A DNA stretch of 64,000 bases from Methanosalsum natronophilum (GTDB taxonomy: Archaea > Halobacteriota > Methanosarcinia > Methanosarcinales > Methanosarcinaceae): positions 1-64,000 of the forward strand of contig NZ_JANUCS010000012.1 of the NCBI RefSeq assembly GCF_024808815.1. Direction: 5' to 3'. The notes beneath the pieces are model-generated. The model was not told the origin of the DNA and did no database searches. It saw only the letters and a list, made by a program, of their open reading frames with translations. A program made the translations under genes and the position numbers. Shown here piece by piece: positions 1 to 64,000 of this stretch (the stretch's first letter is position 1; each line of letters opens with the position of its first letter).

Positions 1-91
1 ACCCATGCCGAACACAGAAGATAAGACTGCCAGCGTTCCACTCTGTACTGCGGTGCGAGAGCCTCCGGGAACAGTGGATCGCTGCTAGGTC
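1..91 (+). rRNA. 5S ribosomal RNA, 3' part (cut by window start)
   Basis: The first bases match the inner and 3' part of an archaeal 5S rRNA: the conserved CCGAACAC loop region, the GCCAGCGTTCC stretch and the closing GCTGCTAGG strand. The 5' end lies outside the window, so an rRNA operon probably ends here. The 3' end is placed by similarity to the usual closing helix and may be off by a few bases. Confidence 0.85.
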
Positions 92-191
92 CGATAAAAA
101 TCACTGTAACATACTGTACTAATTATTATCATATGTAGTTATTTAATAGTTTTACTTTACAATAGTATCTTAAATTTCGACTGGTGTCTTC

Positions 192-1040
192 TTGCAACTG
201 CAACTGAGGAAAAGACAAACTACTAAGCTAAGAGCTATATTTTTAGATACTTCTATATTTCTTATTGGAATTCCGCTTTTCTTAACTATTGTATTTTTCA
301 GTGACCTGAATGATAAATTTGTACTATATCTAAATGATCCTTCACTGTTTACAATTTACTTTTCAAACTTTGCACACTCTAACCTTAATCACTTTTTTGA
401 CAATACAGTAGCATATATAGTAATTATTTTTTTGATATTACTTTTAAGGACTGATAGAAAGGAATTTTACTATGATATATTTTTAATTTTCTTTATTGTT
501 CCATTTGTAGTATCAATTTCTACACTTTTGCTTATTAATGCTCATACCTCACTTGGGTTTTCTGGAATAGTTTCGGCAATTATGGCCTACTATTTATTTT
601 CAGTTTATGAATTTACTCAGAAGCAACTTAATGTTTGCTTGAGTTATGCTGTGGTGATTCTTATTTTTGGCTTTAGTTTTCTACTAGTTCTTTTGCAATA
701 TAGCCTAGCAAACCTAATTGAATTTAGATTTCTAATTTTTGTAGGTATTGTTCTGTCATTGCTTTTGCCAAAAGCGACTAAAGATATAATAAAAGCTTAT
801 AAAAGCATGAAGCATTTAGGTTCTACTGAAAGAGGTAAGTTCACAGTTATTATTATTTCAATTTTTATGTTCTTTTCTTTTTCGTTGGCTATAATGATGT
901 TTTTTGTTCTTTTTCCAATAGAAATTGCAACATCTACCGGGCAAGTTAATATTTTTGGACATCTAATAGGCTATTGTTGTGGACTTATTTTGCCCATATC
1001 ACAAAGAATAGTAAAAAATAGCTGCAAATACGAGATTTAA
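192..1040 (+). CDS. Rhomboid-family intramembrane serine protease
   Basis: Very hydrophobic 282-residue protein with about six or seven membrane segments. All rhomboid signatures are visible: an HxxxxHxxxN pattern (H62, H67, N71) in the second membrane segment, GFSG with the presumed nucleophile S124, and the catalytic-type His (H257) in GHLIG near the C-terminus. Rhomboids cleave transmembrane substrates inside the bilayer; the substrate cannot be told. The start is a TTG because no in-frame ATG precedes the first membrane segment. The gene follows the 5S rRNA on the same strand. Family assignment is firm; the start is less so. Confidence 0.8.
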   Translation: MQLQLRKRQTTKLRAIFLDTSIFLIGIPLFLTIVFFSDLNDKFVLYLNDPSLFTIYFSNFAHSNLNHFFDNTVAYIVIIFLILLLRTDRKEFYYDIFLIFFIVPFVVSISTLLLINAHTSLGFSGIVSAIMAYYLFSVYEFTQKQLNVCLSYAVVILIFGFSFLLVLLQYSLANLIEFRFLIFVGIVLSLLLPKATKDIIKAYKSMKHLGSTERGKFTVIIISIFMFFSFSLAIMMFFVLFPIEIATSTGQVNIFGHLIGYCCGLILPISQRIVKNSCKYEI

Positions 1041-1117
1041 AAAGAATGAATAAATAGGATTTAATAACCCAAAAAGAAAAAAAGTGTAGTATTCGGCCTA
1101 ATATTCTAAAATGTTTA

Positions 1118-1468
1118 TTATTCAGACAATTTCATTATGGCTTCTGCTAAATCGCCATTAGCCTCTTTTAAGGCTTCATGAGCTTCTTCATGACTTTTTC
1201 CAGTTTGCTCAGTTACAAGTCTTATATCGTCTTCAGGAATTTCAATTTCTCTTTGTATTTCTTTAGGCTTGCCTACTATTTGGTAAGTATCTGTACCTTG
1301 AGCTGTCATTATTGAAACTTTAGGGCTATCAAAAACTATATCTTTTTCAGTGGTCTTTATGATGACCTCTTGCACATCATCTATATCCTCGACATTGATG
1401 CCCATTTGCTTCATCATTTGCTTCATTTTAGCCGGGTTCATCCCTCGGCCACCCATACCTGGTATCAT
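1118..1468 (-). CDS. nac: Nascent polypeptide-associated complex protein (archaeal NAC)
   Basis: 116 residues, the normal length of archaeal NAC. It has a Met/Gly-rich start (MIPGMGGRGMNPAKMKQMMK), a central NAC beta-barrel domain, and a C-terminal UBA-like domain from about residue 78 (EQTGKSHEEA to the end). Archaeal NAC acts as a homodimer that binds nascent chains at the ribosome exit. It is co-oriented with the downstream-reading IscA-like gene 28 bases upstream and probably shares a transcript with it. The GAGGTAAC-like stretch upstream of its ATG can act as ribosome binding site. Confidence 0.93.
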   Translation of the reverse strand: MIPGMGGRGMNPAKMKQMMKQMGINVEDIDDVQEVIIKTTEKDIVFDSPKVSIMTAQGTDTYQIVGKPKEIQREIEIPEDDIRLVTEQTGKSHEEAHEALKEANGDLAEAIMKLSE

Positions 1469-1496
1469 GTTACCTCATCACCTGTTGTTTATTTGT

Positions 1497-1820
1497 TTAT
1501 TCACAACCTTGGCAGCCAGTTCCACATTCACTTGCAGCTTTAGGGTTATCAATTACAAATCCTTTACCCTGTGGAGTGTCAATAAAGTCTATTGTAGCTT
1601 CAGTTAAGCCCCCAACAATCTCACGATCCATTACTATTTTTATATCTTTACTTTCTATAGTTACATCTTCATCTTTAATATCATCGTCTAGAGCAAGTCC
1701 ATACTGGATCCCACTGCATCCCATTCCTGCAACGAATATCCTTAATGAGTGACTGTCTTTTTCTTCTTTTTCAATTATTGATCTGAGTTCATCAGCTGCT
1801 GCATCTGTTATTTCAATCAT
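1497..1820 (-). CDS. IscA/HesB-type iron-sulfur cluster carrier
   Basis: A-type Fe-S scaffold/carrier protein of about 107 residues. The family cysteines are present: C35 in GMGCSG and the C-terminal C99, C103 and C106 in CGTGCQGC, a looser spacing than the bacterial CxC. It likely delivers Fe-S clusters to apoproteins in the cytosol. I chose the second Met (MIEITDAA) because an AGGATGAT element lies seven bases before it and overlaps the first ATG; the longer version would add four residues. It lies just upstream of NAC on the same strand. Confidence 0.88.
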   Translation of the reverse strand: MIEITDAAADELRSIIEKEEKDSHSLRIFVAGMGCSGIQYGLALDDDIKDEDVTIESKDIKIVMDREIVGGLTEATIDFIDTPQGKGFVIDNPKAASECGTGCQGCE

Positions 1821-1919
1821 ATACTTTATCATCCTATTGAATTTGAATTTAATTAGTATTCTAGTGGATTTATATTTTATTTAGGTTTGTTGGTGACATT
1901 TAATTTTTATTTGTCTAGT

Positions 1920-3014
1920 TCATATAAATTCGACGTCATCACCGACTGGATTTTCTAAAACAGTCCCACTATGAGCATTAATCTCAACGGTATTTTTTTT
2001 ACCTCTAACATCCCAAATGGGGGTGTATACTAATTCAATTTCTAGATCAATATCTTTATTACTGGGTTTAATTCTTTTATGCTCTGAAATTATCGCTTCA
2101 CCAACGGTATTATCAAACCTAATATCCTTTGTGTGCTTGCTAACAATCATATCCATTATAGCTTTTTGGGCATCATCTTTATTGATTATTGGGGTTGAAA
2201 TTTCATACTTGCAATTTGGGATAGTGACTTGATCACTTACCTCAGCTAAAATATGTGTGTCCATATTTGCATTTATTGCATTAAACAATCCTCCTCCTTC
2301 TCCTGAAAGGTCAATTATTTTGTTTTTATATTTTTTTTCACTTTGTACTGAATACTTGTACTTCCAAAAAGGTGAAAATTTCAAAATGATATTTTCTATT
2401 TCTCCCAAATGAGGCTTAGCAATAGCAGCTGCATGTTCTTTTGAGGTTTTTATAACTAAACTTCTTAACTTTAGTGTATTGTTGTAACTATCAATCTCTG
2501 AATGTTGCTGAGATTTTATATTAGATATCTCTTCACTTTGATGTAAATCTTTTTTAGTAAAAGAATTCTCAACTGGAGCTAAGCTTTCATATGGTAAATC
2601 TTGCATTGATCCGGGCTCAAATACCTCAGAAAAACCACCCCCTTTATTGTGTGAAATATTTTTATTCATCTTACTAAATAGCTCAAATAAATCTTTCTCA
2701 GCTTCAAGTTCGTTTAAAATATATTTTCCAATTTGAAAAGCAAGCTCATTTTTATCCCACAAAATGATACCTTTTTTCTTTGAATATTCATAAATATAAT
2801 CTTCAACTTCGCATGGTATAACTAGCAATCCTCTATATCCATCTAATTCTTCATAATAATATTCAACTATAGATTTGTTTACTTTTTTTTCGTATCTAAT
2901 ATAAGTCTGCTTGCTCATTTTTTCTACAACTAAATCATAATTGGATGAGTCAACAAAAGTATATCCTGAAGCTAAAAACATTTCTTTAAGGAACTCTAAA
3001 ATTTCTTTTTTCAT
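1920..3014 (-). CDS. Uncharacterised archaeal protein, 364 aa
   Basis: I do not recognise a named family. The N-terminal 100 residues are mixed alpha/beta, rich in charged residues and Tyr, and could be a nuclease-like fold; this is only an impression. A low-complexity Ser/Asn/Gln-rich linker spans roughly residues 120-180. The C-terminal 180 residues form a second domain ending in a beta-rich stretch (YTPIWDVRGKKNTVEINA) resembling PepSY-like repeats. No signal peptide or membrane segment is visible. It follows a KaiC-like gene on the same strand after about 100 bases, and the two may work together. Confidence 0.6.
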   Translation of the reverse strand: MKKEILEFLKEMFLASGYTFVDSSNYDLVVEKMSKQTYIRYEKKVNKSIVEYYYEELDGYRGLLVIPCEVEDYIYEYSKKKGIILWDKNELAFQIGKYILNELEAEKDLFELFSKMNKNISHNKGGGFSEVFEPGSMQDLPYESLAPVENSFTKKDLHQSEEISNIKSQQHSEIDSYNNTLKLRSLVIKTSKEHAAAIAKPHLGEIENIILKFSPFWKYKYSVQSEKKYKNKIIDLSGEGGGLFNAINANMDTHILAEVSDQVTIPNCKYEISTPIINKDDAQKAIMDMIVSKHTKDIRFDNTVGEAIISEHKRIKPSNKDIDLEIELVYTPIWDVRGKKNTVEINAHSGTVLENPVGDDVEFI

Positions 3015-3116
3015 GATATCAACTGCCTATATTTTTTAACAAATAAACTAAATTTCTCCATAGGGTAGCTACATAAATGTTATTTATCAAAGGATTATAT
3101 TATTTAAGCTTAAAAG

Positions 3117-3875
3117 TCAAAGAACTCTTTTTGTTGTCTCTAATTCAATTCCTTTTCTTGTAATTCTATATGGAATAATGTTACTAGGGACTAACATCCC
3201 TCGAATCTTACGAATAAACATCGATCTTTCAATGTCAGATCCTTTTTCATGTAGCCTAAACTCAATAACTCCATCACAAGAATGCTTCATAGTGTTTTCA
3301 ACCAGTGAATCATGCATTCCTCCCTTCATTGTCAAAATGTTTACGGACTGATTGATTTTACTAACCGAAGACATTATTTCTATCATATCTACAATTTCAT
3401 TAAGACTATAAGAACGTAAGAAATATGACACTGAGTCGATTATGAATCGATAGTTCTCACTTCTTTCTTTGAGCACTGTTGCTTTTAAAAAATTTAAGAC
3501 ATCTACATTTTGCTTTAGATAATCTTTTGGTTTCATTTCCTTTTGTAAATTTGCTGGCAGTAGATTGTAAAATCTTGGTGTATAAGAGTCCACATACTCG
3601 ATTTGTTTGGAAAAGGTAGATGCATCCATTGAAAATGATTGCATTTCAGACTTTATTTCTTTAACAGGTCTGTCAGTAGTATAGTATACGACACTATCTC
3701 CATTTAAGATGCCACCATATGCAAATTGATATGTGAACATGGGTAAGCCCGACCCAGAATCACCAACCAGTAAAATAGTACTTCCAGGCGGAAAACCTCC
3801 CCCTAGGTGCATATCCAGCCCTTTTATGCCTGTAGGAACAAGTATACTCTTTTTCCTGTCATCTTGTATATCCAT
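3117..3875 (-). CDS. KaiC/RAD55-like RecA-superfamily protein with degenerate Walker A
   Basis: 252 residues in the single-domain KaiC/GvpD/RAD55 style: TGIKGLDMHLGGGFPPGS precedes the P-loop as in KaiC. The P-loop itself reads GDSGSGLP (G38 to P45), so the Lys and Ser/Thr of GxxxxGK[ST] are replaced by Leu44 and Pro45. The Walker B strand (YRFIIDSVSYFLRS) remains. Canonical ATP binding is therefore doubtful; it may be a regulatory or structural member. An AGGAAT element sits before the ATG. It is divergent from hisI and co-oriented with the 364-aa protein gene. Confidence 0.8.
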   Translation of the reverse strand: MDIQDDRKKSILVPTGIKGLDMHLGGGFPPGSTILLVGDSGSGLPMFTYQFAYGGILNGDSVVYYTTDRPVKEIKSEMQSFSMDASTFSKQIEYVDSYTPRFYNLLPANLQKEMKPKDYLKQNVDVLNFLKATVLKERSENYRFIIDSVSYFLRSYSLNEIVDMIEIMSSVSKINQSVNILTMKGGMHDSLVENTMKHSCDGVIEFRLHEKGSDIERSMFIRKIRGMLVPSNIIPYRITRKGIELETTKRVL

Positions 3876-3925
3876 ATTATTCCTACCTATTTTAGTGAGT
3901 TCAACCTTATAGCTTTTCCTTTTAA

Positions 3926-3934
3926 TTTTTATAC
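3926..3934 (+). promoter_or_regulatory. Putative TATA box for hisI
   Basis: TTTTTATAC is centred about 28 bases before the hisI ATG, the usual box A to start-site distance in archaea. The predicted start site falls at or next to the ATG and no Shine-Dalgarno sequence is seen, so hisI may be leaderless. Confidence 0.4.
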
Positions 3935-3957
3935 TATATCTATTAAATAAGTAACCT

Positions 3958-4332
3958 ATGTCTCTTATATTAGATGAATTGAAATATGTTAATGGTCTAG
4001 TTCAAGCAGTTGTCCAGGACGTCAAAAGCAGAGATGTACTAATGTGTGCTTATATGAATAAAGATTCGCTTAAAAAGACAATTGATACAGGATATGCCCA
4101 TTATTGGAGTAGGAGTAGGAAGAAACTGTGGAAAAAAGGGGAATCATCCGGAAATATACAGATAGTTCATCAGATTTTAATTGATTGTGATATGGATTCA
4201 ATACTCTTGTTGGTAGAACAAAAAGGCGGTGCATGTCACAAAGGCTATACATCATGTTTCTATAGGGATATAAGTGGCGAAATAGTAGGTACTAAACTAT
4301 TTGAGCCTGATGATGTTTATGGAAATGTCTAA
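3958..4332 (+). CDS. hisI: Phosphoribosyl-AMP cyclohydrolase
   Basis: Third step of histidine synthesis: opens the adenine ring of PR-AMP. The 124 residues match monofunctional His[16 protein letters not shown] near the start, the [15 protein letters not shown] block, DCDxD metal site (DCDMDSI), and the Cys-rich end [14 protein letters not shown] carrying zinc ligands. No fused HisE domain is present, as in other archaea. Other his genes (hisH, hisG, hisA, hisB) are scattered over the window rather than in one operon. Confidence 0.95.
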
Positions 4333-4372
4333 TTTATGGTACTAGGGTGAAAAGTCAAAAGTTGCAATTGAG

Positions 4373-4383
4373 TTATATATTTT
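4373..4383 (+). promoter_or_regulatory. Putative TATA box for the PINc-ATPase gene
   Basis: TTATATATTTT is centred about 26 bases ahead of the ATG of the PINc-ATPase gene. With no clear ribosome binding site between the two, this suggests a leaderless or nearly leaderless transcript. Confidence 0.4.
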
Positions 4384-4402
4384 TGGAATATTATATGGTA
4401 CC

Positions 4403-6232
4403 ATGAAAGAAAAAATGAAAATTGTTCCTGATACAAGTGTTATTATCGATGGAAGGATTTCAGAAAGAATAATTAACGGCGAGTATAAAAATACTGAGAT
4501 TTATATTCCAGAAGCAGTTATAGCGGAACTCGAATCTCAAGCAAACAAAGGTATAGAAATTGGATTTAGGGGACTTGATGAGCTCAAAGAAATCAGGAAA
4601 CTTGCTGATATTGGTAAGGTGAGCCTATATTTTGTAGGTAAGCGCCCAAACCTTGATCAAATAAGACTTGCAAAATCTGGTGAGATTGATGCATTAATAC
4701 GAGCTGTAGCAACTGAGAAAGAAGCAGTTTTTGTAACAGGCGATCGAGTCCAAGCGCAGGTGGCTTTAGCAAAAGGACTAACAGTAGATTGGATATTCCC
4801 TCAAATGACAGACTTTGGTCCATTATTAATTGATAAATATTTTACTGATGATACAATGTCTGTTCATTTAAAAAACGGAGTTCCACCGATGGCTAAAAAA
4901 GGTTCAGTTGGCGATGTCAAGTTGGTGAAAATCAGGGATGAACCCTGCACACATAAAGAATTGAAAGATATTTCTCGTGAACTAATTGAAAGGGCTCGAG
5001 CAGATTCGGAATCTTTTTTAGAATTATCTTACAGTGGAGCTTCAATTCTTCAGATAATGAATATGAGAATTGCGATTTCAAATCCACCTTTTTCTGATGA
5101 TACTGAAATAACGGCTGTTAGACCTATAGCTTCTGTAGATCTTGATGAGTATAAACTCAACGAAACTTTAAAAGAAAGAATTCTATCTCAACGAGGAATT
5201 TTGATATCAGGGCCACCAGGCTCAGGGAAGTCAACATTTGCAGCAGGAATAGCAACATATCTTGCTGAAAATGATTTTGTAGTAAAAACAATGGAATCAC
5301 CTCGAGATTTACAAGTACCTAAATCCATAACCCAATATGGCCCACTTGATGGACATATGGAATATACGGCTGATGTTTTACTCCTAGTTAGACCAGACTA
5401 TACTATATACGATGAAGTCAGGAAAACTAAAGATTTTTTAACATTTGCTGATATGAGACTAGCAGGAGTTGGGATGATTGGGGTAGTACACTCGAATAAA
5501 GCAATTGATGCTATACAAAGGCTGATTGGTAGATTAGAACTTGGTGTAATTCCTCAAGTAGTTGATACTGTTATTTTTTTAGAAAAAGGAGAAATTGTAA
5601 GCGTCTACATTCTTGAATTTACTGTAAAAGTTCCTTATGGTATGACCGAAGATGACTTAGCTAGACCCGTAATAACAGTATCTGACTTAGAATCGGGAAT
5701 AAATGAATTTGAAATATATACTTATGGGGAACAAGTTGTTGTGATGCCTGTGGGGGAAGAATCAAAAAAAGCATCTTGGAATCTTGCAGAAAAAAAGATA
5801 GAAGAATCGATTAAGAAGTATGTAAAAGGCCCAATAGAAGTTGAGATGAAATCTGACCACAAAGCTATAGTAAGAGTTCTTGAACGAGACATTGCAAAAA
5901 TTATTGGGAAAGGTGGCTCTCTAATATCAAAAATAGAAGATGAACTTGGTATTCATATAGATGTCAGAGAGCTTCAAAAAAACAATAATAAGCTAGAAAA
6001 AAGTCAAAACGAATATTATCCAACAGTTGAAAAAAGTAGGAAACATGTAATAATAAATACTCCCCACCTCAAATCTACTGATGTGGAGGTATATGCTGGA
6101 AAAACTTATCTTTTTACAGCTACTGTTAGTAGACATGGTGATATTAAGGTACGAACAAGCTCAACACTTGCATATGATATGCTAGATTACATAGATGAAG
6201 GTGAAGATATAATTTTAAAACCGATTCAATAA
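4403..6232 (+). CDS. PINc domain - PilT-like ATPase - KH protein (PINA family)
   Basis: Archaeal three-part protein (COG1855 type), 609 residues. An N-terminal PIN nuclease-like domain (DTSVIIDGR at residue 9; later acidic residues EIDALIRA and TGD) is followed by a PilT/VirB11-like ATPase with Walker A GPPGSGKST near residue 270 and a KH motif GKGGSLISKIEDELGIHI near residue 505. A beta-rich tail closes the protein. The Sulfolobus relative PINA is a hexameric ATPase that moves Holliday junctions; the same role here is inference. It is cytoplasmic and is followed directly by the UDP-sugar dehydrogenase gene. Confidence 0.88.
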   Translation: MKEKMKIVPDTSVIIDGRISERIINGEYKNTEIYIPEAVIAELESQANKGIEIGFRGLDELKEIRKLADIGKVSLYFVGKRPNLDQIRLAKSGEIDALIRAVATEKEAVFVTGDRVQAQVALAKGLTVDWIFPQMTDFGPLLIDKYFTDDTMSVHLKNGVPPMAKKGSVGDVKLVKIRDEPCTHKELKDISRELIERARADSESFLELSYSGASILQIMNMRIAISNPPFSDDTEITAVRPIASVDLDEYKLNETLKERILSQRGILISGPPGSGKSTFAAGIATYLAENDFVVKTMESPRDLQVPKSITQYGPLDGHMEYTADVLLLVRPDYTIYDEVRKTKDFLTFADMRLAGVGMIGVVHSNKAIDAIQRLIGRLELGVIPQVVDTVIFLEKGEIVSVYILEFTVKVPYGMTEDDLARPVITVSDLESGINEFEIYTYGEQVVVMPVGEESKKASWNLAEKKIEESIKKYVKGPIEVEMKSDHKAIVRVLERDIAKIIGKGGSLISKIEDELGIHIDVRELQKNNNKLEKSQNEYYPTVEKSRKHVIINTPHLKSTDVEVYAGKTYLFTATVSRHGDIKVRTSSTLAYDMLDYIDEGEDIILKPIQ

Positions 6233-6250
6233 ATGCGTAAGGGAATTAAT

Positions 6251-7546
6251 ATGAAATTATCTGTAATTGGTACTGGATACGTTGGTACAGTCACTGCAGC
6301 TTGCTTTGCAGAACTAGGTCACGAAGTTATATGTGTTGACACTGATGAAAAAAAGGTTGATATGATAAATTCTCGACAAGCTCCTATTATTGAAGATGGA
6401 CTTGATGAAATCCTAAAAAGGAATGTCGGAGTATCTCTTCATGCAACTAATAATTATGAAGAAGCTGTGAGAAACACTGATTTCTCATTTATATGCGTTG
6501 GAACACCTTCAGATATAGATGGAAATATTGATTTGCAACCACTTAAGAATGCATGCAGATGTTTAGGTACGAATCTCAGAAACAAAAAAAAGTATCATTG
6601 TGTTGTGGTTAAAAGTACTGTTGTCCCAAAAACCACTGAAGATGTTGTAATCCCCATTATAGAAAAGGAGTCAGGAAAATCAGCAGGGTCTGAATTTGGC
6701 GTTTCAATGAATCCAGAATTTTTACGTGAAGGGAAAGCAGTATACGACTTCATGAACCCTGATAAGATAGTTATTGGCGGTATTGATAAACGTTCACAGT
6801 TGTGTGTGAAAGAACTATATGATAAAATTGATACTAACGTAAGTATAACAGATCTCAAAACAGCTGAAATGATCAAATATGTTAATAACTCATTCTTGGC
6901 TACTAAAGTGTCATTTGCAAATGAAATAGGTAACATATGCAAGCTAATGGGCATAAATACATACGAAGTTATGGAACAAGTTGGCAAAGATTTTAGGATA
7001 TCTCCTCATTTTCTTAGAAGTGGTGCAGGTTTTGGTGGCTCATGTTTTCCGAAAGATGTTCGGGCTCTTATAGGAAAGTCGATTGAGCTAGGTTATGACC
7101 CTAAGATTCTACAATCAGTTATTGAACTTAATGAAAAACAACCACTAAAAGTAATTGATATACTAAAAAAGAAAATGAACAAGCTGGAAGGAACACAAAT
7201 CACTGTACTTGGACTTGCATTTAAAAGCGGTACAGATGATATTAGAGAATCCAGTTCAATACCTATTATTAATTATCTGCTTGAAAAAGGAGCTTATGTT
7301 GTAGCTTATGATCCACTTGCTATGAATAATATGAGAAACGTATTCTCTAATATTAGATATACATCTACTATTGAAGAAGCTTTAGAGAATTCAGATGCCT
7401 GCTTGTTGATGACTGACTGGGATGAATTTAGAGAAATAGATAATGAGTTAAATCTTATGAAAAGAAAACTAGTCATCGATGCTAGGTATGTATTAAATCC
7501 TAATGATATTAAGGCTGATATTAAATATGAAGGACTATGCTGGTGA
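6251..7546 (+). CDS. UDP-glucose/UDP-sugar 6-dehydrogenase
   Basis: NAD-dependent oxidation of a UDP-hexose to a uronic acid for surface glycans. The 431 residues show the N-terminal Rossmann motif GTGYVGTVTAACFAELGH, the VGTPS loop, the central KYVNNSFLATKVSFANEIGN helix, the catalytic Cys in GFGGSCFPKDV, and a C-terminal second Rossmann domain. I chose the ATG at the KLSVIGTGYVG start, preceded by AAGGGA; an ATG 18 bases earlier abuts the previous stop and would add six residues. Whether the substrate is UDP-glucose or an N-acetylated sugar cannot be decided. It is transcriptionally coupled to the PINc-ATPase gene. Confidence 0.9.
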   Translation: MKLSVIGTGYVGTVTAACFAELGHEVICVDTDEKKVDMINSRQAPIIEDGLDEILKRNVGVSLHATNNYEEAVRNTDFSFICVGTPSDIDGNIDLQPLKNACRCLGTNLRNKKKYHCVVVKSTVVPKTTEDVVIPIIEKESGKSAGSEFGVSMNPEFLREGKAVYDFMNPDKIVIGGIDKRSQLCVKELYDKIDTNVSITDLKTAEMIKYVNNSFLATKVSFANEIGNICKLMGINTYEVMEQVGKDFRISPHFLRSGAGFGGSCFPKDVRALIGKSIELGYDPKILQSVIELNEKQPLKVIDILKKKMNKLEGTQITVLGLAFKSGTDDIRESSSIPIINYLLEKGAYVVAYDPLAMNNMRNVFSNIRYTSTIEEALENSDACLLMTDWDEFREIDNELNLMKRKLVIDARYVLNPNDIKADIKYEGLCW

Positions 7547-7608
7547 ATTCTGTTAAAACTATCAGCTAACAAAAAAAGTAATACGAATATCTATATTTAA
7601 CAGTTAAT

Positions 7609-8217
7609 ATGAAGAAAATAACAATTATTGATTATGGCCTTGGTAACTTGAGAAGTGTAAAAAAAGGCCTTGAATTTGTCGGCTCACACCCAAAGATATC
7701 GAGCAAACCATGTGAAATAATTAATTCAGATGGTTTGATTCTTCCCGGTGTAGGAGCATTTTCAGATGCAATGAATAACATACAAAGTCTTAGGTCGACA
7801 ATAAATGATTTTATAGATATGGGACGTCCAGTTCTTGGAATATGTCTTGGGCAACAACTAATAATGACATGTTCTGAAGAGGGTGGTGATATTGAGGGTC
7901 TAAACATAATTCCAGGAAGTGTTAGAAAGTTTCCATGTAATAATTTAAAGGTTCCTCATATGGGATGGAATTCGATAAAAATAATACATGATCATCCTCT
8001 GTTTAGAGGAATAGAAAATGGTGAGTATTTGTATTTTGTACATTCTTATTATGTAAAAACTGACATAAAACACTCTCTTGCTTCCTGTGACTATGGGTTA
8101 GATTTTTCAGCATCTGTTATAAGTGAAAAGGGGAACGTCATTGGGACACAATTTCATCCAGAAAAAAGTGGTGATGCTGGACTGAAAATATTAAAGAATT
8201 TTGTAGACATGTGCTAA
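7609..8217 (+). CDS. hisH: Imidazole glycerol phosphate synthase, glutaminase subunit
   Basis: Class I glutamine amidotransferase that feeds ammonia to HisF in histidine synthesis. At 202 residues it is full length: DYGLGNLRSVKKGLE start, LPGVGAF oxyanion region, nucleophile Cys in GICLGQQL, and the His/Glu pair in QFHPEKSG. hisF is not in the window. The gene is followed 21 bases later by the AIR-synthase-like gene and may form an operon with it. Confidence 0.95.
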   Translation: MKKITIIDYGLGNLRSVKKGLEFVGSHPKISSKPCEIINSDGLILPGVGAFSDAMNNIQSLRSTINDFIDMGRPVLGICLGQQLIMTCSEEGGDIEGLNIIPGSVRKFPCNNLKVPHMGWNSIKIIHDHPLFRGIENGEYLYFVHSYYVKTDIKHSLASCDYGLDFSASVISEKGNVIGTQFHPEKSGDAGLKILKNFVDMC

Positions 8218-8238
8218 AAATCTAATAAGGAGATTCTA

Positions 8239-9567
8239 ATGGATATTGAAAACTATGCAAAAAAGGGGATAATAAAAGGTGAAAAAAACCTTGAAGAAAA
8301 AATAGCTCAGCGAATTATTGAAATTAAGGATATAAGCTTTGAGTCTGCAAAAAGGATTGCACAAGCAGCAATAACTGAAGTGAATTGTGCACTTGATGCA
8401 GAGGGCGATATATTAACATCTACCAAATCTGGGGTTACTATGGGACAGTTTGGAGTAGGTTCGAGGGGTTTAGGTGATTTTTATGCACATGAAAAAATAG
8501 CAGAAGTAATTGGGGATACTAATGCAATTGTTGATAGTTCACATTTAGATGACTCCGGAGTAATAAAAAATATTGGAGGAGATTATATTGTTCTTACAGT
8601 TGATGGCCTCCACTCAAGGCTGAGCGATTATCCATTTCTTTCAGGGTTTCATGTTGCTAGAGCTTCATTAAGAGATGTTTATGTTATGGGGGCAAGACCA
8701 CTAGCACTTTTTTCAGACATTCACATAGCAGATGATGGTGATGTAGCTAAAATATTTGATCATATTGCAGGAATCACAACAGTTTCAGAGATCACAGGTA
8801 TACCTCTAGTGACTGGAAGTACTCTTCGAATAGGTGGTGATATGGTAATTGGTGAAAGAATGACCGGAGGTCTAGGAGCTATAGGAATTACTGAAACTTT
8901 AACCTCAAGAGTATTGACTCAAGAAGGCGATTTAATATTAATGACAGAAGGAGCTGGAGGAGGAACCATATCAACAACAGCTCTTTATTATGGGATGCAT
9001 GAAGTTGTAGAAGAGACAATAAACTTGAAGTTTATAAAGGCATGTGAAGCCCTTTTGAAATCAGATTTAATCAATCATATTCATTCAATGACAGATGTAA
9101 CTAATGGGGGAATTAGGGGTGATGCAAATGAAATTTCAAGAACAGCTAATGTTGGAATGGTATTTTATGATGAAGCAATAAAGGACTTGATTAACCAAAA
9201 GGTTTTTCGGATGCTTAGAAAGCTTGAAATTGATCACCTAGGAGTATCTTTAGATTCTCTGCTAATTACTATACCAGAAAAATATGCTGAAGATGTAATT
9301 GATTTAGTACAAAATGCTGGTGTTAAGATTGATATAATTGGGAAAGTTGTCCATGAAAAATCATCTAAGATAATAATTGATGGTGAAACAAAGGATTTTA
9401 CTCCACAGTTTAGAGAATCTGCGTATACTCCTATAAAAAAAGCAGTTGGAGAAGACACCCCTAATAACTTTTCAGCGATGAAAGAAGCTGTTGATATAGC
9501 TGCAAAAGAAGCTTCTAATAAAAAAAGGAAAGTAGTAAAAAAACTAAAGGATGAAATTGTTTTTTAA
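8239..9567 (+). CDS. AIR synthase-related (PurM/HypE-like superfamily) protein
   Basis: 442-residue protein of the PurM/SelD/HypE/ThiL ATP-binding superfamily, archaeal COG1973 type. It shows GVGSRGLGDFYAH, the acidic metal/ATP stretch (VDSSHLDDSG, LTVDGLHSR), VMGARPLALF, MTGGLGAIG and a C-terminal domain with TDVTNGGIRGDANEIS. A Lys-rich tail ends it. The true reaction is unknown; purine synthesis is not implied, since the substrate loops differ from PurM. A strong AAGGAGA element precedes the ATG. Its TAA stop shares the TTAA sequence with the stop of the convergent NfeD gene. Confidence 0.8.
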   Translation: MDIENYAKKGIIKGEKNLEEKIAQRIIEIKDISFESAKRIAQAAITEVNCALDAEGDILTSTKSGVTMGQFGVGSRGLGDFYAHEKIAEVIGDTNAIVDSSHLDDSGVIKNIGGDYIVLTVDGLHSRLSDYPFLSGFHVARASLRDVYVMGARPLALFSDIHIADDGDVAKIFDHIAGITTVSEITGIPLVTGSTLRIGGDMVIGERMTGGLGAIGITETLTSRVLTQEGDLILMTEGAGGGTISTTALYYGMHEVVEETINLKFIKACEALLKSDLINHIHSMTDVTNGGIRGDANEISRTANVGMVFYDEAIKDLINQKVFRMLRKLEIDHLGVSLDSLLITIPEKYAEDVIDLVQNAGVKIDIIGKVVHEKSSKIIIDGETKDFTPQFRESAYTPIKKAVGEDTPNNFSAMKEAVDIAAKEASNKKRKVVKKLKDEIVF

Positions 9568-10901
9568 TTGTTTTCATCTTTATTTTCTTCTTTGGAATTA
9601 TCTTCAACTTCAAGTGGCTCAACGACTAATATAGGTCCATCCTTATCAACTATTTTTACTTTTTCACCCTTTTGAATAATTCCGTCCTTAGTTCTCGCTC
9701 TCCAAAATTCTCCAAGGTATCTTATATAACCTTGAGCACTTGGTGACAGTTCATCAGAAGCTTCTGCAACATCTCCGATCATTTCACCAATTACTGGTTT
9801 TTTCTTTCTTACGTCCATAACTTTTTGAATAGCTATTATCGTAAGAACTAAAATAACAATGCTTGGAATTATAACAGCTATTGCCATGTCAATTTGCACA
9901 TCTGCTGGTACAAAGTAGTCTGGATAGTCCATAGGTATTAGTAATACACTGCCAATAATCACACATACAACTCCTGCCAATCCAAATACGCCAAACCCAG
10001 GTTCCTGCAACTCAAGAATTAATAGTCCTGCACCTACTATTATTAAAAATAGTGCTGCAATATTTACATCGAAGCCCATGCCCATAAGCCCAAGCGTGAT
10101 TGCGATTAAGCCAAATATTTCTGGACCATATCCAGGATTAGATATGCCAAAAATAAGTCCATAAATACCAAGGAGCATAAGCAAAGAGGAAATCAAAGGG
10201 TTAGATATTATGTTTAAGAAAGCTAATTGAAAGCTCGGCTCATAATACTCGATGCTAGCTTCGGTTGTGTTAAGTTCTTTTCCTTTGATGACTGTTCCAT
10301 GAACGCTCTTTAGTAGTTCTTCACTATTTGGTGCTACATACTCTATAATATTCACATCAAGGGCTTGATCTGCGTTGAGATTCAAGTTTTTTGTGATAAA
10401 CTCTTCTGCAATTGTTTCATTTCTTCCGTGCATGCTTGCTTTTTCTCTAGCAAAAGCAACAAGTGCATTGATTAACTTATCATCTTCAACAGGTTCTGAG
10501 AGTCGAACTGGTTGAGCAGAGCCTATTAAGGTATTTGGAGCCATTACAGCTATATCTGTACTAATTAGTATTATTGTTCCTGCAGACCATGCCTTAGCTC
10601 CAGGTGGATGTACATAACCAATGATAGGTACATCTGTATTTTCAATTAGTTCTATTATTCTGAATGTCTCTTCCAGTCCTCCACCCGGGGTGTCTAATTT
10701 TAGTATTATAGCTTCATAATATTGGTTTTCAGCTTCATTTATAGCTTCTTTTAATATTTGATCGGAAGCTGGTGTAATTGCATTTGAAAGCTTTACAACT
10801 AACACAGTGTTTTGCTCATCCGCACTCACGGGAGCAATTGAAAAAAATAAAAGAGATAGTAATACAAAAAAGATAAATCTTGAAATAGATTTTTTTCTCA
10901 T
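9564..10901 (-). CDS. NfeD-family membrane-bound serine protease
   Basis: Long-form NfeD (PH1510 type), 445 residues. A signal peptide (LLSLLFFSIAPVSA) leads to a ClpP-like protease domain to about residue 215 with LDTPGGGLEETF and the presumed nucleophile Ser in AWSAGTIILIS. A block of four to five membrane helices follows, then a C-terminal OB-like NfeD domain. In Pyrococcus the protease cleaves the partner stomatin C-terminus. Its ATG overlaps the stop of the stomatin gene (TAATG), so the two are translationally coupled. The protease domain should lie outside the membrane. Confidence 0.9.
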   Translation of the reverse strand: MRKKSISRFIFFVLLSLLFFSIAPVSADEQNTVLVVKLSNAITPASDQILKEAINEAENQYYEAIILKLDTPGGGLEETFRIIELIENTDVPIIGYVHPPGAKAWSAGTIILISTDIAVMAPNTLIGSAQPVRLSEPVEDDKLINALVAFAREKASMHGRNETIAEEFITKNLNLNADQALDVNIIEYVAPNSEELLKSVHGTVIKGKELNTTEASIEYYEPSFQLAFLNIISNPLISSLLMLLGIYGLIFGISNPGYGPEIFGLIAITLGLMGMGFDVNIAALFLIIVGAGLLILELQEPGFGVFGLAGVVCVIIGSVLLIPMDYPDYFVPADVQIDMAIAVIIPSIVILVLTIIAIQKVMDVRKKKPVIGEMIGDVAEASDELSPSAQGYIRYLGEFWRARTKDGIIQKGEKVKIVDKDGPILVVEPLEVEDNSKEENKDENN

Positions 10902-11680
10902 TATGGTTTACCTGATTTCATCTTTTTTTGTGCTACTGCTTCTGTTATACCTGCAATCTCACCTGCACCAGTAGTGCTAGTTATAACAATTAAATTTTGC
11001 TCTCTTGCTATTTCTGCAAGTGTTTGCAATTCTCTTAACTTAATTCCTACTGGCATATCTTGATAAAGGTTTGCAGCATCTTGCATTTTTTTGGCAGCCA
11101 AAAACTCCCCTTCTGAAAGTATAATTCTGGATCTTTTCTCTCTTTCAGCTTCAGCTTGTTTTGCGATTGCTCTATGCATAGTTTTTGGTAAAGTCACATC
11201 TCTTACAGTTACAGATGTCACTTTTATGCCCCAAGGGTCAGTTGAGGAATCAAGGATTTCTTGAATATCTTTGTTAATTTCTTCTCTTTGAGATAGAATA
11301 TCATCAAGCTCAATTCGACCCATAACATCTCTCAAAGTTGTTTGTGAAAGCATTGCAGTTGCATATCTGTAATCCTCAACAGCTGTAACTGCAGCCCCAG
11401 GCTCAACAACTTTATAGTACACGATTGCATCAACGTCCACACTCACATTATCTTTTGTAATGACGTTTTGTTTTGGTACATCAATAGTAACAACTCGTAA
11501 ATCTACTTTTACGGTTTTATCAATTATTGGTATTATCAAGAAAAGGCCAGGACCTTTAACTCCCTCAAATCGGCCTAATCTAAAAATGACCACTCTTTCG
11601 TATTCATTAACAACTTTAATGCTCTGTGAGAGGATAATTATTATAACAATTAATGTAGGTATTATATATTCACTAACCAT
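10901..11680 (-). CDS. Stomatin-like SPFH/Band 7 protein
   Basis: 259 residues: one N-terminal membrane helix (YIIPTLIVIIIILSQSI) followed by the SPFH domain with VFRLGRFEGVKGPGLF, TKDNVSVDVDAIVYYKV and a coiled-coil region (AIAKQAEAEREKRSRIILSEGE). Prokaryotic stomatins assemble in membrane microdomains and pair with NfeD proteases; this two-gene arrangement is the classic one. A GGTGA element lies before the ATG. The gene overlaps the start of the NfeD gene by one base. Confidence 0.92.
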   Translation of the reverse strand: MVSEYIIPTLIVIIIILSQSIKVVNEYERVVIFRLGRFEGVKGPGLFLIIPIIDKTVKVDLRVVTIDVPKQNVITKDNVSVDVDAIVYYKVVEPGAAVTAVEDYRYATAMLSQTTLRDVMGRIELDDILSQREEINKDIQEILDSSTDPWGIKVTSVTVRDVTLPKTMHRAIAKQAEAEREKRSRIILSEGEFLAAKKMQDAANLYQDMPVGIKLRELQTLAEIAREQNLIVITSTTGAGEIAGITEAVAQKKMKSGKP

Positions 11681-11935
11681 ATTTTCACCATGCTATGTTA
11701 TTCTTCTTTGAAAGGTATTATACTTTGAATCTTATTGATTGAAATTGTAGTTATATAATGCAAATAAATTACGGCCCACTTACCATAATATTAATCGTTC
11801 ATTATTTATAAATAAAGCGCAAAATAGAACAATTATTTTTAATTAGAACTTTGAAGTACGATACTAATATGATAATATTATCTAACCTAATTTAAAAAAT
11901 ACCAAATAGCTATAATAAATATAACGAAGGATAAA

Positions 11936-14062
11936 ATGAAACAAAAATGTAAATATTGTGACGGTAAAGGGCACGAGATTATTTCTGTAGAAAGATGCAG
12001 TGAATGTAAAGGTACGGGAAAATCAAAATCAGTTGATTTAATGGCACTTTCTGAAAAAAATCTTGATAGTTTTTTATCAGAAGGGTCGTCTTGCCAAAGG
12101 TGTAATGGTAAGGGTGAAATTGTATCAACTAACAAGTGCGAATATTGTGAAGGCAAGGGAACTTTTTTTTACTGTGATAAATGTAAAACACCTATTTTTA
12201 AAGAAAATGTTGAAGAAAACCTTTGTCAAAATTGTAAAAGTAAACAATCCGTGCACTTTCTTGATGACTCTTGTACTTTAGAGGAGGTAGAAGTAGGGAA
12301 ACTTTATCACGGTAAGGTAAATAGTCTACCACCATTTGGCGCATTTATAGATTTGAATTCAAGGATAAGAGGTCTTGTCCACACAAGCAATATCGACCAT
12401 CCATTAGAGGAGAATTCGAATGTGGTGGTACTGGTAAAAGAGATAAAACAAAATGGAAACATGGATTTAATCCCAAAAAAAATTGAAACTTACAACAAAA
12501 TAGAAGTTGAAAAAACTCTTCCCCTAGTAAAATCATCAGAACTTGAACAATTTATTGGGAAACATGTAAGGGTGGAAGGAGAAATTATACAAATAAAACA
12601 AACAGCTGGACCAACTATTTTTACGGTCTCAGACGAAGACGGTCTTATCTCGGGAGCAGCTTTTGTTAGAGCTGGAGAAAGGGCATATGAAGATATCCTA
12701 TCTGATATGGTAGTGAGCGCTACTGGAGAAGTCACAGAGCGTGGTGATGAACTACAGCTCGAAATAATGAGTATGAAAAAGCTTACAGGTGATATGAGGG
12801 ACGCTGTTTGGGACAGAATTGAATCTGCAATTGATAAAAGATCAGCTCCTTCAGAGACTGAATTTCTTGTTGATAGTGATATCTTAGAAAAGCTTCGCCC
12901 TTCTATGAAAGAAGTGGCAAAAGTGATTAAAAAATCAATCATTAAATCAAGGCCAATTATTTTAAGACATCATGCAGATGCTGATGGAATGACTGCAGCT
13001 CTTGCAATAGAACAAGCTATACTACCTTTAATAAATGAGATTGGAGGGTCAGATGCAGAGCACTTTTTCTATAAGAGATCCCCCTCAAAGGCTCCATTTT
13101 ATGAGATGCTTGATGTAGTAAGAGATATTTCTTTTGCCCTTGAAGACTATTCTCGACATGGCCAAAAAATGCCCTTAGTAGTTTTGGTTGATAACGGATC
13201 TACAGATGAAGACGTACCTGCAATGAAACAAGCAAAGATATACGATATTGATATGGTTGTAGTAGACCATCATCATCCTGATAAAGAAGTTGACAATTAT
13301 CTAAAAGCTCATGTAAATCCAGCACATTCAGGTGGAGATTTTGGTATTACTACTGGAATGCTTTGTACTGAAATTGCAAGAATGATAAATCCATATGTAG
13401 CAGAAGACATAAAGCATCTACCTGCAATATCAGCAGTTGGAGATAGGTCAGAAGCTCCAGAAGCAAGAAAATATATTGATCTTGTAAGTGATAAATATAG
13501 TTTGGATAACCTTAAAGATATAGCTTTAGCACTAGACTTCTCAGCCTTTTGGCTGAAATTTAGTAGCGGAAAAGGAATAGTTGACGATATTGCTAATTTA
13601 GGAAACAAAAAAAGGCATAATCAAATAGTATCACTTTATTGTGAACAAGCAAATGATATGATAAAATCTCAGTTAGATGCTTGTATCCCTAACGTAAAAT
13701 CTAGAGAATTGCCAAATGGAGCCATATTAAATGTACTGGATGTTGAAAACTTTGCACATAAATTCACGTTCCCCCCACCAGGAAAAACTTCTGGCGAAGT
13801 CCATGACATTTTAGTGAAACGGTACGGAAATGTTCCAATAATCACTATTGGGTATGGCCCTGATTTTGCTGTAATTCGGTCAAAAAAACTGAAAATGAAC
13901 ATTCCACAACTAGTTAAAGAACTACACGAAGAGGTTGCGGGTGCAGGAGTAAGTGGTGGCGGTCACTTGGTCGTAGGAAGCATTAAATTTGTTGAAGGGA
14001 AACGTACAGAGGTTCTTGAACTCCTGGCTAAAAAAATAGGAGAAACAGAGGTAGAAAGCTAA
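11936..14062 (+). CDS. Archaeal RecJ-like DHH phosphoesterase with DnaJ-type Zn finger and S1 domain
   Basis: 708-residue archaea-specific RecJ-like protein (COG1107). It starts with two sets of DnaJ-like CxxCxGxG repeats (CKYCDGKG, CSECKGTG, CQRCNGKG, CEYCEGKG), then an extra CDKC/CQNC ribbon, an S1 domain (LYHGKVNSLPPFGAFIDL), an OB-like domain, and a DHH catalytic core (RHHADADGMTAAL about residue 344, VVVDHHHPD about 442). DHHA1 comes last with GGGHLVVGS. Relatives are single-strand nucleases or phosphodiesterases acting on DNA, RNA or nucleotides; the substrate is not fixed by sequence. An AAGGAT site precedes the ATG. Confidence 0.9.
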   Translation: MKQKCKYCDGKGHEIISVERCSECKGTGKSKSVDLMALSEKNLDSFLSEGSSCQRCNGKGEIVSTNKCEYCEGKGTFFYCDKCKTPIFKENVEENLCQNCKSKQSVHFLDDSCTLEEVEVGKLYHGKVNSLPPFGAFIDLNSRIRGLVHTSNIDHPLEENSNVVVLVKEIKQNGNMDLIPKKIETYNKIEVEKTLPLVKSSELEQFIGKHVRVEGEIIQIKQTAGPTIFTVSDEDGLISGAAFVRAGERAYEDILSDMVVSATGEVTERGDELQLEIMSMKKLTGDMRDAVWDRIESAIDKRSAPSETEFLVDSDILEKLRPSMKEVAKVIKKSIIKSRPIILRHHADADGMTAALAIEQAILPLINEIGGSDAEHFFYKRSPSKAPFYEMLDVVRDISFALEDYSRHGQKMPLVVLVDNGSTDEDVPAMKQAKIYDIDMVVVDHHHPDKEVDNYLKAHVNPAHSGGDFGITTGMLCTEIARMINPYVAEDIKHLPAISAVGDRSEAPEARKYIDLVSDKYSLDNLKDIALALDFSAFWLKFSSGKGIVDDIANLGNKKRHNQIVSLYCEQANDMIKSQLDACIPNVKSRELPNGAILNVLDVENFAHKFTFPPPGKTSGEVHDILVKRYGNVPIITIGYGPDFAVIRSKKLKMNIPQLVKELHEEVAGAGVSGGGHLVVGSIKFVEGKRTEVLELLAKKIGETEVES

Positions 14063-14066
14063 AACC

Positions 14067-14678
14067 TTAGTCCATTCTCATGATACGTATCATTGCTTTT
14101 ACGGGTACACTTGATATGGATTCAGTACCTCGTTTATCAACTAAGACGGCAGCTCCTACTGGCAAGGCTCCAAACTCTTTAAGTTGCTTTATTACTTGAG
14201 AAATAGTTGATCCTGAGGTTATTACATCATCTACTATGATACATCTTTTGCCATCAACATTTCCAAAGTTACGACTTATTATTCCACCGGGATGTGTGTT
14301 ATCTACTCGTTGACCTAAAACATGGAATACAGCGAACTCGGTTCCTAGTTCTTCAGCCATTAAGCTTGCAATAGGGACTCCACTTGATGTAGTGCCTACT
14401 ATGGTGTCAACATCTTCATTTGTTTGGCTTAAAAGGTCTAAAACCATATCAGCCATAACTTTTGATATATACCTTAGTCTATAGGAGCTTTTACCAATAC
14501 TACTCCAATCTACAGAAATATCTTTTGGGGCTTGAATCTCTTCACCCTTTCTTGCCCTTGAAAGCAACCAAGTAGCAGTTTCTCTTGAAACATTAAGTTC
14601 ATCTGCAACTTGTCCGGTGACTAGCCCTTTAGCCTGAAGATCTACGGCTTTTTGAATTAATTCTTCAATATTTTTCAT
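14067..14678 (-). CDS. gfcR: GfcR-type transcriptional regulator (PRTase fold, orotate phosphoribosyltransferase-like)
   Basis: 203 residues. An N-terminal HTH of about 45 residues ([20 protein letters not shown]) is fused to a type I phosphoribosyltransferase domain with the PRPP loop [16 protein letters not shown]. In Haloferax the family member GfcR activates sugar-degradation genes, with a sugar-phosphate ligand; older annotation calls it PyrE-like. The target genes here are unknown. The ribosome binding site AGGGGATT precedes the ATG. It lies between nob1, on the same strand, and the convergent RecJ-like gene. Confidence 0.85.
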
Positions 14679-14733
14679 ATAATCCCCTGTATGTTATCAT
14701 GAATAATTAATTTATTGTACTTTTTGTGAAATG

Positions 14734-15213
14734 TTATAGTTTTCTTTTTCTGCTTTTTTTTAAAGAAGACCCACAAACTGGGCATACACTCCCAGCCTTG
14801 AATTTTTTTTTACATCCAGTACACTTTTTAATCCACAAAATAACATCTTCAATTTTTTTTTGAGCAACGGGTTTTACGTTAAGCTTTAGCAAAAGTGCTA
14901 CATTTTGAACTGAAAAGTCATCTGTAAGTAAAACTGATTTTCCCTTATACTCTAAAGCTTTAGCTAATATGTCAATATCAGTCTTTGAAAGGGAATCTAT
15001 ATCCATGCTATATTTAGCAATCTGATTTACCTTGTTAATATAATCAGTTTTTGGGCTTTCCACAAATAAAGTATGTTGTGATGCAATTTCTAAATTGTTT
15101 TTTGCTTCTGTACTATATAATTCTTTGATTACAGAAGGTACTGTGATTATGCAGAAATCTTTTAAATCAATTTTTTCTATAAATGCTGCGGAATCAGCGA
15201 TAACACGCTTCAT
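14734..15213 (-). CDS. nob1: Ribosome maturation endonuclease Nob1
   Basis: Archaeal Nob1 of about 159 residues. An N-terminal PIN domain (ADSAAFIEK with the first catalytic Asp, TDIDILAKAL and LLTDDFSVQN with further acidic residues) precedes a zinc ribbon CTGCKKKFKAGSVCPVCG and a Lys/Arg tail. Nob1 makes the final cut at the 3' end of 16S rRNA. The ATG with a GGAGA site is preferred over a TTG two codons upstream. It is co-oriented with the GfcR gene. Confidence 0.92.
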   Translation of the reverse strand: MKRVIADSAAFIEKIDLKDFCIITVPSVIKELYSTEAKNNLEIASQHTLFVESPKTDYINKVNQIAKYSMDIDSLSKTDIDILAKALEYKGKSVLLTDDFSVQNVALLLKLNVKPVAQKKIEDVILWIKKCTGCKKKFKAGSVCPVCGSSLKKSRKRKL

Positions 15214-15356
15214 TATCAATTCTCCAATAAAGAAAAGTGGAATTGCATGTATAGTTTGACTAACACAATAAATACATTATTAAAGAATGTTTATTTTATA
15301 GGTTAACACTAGTTGTTATATGTATATTAGTTTAACCTGCCTGAGGATAGAAATGT

Positions 15357-16139
15357 ATGGATAATAAACTTGTAAGAACAAAAATTGTTAAAGAACTTAA
15401 AAATTATATCAAAAAAACCGGATTAGAAGGCGCAGTTGTTGGAATAAGTGGAGGAATTGATTCATCTTTGACCACATTCCTGATAACCGAAGCTATTGGG
15501 CCAAAAAAAGTATTGGGGATTCACATGCCTCAGGGGCGCTTAACTAGTAAGAAGGAATCAAATGATGCATTTGAAATTGCAAACCAATTAGGTATAGAAT
15601 ATATGATAATAGATATTGATCCTATATTTGATTCTTACAGAGAACAGTTGAGTTTAATGGACTCTAGTTTAAAAGTATACTCAGAAGCAAACCTCAAAGC
15701 AAGAATAAGAATGTCTATTCTGTACTATTACTCTAACCAGCTAAATAAGCTTGTTATAGGCACAGGAAATCGCACTGAATTGTTATTAGGATATTATACA
15801 AAATATGGAGATGGTGGTGTTGACATAGAACCTATAGGCGATTTATATAAGACACAAGTTCAAGAACTTGCTCATCATGTTGGTATCCCAGAACATATCA
15901 TTTGTAAACCCCCATCTGCAGGTCTGTGGCCAGGCCAAACAGATGAAGAAGAGTTAGGATTACCTTATGAAACTATAGATTCTATTTTGATGCTGTTAGA
16001 TTGTGAACTTTCAAAAAAAGAGATATTGAACAAATCAACGGCATCTCCTGAAGATATAGAATATTTATTGAAAAGAATTGAAAATAATAGGCATAAAAGA
16101 CATCCACCAAGTACATTTGACATTATCAGTAGAGGTTAA
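15357..16139 (+). CDS. nadE: NH3-dependent NAD+ synthetase
   Basis: Converts nicotinate adenine dinucleotide to NAD+ with ATP and ammonia. The 260 residues carry the N-type ATP pyrophosphatase P-loop VGISGGIDSSL, the GTGNRTELLLGYYTKYGDGG block, the DLYKTQVQELA helix and KPPSAGLWPGQTDEEELG. No glutaminase domain is fused, so free ammonia is the nitrogen source. TGAGGATAG precedes the ATG. The stop shares a TTAA with the stop of the convergent tiaS. Confidence 0.95.
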   Translation: MDNKLVRTKIVKELKNYIKKTGLEGAVVGISGGIDSSLTTFLITEAIGPKKVLGIHMPQGRLTSKKESNDAFEIANQLGIEYMIIDIDPIFDSYREQLSLMDSSLKVYSEANLKARIRMSILYYYSNQLNKLVIGTGNRTELLLGYYTKYGDGGVDIEPIGDLYKTQVQELAHHVGIPEHIICKPPSAGLWPGQTDEEELGLPYETIDSILMLLDCELSKKEILNKSTASPEDIEYLLKRIENNRHKRHPPSTFDIISRG

Positions 16140-17425
16140 GTAGATGGGAAAATGTTACTATGCCTTCCTTGTTGCATAATTCGAATTAATGGCTTTGCAA
16201 GATGGCGACGTGCTCCAGGCGGTACCTCATAAAAACCAGGACTAATATCTCTTTTTAGTTCAATAGCTTGTTTTAAACTACTGTTTTTTTTACACTTTTT
16301 ACACCTATAACCCTTATTCTTCCCAGCTGATTCCATTCTTTTTTTGCATGAAGGGCAAATTGGATTAATAATTTCATAATATTTGGTAAGTGTTTTAATA
16401 TGTATCTTTTCAATATTCAACGTAGAACCCATAACACTCCCAAACAAAACTACAATATCCCCTGGTAGTAATTTTTTTATTATATGCCTAAATTGTTTAG
16501 TAGGTTCGTAAGCTGCACAATCCAGTTTATAACCATAATCATCACAAACTCTTAAAATTATATGGCCGCCATGTAGAGTTTTAGGAATACTGTCAACTAT
16601 GCACCTGACTTTATAAGATTTCATATTAACTATTTTTTTAATAGTATCTACAGCCAATATGTGCATATCAGTTCCTTGGTTTGTTCGGAAAAGTGCACTA
16701 TTTTCAACACTTTCAGATTTTAACATAGAAATAAATTGAAAGATACTTTCTATGCAAGATCCCCTAATTCCATAAAGTACAGGATCCCCAGATTTTGGGA
16801 TGCATACTGCTTTTTTTGCTGTAGTGTCTACATTATCCCATGTTTTTGGGTATGTTTTTTTGTGAGCCATAAAAATGGTTTTCTCATCAACATATCTTAA
16901 ATTACCCCAAGCTTCTCTTTTTCTATAAGCTATATATTCATATGTATAGTCCATCTTATCATCAAATACTGCTCCACAAGCTGCAAGTGCACCTATCAAA
17001 CCTCTTCCATTTTTAAAGCCTTTGTACTCTAAGCTCATTCTATTGATCATACTTATAGCTGAATTTATTTCAATAACACTTCTTGTTGCTTCCCTAAAGA
17101 AGGCAACAAGTTGACTTTGTGCATTCTTAGAAATATTATCGGGTACAAAGACAATACCTGGATTTGTATTTTCATCAGATAAGCGAGAAAGTTGAAAAAC
17201 TCGTTTACTAACATGTTTTATTACATCTTGGGGAACTTCGGTATTAATTTGTAGGGCAACAGCAGCATTACCTCTTGTTTTATAAGGAATTGTTGGATTT
17301 AGTCGAATTAATAATAAGTCCTTGGAAACTTCTCCAAACTCTATTAACTCATCTGCCAGAGTAGTGCATAAATATGTTGTGCACATACCTTCTCTTGAAT
17401 CTGTATCATCAATTCCAATAATCAT
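16136..17425 (-). CDS. tiaS: tRNA(Ile2) 2-agmatinylcytidine synthetase TiaS
   Basis: Archaea-specific enzyme that attaches agmatine to C34 of tRNA-Ile2 so that it reads AUA. The 429 residues begin with GIDDTDSREGMCTTYL, followed by the RLNPTIPYKTRGNAAVA block, an OB-like region (GDIVVLFGSVMG) and a C-terminal zinc ribbon (CPSCKKRM, CKKC). The arrangement and length are those of the family. It is convergent with nadE, with a four-base overlap at the stop codons, and divergent from the HTH regulator. Confidence 0.95.
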   Translation of the reverse strand: MIIGIDDTDSREGMCTTYLCTTLADELIEFGEVSKDLLLIRLNPTIPYKTRGNAAVALQINTEVPQDVIKHVSKRVFQLSRLSDENTNPGIVFVPDNISKNAQSQLVAFFREATRSVIEINSAISMINRMSLEYKGFKNGRGLIGALAACGAVFDDKMDYTYEYIAYRKREAWGNLRYVDEKTIFMAHKKTYPKTWDNVDTTAKKAVCIPKSGDPVLYGIRGSCIESIFQFISMLKSESVENSALFRTNQGTDMHILAVDTIKKIVNMKSYKVRCIVDSIPKTLHGGHIILRVCDDYGYKLDCAAYEPTKQFRHIIKKLLPGDIVVLFGSVMGSTLNIEKIHIKTLTKYYEIINPICPSCKKRMESAGKNKGYRCKKCKKNSSLKQAIELKRDISPGFYEVPPGARRHLAKPLIRIMQQGRHSNIFPST

Positions 17426-17514
17426 GCTGTAATCTCAAGTACATTAAATTATTAGTATTAACTCGTTTTATGGACAATTATATATATATGTGTATATGTA
17501 TATACGGTATAATT

Positions 17515-18483
17515 ATGACAAAAGAAGTCCTTATACATCAAGTAATTGATGTGCTAAGACAGTCAGGCTTCATTGTGTCCGATCGCTGCAACATTAGGCC
17601 AAGGTGCTTTGATCTTGCTGCTAGGCGGGATGACATATTACTTTTTTGTAAAATATTATACAATATAGATGGTCTGAATGAAGAAACTGCTAAAGAAATA
17701 AAAGCTTTAGCTAGCTATCTAAATGGGTCACCGTTAATTATTGGAGCAAAAACAAGAGATCAAATGCTAGAGGATAGTGTAGTATATATGAGGTATGAAA
17801 TACCTGCACTTAATGCACAAACTCTATATGACTATTTGGTTGAAGGGGTACCTCCACTTGTTTCTGCTGCCCCCGGTGGTCTCTATGTATCAATAGATGG
17901 AGACGTTCTTAAAAAAGCTAGGATTGATACATCTTTATCCTTAGGATCTCTGTCATCACTTATTGGGGTATCCAGACGTACCATAAGCAAGTATGAAGAA
18001 GGTGGAATGGCAGCATCAATTGAAGTTGTTCTACAGCTAGAGGATCTTCTAGATGTTGCTCTAGCAAGATCAATAGATTTCCTCAACTCATTCAATGAAA
18101 TTCCATCAGTTCCCAACACCGAGAATGATCCAAACCAGCAACCAAAAGTTCCAAATGATAGTGTATTAGAAACACTACATCTTTTAGGATATAATGTACT
18201 TTCCACATCTCAGGCACCATTTAAAGCTGTTTCAAAAGATGAAACAAATATTATGCTGACAGGTATAAGTGAATACAGTAGTTCGATGCTAAAAAGAGCT
18301 CACCTAATGAGTAATATTTCTTTAATTACTGAAACAAGATCTGTCTTCATCATAGATGGGCATCTAAAATCGGAATCAGTGGAGAGCACAGTTTTAATCG
18401 AAAAAGAAGAACTTAATAAAATATCTGACCCCGATGATTTACTTACACTTATAGAAAATAGGATGAACTATAAGTTATCATAA
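17515..18483 (+). CDS. Putative HTH-type transcriptional regulator (archaeal COG1395 family)
   Basis: About 322 residues. The N-terminal domain (CFDLAARRDDILLFCKILYNID) resembles a nuclease-like fold; a Cro/C1-type HTH at about residues 125-180 (SLSSLIGVSRRTISKYEEGG) and a C-terminal domain repeating the nuclease-like pattern (FKAVSKDETNIMLTGISEY) follow. The family is conserved in archaea but its targets are unknown. I took the ATG of MTKEVLIHQ; the ATG 45 bases upstream adds a Tyr/Ile-rich stretch unlike the family and overlaps an AT-rich promoter-like tract. Confidence 0.82.
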   Translation: MTKEVLIHQVIDVLRQSGFIVSDRCNIRPRCFDLAARRDDILLFCKILYNIDGLNEETAKEIKALASYLNGSPLIIGAKTRDQMLEDSVVYMRYEIPALNAQTLYDYLVEGVPPLVSAAPGGLYVSIDGDVLKKARIDTSLSLGSLSSLIGVSRRTISKYEEGGMAASIEVVLQLEDLLDVALARSIDFLNSFNEIPSVPNTENDPNQQPKVPNDSVLETLHLLGYNVLSTSQAPFKAVSKDETNIMLTGISEYSSSMLKRAHLMSNISLITETRSVFIIDGHLKSESVESTVLIEKEELNKISDPDDLLTLIENRMNYKLS

Positions 18484-18588
18484 TAATTTATGTTAGCTCT
18501 TTTGAGTGAATCATACATATATTCTTGACAAATATGCTTAAGTTTAGCTCCAAAACTATAATATAGTGAAACTTCATAAGGAGTCTCA

Positions 18589-19197
18589 ATGATTTTTAAT
18601 ATAGCAGTTTTAGCTTCTGGTAGAGGCTCGAATTTACAATCTATTATAGATAATATTGAGAACGGTTATATTCCAAATGCGTCTGTTAAACTTGTGGTCA
18701 GTGATGTAAACAAAGCATATGCACTACAGCGAGCTAAAAAGCACTCAATTGAATCATTATACCTAAACCCATTAGAATTCAAATCAAAAAAAGAATATGA
18801 AAAACTATTAATCGAAAATCTCCAAAAAAGAGGCATTGATTTAGTTTTATTAGCAGGTTACATGCGCCTTCTCGGAAATTCGTTCATATTACAGTATAAA
18901 AATAAAATAATGAACATTCATCCATCTTTACTCCCTTCTTTTAAAGGTTTAGATGCACAAAAACAGGCTTTGGAATACGGGGTGAAAGTCTCAGGGTGTA
19001 CAGTACATTTTGTTGATGAAGGTATGGACTCCGGTCCCATAATCTTACAGGAGGCTGTTAAAGTCTGTGAAAATGATACTGTTGCATCCTTATCTGAAAG
19101 AATTCTTGAAAAAGAACATATAATATACCCCGAAGCTGTAAAACTATTTGTAGAGGGTAAACTTAAAGTGGAAGGCCGGATTGTAGTAAATGATTAA
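18589..19197 (+). CDS. purN: Phosphoribosylglycinamide formyltransferase 1
   Basis: Transfers the formyl group of 10-formyl-H4F to GAR in purine synthesis. The 202 residues show LASGRGSNLQSI, the LLAGYMRLL core, the catalytic block IMNIHPSLLPSFKGLDAQ and CTVHFVDEGMDSGPII. The family's Asn-x-His-Pro-Ser is intact. A good AAGGAG lies before the ATG. It is the first gene of a same-strand run with glyA, folD, folP, metV and metF, which supports a true H4F pathway in this methanogen, alongside the formate-using purP elsewhere in the window. Confidence 0.95.
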   Translation: MIFNIAVLASGRGSNLQSIIDNIENGYIPNASVKLVVSDVNKAYALQRAKKHSIESLYLNPLEFKSKKEYEKLLIENLQKRGIDLVLLAGYMRLLGNSFILQYKNKIMNIHPSLLPSFKGLDAQKQALEYGVKVSGCTVHFVDEGMDSGPIILQEAVKVCENDTVASLSERILEKEHIIYPEAVKLFVEGKLKVEGRIVVND

Positions 19198-19255
19198 CTA
19201 AGGTTATTTTAACTAATTAATATTATCTTCATTAAAAAACAGTGGATGAGTAACA

Positions 19256-20500
19256 ATGTCTTATATTTCAGAAATGGATTCAGAAATAAGTAATGTTTTA
19301 GAATTAGAAGCTCAACGCCAACAAGATAAACTAAATTTAATAGCTTCAGAAAACTATGTGAGCCCTGCAGTTATGGAAGTACAAGGGTCTATTATGACAA
19401 ATAAGTATGCTGAGGGCTATTCTGGGAAAAGATATTATGGTGGTTGTGAATATGTTGACATAGCAGAAGATTTAGCGATTGAAAGGGCAAAAGATCTATT
19501 TGGTGCAGACCACATAAATGTGCAACCTCATTCTGGTTCAGGCTCAAATATGGCCGTTTACTTTTCAGTTTTAAAACCTGGAGACACGATTTTGTCAATG
19601 GATTTAACCCATGGTGGACATCTTTCTCATGGAAGCCCTGTAAACTTTGCGGGTCAGCTTTATAACATAATACCTTACGGTGTTGATAAAGAGACTGAAA
19701 AATTGGATTATGAAGCATTGATGGACTTAGCTAAAAAACACCGGCCAAAGATGATTGTTTGCGGTGCATCTGCTTATACTCAAGAAATTGATTTCAAGCA
19801 ATTTAGAGAAATCGCAGATTCAGTTGATGCTTATCTTTTATCTGATATTGCTCACATTGCGGGTTTAGTTGCAGCAGGAGTACACCAAGATCCTGTACCA
19901 TACTCTGATTTTGTTACAACAACTACACATAAAACTCTGAGGGGGCCAAGAGGTGGTATGGTAATGTGTAAAGAAGAATATTCAAAGGCCGTAGATAAGT
20001 CTATTTTCCCTGGTATTCAAGGGGGCCCTTTGATGCATGTTATCGCCGCAAAAGCTGTTGCTCTTAAAGAAGCCCAGACAACTAAATTCAAAGAAGATCA
20101 AGAAAGAACAGTTGGGAATGCGAAAAGATTATGCGATAAACTAGTTGAGGATGGATTCTATTTGGTCTCAGGTGGTACTGAGAACCACATGATGCTTATT
20201 AATCTAAATAAGCAAGGTGTGACTGGTAAAGAAGCAGAAGCTGCATTTTGTAAAGCTAATATAGTCTTAAACAAAAACACAGTTCCTTTCGAAACTAGAA
20301 GCCCATTTGTAACTAGTGGGGTCAGAATAGGGACACCGTCTGTAACAACAAGGGGTATGACCATAAAGGACATGGACAAAATAGCAGATTTTATAGATCA
20401 AGTCATTATTAATGAGGAAAGTGATACCACTCTTAAAAAGATTGGTGACGACGTCAAGAGCTTATGTCATAAGTATCCCATTTATAAAAACTTTCAATAA
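19256..20500 (+). CDS. glyA: Serine hydroxymethyltransferase
   Basis: PLP enzyme interconverting serine and glycine with transfer of a one-carbon unit to a pterin. The 414 residues are typical: [47 protein letters not shown], and the PLP lysine in [15 protein letters not shown]. Next to purN and folD the carrier is probably H4F rather than tetrahydromethanopterin, as shown for Methanosarcina barkeri. It lies 58 bases after purN and 8 bases before folD. Confidence 0.96.
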
Positions 20501-20508
20501 TAGGTGAA

Positions 20509-21381
20509 ATGATGAGTGCACCTTCTTCGGAATCAAAGATAATCGACGGCAGAAAATTAGCAAAGAAAATAGAGACTAGAGTAAAAAAAGAAGTAGAGGA
20601 TCTAAATGAAAGAGGAATAAGTCCCTGCTTATGTTCTATTCTTGTGGGAAATGATCCTGCTTCGAAACTATATATCAAGCTCAAACATAAAGCCTGCGAG
20701 AGGGTTGGCATAACTGCAAAAGACTTTCAGCTATCTGCCGATGTATCTCAAGAGGAGCTAATCGATTTAGTTAAAGAGTTAAATAAAGATCAGAGTATCC
20801 ATGGCATATTAGTCCAACTGCCATTACCTCAAAATATAAATGATAAAAAGATAATGGAATCTATAGACACATCAAAAGATGTAGATGGTTTTCATCCTCT
20901 TAATATGGGTAATTTGCTCATTGGGAATGAGAAAATAGTTCCATGTACACCACATGGAATTATTCATGCTCTTGAAGAATACAATGTAAACATCCAAGGA
21001 AGCAACGCAGTAATTGTAGGACACAGCAATGTTGTTGGCAAACCACTTGCTTCAATGCTATTAAATAGAAATGCAACGGTTAATGTGTGCCACGTATATA
21101 CAAATGATTTAGCAAATTTCACAAAACAAGCAGATATACTAATAGTTGCTACTGGAGTGAAACATTTGATAAAAGCTGAAATGGTTAAAAGTGGGAGTGT
21201 TATCTTTGATGTTGGAATCACAGAGGAAGATGGCAAAATCTATGGAGACGTGGATTATGAAAATGTTATTGATAAATGCTCTTTAATAACTCCAGTTCCA
21301 GGAGGAGTTGGCCCAATAACTGTAGCTACTCTATTAGAACATGTTATACAATCTACTAAAATATCCATAAATGATACTTAA
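20509..21381 (+). CDS. folD: Bifunctional methylene-H4F dehydrogenase/methenyl-H4F cyclohydrolase
   Basis: Converts 5,10-methylene-H4F to 10-formyl-H4F, providing the donor for PurN. At 290 residues it is full length. It shows CLCSILVGNDPASKLYIKLK with the catalytic Lys/Tyr pattern YxxxK, VQLPLPQNIN, DVDGFHP, VGHSNVVGKPLASML and PVPGGVGPITVA. GGTGA lies just before two consecutive ATGs, so the start could be either; the second has the better spacing. FolD is uncommon in methanogens that rely only on tetrahydromethanopterin. Confidence 0.96.
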   Translation: MMSAPSSESKIIDGRKLAKKIETRVKKEVEDLNERGISPCLCSILVGNDPASKLYIKLKHKACERVGITAKDFQLSADVSQEELIDLVKELNKDQSIHGILVQLPLPQNINDKKIMESIDTSKDVDGFHPLNMGNLLIGNEKIVPCTPHGIIHALEEYNVNIQGSNAVIVGHSNVVGKPLASMLLNRNATVNVCHVYTNDLANFTKQADILIVATGVKHLIKAEMVKSGSVIFDVGITEEDGKIYGDVDYENVIDKCSLITPVPGGVGPITVATLLEHVIQSTKISINDT

Positions 21382-21436
21382 AGTAGCCCTACTTTTTATT
21401 GAATAGAAATAAAATCCATATTTAAGATTGGTTTAG

Positions 21437-22663
21437 ATGGTAATTGATTCGAGTATATGTGGATTAAATATTGGTGATAAATACCCAACTAGACTGATGG
21501 GTGTGCTAAACCTTAGTGATGAATCATTCTATAAAGCATCTGTGGTAGACGAGGACTCCTTACTTGACGTTGCTGAAGATATGATTTGCAAAGGTGCAGA
21601 TATATTAGATGTTGGAGGTAGATCAACATGGCCCTTAGCAACTCCTATTTCAAAACAAACTGAAAAGACACGGTTAATGCCAGCTTTGGACACACTTTGT
21701 AATAATTTAAACATCCCAATTTCAGTAGATACTATGTTTGCTGATATAGCAGAAGAAGCCTTGAACCGTGGAGCACATATAGTAAATGATGTATCTGGGC
21801 TGACCTCGGATGCAAATATGGTGACTGTGCTTAGGGAATACGATTGCCCTGCAATTTTAATGGCATCAAAAAACAAAATCGGTGATCCAAGAGGTATAGA
21901 TGAGGTAATATCTGCTCTTGGAGAGATTTTGAAGAAAGCACAATTGAATGAAATAGACACATCTAAGCTTATATTAGATCCTGCGATAGGAAAATGGGTG
22001 CCAAATAAAACCGCTACACATGATTTTGATGTTATTGATAACTTTGAAAGACTTAGAGTATTTAATAACCCGATTCTAGCTGCAATATCTAGAAAATCAG
22101 TAATTGACGCAATTATTAATAAACCTCCAGAAGAACGACTACTTGGTAGTCTTGCAGCAACATCAATTGTCGTTAATAAAGGTGCACATATTATCAGAAC
22201 CCATGATGTCGAGCAAACAGTTGATGTTGTAAAGGTCGCTACAGCTCTTCGTTCGTTGCCAATTGAGGATACTGGAAATGGGGTTTCTATAAAAGTATTG
22301 GATATAACTGATCAATCAGACTTGGTATATTATATGAAGTCTATAGGTACAACTGAAGCTGGCTGCCATATTATGAAAAAAAAATCGATAACAAAAACTG
22401 TTAAAATAACTAATATTTCCTCTACAGAGGCTCTTATAATAAAGCAGGAAATTCTTGCACGAGGCGGTGATGCAGCTATTCCTAAAGGGGCAATATCTCA
22501 TGAAATAGATGATGTTGATATAATTTTAATAGGAACTACTTTACAACTGGAAAAACTGGCCAATAAGCTTTCTTACCAGGCACGCAACCTACCTATGATT
22601 GCTCGAAAGCTTAAAAAGATATTATATACCAAAAAAAAATATATGAACTTGGATAAATTATGA
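21437..22663 (+). CDS. folP: Dihydropteroate synthase (FolP-like) with C-terminal extension
   Basis: The N-terminal 275 residues form a DHPS TIM barrel: LMGVLNLSDESFYK, ADILDVGGRSTWPLA, ISVDTMFADIAEEAL, IVNDVSGL and the phosphate/pterin Lys-Arg region AAISRKSVID. It would join p-aminobenzoate to the pterin, the first step toward H4F or a related carrier. About 130 extra C-terminal residues (from VSIKVLDITDQSDLVYYM) form a domain not found in short bacterial FolP. Some archaeal DHPS relatives act in methanopterin synthesis, so the product is not certain. It overlaps metV by four bases (ATGA). Confidence 0.82.
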   Translation: MVIDSSICGLNIGDKYPTRLMGVLNLSDESFYKASVVDEDSLLDVAEDMICKGADILDVGGRSTWPLATPISKQTEKTRLMPALDTLCNNLNIPISVDTMFADIAEEALNRGAHIVNDVSGLTSDANMVTVLREYDCPAILMASKNKIGDPRGIDEVISALGEILKKAQLNEIDTSKLILDPAIGKWVPNKTATHDFDVIDNFERLRVFNNPILAAISRKSVIDAIINKPPEERLLGSLAATSIVVNKGAHIIRTHDVEQTVDVVKVATALRSLPIEDTGNGVSIKVLDITDQSDLVYYMKSIGTTEAGCHIMKKKSITKTVKITNISSTEALIIKQEILARGGDAAIPKGAISHEIDDVDIILIGTTLQLEKLANKLSYQARNLPMIARKLKKILYTKKKYMNLDKL

Positions 22664-23271
22664 TCATTTCCGAAGACAAACCAATAGCGGAAATTCTTGA
22701 GTCAATAGAAAACCATAGCTCAATTTTTATTGTTGGATGTAATACATGTGCAGCTAAGCTTCATGTTGGCGGAGAGCAAGAAATTCTTTCAATGAAATCT
22801 GTCCTTGAGAATTCAGGAAAAAAAGTTGTCGGTTGGGCACTTCCAACTGCTGCATGCAGTATAAGGTCATGGGATCATTTAGCTGAAAAAGATAGGTCAA
22901 TAAATAAAGCAGATGCTTTGTTAGTTATGGCTTGTGGGAGTGGAGCATCAGTGATTAGTAAACTTGGAACCATAGATGTATTTCCATCTAATAACACAGT
23001 ATCTCTTGGAGGCTCATACAAAGGGGAAGTGCTACCAGATCAATGTAAAATGTGTGGTAATTGTACACTTTTTTATTTTGGAGGTATTTGTCCCTATTCT
23101 CAATGTCCTAAGAAGTTATTAAATGGTCCATGTGGTGGTTGTAGCGATGATGGGGCATGTGAAACAGATAATGACAAAGAATGCGTCTGGGAATTGATTT
23201 ATAAAAAACTTGATGAAAAAAACAGTCTTTATTTATTGGAAAGAATATTTGAGCCAAAAGTGAATAAATAA
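22660..23271 (+). CDS. metV: MetV-like methylene-H4F reductase C-terminal domain protein
   Basis: 203 residues. An N-terminal Cys-containing domain (FIVGCNTCAAKLHVGG, LPTAACSIRSWD, VMACGSG) leads into a Cys cluster typical of MetV (QCKMCGNCTLFYFGGICPYSQCPK, read as C-x2-C-x2-C and following Cys, then GPCGGCSDDGACE). In acetogens and some other microbes MetV is a small Fe-S/Zn partner of MetF that lets the reductase use electron carriers other than NADH. It is co-translated with folP (ATGA overlap) and sits just before metF, which fits a MetFV complex. Confidence 0.88.
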   Translation: MIISEDKPIAEILESIENHSSIFIVGCNTCAAKLHVGGEQEILSMKSVLENSGKKVVGWALPTAACSIRSWDHLAEKDRSINKADALLVMACGSGASVISKLGTIDVFPSNNTVSLGGSYKGEVLPDQCKMCGNCTLFYFGGICPYSQCPKKLLNGPCGGCSDDGACETDNDKECVWELIYKKLDEKNSLYLLERIFEPKVNK

Positions 23272-23288
23272 AGTCGAGCAACTTATGG

Positions 23289-24167
23289 ATGATCTATATG
23301 CAAGGCTCTTTTGTAGATAAAATAAGGTCTAGAAATTTTGTTATCACTGCAGAAATAACTCCTCCTAAAGGAAGTAATCCTTTCAATGCCATTGAAGATG
23401 CCGCACTGATTAGGAATTTAGTTGATGCGATAAATATAACAGATAACAATAGAGGAGTTATGAGGATGAGTCCTATTAGCCTAGGAAAGGTACTTCAACA
23501 ACAAGGGTATGAACCAATAATTCAAATGACTTGTAGAGACCGAAACAGGCTAGCATTACAGTCAGATTTACTTGGGGCAGCTGCTCTTGGACTCAAGAAC
23601 TTTTGCATTATGACAGGAGATCACGTTAGTTGTGGAGACCATCTAGGTGCAAAATCAGTATATGACCTTGATTCCGTTCAGCTAATATCTATGATTCGAA
23701 AAATGGAAAGTGGGTTTGATTTCAGTGGTAACAAACTTGAAGACCCACCTGAATTTATTTTAGGTGCAGTTTCGAACATAAACCCTTTAAAAAAAGGACA
23801 GATGCTAAAACTTCGCAAAAAAGCTACTTTTGGATTAGACTTTATCCAGACACAAGCGGTTTATGACACTGAAATGTTCAAGAATTTTTGTAAGCTAATA
23901 GGTGATTTAGAAACTCCAATAATTGCAGGAATAATTCCATTAAAGTCAGCTAGAATGGCTAGGTTCATGAATGCTAATATTCCTGGAATTCATATAGATG
24001 GCGAAATTATCGATAGACTAGATATGTCTAAAGATCCAATTCAAGAAGGTCTGGATATAAGCTGTGAAATAATTAAAGATATAAGTGATATATGCCAAGG
24101 AATTCATTTAATGCCAGTTGGACAACACTTAAATACACAAAAGCTACTTAAACAGGCTGGATTTTAA
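23289..24167 (+). CDS. metF: 5,10-methylenetetrahydrofolate reductase
   Basis: Flavin-dependent reductase making 5-methyl-H4F, 292 residues. Family features are ITAEITPPKGSNP near the start, INITDNNRGVMRMSP, MTCRDRNRLALQSDLLGA, IMTGDHVSCGDH, and the TQAVYDTEMF loop. A four-residue longer or shorter start is possible since two ATGs lie close together. With MetV upstream it probably forms a two-subunit reductase supplying methyl groups for methionine, separate from the tetrahydromethanopterin methanogenic path. Confidence 0.93.
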   Translation: MIYMQGSFVDKIRSRNFVITAEITPPKGSNPFNAIEDAALIRNLVDAINITDNNRGVMRMSPISLGKVLQQQGYEPIIQMTCRDRNRLALQSDLLGAAALGLKNFCIMTGDHVSCGDHLGAKSVYDLDSVQLISMIRKMESGFDFSGNKLEDPPEFILGAVSNINPLKKGQMLKLRKKATFGLDFIQTQAVYDTEMFKNFCKLIGDLETPIIAGIIPLKSARMARFMNANIPGIHIDGEIIDRLDMSKDPIQEGLDISCEIIKDISDICQGIHLMPVGQHLNTQKLLKQAGF

Positions 24168-24204
24168 AAGCCAGCTATAAATTGAAATTTAATGGACTTA
24201 TTTC

Positions 24205-25449
24205 ATGAAATCTACTCAAATTCAATGCGCACTCGATGGTAAGATCACTCCTGAAATGAAACAGACTTCTTTTACTGAAAATATTGATGAAGAATTGGTT
24301 CTTGAGAGAATATTAAATGGAAGTCTTGTGATAATGAAGAGAAAGTATAAATCACAAACATCTATAGGAGCAGGAGCTACTACTAAAGTAAATGTAAATA
24401 TTGGAACATCATCTGCATGTGTAGATATTGACGCCGAAATAGAAAAAGCACTAGTTGCTGAAAAATATGGTGCCGATACTATAACAGATCTTTCAATGGG
24501 GGGAGAAATTAAAACAATTAGGAGGCACATATTTAATAACACATCTGTTCCTATAACTACAGTTCCAATTTATGAAACTATTATTGAACATGGGTTAGAA
24601 AATTTAGAAACTGATCACCTTCTTAAAATGATAGAGCAACATGTCAATGAAGGGATAAGTTCTTTAGTACTACACTTAGTCGATAAAAAGTCACTTGAGC
24701 ACTTAAAAAGCTCAGGACGTATTATGGGGATGGTATCCAAAGGTGGCTCATTTACTAGCTCTTTCATGATAAAAGAAAACTGCGAAAATCCATTTATTGA
24801 ATATTTTGACGAGATTTTAGATATATTACGAAGAAAAGATGTTGTTCTATCACTAGGAAACAGTATGCGAGGTGGATGCGTCCACGATAGATTTGATTCA
24901 TCACAGGGTATGGAAATTGAAAGAAATATACACTTTGCAGAAAAAGCAAAATCATACGGCGTTCAAACAATTATCGAAGGACTTGGTGGTCATATAAATG
25001 CTTCTGACATTTCCCCTCACATAAAATACTATAAATCAAAAACAAAATTTCCATTGTTTGTAGCTGGTCCTTTACCTACAGATATCTCTCCAGGCTATGA
25101 TCATATAGCAGGAGCCGTGGGAGCAAGTATTGCAAGCGGTGCCGGAGCAGATTACATGTGTTATATTACTCCAGCTGAACATCTATCTTTACCTACTCCT
25201 ACACAAGTTAGAGAAGGACTGGTTGCATTTAAGATTGCGGCTCATATCGGGGACTCTATAAAATATGGATTGAGCGATAAAGATTATGAGCTTTCTAAAA
25301 GAAGATCAGTGTTTGATTGGAATGGTCAGATGCAGTATGCAATAGACCCTGAAAAACCAAAAGAAATGTGTCCAAAAGAAGGCCCTTGTTCTATGTGTGG
25401 AGAGTACTGTGCAATCCAGATAATGGGAGAATATTTATCCAAAAACTGA
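24205..25449 (+). CDS. ThiC-family radical SAM protein (HMP-P synthase or 5-hydroxybenzimidazole synthase)
   Basis: 414 residues, archaeal ThiC length. It has YGADTITDLSMGGEI, TTVPIYETI, MRGGCVHDR, PLPTDISPGYDHIAGAVGAS and DYMCYITPAEHL, all ThiC hallmarks. Family members turn aminoimidazole ribotide into the thiamin pyrimidine (ThiC) or 5-hydroxybenzimidazole (BzaF). The Fe-S motif at the end is C395-x2-C398-x3-C402, one residue shorter than the published CX2CX4C. No other thiamin gene is nearby; neighbours are one-carbon and cofactor genes. The choice between ThiC and BzaF cannot be made by eye. Confidence 0.82.
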   Translation: MKSTQIQCALDGKITPEMKQTSFTENIDEELVLERILNGSLVIMKRKYKSQTSIGAGATTKVNVNIGTSSACVDIDAEIEKALVAEKYGADTITDLSMGGEIKTIRRHIFNNTSVPITTVPIYETIIEHGLENLETDHLLKMIEQHVNEGISSLVLHLVDKKSLEHLKSSGRIMGMVSKGGSFTSSFMIKENCENPFIEYFDEILDILRRKDVVLSLGNSMRGGCVHDRFDSSQGMEIERNIHFAEKAKSYGVQTIIEGLGGHINASDISPHIKYYKSKTKFPLFVAGPLPTDISPGYDHIAGAVGASIASGAGADYMCYITPAEHLSLPTPTQVREGLVAFKIAAHIGDSIKYGLSDKDYELSKRRSVFDWNGQMQYAIDPEKPKEMCPKEGPCSMCGEYCAIQIMGEYLSKN

Positions 25450-25454
25450 TAATT

Positions 25455-26237
25455 ATGGACAAGATATACAAAGAACTGGAAATATATGGTATTCCTACCA
25501 CTATTATAAAAAAAGGAGACTCTATTGCTAACGAAATAGCTTGTTCATTAGATGAAAAAAATCTAACACTAAAAGACAAAGATATTATTGTACTTGCTGA
25601 ATCTGCAGTTGCAACCTCAGAAGGAAGAATTGTATCATTGGAAAACATCAAGGTTTCAAATGATGCTAGATTACTTGCTTCTAAATACTCTATAGATGAA
25701 AGAGAAATGGAGCTAATTCTTCAAGAATGTGATGAAATTATCGGTGGAGTACCTGGTGCTGTCCTGACAATAACAGGTGGAATACTGTCACCAAATGCAG
25801 GAATTGATGCATCAAATGCACCTCATGGGCATGTTGTTCTTTTACCATCAAATCCTACTGAAAGCGCATATCGGATAAGGAAAGTACTTGAAAATAAGTA
25901 TTCTTGCCGTATAGGGGTGATTATAGGGGATAGCAGAACTCAGCCACTTAGACTTGGATGTGTAGGCATTGCACTTGCAGTTTCTGGAATAAACCCAGTT
26001 ATTGATACAAGAGGCTTGAATGACTTATTCAACAAACCATTAACTATTACATACAGGGCACTTGCAGATAATCTTGTATCAACTGCACAGTTATTGATGG
26101 GAGAAGCAGATGAGGGAATTCCTTGCGTATTAATAAGAGGTCTTGATGAAGATATTATAGAAGAACCCATTGAGATTCCATTGTTCTCAACCAAAGAATG
26201 TATGTATTACAATAATATAAAAAGTAGTGTTGATTGA
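25455..26237 (+). CDS. CofE-like gamma-glutamyl ligase
   Basis: 260-residue protein of the F420-0:gamma-glutamyl ligase family (COG1478): GDSIANEIACSL, DKDIIVLAESAVATSEGR, a His in DASNAPHGHVVLLP and IGVIIGDSRTQPLRLGCVGIALAVSG. True CofE adds glutamates to F420-0. COG1478 proteins have also been proposed by comparative genomics as replacements for folylpolyglutamate synthase. Placement at the end of an H4F gene run makes a pterin-glutamylating role attractive but unproven. I used the ATG five bases after the previous stop; the frame opens earlier inside that gene. Confidence 0.8.
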   Translation: MDKIYKELEIYGIPTTIIKKGDSIANEIACSLDEKNLTLKDKDIIVLAESAVATSEGRIVSLENIKVSNDARLLASKYSIDEREMELILQECDEIIGGVPGAVLTITGGILSPNAGIDASNAPHGHVVLLPSNPTESAYRIRKVLENKYSCRIGVIIGDSRTQPLRLGCVGIALAVSGINPVIDTRGLNDLFNKPLTITYRALADNLVSTAQLLMGEADEGIPCVLIRGLDEDIIEEPIEIPLFSTKECMYYNNIKSSVD

Positions 26238-26376
26238 GGATTAAGACTTTATTTATAATCCATATAAGGCTAATCTTTTACTAATATATTTTTAAGGATA
26301 GGCAATTTTAAATAAGCCTATTGATGTTATTGGTTAATGTGCTAAAACTCTTTATTGTAACAGAAGAGGTTGTTGC
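26238..26376. other. Intergenic DNA with a 6-bp hairpin
   Basis: AT-rich spacer after the CofE-like gene. ATAGGC (26298-26303) and GCCTAT (26316-26321) can pair around a 12-base AT loop. No T-run follows, so it is not an obvious terminator. Nothing else is recognisable. Confidence 0.35.
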
Positions 26377-26496
26377 ATGAAATATCAATGGATTAAAACA
26401 TCCTGTGGCTATTTTGCAGTAGAAAAAGATGATGGAGATATAGCTTTACCTCTTTTAGTCCGAACCGATAAAGCTCATTTAAAAGACAATTCATGA
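26377..26496 (+). CDS. Possible small protein, 39 aa
   Basis: A short frame preceded by GAGGT about five bases before its ATG. It encodes a soluble, mixed-charge peptide starting MKYQWIKTSCGYFAVEKDDG. I do not recognise it. It could be a real small protein or the front part of a decayed gene; there is no continuation in other frames that I can join to it. It lies between the CofE-like and thioredoxin genes. Confidence 0.3.
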   Translation: MKYQWIKTSCGYFAVEKDDGDIALPLLVRTDKAHLKDNS

Positions 26497-26679
26497 TATC
26501 TCCAGAAACTTCTCTAATAAATGCATTTTTAGCCTAAACCACAAAAATGAAATATTCCAAATACCTTTTAAAATAGTAGCAATATTCAATTGACGTTACA
26601 GAAATGTATTGTTAGAAAAATAATTCATTAGAAAGTTAAGGTAAACTATCTATACTAAATTACTTTTGAGGTGAGATTT

Positions 26680-26949
26680 ATGAGTAAACCAGTTTTAATG
26701 GACTTCACAGCTACTTGGTGCGGGCCATGTAAGATGCAAAAACCAATTCTTAAAGAAATAGAAGAACGAATGGGAGAAAAGGTAGAAATCAAAGAAATTG
26801 ACGTAGATGAAAATAACGATCTAGCAGGAAAATATGGTATAAATGTAGTTCCGACCTTGATTATCGAAAAAGATGGAGAAGAAATAAAAAGGTTCACAGG
26901 CGTTACAAAAGCAGATGTTCTTGGTAGTGAACTTGAAAAATTGATTTAA
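26680..26949 (+). CDS. Small thioredoxin/glutaredoxin-like protein
   Basis: 89-residue thioredoxin-fold protein with the active site WCGPCK, the cis-Pro in VVPTLIIE and the usual fold order. It reduces protein disulfides; the electron donor (F420-, ferredoxin- or NADPH-linked reductase) cannot be read from sequence. The start is the ATG of MSKPVLMDF, with a perfect GAGGTGA site overlapping an upstream in-frame GTG. It stands alone between two long non-coding stretches. Confidence 0.92.
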   Translation: MSKPVLMDFTATWCGPCKMQKPILKEIEERMGEKVEIKEIDVDENNDLAGKYGINVVPTLIIEKDGEEIKRFTGVTKADVLGSELEKLI

Positions 26950-27457
26950 TATTTAATAGAATTCATATCCAAAATAAAAAAAAAATAATTTTTTGGGTAT
27001 GCTAATTTACTTTATACTGAGGAAAACTAACTAATACATTTAATATTGGTATTGCAAATAATTTTTTAGATAATGAAACAATTAATCTTATTTTTACTTG
27101 AATATAATTAGACTACGATTAGGATTTTGGACGTTATTGATAAATATTTAGTAACTTGTTATAAAAACTGCTATTCTCACTTTATTTAACTCGTAGATTG
27201 CATCTAGATAGATATTTTAGAGGACATGAAAAGAGCATACTGGCTAGCTTTTAGAGTCTATTTATCATGCAAATAAATCATGGTCTAAATCATTCCAGAG
27301 ACTTTGGTTCTAGAGTGTTAGGTCATTTACTATATGTTGGCTGAATAGTGCAAACCTTTATAAATGAACATGCTTTTATGATTGTTTGAAAGGATTAGAT
27401 GATTTGCTTAAAGTATAATTGAACTAACTCATAACTAGCAATCAGGAGAAACTTCAA
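26950..27457. other. 508-bp intergenic region, no gene seen
   Basis: Strongly AT-rich. A CCAAAA...TTTTTTGG inverted repeat with an A/T loop follows the thioredoxin gene and may end its transcript. CCTTTATAAAT near 27355-27365 looks like an archaeal BRE/TATA box about 95 bases before the next gene. A 15-codon frame at 27226 (MKRAYWLAFRVYLSCK) has a GAGG element but is probably chance. No tRNA or repeat array is visible. Confidence 0.4.
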
Positions 27458-27832
27458 TTGAAGAAAAAAAACAAGTCGAAAGCTTCAAAGGGGAAAAAAG
27501 AGGAAGCAGAAGAACCAAACTATCTGAAGATAAAGGAGAAGACCCCTGAAGAGCGAAAGCAAAATCATATAGAAGGCGTCATTAAAACAGCAGTTGCTGC
27601 TATTATAGGAATTATTGCAGGTATAGCTGGCTACTATTTACTCGATAAAGCCATTGATTTTACCTGGTATTCAATAATAATCGTGGTAGGTATAATTGCA
27701 TTTTATCTGCAAAAAGCCGTGTTTCCACTTGTAAAAATAAATACTAAAGATTTTGGAGCTAAAGACTGGCTCTATGTAGAGTTTCTTGTATTAGATTTCT
27801 TTTTGATAACATGGATTTTGATGCTAAATTAA
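27458..27832 (+). CDS. Small membrane protein, possibly EMC6-like
   Basis: 124 residues: a very Lys/Glu-rich cytosolic head of about 45 residues, then three membrane helices (TAVAAIIGIIAGIAGYYLL, WYSIIIVVGIIAFYLQ, LYVEFLVLDFFLITWILML) with the conserved-looking FGAKDWLYVEF between the last two. This resembles archaeal EMC6-like proteins of the membrane-protein insertion machinery, but I hold that weakly. Start is TTG with AGGAG nine bases upstream. Directly upstream of ABCE1 on the same strand. Confidence 0.65.
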   Translation: MKKKNKSKASKGKKEEAEEPNYLKIKEKTPEERKQNHIEGVIKTAVAAIIGIIAGIAGYYLLDKAIDFTWYSIIIVVGIIAFYLQKAVFPLVKINTKDFGAKDWLYVEFLVLDFFLITWILMLN

Positions 27833-27896
27833 ACGATTATTTTTTCTTTTAGCATTATATTATACGGCCATTACTCCATATATTAAGGGTATAATA

Positions 27897-29660
27897 ATGA
27901 GAATTGCAATATTAAATAGAGATCGATGTCAACCCCGAAGGTGTAGCCACGAATGTGAAAAATACTGCCCAAGAGTGCGAACTGGCGATGAAACAATTAT
28001 TTTTAAAGACGACGGTAAGCCTGTAATATCTGAAGAACTATGTGTAGGGTGCGGTATTTGTATCAATAAATGCCCCTTTGATGCTATCATGATAATAGGA
28101 CTCCCTGAAGAATTAGATAAACCTATTCATAGATATGGAGAAAATGGCTTCGCTCTTTATGGGCTTCCACTTCCGCAAAAAGGCCGGGTGACTGGTATAT
28201 TAGGCCCTAATGGAATCGGTAAGAGTACTGCTGTTAACATATTGTCAGGTTCAATGGTGCCTAATTTTGGAGAAGATAAAGGAGATTGGAATATAGTATT
28301 GGATTATTATTCCGGAACTGGGCTATATGACTACTTTAAAGCTTTAATTGACCAAAATATTCGCATATCACAAAAACCACAATATGTAGATAAAATTCCA
28401 AAAGCATTTTCTGGGAAAACACGCGATTTGCTTGAAAGCGCAGATGAACGAAAAGTGCTTGATGAGCTGATTGATAAGCTTGAGCTTGAGCAGATTATTG
28501 ACCGCAATATATCTCAGCTGAGTGGTGGCGAACTTCAGAGGGTAGCTATTGCAGCTTGTGCTTCAAAAGAAGCTGATTTTTACTTTTTTGATGAAATCAG
28601 CTCTTATCTTGACATATACCAAAGGATAAATTGTGCCCGACTGATCCAAGAAATCGCAGAAGATAAAGCAGTTTTAGTTGTTGAACACGACCTTGCCATT
28701 TTAGATATGCTAGCTGATATGATCCATGTTACTTATGGTATATCTGGTGGATATGGTGTAGTAACTTATCCAAAAGGTGTTCGTATATCAATTAATCAAT
28801 ATTTAAAAGGCTATCTCCCAGAAGAAAATGTCAGAATTAGACCTGAACCAATTGAATTCGAGGTTCACCCACCAAAAATAGAAACTGATATTCAATCAGT
28901 TTTGGAATATCCCGAATTTTCTATAAGCTACGGTGAAGATTTTCAGCTTAGCTCTGAATCTGGAGATCTTAAAGAAGGTGAAGTTTTAGGTATTGTAGGA
29001 TCTAATGGAATTGGGAAATCAAGTTTTGTGAAGGCTCTTGCGGGTGAGATTATGACTGATAAAGGTGACTTGGACATTGGAGTAAAAGTATCCTACAAGC
29101 CACAATATATTGCTGGTGACTCATATATACAAGTTGAACATTTTTTAAGAAAAATAACTAAGAAGTTTGATAGTAGTTACTATCAAACAGAAATAAGTAA
29201 ACCTTTACAGCTCGAACCCCTTTACGATAGGATGTTAAATGAACTAAGTGGTGGTGAACTACAAAGGGTAGCAATAGCTGCTTGCTTGAGTAGAGATGCA
29301 GATCTATATCTACTTGATGAACCGAGTGCTCACTTGGATGTTGAACAGAGATCGATGGCAACAAAAGCTATTAAAAGATTTGCTGAAAACACTAAAAAGA
29401 CCGCGATGGTTGTAGACCATGATATATATGTTATAGATATGCTTAGTGAAAGAATGATTGTTTTTGAAGGAACTCCTGGTTTAACTGGTTATGCATATTC
29501 ACCCACAAGTATGAAAGATGGGATGAATACTTTTTTGAGCAATTTAAACATCACATTTAGGAGAGATGAAGATACATTACGACCACGTGTTAATAAGTTG
29601 AATTCTAGATTAGATCGTGAACAAAAAAGTAATGGGGAATTCTATTACTACAACATTTAA
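27897..29660 (+). CDS. Ribosome recycling/RNase L inhibitor-type ATPase ABCE1
   Basis: 587 residues, standard ABCE1 plan. The N-terminal Fe-S domain has two Cys sets (RCQPRRCSHECEKYCP; CVGCGICINKCPFDA) for two [4Fe-4S] clusters. Two ABC modules follow, with Walker A GPNGIGKST and GSNGIGKSS and signature LSGGELQRVAIAA in both. Both Walker B acidic residues are present (FFDEISSYLD, LLDEPSAHLD). The protein splits 70S ribosomes after termination. No anomaly seen. Confidence 0.96.
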   Translation: MRIAILNRDRCQPRRCSHECEKYCPRVRTGDETIIFKDDGKPVISEELCVGCGICINKCPFDAIMIIGLPEELDKPIHRYGENGFALYGLPLPQKGRVTGILGPNGIGKSTAVNILSGSMVPNFGEDKGDWNIVLDYYSGTGLYDYFKALIDQNIRISQKPQYVDKIPKAFSGKTRDLLESADERKVLDELIDKLELEQIIDRNISQLSGGELQRVAIAACASKEADFYFFDEISSYLDIYQRINCARLIQEIAEDKAVLVVEHDLAILDMLADMIHVTYGISGGYGVVTYPKGVRISINQYLKGYLPEENVRIRPEPIEFEVHPPKIETDIQSVLEYPEFSISYGEDFQLSSESGDLKEGEVLGIVGSNGIGKSSFVKALAGEIMTDKGDLDIGVKVSYKPQYIAGDSYIQVEHFLRKITKKFDSSYYQTEISKPLQLEPLYDRMLNELSGGELQRVAIAACLSRDADLYLLDEPSAHLDVEQRSMATKAIKRFAENTKKTAMVVDHDIYVIDMLSERMIVFEGTPGLTGYAYSPTSMKDGMNTFLSNLNITFRRDEDTLRPRVNKLNSRLDREQKSNGEFYYYNI

Positions 29661-29867
29661 AAAACAACTAACTAAACCCATATATTTTAGATAACCTTTT
29701 CATGGTCTACGTTGCCTATGTCATTGATTGCTTGCTAAAACACATTTTCTTGACTTTGCAAGAATGCACGGTTAAAATATTATATAGTTACTTATATACT
29801 AGTACATGCTTCTTAAGCAGAACTTTTTAATTAAGATTTATTTTAGTATATATTATAGGTGGTTAAT

Positions 29868-30104
29868 ATGGAAGAATTTACTTTAGATGAACTTCTTGAA
29901 TACAATGGAACTGATGGTAAAAAGGCTTATGTTGCCTACAATGGTAAAGTTTATGATGTAACAGATAGTTTTCTTTGGGATGATGGGGATCATCAAGGCA
30001 TGCATGAGGCAGGAAAAGATTATTCTAGTGAACTTGGAGATGAAGCTCCTCATGGGGATGACGTCTTAGAAGATTTCCCGGTAGTTGGTACCATTAAAAA
30101 ATAA
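29868..30104 (+). CDS. Cytochrome b5-like heme/steroid-binding domain protein
   Basis: 78 residues: FTLDELLEYNGTDGKKAYVAYNGKVYDVT is the usual opening, then SFLWDDGDHQGMHEAGKDYS and VGTIKK. The HQGMH stretch supplies one candidate heme or ligand His, but a classical pair of axial histidines is not evident, as in membrane-steroid-binding type members. Soluble and acidic, with unknown partner. ATG chosen with AGGTGG upstream; an in-frame GTG nine bases earlier overlaps that site. Confidence 0.82.
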   Translation: MEEFTLDELLEYNGTDGKKAYVAYNGKVYDVTDSFLWDDGDHQGMHEAGKDYSSELGDEAPHGDDVLEDFPVVGTIKK

Positions 30105-30185
30105 TATCACATTTATAATTTATTTATTAGAAGTATATTCTAATAAATTTTGATAAAAATAGAAGCTAGTAATTGGGGTGCAAAA

Positions 30186-31001
30186 ATGGTATTTGATTTG
30201 CTTGAACAAACCATTCCTTATACTGACATCATGGTCACAAACCTTTTGTTTTCAATATTCATACTGATTGTTGGATATATAGGGATAAAAATAATTCTTA
30301 ATGGCTTTTTAAAGGGTTTTAAATCTACAAACCTTCCTGGACTTGTAGTCGAATTCCTTGCAACATTCTTTAAAGTTCTATTATATATATTATTAATATT
30401 AGTTTTCTTATCATCGCTTGGATTTGATGTTAATTCGGTTGTGATAGGCTTATCTGCGGTTATAGGGCTTATTCTTGGATTTGGCCTGCAAGATACACTT
30501 ACAAACTTAGCATCAGGCATATGGATTGCAGCTCTTAGACCACTTGATAAGGATGAATTTATTTCGGTCGGTGGTTCTAGTGGAACTGTAAGTTCTGTTG
30601 GAATAATGTCAACTGAACTTATAACTCCAGATAATCAACTAATAACAGTTCCAAATAAACTTGTGTGGGGCAACTCTATTATTAACTTTACCAGAATGCC
30701 TATAAGAAGAGCAGCAGTTGATGTTGGAATTAGTTATAAATCAGATTTAGACGAGGCTATAAAGATAGCAATGGATCTGATGGAAAAACATCCATTGGTA
30801 TTAGAAGATCCAGCACCTAATGTAGTTGTATTAGGATTAGGAGATTCTTCTGTAGACTTGCAACTTCGTCCCTGGACCAAAACACCAGATTTGTGGAGTG
30901 TCAAGTGGGATTTAACTGGTAAAATATTCAAGGAATATAATGAGAAAGGAATCGAGATTCCGTTCCCACAAAGAGATATTCACATAAAAAAAGAAGAATG
31001 A
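30186..31001 (+). CDS. Small-conductance mechanosensitive channel (MscS family)
   Basis: 271 residues. Three membrane helices lead to the MscS pore helix and beta domain: GLSAVIGLILGFGLQDTLTNLASGI, then DKDEFISVGGSSGTV and ITPDNQLITVPNKLVWGNSIINF. The C-terminal alpha/beta cage domain ends in FPQRDIHIK. It releases small solutes on hypo-osmotic shock. I prefer the ATG with GGGGTG just upstream to a TTG 36 bases earlier. It is convergent with the leuB-like gene across a terminator hairpin. Confidence 0.92.
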   Translation: MVFDLLEQTIPYTDIMVTNLLFSIFILIVGYIGIKIILNGFLKGFKSTNLPGLVVEFLATFFKVLLYILLILVFLSSLGFDVNSVVIGLSAVIGLILGFGLQDTLTNLASGIWIAALRPLDKDEFISVGGSSGTVSSVGIMSTELITPDNQLITVPNKLVWGNSIINFTRMPIRRAAVDVGISYKSDLDEAIKIAMDLMEKHPLVLEDPAPNVVVLGLGDSSVDLQLRPWTKTPDLWSVKWDLTGKIFKEYNEKGIEIPFPQRDIHIKKEE

Positions 31002-31036
31002 ACAGGTAACCTTCTACCTGTTTTATATTTTATTTT
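31001..31036. terminator. Hairpin with T-rich tail between convergent genes
   Basis: AACAGGTA and TACCTGTT form a perfect 8-bp stem with a 6-base loop, directly followed by TTATATTTTATTTTT. It starts at the last base of the MscS stop codon, so it can end MscS transcription. Reading the other way it also lies just beyond the leuB-like stop and could serve both genes. Confidence 0.65.
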
Positions 31037-31045
31037 TAACTTATT

Positions 31046-32170
31046 TCATTCTTTAACTAATTTAGCAATTTCGTCACCTACATCTGACGTACCCGCAGTT
31101 CCACCCATGTCATAGGTTCTAACTTTACCTTCACTAATGTTTCTTTCTATCGCTTTTACAATATTATCTGATGCTTCTTGTTCACCAAGCTGCTCTATCA
31201 TCATAGCACCTGCCCAGATAGTTGCGATTGGGTTCACTTTGTTCTGGCCCTTGTATTTTGGTGCAGAGCCATGGATAGGCTCGAACATACTAGTTCCTTC
31301 AGGATTTATATTTCCACCCGGTGCAAGCCCTAAACCTCCTTGAATCATTGCACCTAAATCAGTAATTATATCTCCAAACATGTTAGGTGTAACTACCACA
31401 TCGAACCATTCTGGATTTTTAACAAACCACATTGTAATTGCATCTACGTAATTAAAATCTGTTTTAACCTCTGGATATTTTGAAGACATACTTTCAAATT
31501 CTTCTCTCCAAAATCCATAAATATCGGAAAGAACATTAGCTTTATCAACAGAAGCAAGATTCTTTGATCTGTTTTGAGCAAGCTCAAAAGCATACTCCAT
31601 TACTCTTCTAGTTCCTTCTTTTGAAATCATACCTATTTGATAAGCAATTTCTTCACTATCAGTTTCAATATCAAGGTTAAATTTAGCAGAATATAGGTTT
31701 CTATTTACTTCTAGTATTTTTGAAGAAGCACCTTTAGTGGATCTTCCTCCTATTCCTATATACATATCTTCCGTATTTTCTCTGACCACAACAAAATCTA
31801 TATCATCAGGCGTTTTATCCTTTATTGGTGACCAAACACCATTAAGTAGTTTAATTGGTCTTAGATTTATATATTGGTCAAAGTAAAACCTTGCAGCGAG
31901 AAGGATACCTTTTTCCAGTACACCAGGTTCAATTCTTGGGTCACCTATAGACCCTAAATATATTGCAGAATATTGACTTAGTTCTTTTAATGTATCTTCA
32001 GATATAAGTTCTCCAGTTTCGAGGAAATGATCTGCACCATGTGGATATTCTATCCACTCAACATCAAATCCGAATTTTTCGCCAGCAGAATCAATTACTT
32101 TCATACCTTCTGTCACGATGTCCGGTCCAATTCCGTCTCCCGGAATTACTGGTATTTTATAAGTAGTCAT
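31046..32170 (-). CDS. leuB: Isopropylmalate/homoisocitrate-type dehydrogenase
   Basis: 374-residue beta-decarboxylating dehydrogenase: [52 protein letters not shown], the catalytic Lys/Asp region ASVDKANVL, and [26 protein letters not shown]. It is longer than many LeuB and close to the tartrate/D-malate dehydrogenase-like branch. With a LeuD-like subunit directly upstream the likely job is leucine synthesis, but the paralogous 2-oxosuberate (coenzyme B) pathway uses the same enzyme types. Gene symbol is provisional. Confidence 0.8.
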
Positions 32171-32206
32171 TTAAAATCACCTTCTATTGTACAAAAATCA
32201 ATTTAT

Positions 32207-32689
32207 TTATGAGATTAATTTTCTAGTATAAGGAATCAACCCACCAGAGTTAACAATTTCTCTAACAAAGTCTGGAAGTGGTGATGCGTTATATTGCTCA
32301 TCTCGTGTATGATTTTTTATAATGCCTGTTTCAATATCTACTTCTATTATGTCTCCATCCTTTATTTTATCCGTATCAGCACATTCAAGTAACGGTATGC
32401 CAATATTTATTGAGTTCCTAAAAAAGATTCTTGCAAAAGACTTTGCAATTACGCAAGAAATCCCCGATCCCTTTAGGGCCAGAGGGGCATGTTCTCTTGA
32501 AGACCCACATCCGAAGTTGCTCTCAGCAACAACTACATCCCCCAATTGCACACTTTCTGCAAATTCTGGCCTGACACCTTCAAATGTATAGTTTGCAAGT
32601 TCTTCTGGTGTATTATGTATGAGATATCTACCAGGAATAATTGCATCCGTATCTATATCATTTCCAAATTTCCATGCTTTTCCTTTCAT
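32207..32689 (-). CDS. leuD: Isopropylmalate/homoaconitase small subunit
   Basis: 160 residues of the aconitase swivel domain: [56 protein letters not shown]. It pairs with a separate large Fe-S subunit not found here. The substrate-specifying loop after GRYL reads IHNT rather than the LVY or LRT types described for archaeal isopropylmalate isomerase and homoaconitase, so specificity is open. It precedes the dehydrogenase on the same strand by 36 bases. Confidence 0.85.
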
Positions 32690-32778
32690 TAGTTTTCACC
32701 GACAAGTAATAGGTAAGTTAGAAATACAAATATCTCTTAAAATGAGATATAGATTTATTTTATCATTAATAAATTCGA

Positions 32779-33723
32779 TTATTGGACAGTTTGCTGGAGC
32801 AATGTTCCATCAATATATATAGTGGGTTCGTTGATAACTCCATCAAGATGTAGCTGTACATCAATGTTGCCTCCAAAGCTAGCGTTACTTCCTAGTGCTA
32901 CGTGGACTGTATTAGCAACCTTTTCATCTTCTAAAACAATTCCCCTTAATATAGCTGTTTGGTTAAGTCCAATACCAAGCTCTGCGATATTACGTCCCTT
33001 TGGACCTACAGAGTCTACTAAATCTTCTAATTTTTTAGCATATTTTCCTGTAAAGCCAACCGCGTTACCGTTTTTTACTTTTATTTCAATAGGCTCATCC
33101 AAGATACCAATTCCTGCCATCGAACCATCGATAACCACTATACCATTTGCATCATTAGGGGGTACAAATATTTCTCCTGCGGGTAAGTTACTCATATCTC
33201 CTGGGAGACGACAAATGCCAGTATCAAGCACCCAAGTACACCCTTGAACATCAAATTCAACATTTGTTCCCGCATCTGACATAAGGCTAATTTTTTTTAC
33301 ATTCTTTAATTTATCGTACAATTTCAGTGCATAATCTTGTATTGAATAATAGTCTGCATCCAGTCCACCTTTTAGCATCATTTCCCTAGTTACTCCTGGC
33401 ATGCTTACAACTCTCGAACCACACCTACAAGCTTCGACGCGAGCTTTGGTATGTGTTAGTGACTTTGACGTTTGTGCAATTATGATATCTGCATGTTTCA
33501 TAGCTTCAGCAACAATTATAGGGGGTTCCTGTCCATTTTCATCTCTAGGCTTGATTGTCATCATTATTGCTTCGTGGCAGCATTCTGCAGCTGAAGAAAA
33601 AAGCGCATTAGAAATTTCCTTATCGGCTCCAGAATCAGTAATTATTAAGGCACTTTCATTGCTTTTTGCTCCTAAGCAATCAATGATTATTTTTTCAGCA
33701 GTTTTTTTCATTTTGATGTTCAT
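32779..33723 (-). CDS. M29-like aminopeptidase family protein
   Basis: 314 residues resembling the aminopeptidase T (M29)/NicX metalloenzyme fold in short archaeal form. The C-terminal half holds candidate metal ligands: [24 protein letters not shown] and DVQLHLDG. The first half is a Rossmann-like domain ([12 protein letters not shown]). It would cleave N-terminal residues from peptides if the metals are bound; the exact activity is not shown. No clear ribosome binding site is seen and the second Met (MKKTAEK) may be the true start. Confidence 0.78.
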
Positions 33724-33855
33724 AATATCCGAAATCCATTGATTTATGAATGAATTAATTGATGAATTATTTATTATAGACTACAGCTCTACCAAAAATG
33801 TTCTTTATGGAGTAAATATATATGTACACGTTATTGTAAAAGTGACATAAAATAA

Positions 33856-35070
33856 ATGTTGCATATTATGGATAAGATGAAACATAATTTATATTTAAGC
33901 ATTGACTTTTGTAGGAAAAAGCAAATGCTACTGTTGTCTTTAGGGACAACATGTATTTTTTTGGCACTTTTATCACTGATACCTTTACTACCCCCAATAT
34001 CTGAGGAACTGGCTATCTCTAAAGCAGAACTTGGTTGGGTTGCTGGAATTTTCATGATATGTATGGCATTGTTCCAAATACCATTTGGAGTACTTTCAGA
34101 CAAATTTGGAAGGAAGCCAATGCTTATAATAGGCTTACTAATTTTTTCAAGTGGCGTTTTTATGCTTTCAAAATCGTCAACATTTGCTGCATTACTGTTC
34201 GCCAGAGCAATTTCTGGGATAGGTGCAGCTATTTTCTTTACAACTTCTTTTACTATGATCGGAGACATGTACAGACTTAATGAACGAGGACAAGCAATGG
34301 GGATTTTAGCAATTGCCACCGGTTTTGGGACCGTCCTTGGTTACTCATTTGGAGGTGTAATTGGAGATTTATATGGGTGGAGGATGGTATTCTTGTGGCT
34401 TTCAGGGTTTTCAATTATTATTTGCTTATTGTTCTTTTTTTTAAGTGAAACAAATTATTGCCTCAAAAATAATTACTGCTATTCCGATATACTTTCACTA
34501 TCTTCTAACACATTTAAAATTAAAAATGTCATTCTGGTTACATTAATTGCTATGTTGTGTAATATGGCTTCAATTGGCTCTTCTTATATAATTCCGTTCT
34601 ATGCTCAAGAAGCAGGTATTTCGATTGCAATGACAGGGTTAATTTTTGTACCGTTTGCTATAACTAGTTCTATAGGTGCATTGCTTTGTGGGAAATGTTC
34701 AGATAAAATAGGTAGAAAATACCCTTTAGTTGCTGTAACTTTATTATCCGGAGTTGCTCTTCTTTTATTCCCGTTCTTATCAGTAGAACCGATTTCAATG
34801 GCTTTTAATTTTGCTCTTGTTGGGTTATGTTTTGGTCCAGTAGTAACACTTACATCAGCTATGCTTGTAGATCAAGCAGCTAAAATCGATACTGGTATTC
34901 TAGGAACATCTATGGGAACCTTCAATATGATAAGATGGATGGGAGCAGCCTTTGGCCCTGTATTAGGTGGATTGCTTCTTGAATTGTATGAACCAAATGT
35001 TTCTCTTTTAGTGTTTGCCTTTATGATACTTCTTGCTGCAATAATTTCTATGTTTGTTAATAAAATATAA
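33856..35070 (+). CDS. Major facilitator superfamily transporter
   Basis: About 12 membrane helices in 404 residues. The MFS loop signature is present after helix 2 (GVLSDKFGRKPMLIIG) and in degenerate form in the second half (GKCSDKIGRKYPLVAV). Helix 4-5 has ARAISGIGAAIFFTTSFTMIGD, the drug/proton antiporter style. Substrate unknown; a drug or metabolite efflux role is plausible. The start is uncertain, with several in-frame ATGs in the first 24 codons; MKHNLYLSIDF or later would fit better than the first. Confidence 0.85.
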   Translation: MLHIMDKMKHNLYLSIDFCRKKQMLLLSLGTTCIFLALLSLIPLLPPISEELAISKAELGWVAGIFMICMALFQIPFGVLSDKFGRKPMLIIGLLIFSSGVFMLSKSSTFAALLFARAISGIGAAIFFTTSFTMIGDMYRLNERGQAMGILAIATGFGTVLGYSFGGVIGDLYGWRMVFLWLSGFSIIICLLFFFLSETNYCLKNNYCYSDILSLSSNTFKIKNVILVTLIAMLCNMASIGSSYIIPFYAQEAGISIAMTGLIFVPFAITSSIGALLCGKCSDKIGRKYPLVAVTLLSGVALLLFPFLSVEPISMAFNFALVGLCFGPVVTLTSAMLVDQAAKIDTGILGTSMGTFNMIRWMGAAFGPVLGGLLLELYEPNVSLLVFAFMILLAAIISMFVNKI

Positions 35071-35099
35071 TGTTTAAAATTTAATTGCTATATGTCAAA

Positions 35100-36536
35100 T
35101 CAAACAGGATTTTCATAATTTAATATTCCTCTGCCTGCAAGGATTCCAGTTGCTGCAGCATTAACTATATCTCTAGAAAGGCCTGTACCGTCACCTGCAG
35201 CAAATAAATTATCTATACTTGTTTCCATTTGTTCGTTCACACATAGTTTCATAGAATAAAACTTGACCTCAGGAGCGTATAATAGCGTAGAATCAGAGGC
35301 TACACCGGGAATAATTTTATTCAGGGATTCTAATCCCTCAATAATGTCCATTACTATTCTATGAGGCATAGCCATTGAAATATCACCTGGTGTAACTTCA
35401 CTTAAGGTATTTATCACTGGATTTCTATCTATTCTCTTGGCGGTAGATCTTCTTCCTCTCCTTAGGTCACCTATCCTCTGTAAAACAGGCTTTCCACCTC
35501 CAATAGTAGTTGCGAGTTTAGCAACTGATCGTGCATATTTTATGGTGTTTTCAATAGGTTCAGTGAGTTCAATATGGACTAAAAATGCAAAATTAGTGTT
35601 TTCTGATTTCTTAGAATGAAATGAATGACCATTTGTTGCTATAAATCCCTCATATTCTTCTTTAACAACAAAACCTTGTTCATTTGTACAAAATGTTCTA
35701 ACAAAATCGTCATATTTTTTTGTATAAATATGAAACTTTGGGTCTCTATTAATTTTAGTGATTGGATTCATGATGATAGCAGGAACTTCTACTCTAACTC
35801 CAATATCGACTCCAGTATATTGCGCTTTAATTGAATGCTTTTCAACTAAATCATTAACCCAATCACCACCAATTCTTCCAGGTGCAATTAAAGTGTATCT
35901 AGCAGTAATTTTATTGTTGTTTGAAGTAAGTATTCCCTTACAAATATTGTTTTCAACAAAAATATCTGTTACTTCAGTATTTAGTAGAAAATTAATTCTT
36001 TTTTGCTCTAAGAGCTTTTTGAATCGACTGATAACTTTCTGAGAATTATCTGAACCAATATGTCTTTGCTTTACTTCAATAAATCTGGCTCCTACTGAAG
36101 CAGCAGTTTTTTTCAGTTGTTCAGTTTCAGAGTCATTCGGCATATATACTTTATTAGAAGCTCCACAATTGACGAAAAGACTATCTACATAATCGATCAA
36201 TTCCCATGCATCTTGCACGTTTTTGGTGTACTCTATTAAATCCCCGCCAATATCAGGCCTAAGATTCAATGTTCCATCAGAAAAAGTGCCAGCTCCTCCA
36301 ATACCGCACATTATATCACAAGGACTACAATGCTTGCAATACTGCATTTCTGACATGTTACAACTTCTTTGATCAATATCCTTCCCCATATCTACAATTA
36401 AGATGTTAAGTCCAATATCTGCTAACTCATGAGCTGCAAAAAGGCCTGCAGGACCTGCTCCTACAATCACTACGTCATAGTGTGAATTTTCAACAACATT
36501 CATTTCAGGTTCACTTTGTGTAGTAGATATGAACAT
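35100..36536 (-). CDS. FAD-dependent dehydrogenase (COG2509 type)
   Basis: 478-residue flavoprotein: YDVVIVGAGPAGLFAAHELADIG at the N-terminus binds FAD, GGAGTFSDGTLNLRPDIGGD follows, and LFAAGDGTGLSRDIVNAAATGILAGRGIL closes the FAD site. A Cys-rich stretch CKHCSPCDIMCG near residue 62 could hold a metal or disulfide. The family is widespread in archaea and clostridia with no firm function. An in-frame Met 11 codons on (MNVVENSHYD) is an alternative start. It is convergent with the MFS gene. Confidence 0.85.
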   Translation of the reverse strand: MFISTTQSEPEMNVVENSHYDVVIVGAGPAGLFAAHELADIGLNILIVDMGKDIDQRSCNMSEMQYCKHCSPCDIMCGIGGAGTFSDGTLNLRPDIGGDLIEYTKNVQDAWELIDYVDSLFVNCGASNKVYMPNDSETEQLKKTAASVGARFIEVKQRHIGSDNSQKVISRFKKLLEQKRINFLLNTEVTDIFVENNICKGILTSNNNKITARYTLIAPGRIGGDWVNDLVEKHSIKAQYTGVDIGVRVEVPAIIMNPITKINRDPKFHIYTKKYDDFVRTFCTNEQGFVVKEEYEGFIATNGHSFHSKKSENTNFAFLVHIELTEPIENTIKYARSVAKLATTIGGGKPVLQRIGDLRRGRRSTAKRIDRNPVINTLSEVTPGDISMAMPHRIVMDIIEGLESLNKIIPGVASDSTLLYAPEVKFYSMKLCVNEQMETSIDNLFAAGDGTGLSRDIVNAAATGILAGRGILNYENPV

Positions 36537-36583
36537 AAATAATAATATATTGGAAAATTTATTTTTAGGATCTAACTATTCAA

Positions 36584-37654
36584 TTAAGATAAAATATCTC
36601 CTAATTGATTTAATTTTTGTCCAAGTTTTATTTCTTGTGCTATTCTCTTACCCGTTGATAATTTATCTTCTACGAGATCAGAATAAGGCGAACCAGAAAT
36701 ATATAAATTAGTTCCAGCTACTATTCTAGCAGAAATCTCAAATACCTTGATATCAAGAGTATCTGTGAAAACTGTTTCTAAGCAAAAAGGGCCAATCATT
36801 CCTCCAAACATATCTATTGATTGTTCAACTACCTTTTCTCCAATGTCAAAGACAGTTGGAAGTATAGATTCTCTTGCAACAAGTGGGACATTACCTGTAA
36901 CTACATATGTAGGCTTAATGCCCGCAGAATCCAATTCCTTTGGTGATCCTAGTCGAAATATCTCATCTGCATTAGATTCTACCCTTCGATCCATGCTAAG
37001 CATTTCTAGGGTTCCTTTACTTAATTCATAGCCTTCTTCTTTAAGAGGCGAATAAAAATAATGTAGATAATATCTTGTACCAACAATAAATTCCTGAATT
37101 GTGTACTTCTGGTTTGGTTCAATATATTTTTCAAATTCTTCATAGTTCTTAGCTACAAAAAAGCCACGACCACCTCTAGCACCATAATATTTAACCATTA
37201 CAGGTCCGTTGATATCTTTAGGGTTCTGAATTTTCTTTGGCATATGTATGCCTGCGGCTTCTAACCATTCTCTTTCTTTGTCTCTATCAGATTCCCACTC
37301 TAAAACATTCCTGTTACCAAAAGTAGGAACTTCGAAATTTGCAAAGTTTTCGGTACCCATATATTCTACAAAAGACCCATGCGGTATGATTATAGCATTC
37401 TTTTCCCGAAGAGTACTTGCAATTGAAGGCATATCACTATAATCGTCTATTATTATATATTCATCAGGTTTAGCTTTAGGAAAAGCATCATGAAACTTTG
37501 GGGGCTTGCCAACACAAATACCAATGGTTCTAAATCCTTCTTTTCGCGCACCATCAAATATTTGTAGACTTGAGTGAGAGCAAACAGTTGCAATAGCTAT
37601 CTTTTTTTGGTCATACTGTTCTAATATATCCAGGATTTGTTGTTTTTCTATCAT
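36584..37654 (-). CDS. purP: Formate-dependent FAICAR synthetase PurP
   Basis: Archaeal purine enzyme that forms FAICAR from AICAR, formate and ATP. The 356 residues show the PurP opening (IATVCSHSSLQIFDGAR), an ATP-grasp core with MVKYYGARGGRGFFVAKNYEEF, and the ISARIVAGTNLYISGSPYS block near the end. PurP acting with formate and PurN acting with 10-formyl-H4F, both in this window, means the two formyl steps of purine synthesis use different donors. Confidence 0.95.
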   Translation of the reverse strand: MIEKQQILDILEQYDQKKIAIATVCSHSSLQIFDGARKEGFRTIGICVGKPPKFHDAFPKAKPDEYIIIDDYSDMPSIASTLREKNAIIIPHGSFVEYMGTENFANFEVPTFGNRNVLEWESDRDKEREWLEAAGIHMPKKIQNPKDINGPVMVKYYGARGGRGFFVAKNYEEFEKYIEPNQKYTIQEFIVGTRYYLHYFYSPLKEEGYELSKGTLEMLSMDRRVESNADEIFRLGSPKELDSAGIKPTYVVTGNVPLVARESILPTVFDIGEKVVEQSIDMFGGMIGPFCLETVFTDTLDIKVFEISARIVAGTNLYISGSPYSDLVEDKLSTGKRIAQEIKLGQKLNQLGDILS

Positions 37655-37808
37655 AATATAGCCCCAAAAATTTACATTACATTGTATAATGTTATATTTA
37701 AGTTTTAGGGATGGATTCTATGGAACAACCATATTTTGACTAAAGTTACTTAGTTTACAAGGATTAAGCAGAACTATTATGAACTAATTCAACCTTTAAA
37801 TAGTATTA

Positions 37809-38483
37809 ATGAATGAAAATGATGAAAACTCTTCATCTGTTAACTTGGAGAAAATTGTAGTAATCCCAATTGGCGATAGTTCAAAGCGGGTTGCTCAGGC
37901 ATTGTCAAATGATAAGTCACTGAAAATATTAGAGCTGCTTGCAGAATCGCCAATGTCAGCAAGTTCAATATCTGAAGAGCTCAAAATTCCTTTGACCACA
38001 GTAAAATATAATCTTGATTCTCTTTTTCAAACAGGGCTCATAAAAGTCAAAGAAAAGAAATGGAGTCGGAAAGGTAGGGAAATCAAAATTTATGAACCTG
38101 TTGAAAAGCTAATAGTTCTAGCACCCAGTGCAAAGAGTAAAGAAAATGTATCTGTAAAAGGTATATTACAAAAATATCTAGGTGCATTTTTGGCTGTAGG
38201 AGCATTTGCTTTGGTTATAGAATATATATCAAGAATTGTTGGTATATTTGAGGTCCCTTTTGAGGAAGATAGTGTTGGCATCATGAGAGAACACAATGAT
38301 GATATGATACCGGCCCCATCGGCACCAGAATATGCTTCAGAACCATTTAATGGTCTCATTTTTTCTGATATTGTATATTCAACTGGATTTTGGTTTTTTA
38401 TAGGAGGTATAGTGGCATTACTGATGTTAATAATATGGGAACTTTATATAAAAAATAATTTAAGAGAGAAGGGGAAAAAATGA
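37809..38483 (+). CDS. Membrane-anchored winged-helix (ArsR-like) regulator
   Basis: 224 residues. A winged helix at about 28-95 (LSNDKSLKILELLAESPMSASSISEELKIPLTTVKYNLDSLFQTGLIKVKE) is followed by two membrane helices (LGAFLAVGAFALVIEYIS; GFWFFIGGIVALLMLIIWELYI) joined by an acidic Pro/Met-rich loop outside the membrane. This is a common archaeal one-component sensor design; the signal and targets are unknown. It overlaps truA by four bases (ATGA), so the two are co-translated. Confidence 0.85.
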   Translation: MNENDENSSSVNLEKIVVIPIGDSSKRVAQALSNDKSLKILELLAESPMSASSISEELKIPLTTVKYNLDSLFQTGLIKVKEKKWSRKGREIKIYEPVEKLIVLAPSAKSKENVSVKGILQKYLGAFLAVGAFALVIEYISRIVGIFEVPFEEDSVGIMREHNDDMIPAPSAPEYASEPFNGLIFSDIVYSTGFWFFIGGIVALLMLIIWELYIKNNLREKGKK

Positions 38484-39295
38484 GAGTTGCTATAAAACTT
38501 GCATATACAGGTGAACAATATCACGGTTTCCAAATTCAACCGAATATCGATACAATAGAAGGTTATTTATTTTCAGCTCTTAAGGATTTGGGGATAATTT
38601 TAGATTCTAAATCTTCAAACTACATAAGCTCAGGAAGGACTGATGCAGGCGTACATGCCGCAGGCCAAGTTGTAGCTTTCAATTCAGAAAAACCTAGTAT
38701 TTCTATACCTAGGGTGATTAATTCTAAATTACCAGAGTCTATATGTGCATGGGCACATGCTGAAGTTTTAGATGATTTTAATCCAAGATATGATGCATTC
38801 AGTAGAAGCTATAGGTATATTATGAGTGGTGAAAATATAGATATATCAAAAATAAGGTTAGCTTCCAGACATTTTATAGGTACTCATGATTTTTTTAACT
38901 TCTGCACAAATGATGGTGAAAAGGCTACAATAAGGACAATTAAGAAAATAGATATCAGAATAACAGGTCCATTAATAAAGCTAGATATAGAAGCTGATGG
39001 CTTTCTTTGGAATATGGTACGTAAAATAGTAACAGCACTAAAAATGGTTGGTAGTGGTGTAAGGGATACAGAATGGATTAAACAAATGCTAAACCCTGCA
39101 ACTTATGAAGAAGGTATCCAATCAGCTCATCCATATGGGCTTACTTTAATGAGTGTGAATTTCCCAAATAAAATTGACTGGAAAGTTGATACATACTCAG
39201 TTCGTAAGGCGACTGAACTTTTTAAGGAAAAGCAGCTATATAATCGAGTGATGTCGGAAGTATATGAAAATTTAATTCCAAGCAATGAAACATAA
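38480..39295 (+). CDS. truA: tRNA pseudouridine(38-40) synthase
   Basis: 271 residues: LAYTGEQYHGFQIQPNIDTIEG, catalytic Asp in SSGRTDAGVHAAGQVVAF, FNPRYDAFSRSYRYIM, FLWNMVRKIVTAL. The enzyme converts U38-U40 in the anticodon stem-loop. Length and motifs are complete. The start overlaps the upstream regulator stop as ATGA. Confidence 0.95.
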   Translation: MRVAIKLAYTGEQYHGFQIQPNIDTIEGYLFSALKDLGIILDSKSSNYISSGRTDAGVHAAGQVVAFNSEKPSISIPRVINSKLPESICAWAHAEVLDDFNPRYDAFSRSYRYIMSGENIDISKIRLASRHFIGTHDFFNFCTNDGEKATIRTIKKIDIRITGPLIKLDIEADGFLWNMVRKIVTALKMVGSGVRDTEWIKQMLNPATYEEGIQSAHPYGLTLMSVNFPNKIDWKVDTYSVRKATELFKEKQLYNRVMSEVYENLIPSNET

Positions 39296-39322
39296 CAAAA
39301 GATAAAAATAATGACTATTAAG

Positions 39323-40390
39323 TTAAGCTTTTATCAGTACCGAAATAATTCGTGTTAAGCTTCTGTGTACATACTGATAATGCGTATCTACAATGTTAAA
39401 GCCAGCTTTTAGGGCTAAGCCATCTATATTTTTATCCGTGACAACAACTGCTATTTTTTCAGGCTTTAGAACCCTATAGATTTCAAGTAATGACTCAAGA
39501 TATAAATTGTTTAGATTTTTTGCATATACTAATGCTGACCTTCCATACGGTGGATCTGTAACTATAGAGTCAATAGAATTATCCATTATTGGTAGTACAG
39601 TTGCATTACCAACAATAAGGTCGTGAGACACTTCATAATGTTTCAAGTTTAGGCGCGCACCAGAAATTATTTTTTCTTGTACGTCTAACCCTACTACATT
39701 AGATGCAAGCAAACCCGCCTCAACAAGAATTCCCCCTGTACCACAAAAAGGGTCGAGAAAAGTCTCATTTGGTTTCAATTTAGATATGTTCACTAATGAC
39801 CTTGCTAACTTAGGCATCAAAACACCTGGATAAAAAAAAGGTTTATTATGTGGGGCTCTTTCTTCATAAGGAGTACGATTGGTTGACACAATAATTGAAC
39901 CAATTATACATCGTTTTGATATAAGTATTCTAAATATTCTGTCAGGATTTTGCAAATTTACTTTATATCCTTTTCTATGTATGATGCCACCGATCTTTTT
40001 TTCTAAGTTTTCTCCATGAAGATTATTATGGGTTCTTACTTTTTTAACCCTCACGACATAAGTGTTATCTAATTGTAAATCATTTGGGATATCTTGTTTG
40101 GCAAATACGTTTACTATACTTGATTCGGTTGGTTCACATGTGTCTATTACCCTAATTATGCATCTAGCTAAAGCTAACCTTTCAGCTACGATTTTCAATT
40201 TTGCTTCAACTAAATGCCTATTGCCCTTAATGTCTAACAAGATAGCTTGATCAAATCTATCGACTTCACTAAATTTAAGACCCACTGTGCTTAAACATGA
40301 GAGTGTTTCAGAGCATGAGATGGTTTCATGTTCCCCAGATAACTCAACAGCATATAACATACTTATTTTATATAGATTTAAATTTAACAA
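39323..40390 (-). CDS. tRNA (guanine(10)-N2)-dimethyltransferase
   Basis: 355 residues. An N-terminal THUMP/NTD region is followed by a Rossmann methyltransferase domain with FLDPFCGTGGILVEAGLL (motif I) and IVTDPPYGRSA (motif IV, DPPY for N2-guanine chemistry). This is the archaeal Trm-G10/Trm11-like enzyme that makes m2G and m22G at position 10 of tRNA. It overlaps the upstream DUF1805 gene by seven bases on the same strand and is convergent with truA, giving a small tRNA-modification patch. Confidence 0.9.
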   Translation of the reverse strand: MLNLNLYKISMLYAVELSGEHETISCSETLSCLSTVGLKFSEVDRFDQAILLDIKGNRHLVEAKLKIVAERLALARCIIRVIDTCEPTESSIVNVFAKQDIPNDLQLDNTYVVRVKKVRTHNNLHGENLEKKIGGIIHRKGYKVNLQNPDRIFRILISKRCIIGSIIVSTNRTPYEERAPHNKPFFYPGVLMPKLARSLVNISKLKPNETFLDPFCGTGGILVEAGLLASNVVGLDVQEKIISGARLNLKHYEVSHDLIVGNATVLPIMDNSIDSIVTDPPYGRSALVYAKNLNNLYLESLLEIYRVLKPEKIAVVVTDKNIDGLALKAGFNIVDTHYQYVHRSLTRIISVLIKA

Positions 40391-40683
40391 AGTAGCTCTA
40401 ATGCTTGCTTACCAGTAATACCTTCTTTAACTCCCAATTTATGGGCACTAGATGTAAATGAAATAACAGGTGCAGTGAGCATATCATTAAATGAATTAAC
40501 ATTTTTAACTACTGCAGCTACATCTCCAAGTGTTTCAGATGTTTCAAGATTTAGATATCCGCACATAATAAAACCTTTATGCGCTTTTATTAAAATCAAA
40601 GGTGCATTGTACATATCTATTTTTATACCCAGTGCATACCCATTATCTAGTTTTATTAGTTCAGTTGACATTTTTGGTTCCAT
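40384..40683 (-). CDS. DUF1805 (YunC-like) protein
   Basis: 99-residue protein matching the DUF1805 pattern: a small beta-rich domain with KLDNGYALGIKI, HKGFIMCGYLN, and LGVKEGITGKQALELL at the end. Function is not established; structures of the family show a compact fold. A second Met at codon 5 could be the start. Its 3' end overlaps the tRNA methyltransferase start by seven bases. Confidence 0.82.
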   Translation of the reverse strand: MEPKMSTELIKLDNGYALGIKIDMYNAPLILIKAHKGFIMCGYLNLETSETLGDVAAVVKNVNSFNDMLTAPVISFTSSAHKLGVKEGITGKQALELLC

Positions 40684-40851
40684 TGAATTGTTTTTAAGAT
40701 TAAACTAATTTCCATTTATTTTAAGGTTAAATGATTGCAAATTAAATTAAGTAGATAGCTGAATGAACATAGAAAATCTGCTATTAAAAGATATTCTTTT
40801 GGATAAAATAAGATACATGCAAAAAATAATTATTTTTTTATCAAGCTTCAC

Positions 40852-41754
40852 TTATTTTGTAATGATTTCACAACCATCATCTGTAACTAGTACTGTATGT
40901 TCTGCTTGGGATACTAGTCCAGAATCAATTTCTTTTAGTACTGGATACGACCTAACAATATGACTTTTAGTCAATTGGTTAAGAGCAAAGTCAAGCTTTT
41001 CCATATTTAACCATCTTTTTGCAAAAGGAAGTGTTTTATACTGTTCAATTTCAGCTATGATTTTTCTTGCAGCTGGGAGTCTCACGGGCTTTTTCTCAAT
41101 AAAACTATATATTTCAGACCAAGACCCATCGGCCACTTTTCCTGCACCATTAGTTGCAAATGGTTCAATTGCAATTACATCGCCTGAATGCAGGATAGAT
41201 CCTTGGCTAACTCTACGGTTTGGAATACTTGGAGGTGCATGAGTAATATATGGCGCTAAACCATGTCCTGTTAAGTTACCAATTGGCTTTAAGTTATAAG
41301 CGGTAATTGCATCTTCAATAGAAGCAGCAACTTCTGCAGTACTAACACCATCTTTGATTGAATCAATAGCAGCATAAAGTCCATCCTATGAAGCCTTTAC
41401 AATGTCTTGATTTGAAGTAAAATCAACAGTTAATGCAGAATCTGCAATATATCCGTCTACATGCACACCCATATCAAGCTTGACCATATCTTGTTCAAAT
41501 ACCGAACTATCATTTTTGCTCGGCGTCGCATGAGCAGCTTCTTCGTTTCTTGAGATGTTACAAGGAAATGCTGGTAACCCTCCTAATTCAACTGTTCTCT
41601 TTTCCACAAACTCTGCAACATCTAATAAACTTGCACCAATTTTGATACGTTTGACGGCTTCTGACCTGACTTGTGAAAGGATATTTCCAGCTTGGATGTA
41701 TTTTTGAAAAACATCTTCTATATCCTGAAGCTTTTCTTCCATATACTCCCTCAT
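40852..41754 (-). CDS. map: Type II methionine aminopeptidase with in-frame UAG (probable pyrrolysine codon)
   Basis: Archaeal type II MetAP, 300 residues, removing initiator Met. A TAG at 41386-41388 is codon 123; the frame continues perfectly on both sides (VKAS-UAG-DGLYAAI) with no frameshift. Metal ligands occur before and after it: DMGVHVDGYIADSA, NLTGHGLAPYITHAPP, IAIEPFATNG and the Glu in QAEHTVLV. The position is usually a charged residue; AAG to TAG is a single change and pyrrolysine is a lysine derivative. Translation stopping at UAG would lose three of five metal ligands. If UAG were always a stop this would be a pseudogene; the absence of other decay argues against that. Start may be the Met at codon 5, after GAGGGAG. 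Confidence 0.9.
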
Positions 41755-41791
41755 TTAATCATGTTAGTTAATTTTTATTAAGTTAAAGTGT

Positions 41792-42967
41792 TTAAACTAC
41801 AAATTTCTTTTCAAATCCAGTTAAATTTTCGTATCCATCTGATGTGACTAAGATAATATCTTCAACACGTATTCCACCTATACTTGGATAATATAAACCT
41901 GGCTCTATAGTAATAACATTTCCTTCTTCCAGTATCTCATCATTTTCTGAAACTTTTGGATCTTCATGAACTTCAATACCAACACCATGGCCAGTAGCGT
42001 GAATAAATCCATACTTAGAATTGCTTAAATGAGTATCATAACCCTTTTCTTCAAAGATAGCACAAACTCGCTTATGGATTTCTCCACAAGACATCCCAGG
42101 CTTAATCATTTTAATAGCCTCTTCCTGTGACTCAAGGACAGCATTATACATGTCCAATAAGTTTTTTGGAGCATCTCCTTTAATCACCGTTCGGCACATA
42201 TCTGAGTAATAAAGAGTATTTTTGCTCTGAGGAAATATATCAATCACAATTGGCTCGCCTGCACTCAAATTACCCTTTCCTCGATGATGTGGTATAGCTG
42301 CATCTTTTCCACAAGAAACTATTGTACCTTTTCCTTGACACCCAAGGTCAATTAACTTATGCTCTATACTGCTTTTAACATATTCAGAAGTTAATGGTTT
42401 GTTTTTATAGTATAAAAGTCCGTCTAAAACCTCAGAATCTTCTATTATGGTTACTGCACACTTCATAGCCTGTTCACATGCACTTTGAACATTTTTTATA
42501 TTGTTTATTTCATTTTCAGACTTTATTGTCCTCATTTTTCTAAATGGGCTTTTTATGGGTAAAACTGTAAATCCCATTTCTTTTAAGTATTGAGCTATAT
42601 ATAAAGGAAATTTTTTTGGAACAGACACTCTTCTTACTTTTAAGTCCCTTAAAAGCTCCCCTAAACACTCACAATATGCATCATAAGAATCACTTGCATA
42701 TTTAACCTTCTCTTGATATTTATAATCTGAAAGTGTCCTAATATCGTGGACTCTAGATTCAATTGCAGCTCTTTCTCTTTCCATATCAGGAACGAATAAA
42801 ATTTCTATATTTTCTTTTGATTGAATATATGTAAAAGAATCGGCTGCAAAAAATTGAGTTGCATAAAATAAATCTGAATTATTAATATCCCCAATAATAA
42901 TTAATGCATCTGTATTATTTTGAGTCAAATAATCACTAATGTCTCTATCACTAATGTTTTCTGTCAT
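41792..42967 (-). CDS. M24-family Xaa-Pro peptidase
   Basis: 391 residues. The N-terminal creatinase-like domain (residues 1-140) is followed by the pita-bread catalytic domain with the metal ligands in PIVIDIFPQSKNTLYYSDMCRTV, HATGHGVGIEVHEDP, VITIEPGLYYP and GGIRVEDIILVT. It probably trims peptides with proline at position 2. It lies upstream of the methionine aminopeptidase on the same strand with a 37-base gap, so two M24 metallopeptidases of different subfamilies are next to each other. Confidence 0.92.
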   Translation of the reverse strand: MTENISDRDISDYLTQNNTDALIIIGDINNSDLFYATQFFAADSFTYIQSKENIEILFVPDMERERAAIESRVHDIRTLSDYKYQEKVKYASDSYDAYCECLGELLRDLKVRRVSVPKKFPLYIAQYLKEMGFTVLPIKSPFRKMRTIKSENEINNIKNVQSACEQAMKCAVTIIEDSEVLDGLLYYKNKPLTSEYVKSSIEHKLIDLGCQGKGTIVSCGKDAAIPHHRGKGNLSAGEPIVIDIFPQSKNTLYYSDMCRTVIKGDAPKNLLDMYNAVLESQEEAIKMIKPGMSCGEIHKRVCAIFEEKGYDTHLSNSKYGFIHATGHGVGIEVHEDPKVSENDEILEEGNVITIEPGLYYPSIGGIRVEDIILVTSDGYENLTGFEKKFVV

Positions 42968-43119
42968 AAACAGAAATATGTTCTAATAGTACATAAGTTC
43001 CTTACATACTGGAAGAAAATGATTAATCCATTCTAGCAAGTATGTTTTCATGGTTATTGATTGTAAAATAGGAAAAAAGGATTTGGAACTTCTTATGTGC
43101 TGGAGTTCCAATATATTTA

Positions 43120-43192
43120 CGTTCGGACCGGGATTTGAACCCGAGTCGGAGCCTCGACAGGGCTCCATGATAGGCCACTACACTATCCGAAC
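43120..43192 (-). tRNA. tRNA-Asp (GTC)
   Basis: Cloverleaf read on the minus strand: acceptor GTTCGGA pairs with TCCGAAC, anticodon stem GAGCC/GGCTC encloses CTGTCGA with anticodon GTC, the T arm contains GGGTTCAAATCCC, and the discriminator is G. CCA is not encoded. It is downstream of the tRNA-Tyr gene in the same orientation. Confidence 0.95.
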
Positions 43193-43248
43193 ACGTCTTA
43201 TGAGCAAACTCTAAATGAACTTTTCTTATTTAAAACTTTGTATTTATA

Positions 43249-43358
43249 TCCCGCCTCCCAGACTCGAACCGGGGACATCGCGGTACCTGCGCGATATGTG
43301 CGACAATGTCGCATAAACCATACTACAGCCGCGCACTCTACCACTGAGTTAAGGCGGG
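43249..43358 (-). tRNA. tRNA-Tyr (GTA) with a 38-nt intron
   Basis: Acceptor CCCGCCT pairs with AGGCGGG (C1-G72, an archaeal tyrosine identity element), discriminator A. The anticodon stem CGCGG/CCGCG is interrupted one base 3' of the anticodon GTA by an intron spanning about 43285-43322. The intron carries its own hairpin TGCGAC-ATT-GTCGCA, as expected for a substrate of the archaeal splicing endonuclease (bulge-helix-bulge). Removal leaves the loop CTGTAGA. The exact cut sites are inferred. Confidence 0.9.
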
Positions 43359-43490
43359 TCATTATTCAGCCTAATTTTCACTCATGTACTAAGTACACCT
43401 CTCAAATACGCACACTAATACTTATCCTTTTCGGAAAAATAATATTTGAAAATATTGTTTATTAGAGGTGCTGATATAGCTACTAATAAA

Positions 43491-44684
43491 TTAGAATGTA
43501 GCTATCTCTCCATCGACTAGCATGTCGATAATTCTATTACCATTTGCTAACCAGTCTTCAGTTATACTAGTAACATCATAACTAAGTTTCTCTAATTCTA
43601 CATTGTCCTCAGATATTAATTGAATACTGGCAATAAGTGGTTGATCTATAGGCATACCAATCTGTGATAAAAGTCTTATGTAAGCTTCTTCAACTTCAGG
43701 TATTTCTTTTGCAATATTTTCCGCTATTTGGGTTGATAATAAATTATAGATTTTACCTATGTGATTTATTGGATTTTTGCCACTTGTAGCTTCCATACTC
43801 ATAGGCCTTCCTGGTGTTATTAAACCATTTGATCTATTACCTCTGCCAACAGACCCATCATCTCCCATTTCTGCAGAAGTTCCAGTTACGGTTAAAAAAA
43901 CTGAGTTCTTATCAAGTTCATCCGCAGTATTAACATAAGTATGAACATCTCTATTAGTATACTTTAAAGCAAGATCGGAAACAAATTCAGACACTTCTTC
44001 TTTTATGTTAATATAATGATCTAAATCATCTACATGTCGGCCCACCATTCCACATCCTATGGTCAAGGAGATTTTATTATTTTCCCTTAAACCCATAACC
44101 TTAATATCCTCGCCAATTGCAGGTATCTTTTGTTTCAACTCTTTGTTCAACTTATTTTCTGTATTATATACAATATTTTCAAGTTCAGAGAACGGTGCAT
44201 GACCGATTCCAAAAGAAGTATCATTTGCTACAGGCATTTCATTTCTATTAAATACATCTCTTAGATCTGTAGAACCCGATCCGAATTTACAATCAACAAT
44301 GATATCTCTTTCAAGATCAATATTTGAAATAGTGTCCTTAATGTATTTGCGAGCAGCTTCTATTGCAACAGAATCTGTGGGAATCTCCTCACCATTGAAT
44401 TCAGATGTTGCTCTACCAACCAATAATGTGTATATTGGCTTAATCATCTCTCCACCTTTGTAAGCAGGTTTGGATCTTCCTGCTACTATTTGTGTTTCAT
44501 CAGTATTGTGGTGTAGAACTGCACCACATTTGTCTATGTACTCTTTGCATAATGCACGACTTACGGCTTCTGCTAAACCATCAGCTATACTATCGGGGTG
44601 CCCAACTCCTTTTCTCTCTACAATTTCTATGTTTTGCTTTTCGATTGGAGTCTGTGTGAGACGTTCAATTTTAATATTTCTCAT
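43491..44684 (-). CDS. mat: Archaeal S-adenosylmethionine synthetase
   Basis: 397 residues of the archaeal MAT family, distinct from bacterial Met[84 protein letters not shown] (split here only by my quoting). It makes SAM from methionine and ATP. AAGGTAG precedes the ATG. A TATA-like element lies about 65 bases upstream. SAM demand fits the radical SAM and methyltransferase genes around. Confidence 0.95.
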
Positions 44685-44748
44685 TATTGCTACCTTCTTT
44701 TATTGGTTCTAATAATGTAGATAGATTGTAATTTATTTTATTTCTACT

Positions 44749-44757
44749 CTTATATAT
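44749..44757 (-). promoter_or_regulatory. Putative TATA box for the SAM synthetase gene
   Basis: On the minus strand the tract reads TAGATATATAAG, a good archaeal box A, about 65 bases before the start codon. This would give a leader of some 40 bases carrying the AAGGTAG ribosome binding site. Confidence 0.35.
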
Positions 44758-44764
44758 CTATAAA

Positions 44765-45120
44765 ATAGTTGTTATTTGGTTTAATGTAGTATAATATTTT
44801 GACCATCTATTTTATTTTGTCCTTTTACTTATAGGGTTAATGTGGCGAAAAAGGTTTAACTATGTTAGTATCTGGTTTAGTATCTGGTCAATAAAAAGTT
44901 CCAGCAAGATTTAACAAATATGATAAGCTTTAAAACTAGGTGTATTTTAAATAATGATGATATACTTTATTTTTGATAAGGACAAGTTAAACACTGAAAG
45001 CTTAGTAATTAAAAATACTTCTAGAAAATGCAAATGAAATAATAAATAACATAGATATTGAAAGAAGAAATATACTAAGGGCACAAATTAATAATTATTG
45101 CATTTATGAGGAATATTTGA
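44765..45120. other. Intergenic region with a 12-bp tandem repeat and a possible gene remnant
   Basis: TTAGTATCTGGT occurs twice in direct tandem at 44865-44888, inside a 10-codon frame beginning ATG and ending TAA. Further on, a 27-codon frame at 44954-45037 and a +1-shifted frame from about 45018 to 45146 (LLENANEIINNIDIERRNI) could be pieces of one frameshifted small gene, but the evidence is weak. The last 20 bases hold GAGG, the ribosome binding site of hisG. Confidence 0.35.
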
Positions 45121-45975
45121 ATGATAAGGATTGCAATTCCAAATAAAGGAAGACTTCACGACCCATCTTTAAATTTATTTGCCGAGGCTGGCCTTCCGAT
45201 ACTAGATGGAGGAAATAGAAAGCTATTTTCTAAGACCCAAGACCCTGAAATCTCTGTACTGTTTGCTAGAGCTGCTGATATCCCTGAATATGTTCAAGAT
45301 GGAGCTGCAGATGTAGGTATAACTGGACTTGACATGATAGAGGAATCTGGCTCTTCAGTTGAACTTATGCTCGATTTGAACTTTGGGCATGCTGACCTTG
45401 TTCTAGCAATACCGGAGAATGTCAAAGCCAACTCTCCAGAAGACCTTGAAAAATTCCGTGTGGCAACTGAGTTTCCACATATAGCAAAGAAGTACTTTCA
45501 AGATAAAAAAGTCAGCGTAGAAATTATAAATGTAAGTGGAGCATGTGAAATAACTCCTCACATAGGTGTAGCAGATGCAATTATAGATATATCAAGCTCA
45601 GGAACTACTTTAATGATGAATAAACTAAAAGTTATAGATACTGTTTATTCATCATCTGTTTATTTAATCTCCAATAGAAATAGCTTGAGAGAAAAGAAAA
45701 AAATAGCTCATATAAGAAGTGCTCTAGAAAGTGTTCTAAGAGCAAAAGGTAAAAGATACTTGATGATGAACGTTCCTTCAGAGTCTTTGAACTATGTGAA
45801 AAAAGTTTTACCAGGAATGTCAGGGCCCACAGTAATGAAGGTAGAGTCCGATGCCTCTATTGTTGCAGTTCATGCGGTAATTGATTCCGACTCTATTTTT
45901 AGCATAGTTAATAATCTAAAAGAAGCTGGAGCGAAAGATATCCTTGTAGTTCCTATTGAAAGAATGATGCCATAA
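45121..45975 (+). CDS. hisG: ATP phosphoribosyltransferase (long form)
   Basis: First enzyme of histidine synthesis. The 284 residues include the catalytic bilobal part (MIRIAIPNKGRLHDPSLNLF, GAADVGITGLDMI, GACEITPHIGVADAIIDISSSGTTL) and the C-terminal regulatory domain of the long form (LKEAGAKDILVVPIERMM), so no HisZ partner is needed and histidine feedback is expected. It starts a hisG-hisA-hisB run. Confidence 0.96.
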   Translation: MIRIAIPNKGRLHDPSLNLFAEAGLPILDGGNRKLFSKTQDPEISVLFARAADIPEYVQDGAADVGITGLDMIEESGSSVELMLDLNFGHADLVLAIPENVKANSPEDLEKFRVATEFPHIAKKYFQDKKVSVEIINVSGACEITPHIGVADAIIDISSSGTTLMMNKLKVIDTVYSSSVYLISNRNSLREKKKIAHIRSALESVLRAKGKRYLMMNVPSESLNYVKKVLPGMSGPTVMKVESDASIVAVHAVIDSDSIFSIVNNLKEAGAKDILVVPIERMMP

Positions 45976-45985
45976 GGTGTGCCGT

Positions 45986-46729
45986 ATGCAGTTTGATATA
46001 ATACCAGCAGTTGATATGAAGAATGGAAAGTGTGTTCAACTAGTACAAGGAGTTCCTGGAAGCGAAATGATATCACTTGATAATCCATTAGAAGTTGCAT
46101 CTGAATGGATAGATAAAGGGGCTAGTACTCTTCATTTAATTGATTTAGATGGAGCGTTTGGAGGCTCTAGAAAAAATGCACCACTTATAAAGGAAATTAT
46201 TAATCAAAGTAAACAAATGCAAGTTAGTATCCAGGTAGGTGGTGGTGTTAGGTCTTTAAATGACGCATCAAATATTCTTGATCTGGGTGCAGACAGGGTA
46301 ATTCTAAGTACAGCAGCAATTAATAATCCTGAGATAGTTAATGAAATTGCTAAGGAATACGGGAGTGACAGTGTAATGGTCGCACTTGATGCAAAAAATG
46401 GAAAAGTTTCTATTGAAGGCTGGACCAAACAATCAGCCTATACTCCTGTAGACCTTGGAATGAAGTTTCAAGAACTTGGTGCAGGTAGCCTTCTTTTTAC
46501 AAACATTGATAGCGAAGGTCTGTTGAAAGGTATTGATATTTCTCCAACTAGAGATCTCATCCAATCTGTAAGCATACCTGTGATTGCTTCTGGAGGAGTA
46601 TCATGTATAAATGATATTATGTTACTAAGAGATATAGGCGCTTCAGGTGTAGTTGTAGGTAGTGCCCTTTATAAGCATAAAATTAACTACCAAGATGCCT
46701 TAATAGCTCTAAATAAAAGGATAAAATAG
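45986..46729 (+). CDS. hisA: ProFAR isomerase HisA
   Basis: 247-residue TIM barrel for the Amadori rearrangement in histidine synthesis: DIIPAVDMKNGKCVQLVQG with the catalytic Asp, VQIGGGVRS-type loop (QVGGGVRSLNDA), VALDAKNGKVSIEGW and VIASGGVSCINDI. The ATG with AAGGTG upstream is preferred to a GTG nine bases earlier. The gene ends in TAG, one of only two such stops in the window. If that UAG were read as pyrrolysine the protein would gain 19 residues, ending inside hisB. Confidence 0.95.
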   Translation: MQFDIIPAVDMKNGKCVQLVQGVPGSEMISLDNPLEVASEWIDKGASTLHLIDLDGAFGGSRKNAPLIKEIINQSKQMQVSIQVGGGVRSLNDASNILDLGADRVILSTAAINNPEIVNEIAKEYGSDSVMVALDAKNGKVSIEGWTKQSAYTPVDLGMKFQELGAGSLLFTNIDSEGLLKGIDISPTRDLIQSVSIPVIASGGVSCINDIMLLRDIGASGVVVGSALYKHKINYQDALIALNKRIK

Positions 46730-46754
46730 GTTCAGTCCACAAGAGTTGAAATAA

Positions 46755-47330
46755 ATGCGATCAGCACAAATATCTCGAAATACAAATGAAACACGTATCA
46801 ATATAGAAATAAATCTTGATGGAAAGGGGAATTCAGAGATAAATACAGGTATTGGATTCTTTAACCATATGCTAACATCCTTTTCTAAGCACTCAGGATT
46901 AGATATGGTACTTGAAGCAACAGGTGATATAGAGGTCGATGAACACCATCTCGTAGAAGATTGTGGTATTGTTATAGGACAAGCTATAAGAAAAGCCCTT
47001 GATAATAAAGCAGGCATTGTTAGATTTGGAGAGGCTCGCATTCCAATGGATGAGGCCATTGCTGAAGTATCTTTGGATTTAGGCGGTAGAAGCTATTTAG
47101 TGATGAATGCTTCATTTGACTCTCCAAAAGTTGGTGATTTGAGCACTCAAATGGTTGAACACTTTTTCGAGTCGATAGCAGAAAATTCGCAAATGAACAT
47201 TCACGCATCGGTACTTGGCAAGAATGATCATCATATGATAGAAGCTCTTTTTAAAGCATTTGCACGCTCATTAAAGATGGCAGTTAAGGTAGAAGGTGAA
47301 TCAATTCCCAGCACAAAAGGTAAGATTTAA
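46755..47330 (+). CDS. hisB: Imidazoleglycerol-phosphate dehydratase
   Basis: 191-residue monofunctional His[38 protein letters not shown] with metal-binding His, and the C-terminal repeat [24 protein letters not shown]. No phosphatase domain is attached. It follows hisA by 25 bases and is convergent with the MutS-like gene, with only eight bases between stops. Confidence 0.96.
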
Positions 47331-47338
47331 CTTGACTC

Positions 47339-49456
47339 TTATCTAAACTTGTTTCTGAGCTTATCATAGAATAATCTGTCCTCACCTTCATTTTTTCTTG
47401 CAAGTCTTTCTACAATTAATTCAGGCGTGCTCTTTGCAATGCAGTTGTATTGAGGGTTTCTATTTACAACTAAATTCAAATTAGAATCTAGCCCCTTAGC
47501 TTCAATTCCATCTATTCTAATATTACATTCTGTATTTTTTTGAATTTCAGAAGCTAGGTGGGATACGAAAATTGAAATTGAGTTCTCATTTTCTTCAAGC
47601 ATCTCTAAAATACCTGCAACAATTTTAGCAGATGCTCCCGGCTCAGTTATGGACTCTAACTCATCCACAAGGACGGTTTTTTCCTTAGAGTTTGAAAGAC
47701 TAGCAAATTGAACTAAAGTTGATTCAAATGCTCCAGCATCTAAGGTACCTTTTGATTTACCAAAGTAGTAAAGATTTTCAGTAAGGCTTATGTCCATATA
47801 GTCACAGGGCACAGGAAATCCCATATGTGTAAGGATAATACATTGTCCAATCAGTTCAATTAATGAAGTTTTCCCCCCAGAGTTAACGCCACTTAAAACT
47901 ATAATTTTCCTAGAATCATTATTAGAATCTATATTAGGACTACCTATGCAATATGTGACTGGTGTAATTTCATTATTATTTGCTTGGAGAAAAAGATTTC
48001 TACCATTTTTGAAGCCAATTCCTTTATCTTCAATTATATTAGGCATTGTTAGTTTGTATTCATAAGAAAAATGACCAATTCCAAATTTCAAACCAAAATC
48101 TAATGTATCTTTAACCATTTTTTGTATATCAGACTTGAAAAAGGCTAATTCTTTAGCAATGGTCTTTATGAGTTTGTTCGATTCTATTAAAATTTGTTTT
48201 TCAAGCTCACTCTTTAAGCTACTTATTGCAGAACTATCAATCTCTAAGGGATAGGTTATATGCGTAGAAAATATTGAATCTAAAAGGATAGTGTTTTTTT
48301 GGTTTAATGACAGCTCTTCAGCTATGTTTTTTTTGGTATCATTAATAATTTGTATGTAAGAATTGTATATCTCTTTTTCAAATAGATCCTTAACCTCCAA
48401 GTCTCCACTTATAACACGCATCATTTCTTGTCCACTTATTGTTAATTTTTTTTCTTCTAATAAGCTTTCAATTTTTTTTCCACCTTCTATAACTTCTTTA
48501 TTTATACATGGTTCAATTGATTGAATTACTGTCCTTAAATGATCAATATTAGGATCAATCCCGCTTTTTATATCTCCTTTTTGATCAATACTTTCCAATA
48601 GTTCATTTAATCTATTAAAATCAAGGTTTTGGTAATAATCAAATACTTCAAAACCATTTTCCTGTACTACATGAATAACTTTTAAAGTAGATTTAATTAC
48701 ATCTAAGTTTTTAGAGTAAAATGAAATAACTTTTTCAGGAACAATTTCCCATTCATCGACTTTTTTTATGTCAGAAATAAACTCAAAATTCAAATTATCA
48801 GGTAAATCCATGTCAAGTAAGTCTTTATGAGCTAATATGACATGATTATACTCTGAGACTATATCATTAAGATGTCTAGGTGTGTCAGCATAAACTACAG
48901 ATAGCATATCACTGAAAGTATTTTTAGCATATATGTAATCTTTTTCATTAACAGTTATCAATACTCTATCTCTTACCTTTTGTCCCTTATTTTCTATATT
49001 TAAAGGCTTAATCTTTTTGAGACTAGTCATAAAGTCCTTATCTGTAGCTAAAGAACTTGCTATTTCAATATAAGGAGTAATTGTTTCTCTGTTGCGTTCA
49101 ATATTATTTTTATAGGTTGCAGGATAAGGGAAATAAATTCCAACTTTTTCTTTAGAATAATTTGATGGTGCAAAGGTCTTAATTAAATTTAAGAGCTTAT
49201 TGTATAATTCTTTTGCTTCATTTGTTTTAAGAAACTCTAATGCAGCCTCATCTTCTTCACCTATACTTGCTTCTTGAACAATTTTCACTGCGAACTTTTG
49301 TCCAACTCCATCTATTCTAGCGATTTCTGCAATATCTCCATCTATGATTGCATTAATTGCTTTATCCTCACTTCCAAAATGAGCTATTAATCTATCTGCA
49401 AGTTTCTCACCGACACGGGGAATTTCCTGAAGCCTTTTCACACATCTCACCTTCAT
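47339..49456 (-). CDS. HhH-domain MutS-like ATPase
   Basis: 705 residues. Two N-terminal helix-hairpin-helix units (IPRVGEKLADRLIAHFG; IDGVGQKFAVKIV) are followed by a long helical core and a MutS-type ABC ATPase: Walker A SGVNSGGKTSLIE, Walker B VLVDELESITEPG, and a final FVSHLAS motif. It lacks the MutS mismatch-recognition domain and the Smr nuclease domain of MutS2. It likely binds branched or damaged DNA. It is the last gene of a run with the radical SAM protein and its partner, 29 bases behind the partner gene. Confidence 0.85.
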   Translation of the reverse strand: MKVRCVKRLQEIPRVGEKLADRLIAHFGSEDKAINAIIDGDIAEIARIDGVGQKFAVKIVQEASIGEEDEAALEFLKTNEAKELYNKLLNLIKTFAPSNYSKEKVGIYFPYPATYKNNIERNRETITPYIEIASSLATDKDFMTSLKKIKPLNIENKGQKVRDRVLITVNEKDYIYAKNTFSDMLSVVYADTPRHLNDIVSEYNHVILAHKDLLDMDLPDNLNFEFISDIKKVDEWEIVPEKVISFYSKNLDVIKSTLKVIHVVQENGFEVFDYYQNLDFNRLNELLESIDQKGDIKSGIDPNIDHLRTVIQSIEPCINKEVIEGGKKIESLLEEKKLTISGQEMMRVISGDLEVKDLFEKEIYNSYIQIINDTKKNIAEELSLNQKNTILLDSIFSTHITYPLEIDSSAISSLKSELEKQILIESNKLIKTIAKELAFFKSDIQKMVKDTLDFGLKFGIGHFSYEYKLTMPNIIEDKGIGFKNGRNLFLQANNNEITPVTYCIGSPNIDSNNDSRKIIVLSGVNSGGKTSLIELIGQCIILTHMGFPVPCDYMDISLTENLYYFGKSKGTLDAGAFESTLVQFASLSNSKEKTVLVDELESITEPGASAKIVAGILEMLEENENSISIFVSHLASEIQKNTECNIRIDGIEAKGLDSNLNLVVNRNPQYNCIAKSTPELIVERLARKNEGEDRLFYDKLRNKFR

Positions 49457-49485
49457 ATACCCTAATTTGATATATCACATTGGTA

Positions 49486-50343
49486 TTAGAACTTACCTTT
49501 GTTATTACAAAAGAAATCTAAAGTAACAGAATGCGTACTCTTCTCAACTTTGTATCTATCTTTCTTTGCCATCTTACTAAACTTTGAAGAATATTTAGGT
49601 TGCATCTGTTTAGCGTACTGCTTATTTCGGCGAGAATTTATGAATTGTGAGTTGTAGTAAACATCCCAAATTTCTTCAGCCTCAAGAGATGATACTTTAT
49701 TATTTTTCAGCTCAGCTATGATATTTGAATTTGCTATTATAACTGTTTCATTAAAACCTAACAACTGTGCATTACCAAGTAAAGAATAGCTTAAATGCTT
49801 AATACCTACTAGTAAATCTGGATTTTTTTTAGAAAGCCAATAACAAAAGTGTTTTTCATTCTTATGTGTAGGTTTGATCTCGACAACCAGAATCTTTTCA
49901 TAGACTTCGGGTCTAACAAACATGCACATACGATGTAATTCACTCTTAACTTCTTTCATGAATCTAAGATATCTATTACCAAGCTTGGAACTTGGTGTAA
50001 AAAGAACTTCTCCTGCCCCATAACACTCGTCTATGAGATGAAATAGTTCAAATTGGCTGTATGACTTATGTCTGACTATACAGCTTATATATTGTAGTAT
50101 ATCGTTATAAAAATAAGGAGTGAAATCGATATTTTTGTTAAATATTATTTTAGCTAGTTGATCTGTTCGCAGCTCGTTCCAATATTGTTTGCCTTGTTTA
50201 TATTCAATAATTTCATCTTCATTTGATTTATTCAACCCATCAAATCCAGCAAAATCTATGAGTTTGGAATGGTGATGTATCTTAAATTCTAGATATGCAC
50301 CAAGAACTTCTCTTACATATAATTCATCAATTTCGTTCAACAC
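49486..50343 (-). CDS. DUF4130/TIGR03915-like DNA metabolism protein, no UDG domain
   Basis: 285 residues, start GTG. The family core is visible in the middle (LHRMCMFVRPEVYEKILVVE, matching the usual HRMxxFVRF pattern) and the tail (YYNSQFINSRRNKQYAKQMQPKY) matches the end of TIGR03915. In bacteria this module is usually fused to a uracil-DNA-glycosylase-like domain and paired with a radical SAM protein; here no UDG part follows. Two bases separate it from the radical SAM gene stop. Biochemical function is unknown. Confidence 0.8.
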   Translation of the reverse strand: MLNEIDELYVREVLGAYLEFKIHHHSKLIDFAGFDGLNKSNEDEIIEYKQGKQYWNELRTDQLAKIIFNKNIDFTPYFYNDILQYISCIVRHKSYSQFELFHLIDECYGAGEVLFTPSSKLGNRYLRFMKEVKSELHRMCMFVRPEVYEKILVVEIKPTHKNEKHFCYWLSKKNPDLLVGIKHLSYSLLGNAQLLGFNETVIIANSNIIAELKNNKVSSLEAEEIWDVYYNSQFINSRRNKQYAKQMQPKYSSKFSKMAKKDRYKVEKSTHSVTLDFFCNNKGKF

Positions 50344-50344
50344 A

Positions 50345-51478
50345 TCAACCCATAAAGCTTTTCAAACTAGTTTGTGACTGGCCATTTAGTGTTATGTAAG
50401 GCCTTGCCCTTGTTACACTTATGCCAAGTCGCTTCAAATCAGCTTCACACCCTATACCTTGCGAATAGAATATTTTCTTTGCAGTAATTGGGCCAATACC
50501 TGGGATCATCAATAATTCATTTAGGGTAGCGTTATTGATATCAATGGGGAAGTATTCGGGCTTATTCTGTGCAATGAGCTCTTTTGGGTCCAAGTTCTTT
50601 ACATTATTATGTTCATCAAAAATGGGATCAAAATCATGGAGGTTGAAATTGTAATCTTTTAAAAGATATGAAAGTTGATAAAGTCTCAATTCTTTCCATT
50701 TAGGTGAAGGGTAATTATTTTCGAGTGGTGTATTTGGCACAGGATCAAAACTCATAAAATAGGGTCTTCTAAGTCCATATTTTTTCATAAAGTCACTCAT
50801 GGTAGTAACTATTTCTTTATCTGTTTCATCTAATGCACCAACCACAAATTGCGTATCATTTGCTCCAATTGTTCTATTCATGTAATTTGTTTTTCTCTTT
50901 TGATCAATGATTTTCTGTGTCCATTTTAGCCTTTTTAAGATATCATTCTTGTAATCAAAGTTTGGACATAGTTGGCTATAATTCAATGAGCTTGTAGTTT
51001 CTGCATTTACTCCAAACTTGTTAGCATGTTCCGAAATCTCAGCTAATAAGTATTTGGGAGACCCAGGCATTATTCTAACGTGAATGTAACCTTTGAATCC
51101 TTCGTCTCTTAGTAACTTTACTACCTCAAGCTGCTTATAAGATGTATTTTCAGGGTCACCTAGAATTCCTGAAGATAAAAAAAGCCCTTCAATAGTGTTC
51201 TTTCTGTAAAGAGACCAAGTAACTTTAGCTATCTCTTTAGGCTCAAGAGATGTTTTAACTGCAGATCTCTGACTTCTGTTAGGGCAAAATATGCATTCTG
51301 CAGAACAATTATTCGAAAGCAATGTTTTATATAATTGGATGCAACGTCCGTCAGGCCCGAATGCATGACAAACAGAACTTTGGTTACAGTTATCGTATTT
51401 TGTTCCTGCAGATAGTATACTTATTCTTTCTTTTAAAGTTAGATAATGCTCAAACTTATTACTCCCACTATTCATCAA
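50345..51478 (-). CDS. Radical SAM putative DNA modification/repair protein (TIGR03916-like)
   Basis: 377 residues. The radical SAM cluster motif is C58-x3-C62-x2-C65 (NCSAECIFCPNRSQ). A TIM-barrel core follows (GLFLSSGILGDPENT, HVRIMPGSPKYLLAE, NAETTSSLNY), and a C-terminal helix-hairpin-helix (NELLMIPGIGPITAKKIFYSQG) suggests DNA binding. Known only as a conserved family linked to DNA repair; no reaction is established. It heads a three-gene operon with its DUF4130 partner and a MutS-like ATPase. Confidence 0.9.
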   Translation of the reverse strand: MMNSGSNKFEHYLTLKERISILSAGTKYDNCNQSSVCHAFGPDGRCIQLYKTLLSNNCSAECIFCPNRSQRSAVKTSLEPKEIAKVTWSLYRKNTIEGLFLSSGILGDPENTSYKQLEVVKLLRDEGFKGYIHVRIMPGSPKYLLAEISEHANKFGVNAETTSSLNYSQLCPNFDYKNDILKRLKWTQKIIDQKRKTNYMNRTIGANDTQFVVGALDETDKEIVTTMSDFMKKYGLRRPYFMSFDPVPNTPLENNYPSPKWKELRLYQLSYLLKDYNFNLHDFDPIFDEHNNVKNLDPKELIAQNKPEYFPIDINNATLNELLMIPGIGPITAKKIFYSQGIGCEADLKRLGISVTRARPYITLNGQSQTSLKSFMG

Positions 51479-51530
51479 GTTTTAGATTTATTTATTACTT
51501 ATTATTATTGATGTAAGCATGGTGAAAGTA

Positions 51531-52046
51531 TTATTCCTTGATTGAAACTACCAATCTTTTTTTAGTCACAGCTTCTAGTTTTTTCCAATCGATAGTTGAA
51601 TCTTTTTCAATTATAAACTCTTCAGCGGTCTTATCAGAGAGTTTACCGTCAACCTCAAAAACATACAATCCCTCTTGTCCATCAGACGAAACGATTAAAT
51701 CCCTATCACCAACCTTCTTAACCTCTAGAGCAGAAACCTTTTTTAGAGCATCAAGTAATTTTGTACCTTTTGTCACCTCTACTACTTCAGTAGGTGCAAA
51801 AGAATCAAGTGCTGAATGAATATTTTCTGTTTTGATTCTTAAGATATGAGATTTCCCAAATATCCTTCGCTCTATAAGACCTGCCTCTTCAAGGATTTTC
51901 GCATGCTTTGCAGCAACAGGTACTGAAATCTCTAATTTTCTTGCAAGTGATGAAATATGCATTTCATTATCACTAAGTATTTGTAACATTGTAAGTCTCG
52001 TATTGCTTCCCACAGCTTTGAATACCTTATTATCTTTTTGTGTCAT
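51531..52046 (-). CDS. ArsR-like winged-helix transcription regulator
   Basis: 171 residues. The N-terminal wHTH (FKAVGSNTRLTMLQILSDNEMHISSLARKLEISVPVAAKHAKILEEAGLIERR, quoted by its two ends FKAVGSNTRL and EEAGLIERR) is typical of archaeal ArsR-type repressors. No Cys pair for metal sensing is present. A C-terminal domain of about 80 residues (DRDLIVSSDGQEGLYVFEVDG) may bind a ligand. It lies just upstream of the radical SAM operon in the same direction, 52 bases away, and could regulate or be transcribed with it. Confidence 0.82.
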   Translation of the reverse strand: MTQKDNKVFKAVGSNTRLTMLQILSDNEMHISSLARKLEISVPVAAKHAKILEEAGLIERRIFGKSHILRIKTENIHSALDSFAPTEVVEVTKGTKLLDALKKVSALEVKKVGDRDLIVSSDGQEGLYVFEVDGKLSDKTAEEFIIEKDSTIDWKKLEAVTKKRLVVSIKE

Positions 52047-52192
52047 ATATGTGTCTTTATAAGTAAATATATATAAGGATATTGCCTAATCACTGGCTCT
52101 TGAGAAGGTACAAACAAATACCATCGTAAACCTTATATTATTCATTATTCTACTTCTTTACAAAAAGTATAGTATGCTTAAAAGGACTTGCA

Positions 52193-52618
52193 ATGTCTTT
52201 AAAAAACAAAAACAATTTTGATGAAGTGCCAAGCAAAAAATACTCTGGCCTGGTGCACAATGAGAATGCAGTTTCAGATGTAGTGGGTACACTTTTGATG
52301 GTAACTATTACAGTAATTATGGCATCCTTGGTGACAGTAAGTATATTTTCAATAGACCCTCCTTCAGATGTACCACAAATAAATTATAAGATTATAGAAA
52401 ATACACATAATTCTGTTGATATTATACATATGGGGGGCGAGCCTGTAGAGGTATCTGAACTACTGTTTGTTGATTCTGCTGGTGAAAAGATTGACATTGA
52501 TGAAAACTCAGAGATTTCTGATGATGACATTTGGCGAATTGGAACAAAGATCACTTTGGATCCAGGTGATAAAAGAATAAACATTATACACAAACCAACA
52601 CAACAACTAATTAGGTAG
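52193..52618 (+). CDS. Archaeal type IV pilin-like protein
   Basis: 141 residues. A polar leader of about 26 residues is followed by a single helix of the archaeal pilin N-terminal domain (NENAVSDVVGTLLMVTITVI and onward), then a beta-rich acidic ectodomain. Pre-pilin peptidase would cut near the Asn-Glu-Asn-Ala-Val junction. AAGGAC precedes the ATG. The gene ends in TAG, followed two codons later by TAA, so read-through would add only three residues. Confidence 0.8.
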   Translation: MSLKNKNNFDEVPSKKYSGLVHNENAVSDVVGTLLMVTITVIMASLVTVSIFSIDPPSDVPQINYKIIENTHNSVDIIHMGGEPVEVSELLFVDSAGEKIDIDENSEISDDDIWRIGTKITLDPGDKRINIIHKPTQQLIR

Positions 52619-52647
52619 TTGAATTAAGGGTAAAAAAATTTTATAGA

Positions 52648-52661
52648 AACCTTTAAAGGTT
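52648..52661. promoter_or_regulatory. Perfect 14-bp palindrome upstream of the cyclophilin gene
   Basis: AACCTTTAAAGGTT reads the same on both strands and contains a TTTAAA core that could serve as TATA box about 21 bases before the TTG start. It may be a promoter overlapping an operator, or a small terminator-like stem behind the pilin gene. Confidence 0.4.
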
Positions 52662-52675
52662 AGTTATGTTGTACA

Positions 52676-53110
52676 TTGGCTGGTGATAGTATTAAAGCAA
52701 TAATACAAACTGATAAAGGAGACATTAGCCTTCAACTATTTGAGAACGATGCTCCAAATACAGTAGAAAATTTTGTAAAGCTTGCAAAAGATGGATTTTA
52801 TGATGGTTTAACATTCCATAGAGTCATACCCGATTTTGTAATTCAAGGTGGTTGTCCTAAGGGGGATGGCACAGGAGGTCCTGGTTATTCTATTAAATGT
52901 GAAATCAATGATAACAAGCATGGAGAAGGTGCTCTTTCAATGGCCCATGCTGGTAAGAATACAGGTGGAAGTCAGTTTTTTATAACACATTCTCCACAGT
53001 CTCACTTGGATGGTGTCCATACTGTCTTTGGAAAGGTGAACAAAGGTATGAATGTAGTAAATGAAATCAAGCCGGGCGATGTTATAAGAAAAGTACAAGT
53101 ACTTGATTAA
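52676..53110 (+). CDS. Cyclophilin-type peptidyl-prolyl isomerase
   Basis: 144 residues: [39 protein letters not shown] with the catalytic Arg, [21 protein letters not shown] and [12 protein letters not shown]. Short single-domain cytosolic cyclophilin that speeds proline isomerisation. The start is TTG because no in-frame ATG exists near the conserved N-terminus. Convergent with hemD with four bases between the stops. Confidence 0.94.
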
Positions 53111-53114
53111 TATA

Positions 53115-53837
53115 TCAAGCTTTACTTATATCATAATCATTTAATGCAGTAGCACACGATTCTAGAGTTCCATTTCCTATAATATCAGGTGAAAATCCTT
53201 TTGATATCATGGTATTAGCAGTTTTTGGACCAATTGAAACTGTAATTATGCTTTTCAGATCAATGTTAGATATGTCTAGACATTGAAATGACTTAGAACT
53301 TGTAAATACTACTGCATCAATCTCTTTATTATTGATCATTTTTTCTAAATTGTGATTTATGGGTATTAATTCATAGCAAATACCTTCAAAAACATTTCCA
53401 CCCATTGACTCTAAAGAGGTTATTAAACGCTTATTAGGAACATTCGCTCTAGCAATTCCTATATTCTTACCATCTATTTTTCCCTCTAGATATCTAGCAA
53501 AATGTTCAGAAGCATATGAGGGCAAGGTATCAGTATTATATCCATATTCTTGAACTTTGATTGCAGTTTTTGGACCAACACAAAGTATTTGAACATTCTT
53601 GCTAAGATGCCTGCACCGCTTAAAAAAATACTGTACTCCTAATGAACTTGTGAAAAGTAGATAATCTATTTCATTTTTTTCTGTTAAGCTTATAAGCTGG
53701 TCTAAAGAAGATGTGTCTTTAGGTTCTACTGATTTAATAGTGGGTACTAAAAGTACACTGTACCCAAATTGGTCAAATATTTTAGCACTAGAACCATTTT
53801 CATTCTTTTCTTTAAGTCTTGTAATTGCCACTTTCAT
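53115..53837 (-). CDS. hemD: Uroporphyrinogen-III synthase
   Basis: 240 residues with the two-lobed HemD fold: DYLLFTSSLGVQYFF, ILCVGPKTAIKVQEYG, IGIARANVPNKRLITSLESMGG, DAVVFTSSKSFQCL and SIGPKTANTMISKGF. It closes the tetrapyrrole ring with inversion of ring D, upstream of cobamide, F430 and siroheme. The start overlaps the stop of the carbonic anhydrase gene (ATGA), so the two are co-translated, an unusual pairing. Confidence 0.92.
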   Translation of the reverse strand: MKVAITRLKEKNENGSSAKIFDQFGYSVLLVPTIKSVEPKDTSSLDQLISLTEKNEIDYLLFTSSLGVQYFFKRCRHLSKNVQILCVGPKTAIKVQEYGYNTDTLPSYASEHFARYLEGKIDGKNIGIARANVPNKRLITSLESMGGNVFEGICYELIPINHNLEKMINNKEIDAVVFTSSKSFQCLDISNIDLKSIITVSIGPKTANTMISKGFSPDIIGNGTLESCATALNDYDISKA

Positions 53838-54484
53838 AATTTGCTGTACCCTTCACAAAGATTTATATTCACATCCACTACACTTTTGTTGGTAGTTTTG
53901 TACTTATAGTCATTACCAATCACAGGTAGATTGTCTGCTTCTTCTTGTGTTGTGATCACTTTTCCTGCGGGTACATATCTTTGATCGGGGATAATAACTC
54001 CAATTACTCCTGATTTGGGCTCAAGAACACAATCTTTACCAACATATGAATTAAACACAAGTGCTTGCATTGCAATGAAGGTGTTGTCGCCAACATAAGC
54101 TGGCCCGTGAACTTGTGACTGGTGTGCTAAAGAAACACCTTTTCCAATGTAAACGGCATATTTTTCTTTATTGTGCTTAACAAACCTTTCTTCTATTACC
54201 TTATCGTCTTGATCAACAGTTTGTAACGCATGTATCACAACATTATCTTGAATATTGCTCATATCATCAATGAAAAAAGGAGCTCCTTCATCAGCTCGGA
54301 TTGAGCTATACGGTGCTACCATTACATTGCATCCAATTTTCACATCACCTATGATCGAAGAATCTGGATGAATAAAAGCAGTATCGGAAATATTGGGTTG
54401 TACACATCTTTTATTACATGAAATAGGTGGGTTTTTCATAATGTTTGGCATTGAAGTATAACTGGGTTTATTTTTATCTTTCAT
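53834..54484 (-). CDS. cam: Gamma-class carbonic anhydrase, Cam-like
   Basis: 216-residue left-handed beta-helix protein closely resembling Cam of Methanosarcina thermophila. The metal ligands H85 (VVIHAL), H121 and H126 (SLAHQSQVHG) are all present, as is the acidic-loop Glu E66 (RADEG). The residue matching Cam Glu84, the proton shuttle, is Gln88 here (HALQTV). The lipoprotein-like signal peptide of Cam is missing: an in-frame TAA lies shortly before the ATG, so the enzyme should be cytosolic. GAGGG lies upstream as ribosome binding site. Confidence 0.9.
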   Translation of the reverse strand: MKDKNKPSYTSMPNIMKNPPISCNKRCVQPNISDTAFIHPDSSIIGDVKIGCNVMVAPYSSIRADEGAPFFIDDMSNIQDNVVIHALQTVDQDDKVIEERFVKHNKEKYAVYIGKGVSLAHQSQVHGPAYVGDNTFIAMQALVFNSYVGKDCVLEPKSGVIGVIIPDQRYVPAGKVITTQEEADNLPVIGNDYKYKTTNKSVVDVNINLCEGYSKL

Positions 54485-54545
54485 TCTTTGCCCTCGTATG
54501 TATTATAGACTTTGTTTTTACACCAGAATAGTAAAAAAAGAAGAG

Positions 54546-54620
54546 CGGACCCGGTGGGATTTGAACCCACGACCCCCGGGTTAGAAGCCCGGTGCTATAT
54601 CCTGGCTAAGCCACGGGACC
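54546..54620 (-). tRNA. tRNA-Arg (TCT)
   Basis: Minus-strand cloverleaf: anticodon stem CCGGG/CCCGG around CTTCTAA gives anticodon TCT; T arm GTGGGTTCAAATCCCAC; discriminator G. The acceptor strands are GGTCCCG and CGGGTCC, which leave a U3-U70 mismatch while the other six pairs form. CCA is not encoded. Confidence 0.93.
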
Positions 54621-54779
54621 AGCAATTGGTACTATACTGTGGTGTACGAAATAGCTGTTTATACATAAAAGGTTTTTGTGTGAATTTTTTTATTTTCCTA
54701 CGTAACAATAAATATACATATATAATGTCATAAACATCAAAGAGTTATTAAAGTATATTCATTTATTAGAGGGCAACTT

Positions 54780-55652
54780 ATGACTGAGTTATTAATTTAT
54801 GTGAATGGTGATTATGTACCAAAATCTAAAGCAACAACATCAATCTATGACCATGGGTTCTTATATGGAGATGGTGTGTTCGAAGGAATACGGGCTTACA
54901 ATGGAAGAGTGTTCAAACTAGGAGAACATATTGATCGTCTTTATGATTCAGCAAAGGCAATAGCACTTAATATTCCATTAAGTAAAGATGAAATGTCAGA
55001 GGCTATACTTGAAACACTCCGAAAAAACAATCTAAAAGATGCTTATATACGACCTATAGTTTCAAGAGGAACAGGTGACTTGGGGCTAGATCCTAGGAAA
55101 TGTAAAAGTCCTAACGTGTTCATAATAACTCAACAATGGGATGCTATGTATGGTGACTTATATGAAACAGGGCTAAAAGCCGTAACTGTAGCTGTTAGAA
55201 GAAATGCTCCGGATGCGTTGTCACCTAATATAAAGTCACTGAATTATTTGAACAATATCCTCGCTAAAATCGAAGCTAATGAAAAGGGTGGAGATGAAGC
55301 CATATTTTTAGATTCAAGGGGATTTATATCAGAAGGATCTGGGGATAATGTTTTTTGTATAAAAAATGGAATAATATTGACGCCACCAACTATTAACAAC
55401 TTGAAAGGTATTACAAGAAGTGTTGCGATTGAAATACTTTCAAAACTAGGCTATGAAGTTCTGGAAAGAGATATTTCACTTTTTGATCTTTATACAGCAG
55501 ACGAAATATTTGTTACCGGTACAGCTGCTGAGGCGGCCCCCATAACTCTTATAGATGGAAGAAATGTTGGTAACGGTAGTGTTGGTCCAATAACAAAACA
55601 AGTAGCTGATAGTTTTGCAGAACATACTAGATCAAACGGGACTAAAATTTAA
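54780..55652 (+). CDS. ilvE: Branched-chain amino acid aminotransferase
   Basis: 290-residue class IV PLP aminotransferase: [53 protein letters not shown] with the PLP Lys, [14 protein letters not shown] and [14 protein letters not shown]. It performs the last step of valine, leucine and isoleucine synthesis, linking to the leu genes in the window. GAGGG precedes the ATG. Confidence 0.95.
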
Positions 55653-55724
55653 AGTAAGTCTTACTAATTTAATAATTTTTTTTTTATTTCTAAGTAGAAT
55701 TCAGAAAGTCTTGAGGTGAAGTAA

Positions 55725-55955
55725 ATGGATAAGCGGATGATAGAAAATATTAAACATCTTAACGACTCTTTAATCGTGGTATTGATATTAATGCCGGCTA
55801 CGATAATTATTGTTTTTGAAGCAATAGCTACCATCCCGGAACTAAGAATTCTTTCAATAATCACCTGGATAATTTATCTATGTGGACTTGGCTATGTTTC
55901 TTACAGGCTAATCTATTTGAACAATAAATTGAATCAATACCTAAAAGATGAATAA
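55725..55955 (+). CDS. Small two-helix membrane protein, 76 aa
   Basis: Two membrane helices (LIVVLILMPATIIIVFEAIA and ILSIITWIIYLCGLGYVSY) with short charged ends. I do not recognise the family. A strong GAGGTGA lies ahead of the ATG, so it is probably real. It is directly upstream (three-base gap) of the MoeA-like gene, which suggests co-translation. Confidence 0.75.
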   Translation: MDKRMIENIKHLNDSLIVVLILMPATIIIVFEAIATIPELRILSIITWIIYLCGLGYVSYRLIYLNNKLNQYLKDE

Positions 55956-55958
55956 AAA

Positions 55959-57902
55959 ATGCAGCGTAAAGAGTTCAGAAACCTTATAACAGTCGATGAA
56001 GCAAAAAATCTATTTCTAAATCTTGGATGTAGCTATACTTCCTGTCCAATTTTGATTGAAAATAGTGAAGGTTCGATTTTAAATGAAGATATTAGTTCTA
56101 TCATTAATGTTCCACCATTTGATAAATCATTAATGGACGGTTTTGCTGTAAAAGCAAGAGATACCTATAAATCCTCAGAATCTTCTCCAATAAAACTTAA
56201 ACTAGTTTATCCTTCAGTTGAGCCAGGCACTATCCCAAAAAATGAAATATCTACAGGTGAAGCAGTAGAAATCTCTACGGGTGCTGCTATCCCAGAAGGA
56301 TCCGATGCAGTAGTGATGGTTGAATATACTCATGTAGAAGGCGATTATCTTTATGTGTATCGACCAGTTTATCAAAAGGAAAATGTGATGTCAGTAGGTT
56401 CTGATATTCTCAGAGGACAAAAACTTGTAAAACTTGGAGAAAAAATCAGGCAAAGAGATATTGGATTACTAGCAGCTACTGGTAAAAGGGAAGTAAACGT
56501 TCGAAAATTAAATGTTGGCATTATATCGACTGGAGATGAACTTGTTAACCCCGGACAAATTCTTTCAATGGGGCAGATATACGATACAAATTCTTATTCT
56601 TTATATTCTGCTGTAAAGGAGGTTGGAGGCACTCCTCATATGTATGGGACTGTTAAAGATGATTGGTTGGAAATGCGATCAATTTTGAAAAAAGCGGTTG
56701 ATGAATGTGAACTGGTGTTAACTTCTGGGAGCACATCGGCAGGGTCAGGGGACATAATGTATCGGATAATAGGAGAAGAAGGGGATATTCTTGCACACGG
56801 AATAAACATCATGCCAGGGAAACCGGTGGTAATTGGCAAGATTGGAGAAAAAGTTGTTATTGGGCTTCCCGGGAATCCTACTTCTGCATTAATGATATTC
56901 AAAGAATTTGTGGCACCCTTTATCAAAAAAAGTTTGGGTGATATGAAAAGTTATAAAATTGATAGAATTGTAGCATTTGCAGGTTCTAGTATCAGATCGG
57001 GAGGCAGGCATCAACTATTACCTGTAGGTATTATTAGGGATAAATTGTATCCTGCTGATAAGGGTTCAGGTGCAATCACTACTTTATCTCAGGCAGATGG
57101 TTTCATTGAAGTAAATGCAGAAACTGAACATATTCATATGGGTGAAAAACTAGAAGTAACTTTATTTGATACATCTGAGAAACCAGATTTATTGATAGCT
57201 GGGGGACTATGTCAAGGTCTTGATATACTTGAAAAGTTAACAGGTTTGAACTTACGAATTATTAATAGCTCATCATCTGGTGGTTTTAGTTCAATCTCAA
57301 CAGGTACGGCAGATGTTGGTTGTGTAAATATGCCATTTGAATCTGGTTATAACGTAGAAATGATGCAACAGATGGGTCTTTATGATTCAGTACTAGTGAA
57401 AGGTTATCGTAGAAGCCAGGGTTTAATTGTAAAACCTAGTTCTACGATTTATAGTATTGAAGACTTACCTAATAAAAGGTTTAGCAACAGAAATGGGGGT
57501 TCAGGAACACGAAAACTTTTTGATATATGTGTTAAAAACTTCTCATTAAATAATGGGTTAGATTTCCATTCATTTTTGAATTCGATTATTGGGTATGATT
57601 CTGAGTCTAAAAGTGCCCTAGAGTCCTGCAACTTAGTATTAGATGATTCAGTAGATGCTACTTTTGCCCCTAAATATATTGCTGATGATTTGGGCCTTCG
57701 TTACGTTCCAATTGCAGAGGAAGAATTTGACTTTGTGATTCCAAAAAAACTGCTTAAGACTCCAGAAGTAGATAAGATAATTAAATATTTAAACTCTGAT
57801 GAGTTTGGTCACTCATTGCCAGAGGGACTATATACATACAAAAGGACAGGCGAAATTATAGATATTTTTGAGGAAGATTCATCCAAAAATGTTATAATTT
57901 GA
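55959..57902 (+). CDS. MoeA-like molybdopterin protein fused to a periplasmic-binding-like domain
   Basis: 647 residues. The first about 400 residues are MoeA: PPFDKSLMDGFAVKA, GAAIPEGSDAVVMVE, ISTGDELVNPG, VLTSGSTSAGSGDIMYR and VIGLPGNPTSALMIF; this part inserts the metal into molybdopterin. The last about 230 residues (from LLIAGGLCQGLDIL) form a PBP/LysR-substrate-like domain (COG1910) that may bind molybdate, tungstate or another oxyanion. The fusion is typical of archaea. It supports formylmethanofuran dehydrogenase cofactor supply. Confidence 0.9.
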   Translation: MQRKEFRNLITVDEAKNLFLNLGCSYTSCPILIENSEGSILNEDISSIINVPPFDKSLMDGFAVKARDTYKSSESSPIKLKLVYPSVEPGTIPKNEISTGEAVEISTGAAIPEGSDAVVMVEYTHVEGDYLYVYRPVYQKENVMSVGSDILRGQKLVKLGEKIRQRDIGLLAATGKREVNVRKLNVGIISTGDELVNPGQILSMGQIYDTNSYSLYSAVKEVGGTPHMYGTVKDDWLEMRSILKKAVDECELVLTSGSTSAGSGDIMYRIIGEEGDILAHGINIMPGKPVVIGKIGEKVVIGLPGNPTSALMIFKEFVAPFIKKSLGDMKSYKIDRIVAFAGSSIRSGGRHQLLPVGIIRDKLYPADKGSGAITTLSQADGFIEVNAETEHIHMGEKLEVTLFDTSEKPDLLIAGGLCQGLDILEKLTGLNLRIINSSSSGGFSSISTGTADVGCVNMPFESGYNVEMMQQMGLYDSVLVKGYRRSQGLIVKPSSTIYSIEDLPNKRFSNRNGGSGTRKLFDICVKNFSLNNGLDFHSFLNSIIGYDSESKSALESCNLVLDDSVDATFAPKYIADDLGLRYVPIAEEEFDFVIPKKLLKTPEVDKIIKYLNSDEFGHSLPEGLYTYKRTGEIIDIFEEDSSKNVII

Positions 57903-57971
57903 GTTGCTCATTAGTAGTAACTTAGTTACGTTTAGAACATAGTGTTTATTATTTTAGGATGTGTACTTTAG

Positions 57972-59063
57972 ATGGGCATACATGATGATATACAGGCTGT
58001 AGAAGCTGAGATTAGAGACACACCATACAATAAAGCTACGTCTCACCACATAGGGAAACTTAAAGCAAAACTAGCTCGTCTTCGGGAAGAATTAGAGAAA
58101 AAAGCATCTTCAAAATCGAGTGGAGATGGTTATTCTGTAAAAAAATCAGGCGACTCTACAGTTGCTCTTGTAGGGTTTCCTTCAGTAGGTAAATCCACAC
58201 TTCTCAATAAATTAACAGGAGCAAAATCTGAAGTAGGTGCATATGAATTTACAACGCTTGATGTGATACCGGGAGTTTTGGAATATAATCACGCCACTAT
58301 ACAAATTCTTGATGTCCCAGGACTTGTTAAAGGTGCATCTAGTGGGAGGGGTAGAGGAAAAGAAGTAATTTCAGTTGTAAGAAACTCCGATCTAGTTGTA
58401 TTTTTATTAGATGTATTCCAACTTAATCACAGAGAAGTTTTAATAAAAGAATTGTATGATGCAGGTATAAGAGTTGATTCAAAACCTCCTGATGTTATTA
58501 TAAAGAAAGCAGATAGAGGAGGAATTTCAGTAAATAGTACTGTTGACTTAGATCTCTCTGAGGATTTGATTAAGGATATAATGGGTGAATATAAGATTCA
58601 TAACGGACATGTTCTCATAAGGGAGAAGATAGACGTAGATCAATTAATTGACTCAGTAATGGGTAACCGTGTATACATCCCATCAATTACTGTTGTAAAT
58701 AAAGTTGATATGGCGGAAGACAACATGCTGATAGAAGCAAAGGAACAATTTCCTGAAGCAATTTTCATTTCAGCTGATAGAGAAATTAACTTGGAAGAAG
58801 TCAAAAAGTCTATTTTCAATTCACTTGATTTTTTAAGAGTATACCTGAAACCCCAAGGTGAACCCGCTGATATGGACGAACCTTTAATAATAGCAAGAGG
58901 ATCTAAAATTAGTGATGTATGTGATAAACTTCACCGTGATTTCAAAGATAAGTTTAGATATGCTCAAGTATGGGGAGACTCTGCAAAACACCCAGGTCAA
59001 AGAGCAGGCCTAGAGCATGAACTGGAAGATGAAGATATATTGACTTTAATTATACAAAAATGA
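57972..59063 (+). CDS. DRG-family GTPase with TGS domain
   Basis: 363 residues of the developmentally regulated GTP-binding family: coiled N-terminus (HHIGKLKAKLARLREELEKK), G1 GFPSVGKSTLL, G3 DVPGLVKG, G4 NKVD and a C-terminal TGS domain (KLHRDFKDKFRYAQVWGDSAKHP). It associates with ribosomes in translation control. The last chromosomal core gene before the tRNA-Gln/integrase junction. Confidence 0.94.
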   Translation: MGIHDDIQAVEAEIRDTPYNKATSHHIGKLKAKLARLREELEKKASSKSSGDGYSVKKSGDSTVALVGFPSVGKSTLLNKLTGAKSEVGAYEFTTLDVIPGVLEYNHATIQILDVPGLVKGASSGRGRGKEVISVVRNSDLVVFLLDVFQLNHREVLIKELYDAGIRVDSKPPDVIIKKADRGGISVNSTVDLDLSEDLIKDIMGEYKIHNGHVLIREKIDVDQLIDSVMGNRVYIPSITVVNKVDMAEDNMLIEAKEQFPEAIFISADREINLEEVKKSIFNSLDFLRVYLKPQGEPADMDEPLIIARGSKISDVCDKLHRDFKDKFRYAQVWGDSAKHPGQRAGLEHELEDEDILTLIIQK

Positions 59064-59146
59064 TGTTTAATCAATAGTCACTTATGATTAAGAACTAGTT
59101 AAAACAATTAACTATAAGTAATATTATTGATATTTGTGAGAAAAGC

Positions 59147-59219
59147 AGTCCCGTAGGGTAGTGGTCAATCCTTCGGGCCTTTGGAGCCCGAGACGGTGGT
59201 TCGAATCCGCCCGGGACTA
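59147..59219 (+). tRNA. tRNA-Gln (TTG)
   Basis: Acceptor AGTCCCG pairs with CGGGACT, discriminator A; anticodon stem CGGGC/GCCCG encloses CTTTGGA with anticodon TTG; T loop GGTTCGAATCC. An integrase gene begins 57 bases after its 3' end in the same direction, so the 3' half is the likely attachment site of an integrated element. Confidence 0.95.
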
Positions 59220-59276
59220 CTGACTGAATGTCCAGAGTCCTGTGCCCTTAAATGCTCTAATGGAGGGTAAAGGGAC

Positions 59277-60587
59277 ATGGAAAACAAAAGCAGAAGCGTT
59301 GATGATACTCATCGCTTCGACCACTCTTATGATCTTTCTACACTGAGGTTCAAAAAGTCGACCGACAGTGCGGCAAATCTGGATCTGATGAACAGATTTG
59401 TTTTAAGTTGTAGACGAGCAGGTATTAGGAAATCTACTATTCTATCGTACGTCAATACTGCTAAGAGACTGTTGGAACATATGCAGGAACTGGGTATTCA
59501 GAAGGACTTGCATGAGATTGATCAATACGATTTTGATATTATTTTGTTACTGAAACAGGGGACTATTCGAAACTATAAGAAATTCGTCAAAAAATTCTAT
59601 GGGTGGTATGTGGATGAAAATCCATTGAATGCTACTGAAACAGAATTGGGGAATATGAGATGGTATAGTAGACTGAAATTGGAATCTATTGATTCCACAG
59701 TACAACCACATGAAGTTTTGACCAGTGAAGAAATTGATAGGATGCTAGCGGTTTGTTCGAATAATCCACGGAACAAGGCATTGATAGCAGTACTTGCTGA
59801 TGGTGGGATGAGGATAGGAGCATTAGGCAGTTGCCAAATAAAACATGTACAACTGAACGATACTGCTGCAAAGATCTACATCTCAAAAACCTCCAAAAGT
59901 AAGAAAACCGCAGATGCACGTGGTATTCCACTGACATGGTCTACTGGATACCTTGAACATTGGATTTCAATGCATCCACAGAAAAACAATCCGGAAGCAC
60001 CTTTATGGGTTTTGAATAACCGTTCATCATCACTTTCTCTTGATGGTAAGCCAATGGGATATAACACACTCAGGAAAGCACTTGAACGCATTGGAGCAAA
60101 GGCAGGTGTGAAAAAGAGAGTAAATCCACATGCATTTCGACATTATGCTATAATAAACTGGATATTAGATGGTTTGACCGAGCAGGAAATAAAGCACAGG
60201 GCTTGATGGAGTCGTGGCAGTACACGTATTTTCGAAGTATATGCGAATTACACTGATCAGCAGATCAATGACGGAATATATGCTAAATATGGTATCAGCA
60301 CAGTTGCTGATAAACGTCATATCAAACTAACCACATGTCCTAGATGTAACAATATACTAAGAGCAAATGACAAAACATGTACTCAATGTTCCCTGATTTT
60401 GTCTCAGAAAAGTCATAGTAACATGAAACAGCATGGAAGCATTATCGTTGGTGAGATCATGCGACTAATGGTAGAGTTCGATGATTTTGATTCTAATATT
60501 GTTTATTCTGTTAATAATAACGATAATGGAGATATCAAGAAGGTTTCAAACAAAGTATATGATATGCTTGAAGAAAGGTTTATTTGA
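59277..60587 (+). pseudogene. Tyrosine integrase broken by in-frame TGA
   Basis: 436-codon frame with an in-frame TGA at 60204-60206 (codon 310). The first part has the SAM-like core-binding domain and catalytic R179 (GGMRIGALGS) and H285-R288-H289 (HAFRH). After the TGA the frame continues without shift as WSRGSTRIFEVYANYTD, with the nucleophile Y322, and then a zinc ribbon (CPRCNNIL, CTQC). The family usually has a Gly at the TGA place (GGA to TGA). The product stops before the catalytic Tyr, so it should be inactive. GGAGGG precedes the ATG. Location behind tRNA-Gln marks an integration site. Confidence 0.88.
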
Positions 60588-60822
60588 ATTAAGTTTTTAA
60601 TGATTCACATAAACATTCTTAGATGACACGAATCCTTTAAGGGTTTGTGACGTGCTAAAAATAGTGACACAACCAACTCTAATTGAATAACGATATTTTA
60701 TCAGAACAAAATATCCCATATCAACTGTTTTTTTAGATTGATAATGCTTGTTTGGTAATATTTGATTGGTATGAAACAAAAAAACTAAATATGTCTAAAT
60801 TTAATTTTTATATGGTCAAAAT
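60588..60822. other. AT-rich spacer behind the integrase remnant
   Basis: No gene is seen. A short CCTTTAAGGG stretch near 60630 may fold weakly. Base composition is more AT-rich than the core genes upstream, in keeping with an accessory region. Confidence 0.3.
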
Positions 60823-60978
60823 ATGGGTAAATTATCAAATTTAAGTCAATATGGATGGTTAGGCTTCTTAGGATTTTTAGGTTTCTTAGGATTTATTTGG
60901 CAAGAATTGTTTTCATTGTTCTTTTTATTCATCCTGTTTTTCTTGTACTTATTAGAAGGTTTGGATAAATCCGAATAA
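60823..60978 (+). CDS. Small hydrophobic LGF-repeat protein, 51 aa
   Basis: Begins MGKLSNLSQYGW and continues with LGFLGFLGFLGFIWQ, then a Phe/Leu-rich membrane segment and a charged end (EGLDKSE). The repeated LGF motif recalls DUF3796-like small membrane proteins, though this is shorter. The repeat is also visible in the DNA as two near-identical 18-base units. It probably spans the membrane twice or lies as a hairpin. No strong ribosome binding site is seen. Confidence 0.5.
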   Translation: MGKLSNLSQYGWLGFLGFLGFLGFIWQELFSLFFLFILFFLYLLEGLDKSE

Positions 60979-62084
60979 TTAAAGTCCTTTTATTTATTTA
61001 CATGGAATATTCACATGATATTGGTTAGTGCTTTAATCACTTAATCAAATATTTCCACACTCTTTTACTCAATGTTTAATATAATATCTCTATCATCCAA
61101 TGTTACGTATTTTAATTGTTTTTATAGGTAATATTAACAGCATTAGGAACCAATAATAGTTCACTTCTTGTTCTACTCAAATTTATCAGAATAACAAAAA
61201 ATGTAGTACTGTAATAATCCCAATCGGATTTTTCTTTTTTCATTTGAGATAGGAACATAACTAGTCCTATTTGGACTATTTCAGGACTACATTTTAGTGA
61301 TTCTTCTCAAAGATTTGAGTTTTGATATATTATTTAGTATAACTAGCATAAAATAAAAAGTAATGAGTTGTTAGTGTAAGTAGCAGTCGTGCCCTTATAG
61401 CCAAAAGGGTGATGATGTATGCAAAGAGGTGCTTGCTTCAATATTTAATAGGTAAGTATTCTATGTTTGGAAACTACTACTTACACTTCTTATAATATTG
61501 GTCTTTATACAAAAATGATGTTTTCTGGGTAATAAACATTATCTTTGTTGATAAATACAAGTCGTGTTGAACTAGTTTTGTTCAGCAACAAAAGTTAAAA
61601 AATTTAAAATATTGTTGTGTACACTTTATGAGATTTTAAGCATCTACTGCTTTGATATTTTCAGTCAAATTCAAATCATGTTTGAACCTATGCTCGATCA
61701 TCTATATGGTCAACAATTCTTTTTTTTATTTCAAATTATTTTTCTAGTGTAAAGAGTGAATAATTTTATTTTTACTAAAAAAAATAACATCAGCACATAT
61801 ATAATTTATCATAAACCTATAAGATAATGAATATTATCAAAAATAATAATGTTATATAATGCTGGGGTTTATATTGAAGTGCTTTTGAAACAGGGATTTT
61901 TGCTTCATACACTTAATGCCAATACTCAACCTTTCATTATATCGCATAATTTCCCTGTTTCACAAGGTATATTATTTTACAGTGTTGCAAAAATAGCAAA
62001 TTTCAGAAGAATTTATTTTTATCATCAACTTTGAGTGCCTTTACTTTAATATAGAATGCTATTAGGAGATAAAAAAGATATTTT
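60979..62084. other. 1.1-kb non-coding region rich in inverted repeats
   Basis: No convincing gene. Elements seen: TAGTCC-TATTT-GGACTA hairpin near 61261-61277; a long inverted repeat enclosing 85 bases at 61373-61487; a GTTGAAC/GTTCAGCAAC imperfect stem near 61566; and an 11-bp inverted repeat at 61886-61896/61952-61962 within a 61-codon frame (61849-62034) that resembles nothing known to me. The composition and lack of genes suggest decayed mobile DNA. Confidence 0.45.
61373..61487. repeat. 15-bp inverted repeat closing a 115-nt structured element
   Basis: Arms AGTGTAAGTAGCAGT and ACTACTACTTACACT pair over 14 of 15 positions. Inside lie smaller stems (CCCTT/AAGGG with an 8-base loop; GCAA/TTGC) giving a multi-branched shape if transcribed. 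It could be a structured non-coding RNA, a mobile-element end pair or a MITE-like relic. There is no protein frame across it. Confidence 0.55.
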
Positions 62085-64000
62085 TCATTTTGGAATAACA
62101 ATAGTATAAGTGGTTCCATTTGATCTGTCCATTTCAATTTTTCCATTTAATTGTTTTACTAGTAGATTAATCACTGTTAACCCCAATGATTTCATATTAT
62201 CATAATCAAGATTATCTGGAATACCGATACCATCATCTTGAACCACTAATTCATAAGCATCATCAACTTGCACAAATGAAATTTTGATTTTTCCAGAATC
62301 TTTACCAGTAAATGCATGCTTATACGAATTGGTAATGATTTCATTGATGATTAATCCTATTGGTATTGTTTTATCCATGTCAAGATAGTTTTTAGTTACA
62401 ACAGTTTCGGTTTTTATTTTTTTGTCAATATTGTTATACATTTGAGAAATATTACTTACTAAACTCTCAACGTAATCAGAAATTTCGATGCTTGCAACAT
62501 TTTCAGTACTGTATAATTTTTCATGTGCTAAAGACATAGAAATGATACGTCTTTGACTATCTTCGAATGCATTTTGGACTTTTTTATCATGTTTAAACAA
62601 TCTGGACTGCATATTGAGTAGACTTGCAATCACCTGCAAATTATTCTTAACACGATGATGAATTTCTTTAATGATTGTCTGACTTCTGTCATATTCTTCT
62701 ATTTTTTTGCGTTGTGTAATATCTCTCAAAAATATTGCTACCTTGGTGACCTTATCATCCTCATCAATGATAGGATATGCTAACAATTCTATCCATTCTA
62801 CATTTGCATCAACGCACCTTATTGGTACGATGTCAGAACACATTTGCTTTGTTTCAAATGCTTTAATACCCGAGCATTCATTCGATTTTTCTTCATAAGT
62901 TTGGAATATTTCATGCCATTTTCTTCCAATTAATGGCATTTTACTGCTGTACCATTTTTCCATAACTTTATTAACATCTTTGATGGTCATATCGGATTCG
63001 ATAATGCAGACAGCATCTTGGATCACTTCAAAGATTCCATCTTTCAGGTTTTTACTTTGCTTCAATTCTTTCTCAATATTAAATTTCTTTGTTATAGTTG
63101 TTGAAAGAACTAAGGCAACAAATAAACTTAACAATAAAATGATTGAAGACAATATTAATGTAGATATTATACTGGTAGTTAAGTAGTCATTAATCTCTGT
63201 TATTGGTATGATGGCTTTTACGTATCCAAGTGGTTGATCGCTATAATCAGTGAACGGAACTAATATTACCAACTCATTATGGTGCTGATAATGGAGTGTA
63301 TTCATCTCTTTTAATTTTGCTAATTCATTTTCAGATATAGGTAAAGGGTCTTTTTCAATTGTGCTTGCAAGGTATTCAGTATTTGGTGAATCTAACCAGG
63401 AAACAGTTTTTTCAGGCTCGAAAATGTAAATGAAGTATTCTCCACCAAAATCCTTTTTCAGATTGTTGAGGAATATTTGATCAAAGTTTTGACCAATTTC
63501 AACAGAACCTATATGCTCATTCTCATAGAATATAGGGGTTACTACTCTAAACCCAAGTCCTCCTCTTCCTTCCTCTAACCCACTTGTGGTAGTAAGGTCA
63601 CTATTTGCACGATTTACAGTTTCTCTAAAAGAAGAAAGGTCATCACCATAAGTATCTGGCATGTGCAACCTTAAAAAGGATGTAGAATTTGGTAAATGGA
63701 ACTGGAATTGTGACACTCCACGATCTTTTAATTGTCTGTTTATTTGATATAGTTTATAATATAGTTTTTCACGCTCCCTTTCAGCGAAAAGATATTGATA
63801 TTCTTCATTTTCAGAGATTGTTATAAGCAACATTTCAGCCTTATCAAGTTGCGCTTCCATTCTATTATCAATGTTTGCTTCCATGTTGTGGGAGATATCA
63901 CTTAATTGGGAATCAACAATATTATTTTGAAAATACACACTAACAGCAGTTAAACTAAATATCAATATCAAAAAGATTGCAGAAAATACAACAAGTAAAC
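62085..64000 (-). CDS. Sensor histidine kinase, 5' end beyond window
   Basis: At least 638 codons; the frame is still open at the window edge inside a first membrane helix. Order from the N-terminus: membrane helix, large extracytoplasmic cache/CHASE4-like sensor with its own dimer helices (to about residue 255 of the visible frame), second membrane helix (LILSSIILLLSLFVALVL), PAS domain with IFLRDITQRKKIEEY, a HisKA_2-type dimer domain with phospho-acceptor region EIHHRVKNNLQVIASLLNMQ, and a HATPase domain (IINEIITNSYKHAF, VVQDDGIGIPD, GLTVINLL). No receiver gene is visible nearby, so the partner and stimulus are unknown. Confidence 0.9.
   Translation of the reverse strand, partial: LLVVFSAIFLILIFSLTAVSVYFQNNIVDSQLSDISHNMEANIDNRMEAQLDKAEMLLITISENEEYQYLFAEREREKLYYKLYQINRQLKDRGVSQFQFHLPNSTSFLRLHMPDTYGDDLSSFRETVNRANSDLTTTSGLEEGRGGLGFRVVTPIFYENEHIGSVEIGQNFDQIFLNNLKKDFGGEYFIYIFEPEKTVSWLDSPNTEYLASTIEKDPLPISENELAKLKEMNTLHYQHHNELVILVPFTDYSDQPLGYVKAIIPITEINDYLTTSIISTLILSSIILLLSLFVALVLSTTITKKFNIEKELKQSKNLKDGIFEVIQDAVCIIESDMTIKDVNKVMEKWYSSKMPLIGRKWHEIFQTYEEKSNECSGIKAFETKQMCSDIVPIRCVDANVEWIELLAYPIIDEDDKVTKVAIFLRDITQRKKIEEYDRSQTIIKEIHHRVKNNLQVIASLLNMQSRLFKHDKKVQNAFEDSQRRIISMSLAHEKLYSTENVASIEISDYVESLVSNISQMYNNIDKKIKTETVVTKNYLDMDKTIPIGLIINEIITNSYKHAFTGKDSGKIKISFVQVDDAYELVVQDDGIGIPDNLDYDNMKSLGLTVINLLVKQLNGKIEMDRSNGTTYTIVIPK

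Follow-up and report, generated by a model that had tools for sequence, protein, structure and literature searches.

Extension of the genetic code by pyrrolysine is known mainly from methylamine digestion, and methionine aminopeptidase (MetAP), a housekeeping enzyme, removes the initial amino acid of newly made proteins. The window analyzed here, a stretch of 64,000 nucleotides from the archaeon Methanosalsum natronophilum, contains a MetAP-coding gene (map) with an in-frame TAG, which raises the question of whether this UAG is read as pyrrolysine, terminates translation, or is merely an error in the sequence. We consider it very probable that the organism has a single MetAP, that its UAG is read as pyrrolysine by amber suppression, and that the codon is a recent neutral capture at a tolerant helix position.

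The map gene lies on the minus strand (40852-41754). Its frame, running from 41754 to 40852, comprises 300 codons, is open except for a single TAG at 41386-41388 (mRNA context UCA-UAG-GAU), and ends in TAA; no frameshift was seen in it. The read-through product matched TIGR00501, the NCBIfam model of type II methionyl aminopeptidase, with 362 bits over residues 15-300 (cut-off, 222.65), scored above the cut-off for PF00557 (Pfam M24), and aligned with the MetAP chains of Pyrococcus furiosus over 17-298 (2e-68). The initial annotation, which had described a 300-codon type II MetAP frame with one TAG and no frameshift, was borne out by these matches. Its numbering of the TAG as codon 123 is correct for the longest frame; however, the homologues have their start at the position of codon 5, an ATG at 41740-41742 that is preceded by a GGAG-like ribosome-binding site, so that the protein probably has 296 residues, with the TAG as codon 119. 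The residues D94, D105, H164, E197, and E285 aligned with D82, D93, H153, E187, and E280 of the P. furiosus enzyme, which we take to be its metal-ligand residues, and all five ligand regions are intact on either side of the TAG, as had been noted before. By its sequence, the map product is a full-length type II MetAP when read through, and it is predicted to be active. A gene for an M24-family peptidase (Xaa-Pro aminopeptidase-like; 41792-42967, minus strand) immediately precedes map and has the same orientation.

The TAG is placed between the ligands Asp105 and His164. It separates an N-terminal part of 118 residues from the likely start (41389-41742, minus strand), which carries D94 and D105, from a C-terminal part of 177 residues (40855-41385, minus strand), which carries H164, E197, and E285 and is lost if UAG terminates. 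The chance of 177 random stop-free codons at 34% GC is about 1.5e-6, with homology not yet counted. A MetAP that terminated at the UAG, without three of its five metal ligands, should be dead. One rival reading holds that UAG nevertheless mainly terminates here, with rare readthrough by another amino acid, a two-chain enzyme produced by internal restart, or a tolerated pseudogene; we regard this as highly improbable. As to restart, the first in-frame ATG occurs 127 codons past the TAG and the first ATG, GTG, or TTG 83 codons past it (GTG at 41136). All of these candidate starts follow H164 and E197, so that a restart product would lack both ligands. As to a pseudogene, the genome contains no other MetAP: a genome-wide search for a second map gene found none, TIGR00501 matching only the window gene in an assembly that is 98.85% complete with 0.27% contamination. 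MetAP is probably essential. Constraint is also kept after the TAG, given that the nonsynonymous difference between map and its congeners is 0.13-0.14 downstream of the TAG and 0.17-0.18 upstream, synonymous sites being saturated. Because this difference is no higher after the TAG than before it, the map sequence shows no sign of decay, although a very recent loss would leave no trace.

The same genome encodes an apparatus for decoding UAG. On contig 9 (L002 7896-12288), pylS, pylB, pylC, and pylD come in this order after the tRNA-Pyl gene (pylT, anticodon CTA), all present and uninterrupted. The N-terminal domain of PylS scored above its cut-off, and pylB, pylC, and pylD were named by order and sequence rather than by a separate family scan. 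With these genes intact, near-cognate reading of the map UAG by another amino acid would be superfluous. In-frame TAG codons also occur in mttB (C1:106162), mtbB (C19:30586), and mtmB (C19:20466), frames that were named from sequence and general knowledge and that we take to be the known pyrrolysine enzymes. No PYLIS-like RNA stem-loop was found beyond chance after the map UAG (z = -0.84; 38/200 shuffles fold at least as well), and PYLIS is dispensable for UAG decoding (PMC2933860, PMC9499178). An ordinary UAG introduced in M. acetivorans gave only 20-30% readthrough (PMC2933860); if this value applied to map, the amount of enzyme would be lower.

The codon is private to this organism within its family. 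A MetAP match was obtained in 106 of the 112 family genomes searched, this genome included, and TAG inside MetAP was absent from all 105 others. When 53 MetAP loci were read in detail (four further rows with one TAA were left out), the window gene was the only one with an internal stop (1/53). Rows with TAG in G106, G108, G001, G002, G044, G057, G050, and G040 were rejected because the stop, at query residue 3 in each, comes before the start codon of the relative. Among 52 homologues, the residue at the TAG site is Glu in 42, Arg in 6, Lys in 2, and Ser in 2, and P. furiosus MetAP has Lys112 there. The site is thus variable and polar among relatives, is not a metal ligand, and falls within a predicted helix of residues 116-132 (block pLDDT 92; model mean 74; four-sequence alignment). 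Judging from this model and the alignment, pyrrolysine at this variable helix position should be tolerated.

The initial annotation had derived the UAG from a Lys codon, AAG, and had proposed aligning MetAP from sister species to look for TAG or Lys at this site. Neither congener has TAG; one has a Lys codon, AAA (G072), and the other has GAG (G073). TAG is reached in one step from GAG or AAG, whereas AAA requires two. Given these codons, the prevalence of Glu among the homologues, and the single step from GAG, the specific derivation from AAG was not upheld; the sequences suggest that an origin from GAG is at least as good.

A codon found in this genome alone could also be an assembly or base-call error, in which case the true codon would be sense (GAG or AAG) and MetAP ordinary. 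The genome is a 2.03-Mb draft in 46 contigs, the window being on contig 12, and one assembly of the species was analyzed. With about 55,500 codons only one step away from TAG, 0.2 false internal TAGs would be expected at 1e-5 errors per base and about 1.9 at 1e-4. A high error rate should, however, also break housekeeping genes by TAA or TGA. We scanned the genome, rebuilt from stretches (2,013,202 of 2,030,718 bases), for TAG codons flanked by coding sequence on either side. Coding potential was scored from codon usage, with long frames as the training set, and mttB, mtbB, and mtmB served as positive controls. The same scan for TAA and TGA returned mainly antisense shadows or adjacent genes whose start lies near the stop, and no housekeeping gene comparable to map that was interrupted by either codon stood out in it. 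Furthermore, the organism decodes TAG, and a real mutation is thus tolerated. For these reasons, and in view of the recurrence of TAG in a second conserved gene described below, an error at this codon appears quite improbable.

The strongest TAG-spanning cases in the scan were mttB, mtbB, map, and mtmB, followed by a gene for an FMN-reductase-like flavoprotein (PF03358; G000:C4:1572-2300, L181). The in-frame TAG of the latter, at C4:2154, corresponds to Glu in both congeners, and beyond this codon the similarity to the congeners is maintained (72-73% identity over 236 residues). By sequence comparison, this is a probable second neutral pyrrolysine gene outside the methyltransferases, and with such a TAG, matched by Glu in the congeners, a private base error at the map codon becomes less likely. 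Two further frames are weak candidates for pyrrolysine genes. One is an FkbM-type methyltransferase frame (G000:C30:4061-5218, L209) with TAG at C30:4622, upstream of the Pfam domain, which stays a weak candidate because no close relative spanning the TAG site was found. The other is a 141-codon frame (G000:C6:98637-99071) without a clear family, with one TAG at C6:98754 and coding-like sequence on both sides. The remaining cases were rejected: pheA and its neighbor (C19:2641-2665), a pair of RNA-binding and TIM-barrel genes (C7:46527/46542), and the frames at C1:144811 and C15:38037 look like neighboring genes or upstream leaders, and many further TAG-spanning frames are antisense shadows. 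Separately, the scan for TAA and TGA showed one exception to the pattern given above, a Cas1-like frame (G000:C11:59394) that has coding sequence before and after a TAA and lacks an ATG nearby; it may be a disrupted cas1.

The use of TAG at gene ends bears on how often UAG terminates in this organism. Only two further genes in the window end in TAG, in agreement with the initial annotation, namely a hisA-like gene (45977-46729) and a pilin-like gene (52193-52618); the other genes on this contig comprise 43 that end in TAA and 17 in TGA. Simple gene calling over 1.87 Mb gave 95 TAG-ended genes among 1607 predicted (5.9% vs 26% expected from base composition), a count that includes truncated halves of TAG-broken genes and is otherwise about 90. 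Under-use of TAG as a terminator has been reported for archaea with constitutive pyl expression (PMC4153887). Nine TAG-ended genes had an orthologue in 400 kb of a sister genome, and for eight of them the two ends are no more than 10 residues apart; for the remaining one, MetAP, the orthologue extends 178 residues further. The genome encodes one full-length copy of aRF1, which has the NIKS and YxCxxxF motifs. This canonical release factor and the genes that still end in TAG, in agreement with their orthologues in every testable case, are what favors termination at the map UAG.

Conversely, the rarity of TAG as a gene end might indicate that it is fully reassigned to pyrrolysine genome-wide and never a stop. 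A 2025 report is said to describe archaea in which all TAG codons are read as pyrrolysine, which would provide a precedent and might include MetAP among its cases; pyrrolysine in the MetAP of this organism would hold with or without such a reassignment. We nevertheless consider it unlikely. The next TAA or TGA in frame lies a median of 9 codons away after TAG, TAA, and TGA alike, with no sign of selected back-up stops; the orthologues agree with the TAG gene ends, although the eight testable genes are a small number; and aRF1 retains its UAG-recognizing motifs. Given the orthologue-matched TAG ends, the canonical aRF1, and the equal next-stop distances, UAG in this organism is best seen as an ambiguous codon, used for both termination and pyrrolysine.

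Taken together, the intact pyl genes, the lack of a second map gene, and the constraint seen both before and after the TAG make decoding of the map UAG as pyrrolysine the best explanation. The corresponding proposal of the initial annotation is sustained to that extent, with incorporation as its predicted part; we infer readthrough, pyrrolysine at this residue, enzyme activity, and neutrality alike. PylS would charge the pylT tRNA(CUA) with pyrrolysine, and Pyl-tRNA(Pyl) would compete with the single aRF1 at the map UAG. The full-length MetAP would carry pyrrolysine at a helix site that accepts Glu, Arg, Lys, and Ser. A single recent point mutation, in either GAG or AAG, is the most likely source of the UAG, which may persist because the pyrrolysine system is made anyway for methylamine use.

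The methyltransferases MtmB, MtbB, and MttB, all three in this genome, resemble MetAP in having a UAG that is read, or in MetAP presumably read, by the same pylTS system. However, the methyltransferase pyrrolysine is conserved and catalytic, whereas the MetAP site is private, tolerant, and not a metal ligand. A closer parallel is the tRNA-His guanylyltransferase Thg1 of Methanosarcina acetivorans, for which the original paper on pyrrolysine is reportedly that of Heinemann et al. in 2009. Like map, the Thg1 gene is a housekeeping-type gene that has acquired an in-frame amber codon, private to its species, in a methanogen that decodes UAG as pyrrolysine. Pyrrolysine has been physically detected in Thg1 and is dispensable for its activity (PMC2933860), whereas it is predicted in MetAP, which is single-copy and expected to be essential. 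In Ca. Methanomethylophilus alvus, 16 non-methyltransferase pyrrolysine proteins are predicted and 1.6% of stops are TAG (PMC4153887), as compared with about 2-3 and 5.9% in this genome, which belongs to another order. The digeranylgeranylglyceryl phosphate synthase, MtxX, and Cas1 of that archaeon are, like MetAP, conserved enzymes with a private in-frame TAG; MetAP is absent from Table 7 of its pyrrolysine proteins (PMC4153887). The main text of a pyrrolysine screen including M. zhilinae mentions no aminopeptidase (PMC3639795), and we found no report of pyrrolysine in MetAP in the open-access literature, as the initial annotation had surmised. Capture of UAG by non-methyltransferase genes, including those for conserved archaeal enzymes, is already published (PMC2933860, PMC4153887); MetAP would be a new protein in this group.

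The case also carries a warning for annotation: standard gene callers would either split map or label it a pseudogene, and the gene would be listed as absent. If the reading is confirmed, map would be a natural single-copy gene, expected to be essential, that could not be completed without the pyrrolysine extension of the code. For Ca. M. alvus, it has been proposed that the Pyl cassette could become essential through a UAG in a conserved enzyme (PMC4153887). The dependence of initiator-Met removal on the pyrrolysine system, put forward in the initial annotation, is a reasonable supposition. We suggest only tentatively that N-terminal Met removal, and with it maturation of the whole proteome, may be tied here to pyrrolysine supply and competition with aRF1, making the pyrrolysine system essential on every substrate. 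If such dependence is true, the level of MetAP might respond to methylamine or lysine status. M. acetivorans reportedly does not need the pyrrolysine system on substrates other than methylamines (Mahapatra et al., 2006). With a UAG captured in map, the code extension would be locked in, an intermediate stage on the way from an optional 22nd amino acid to an obligate one.
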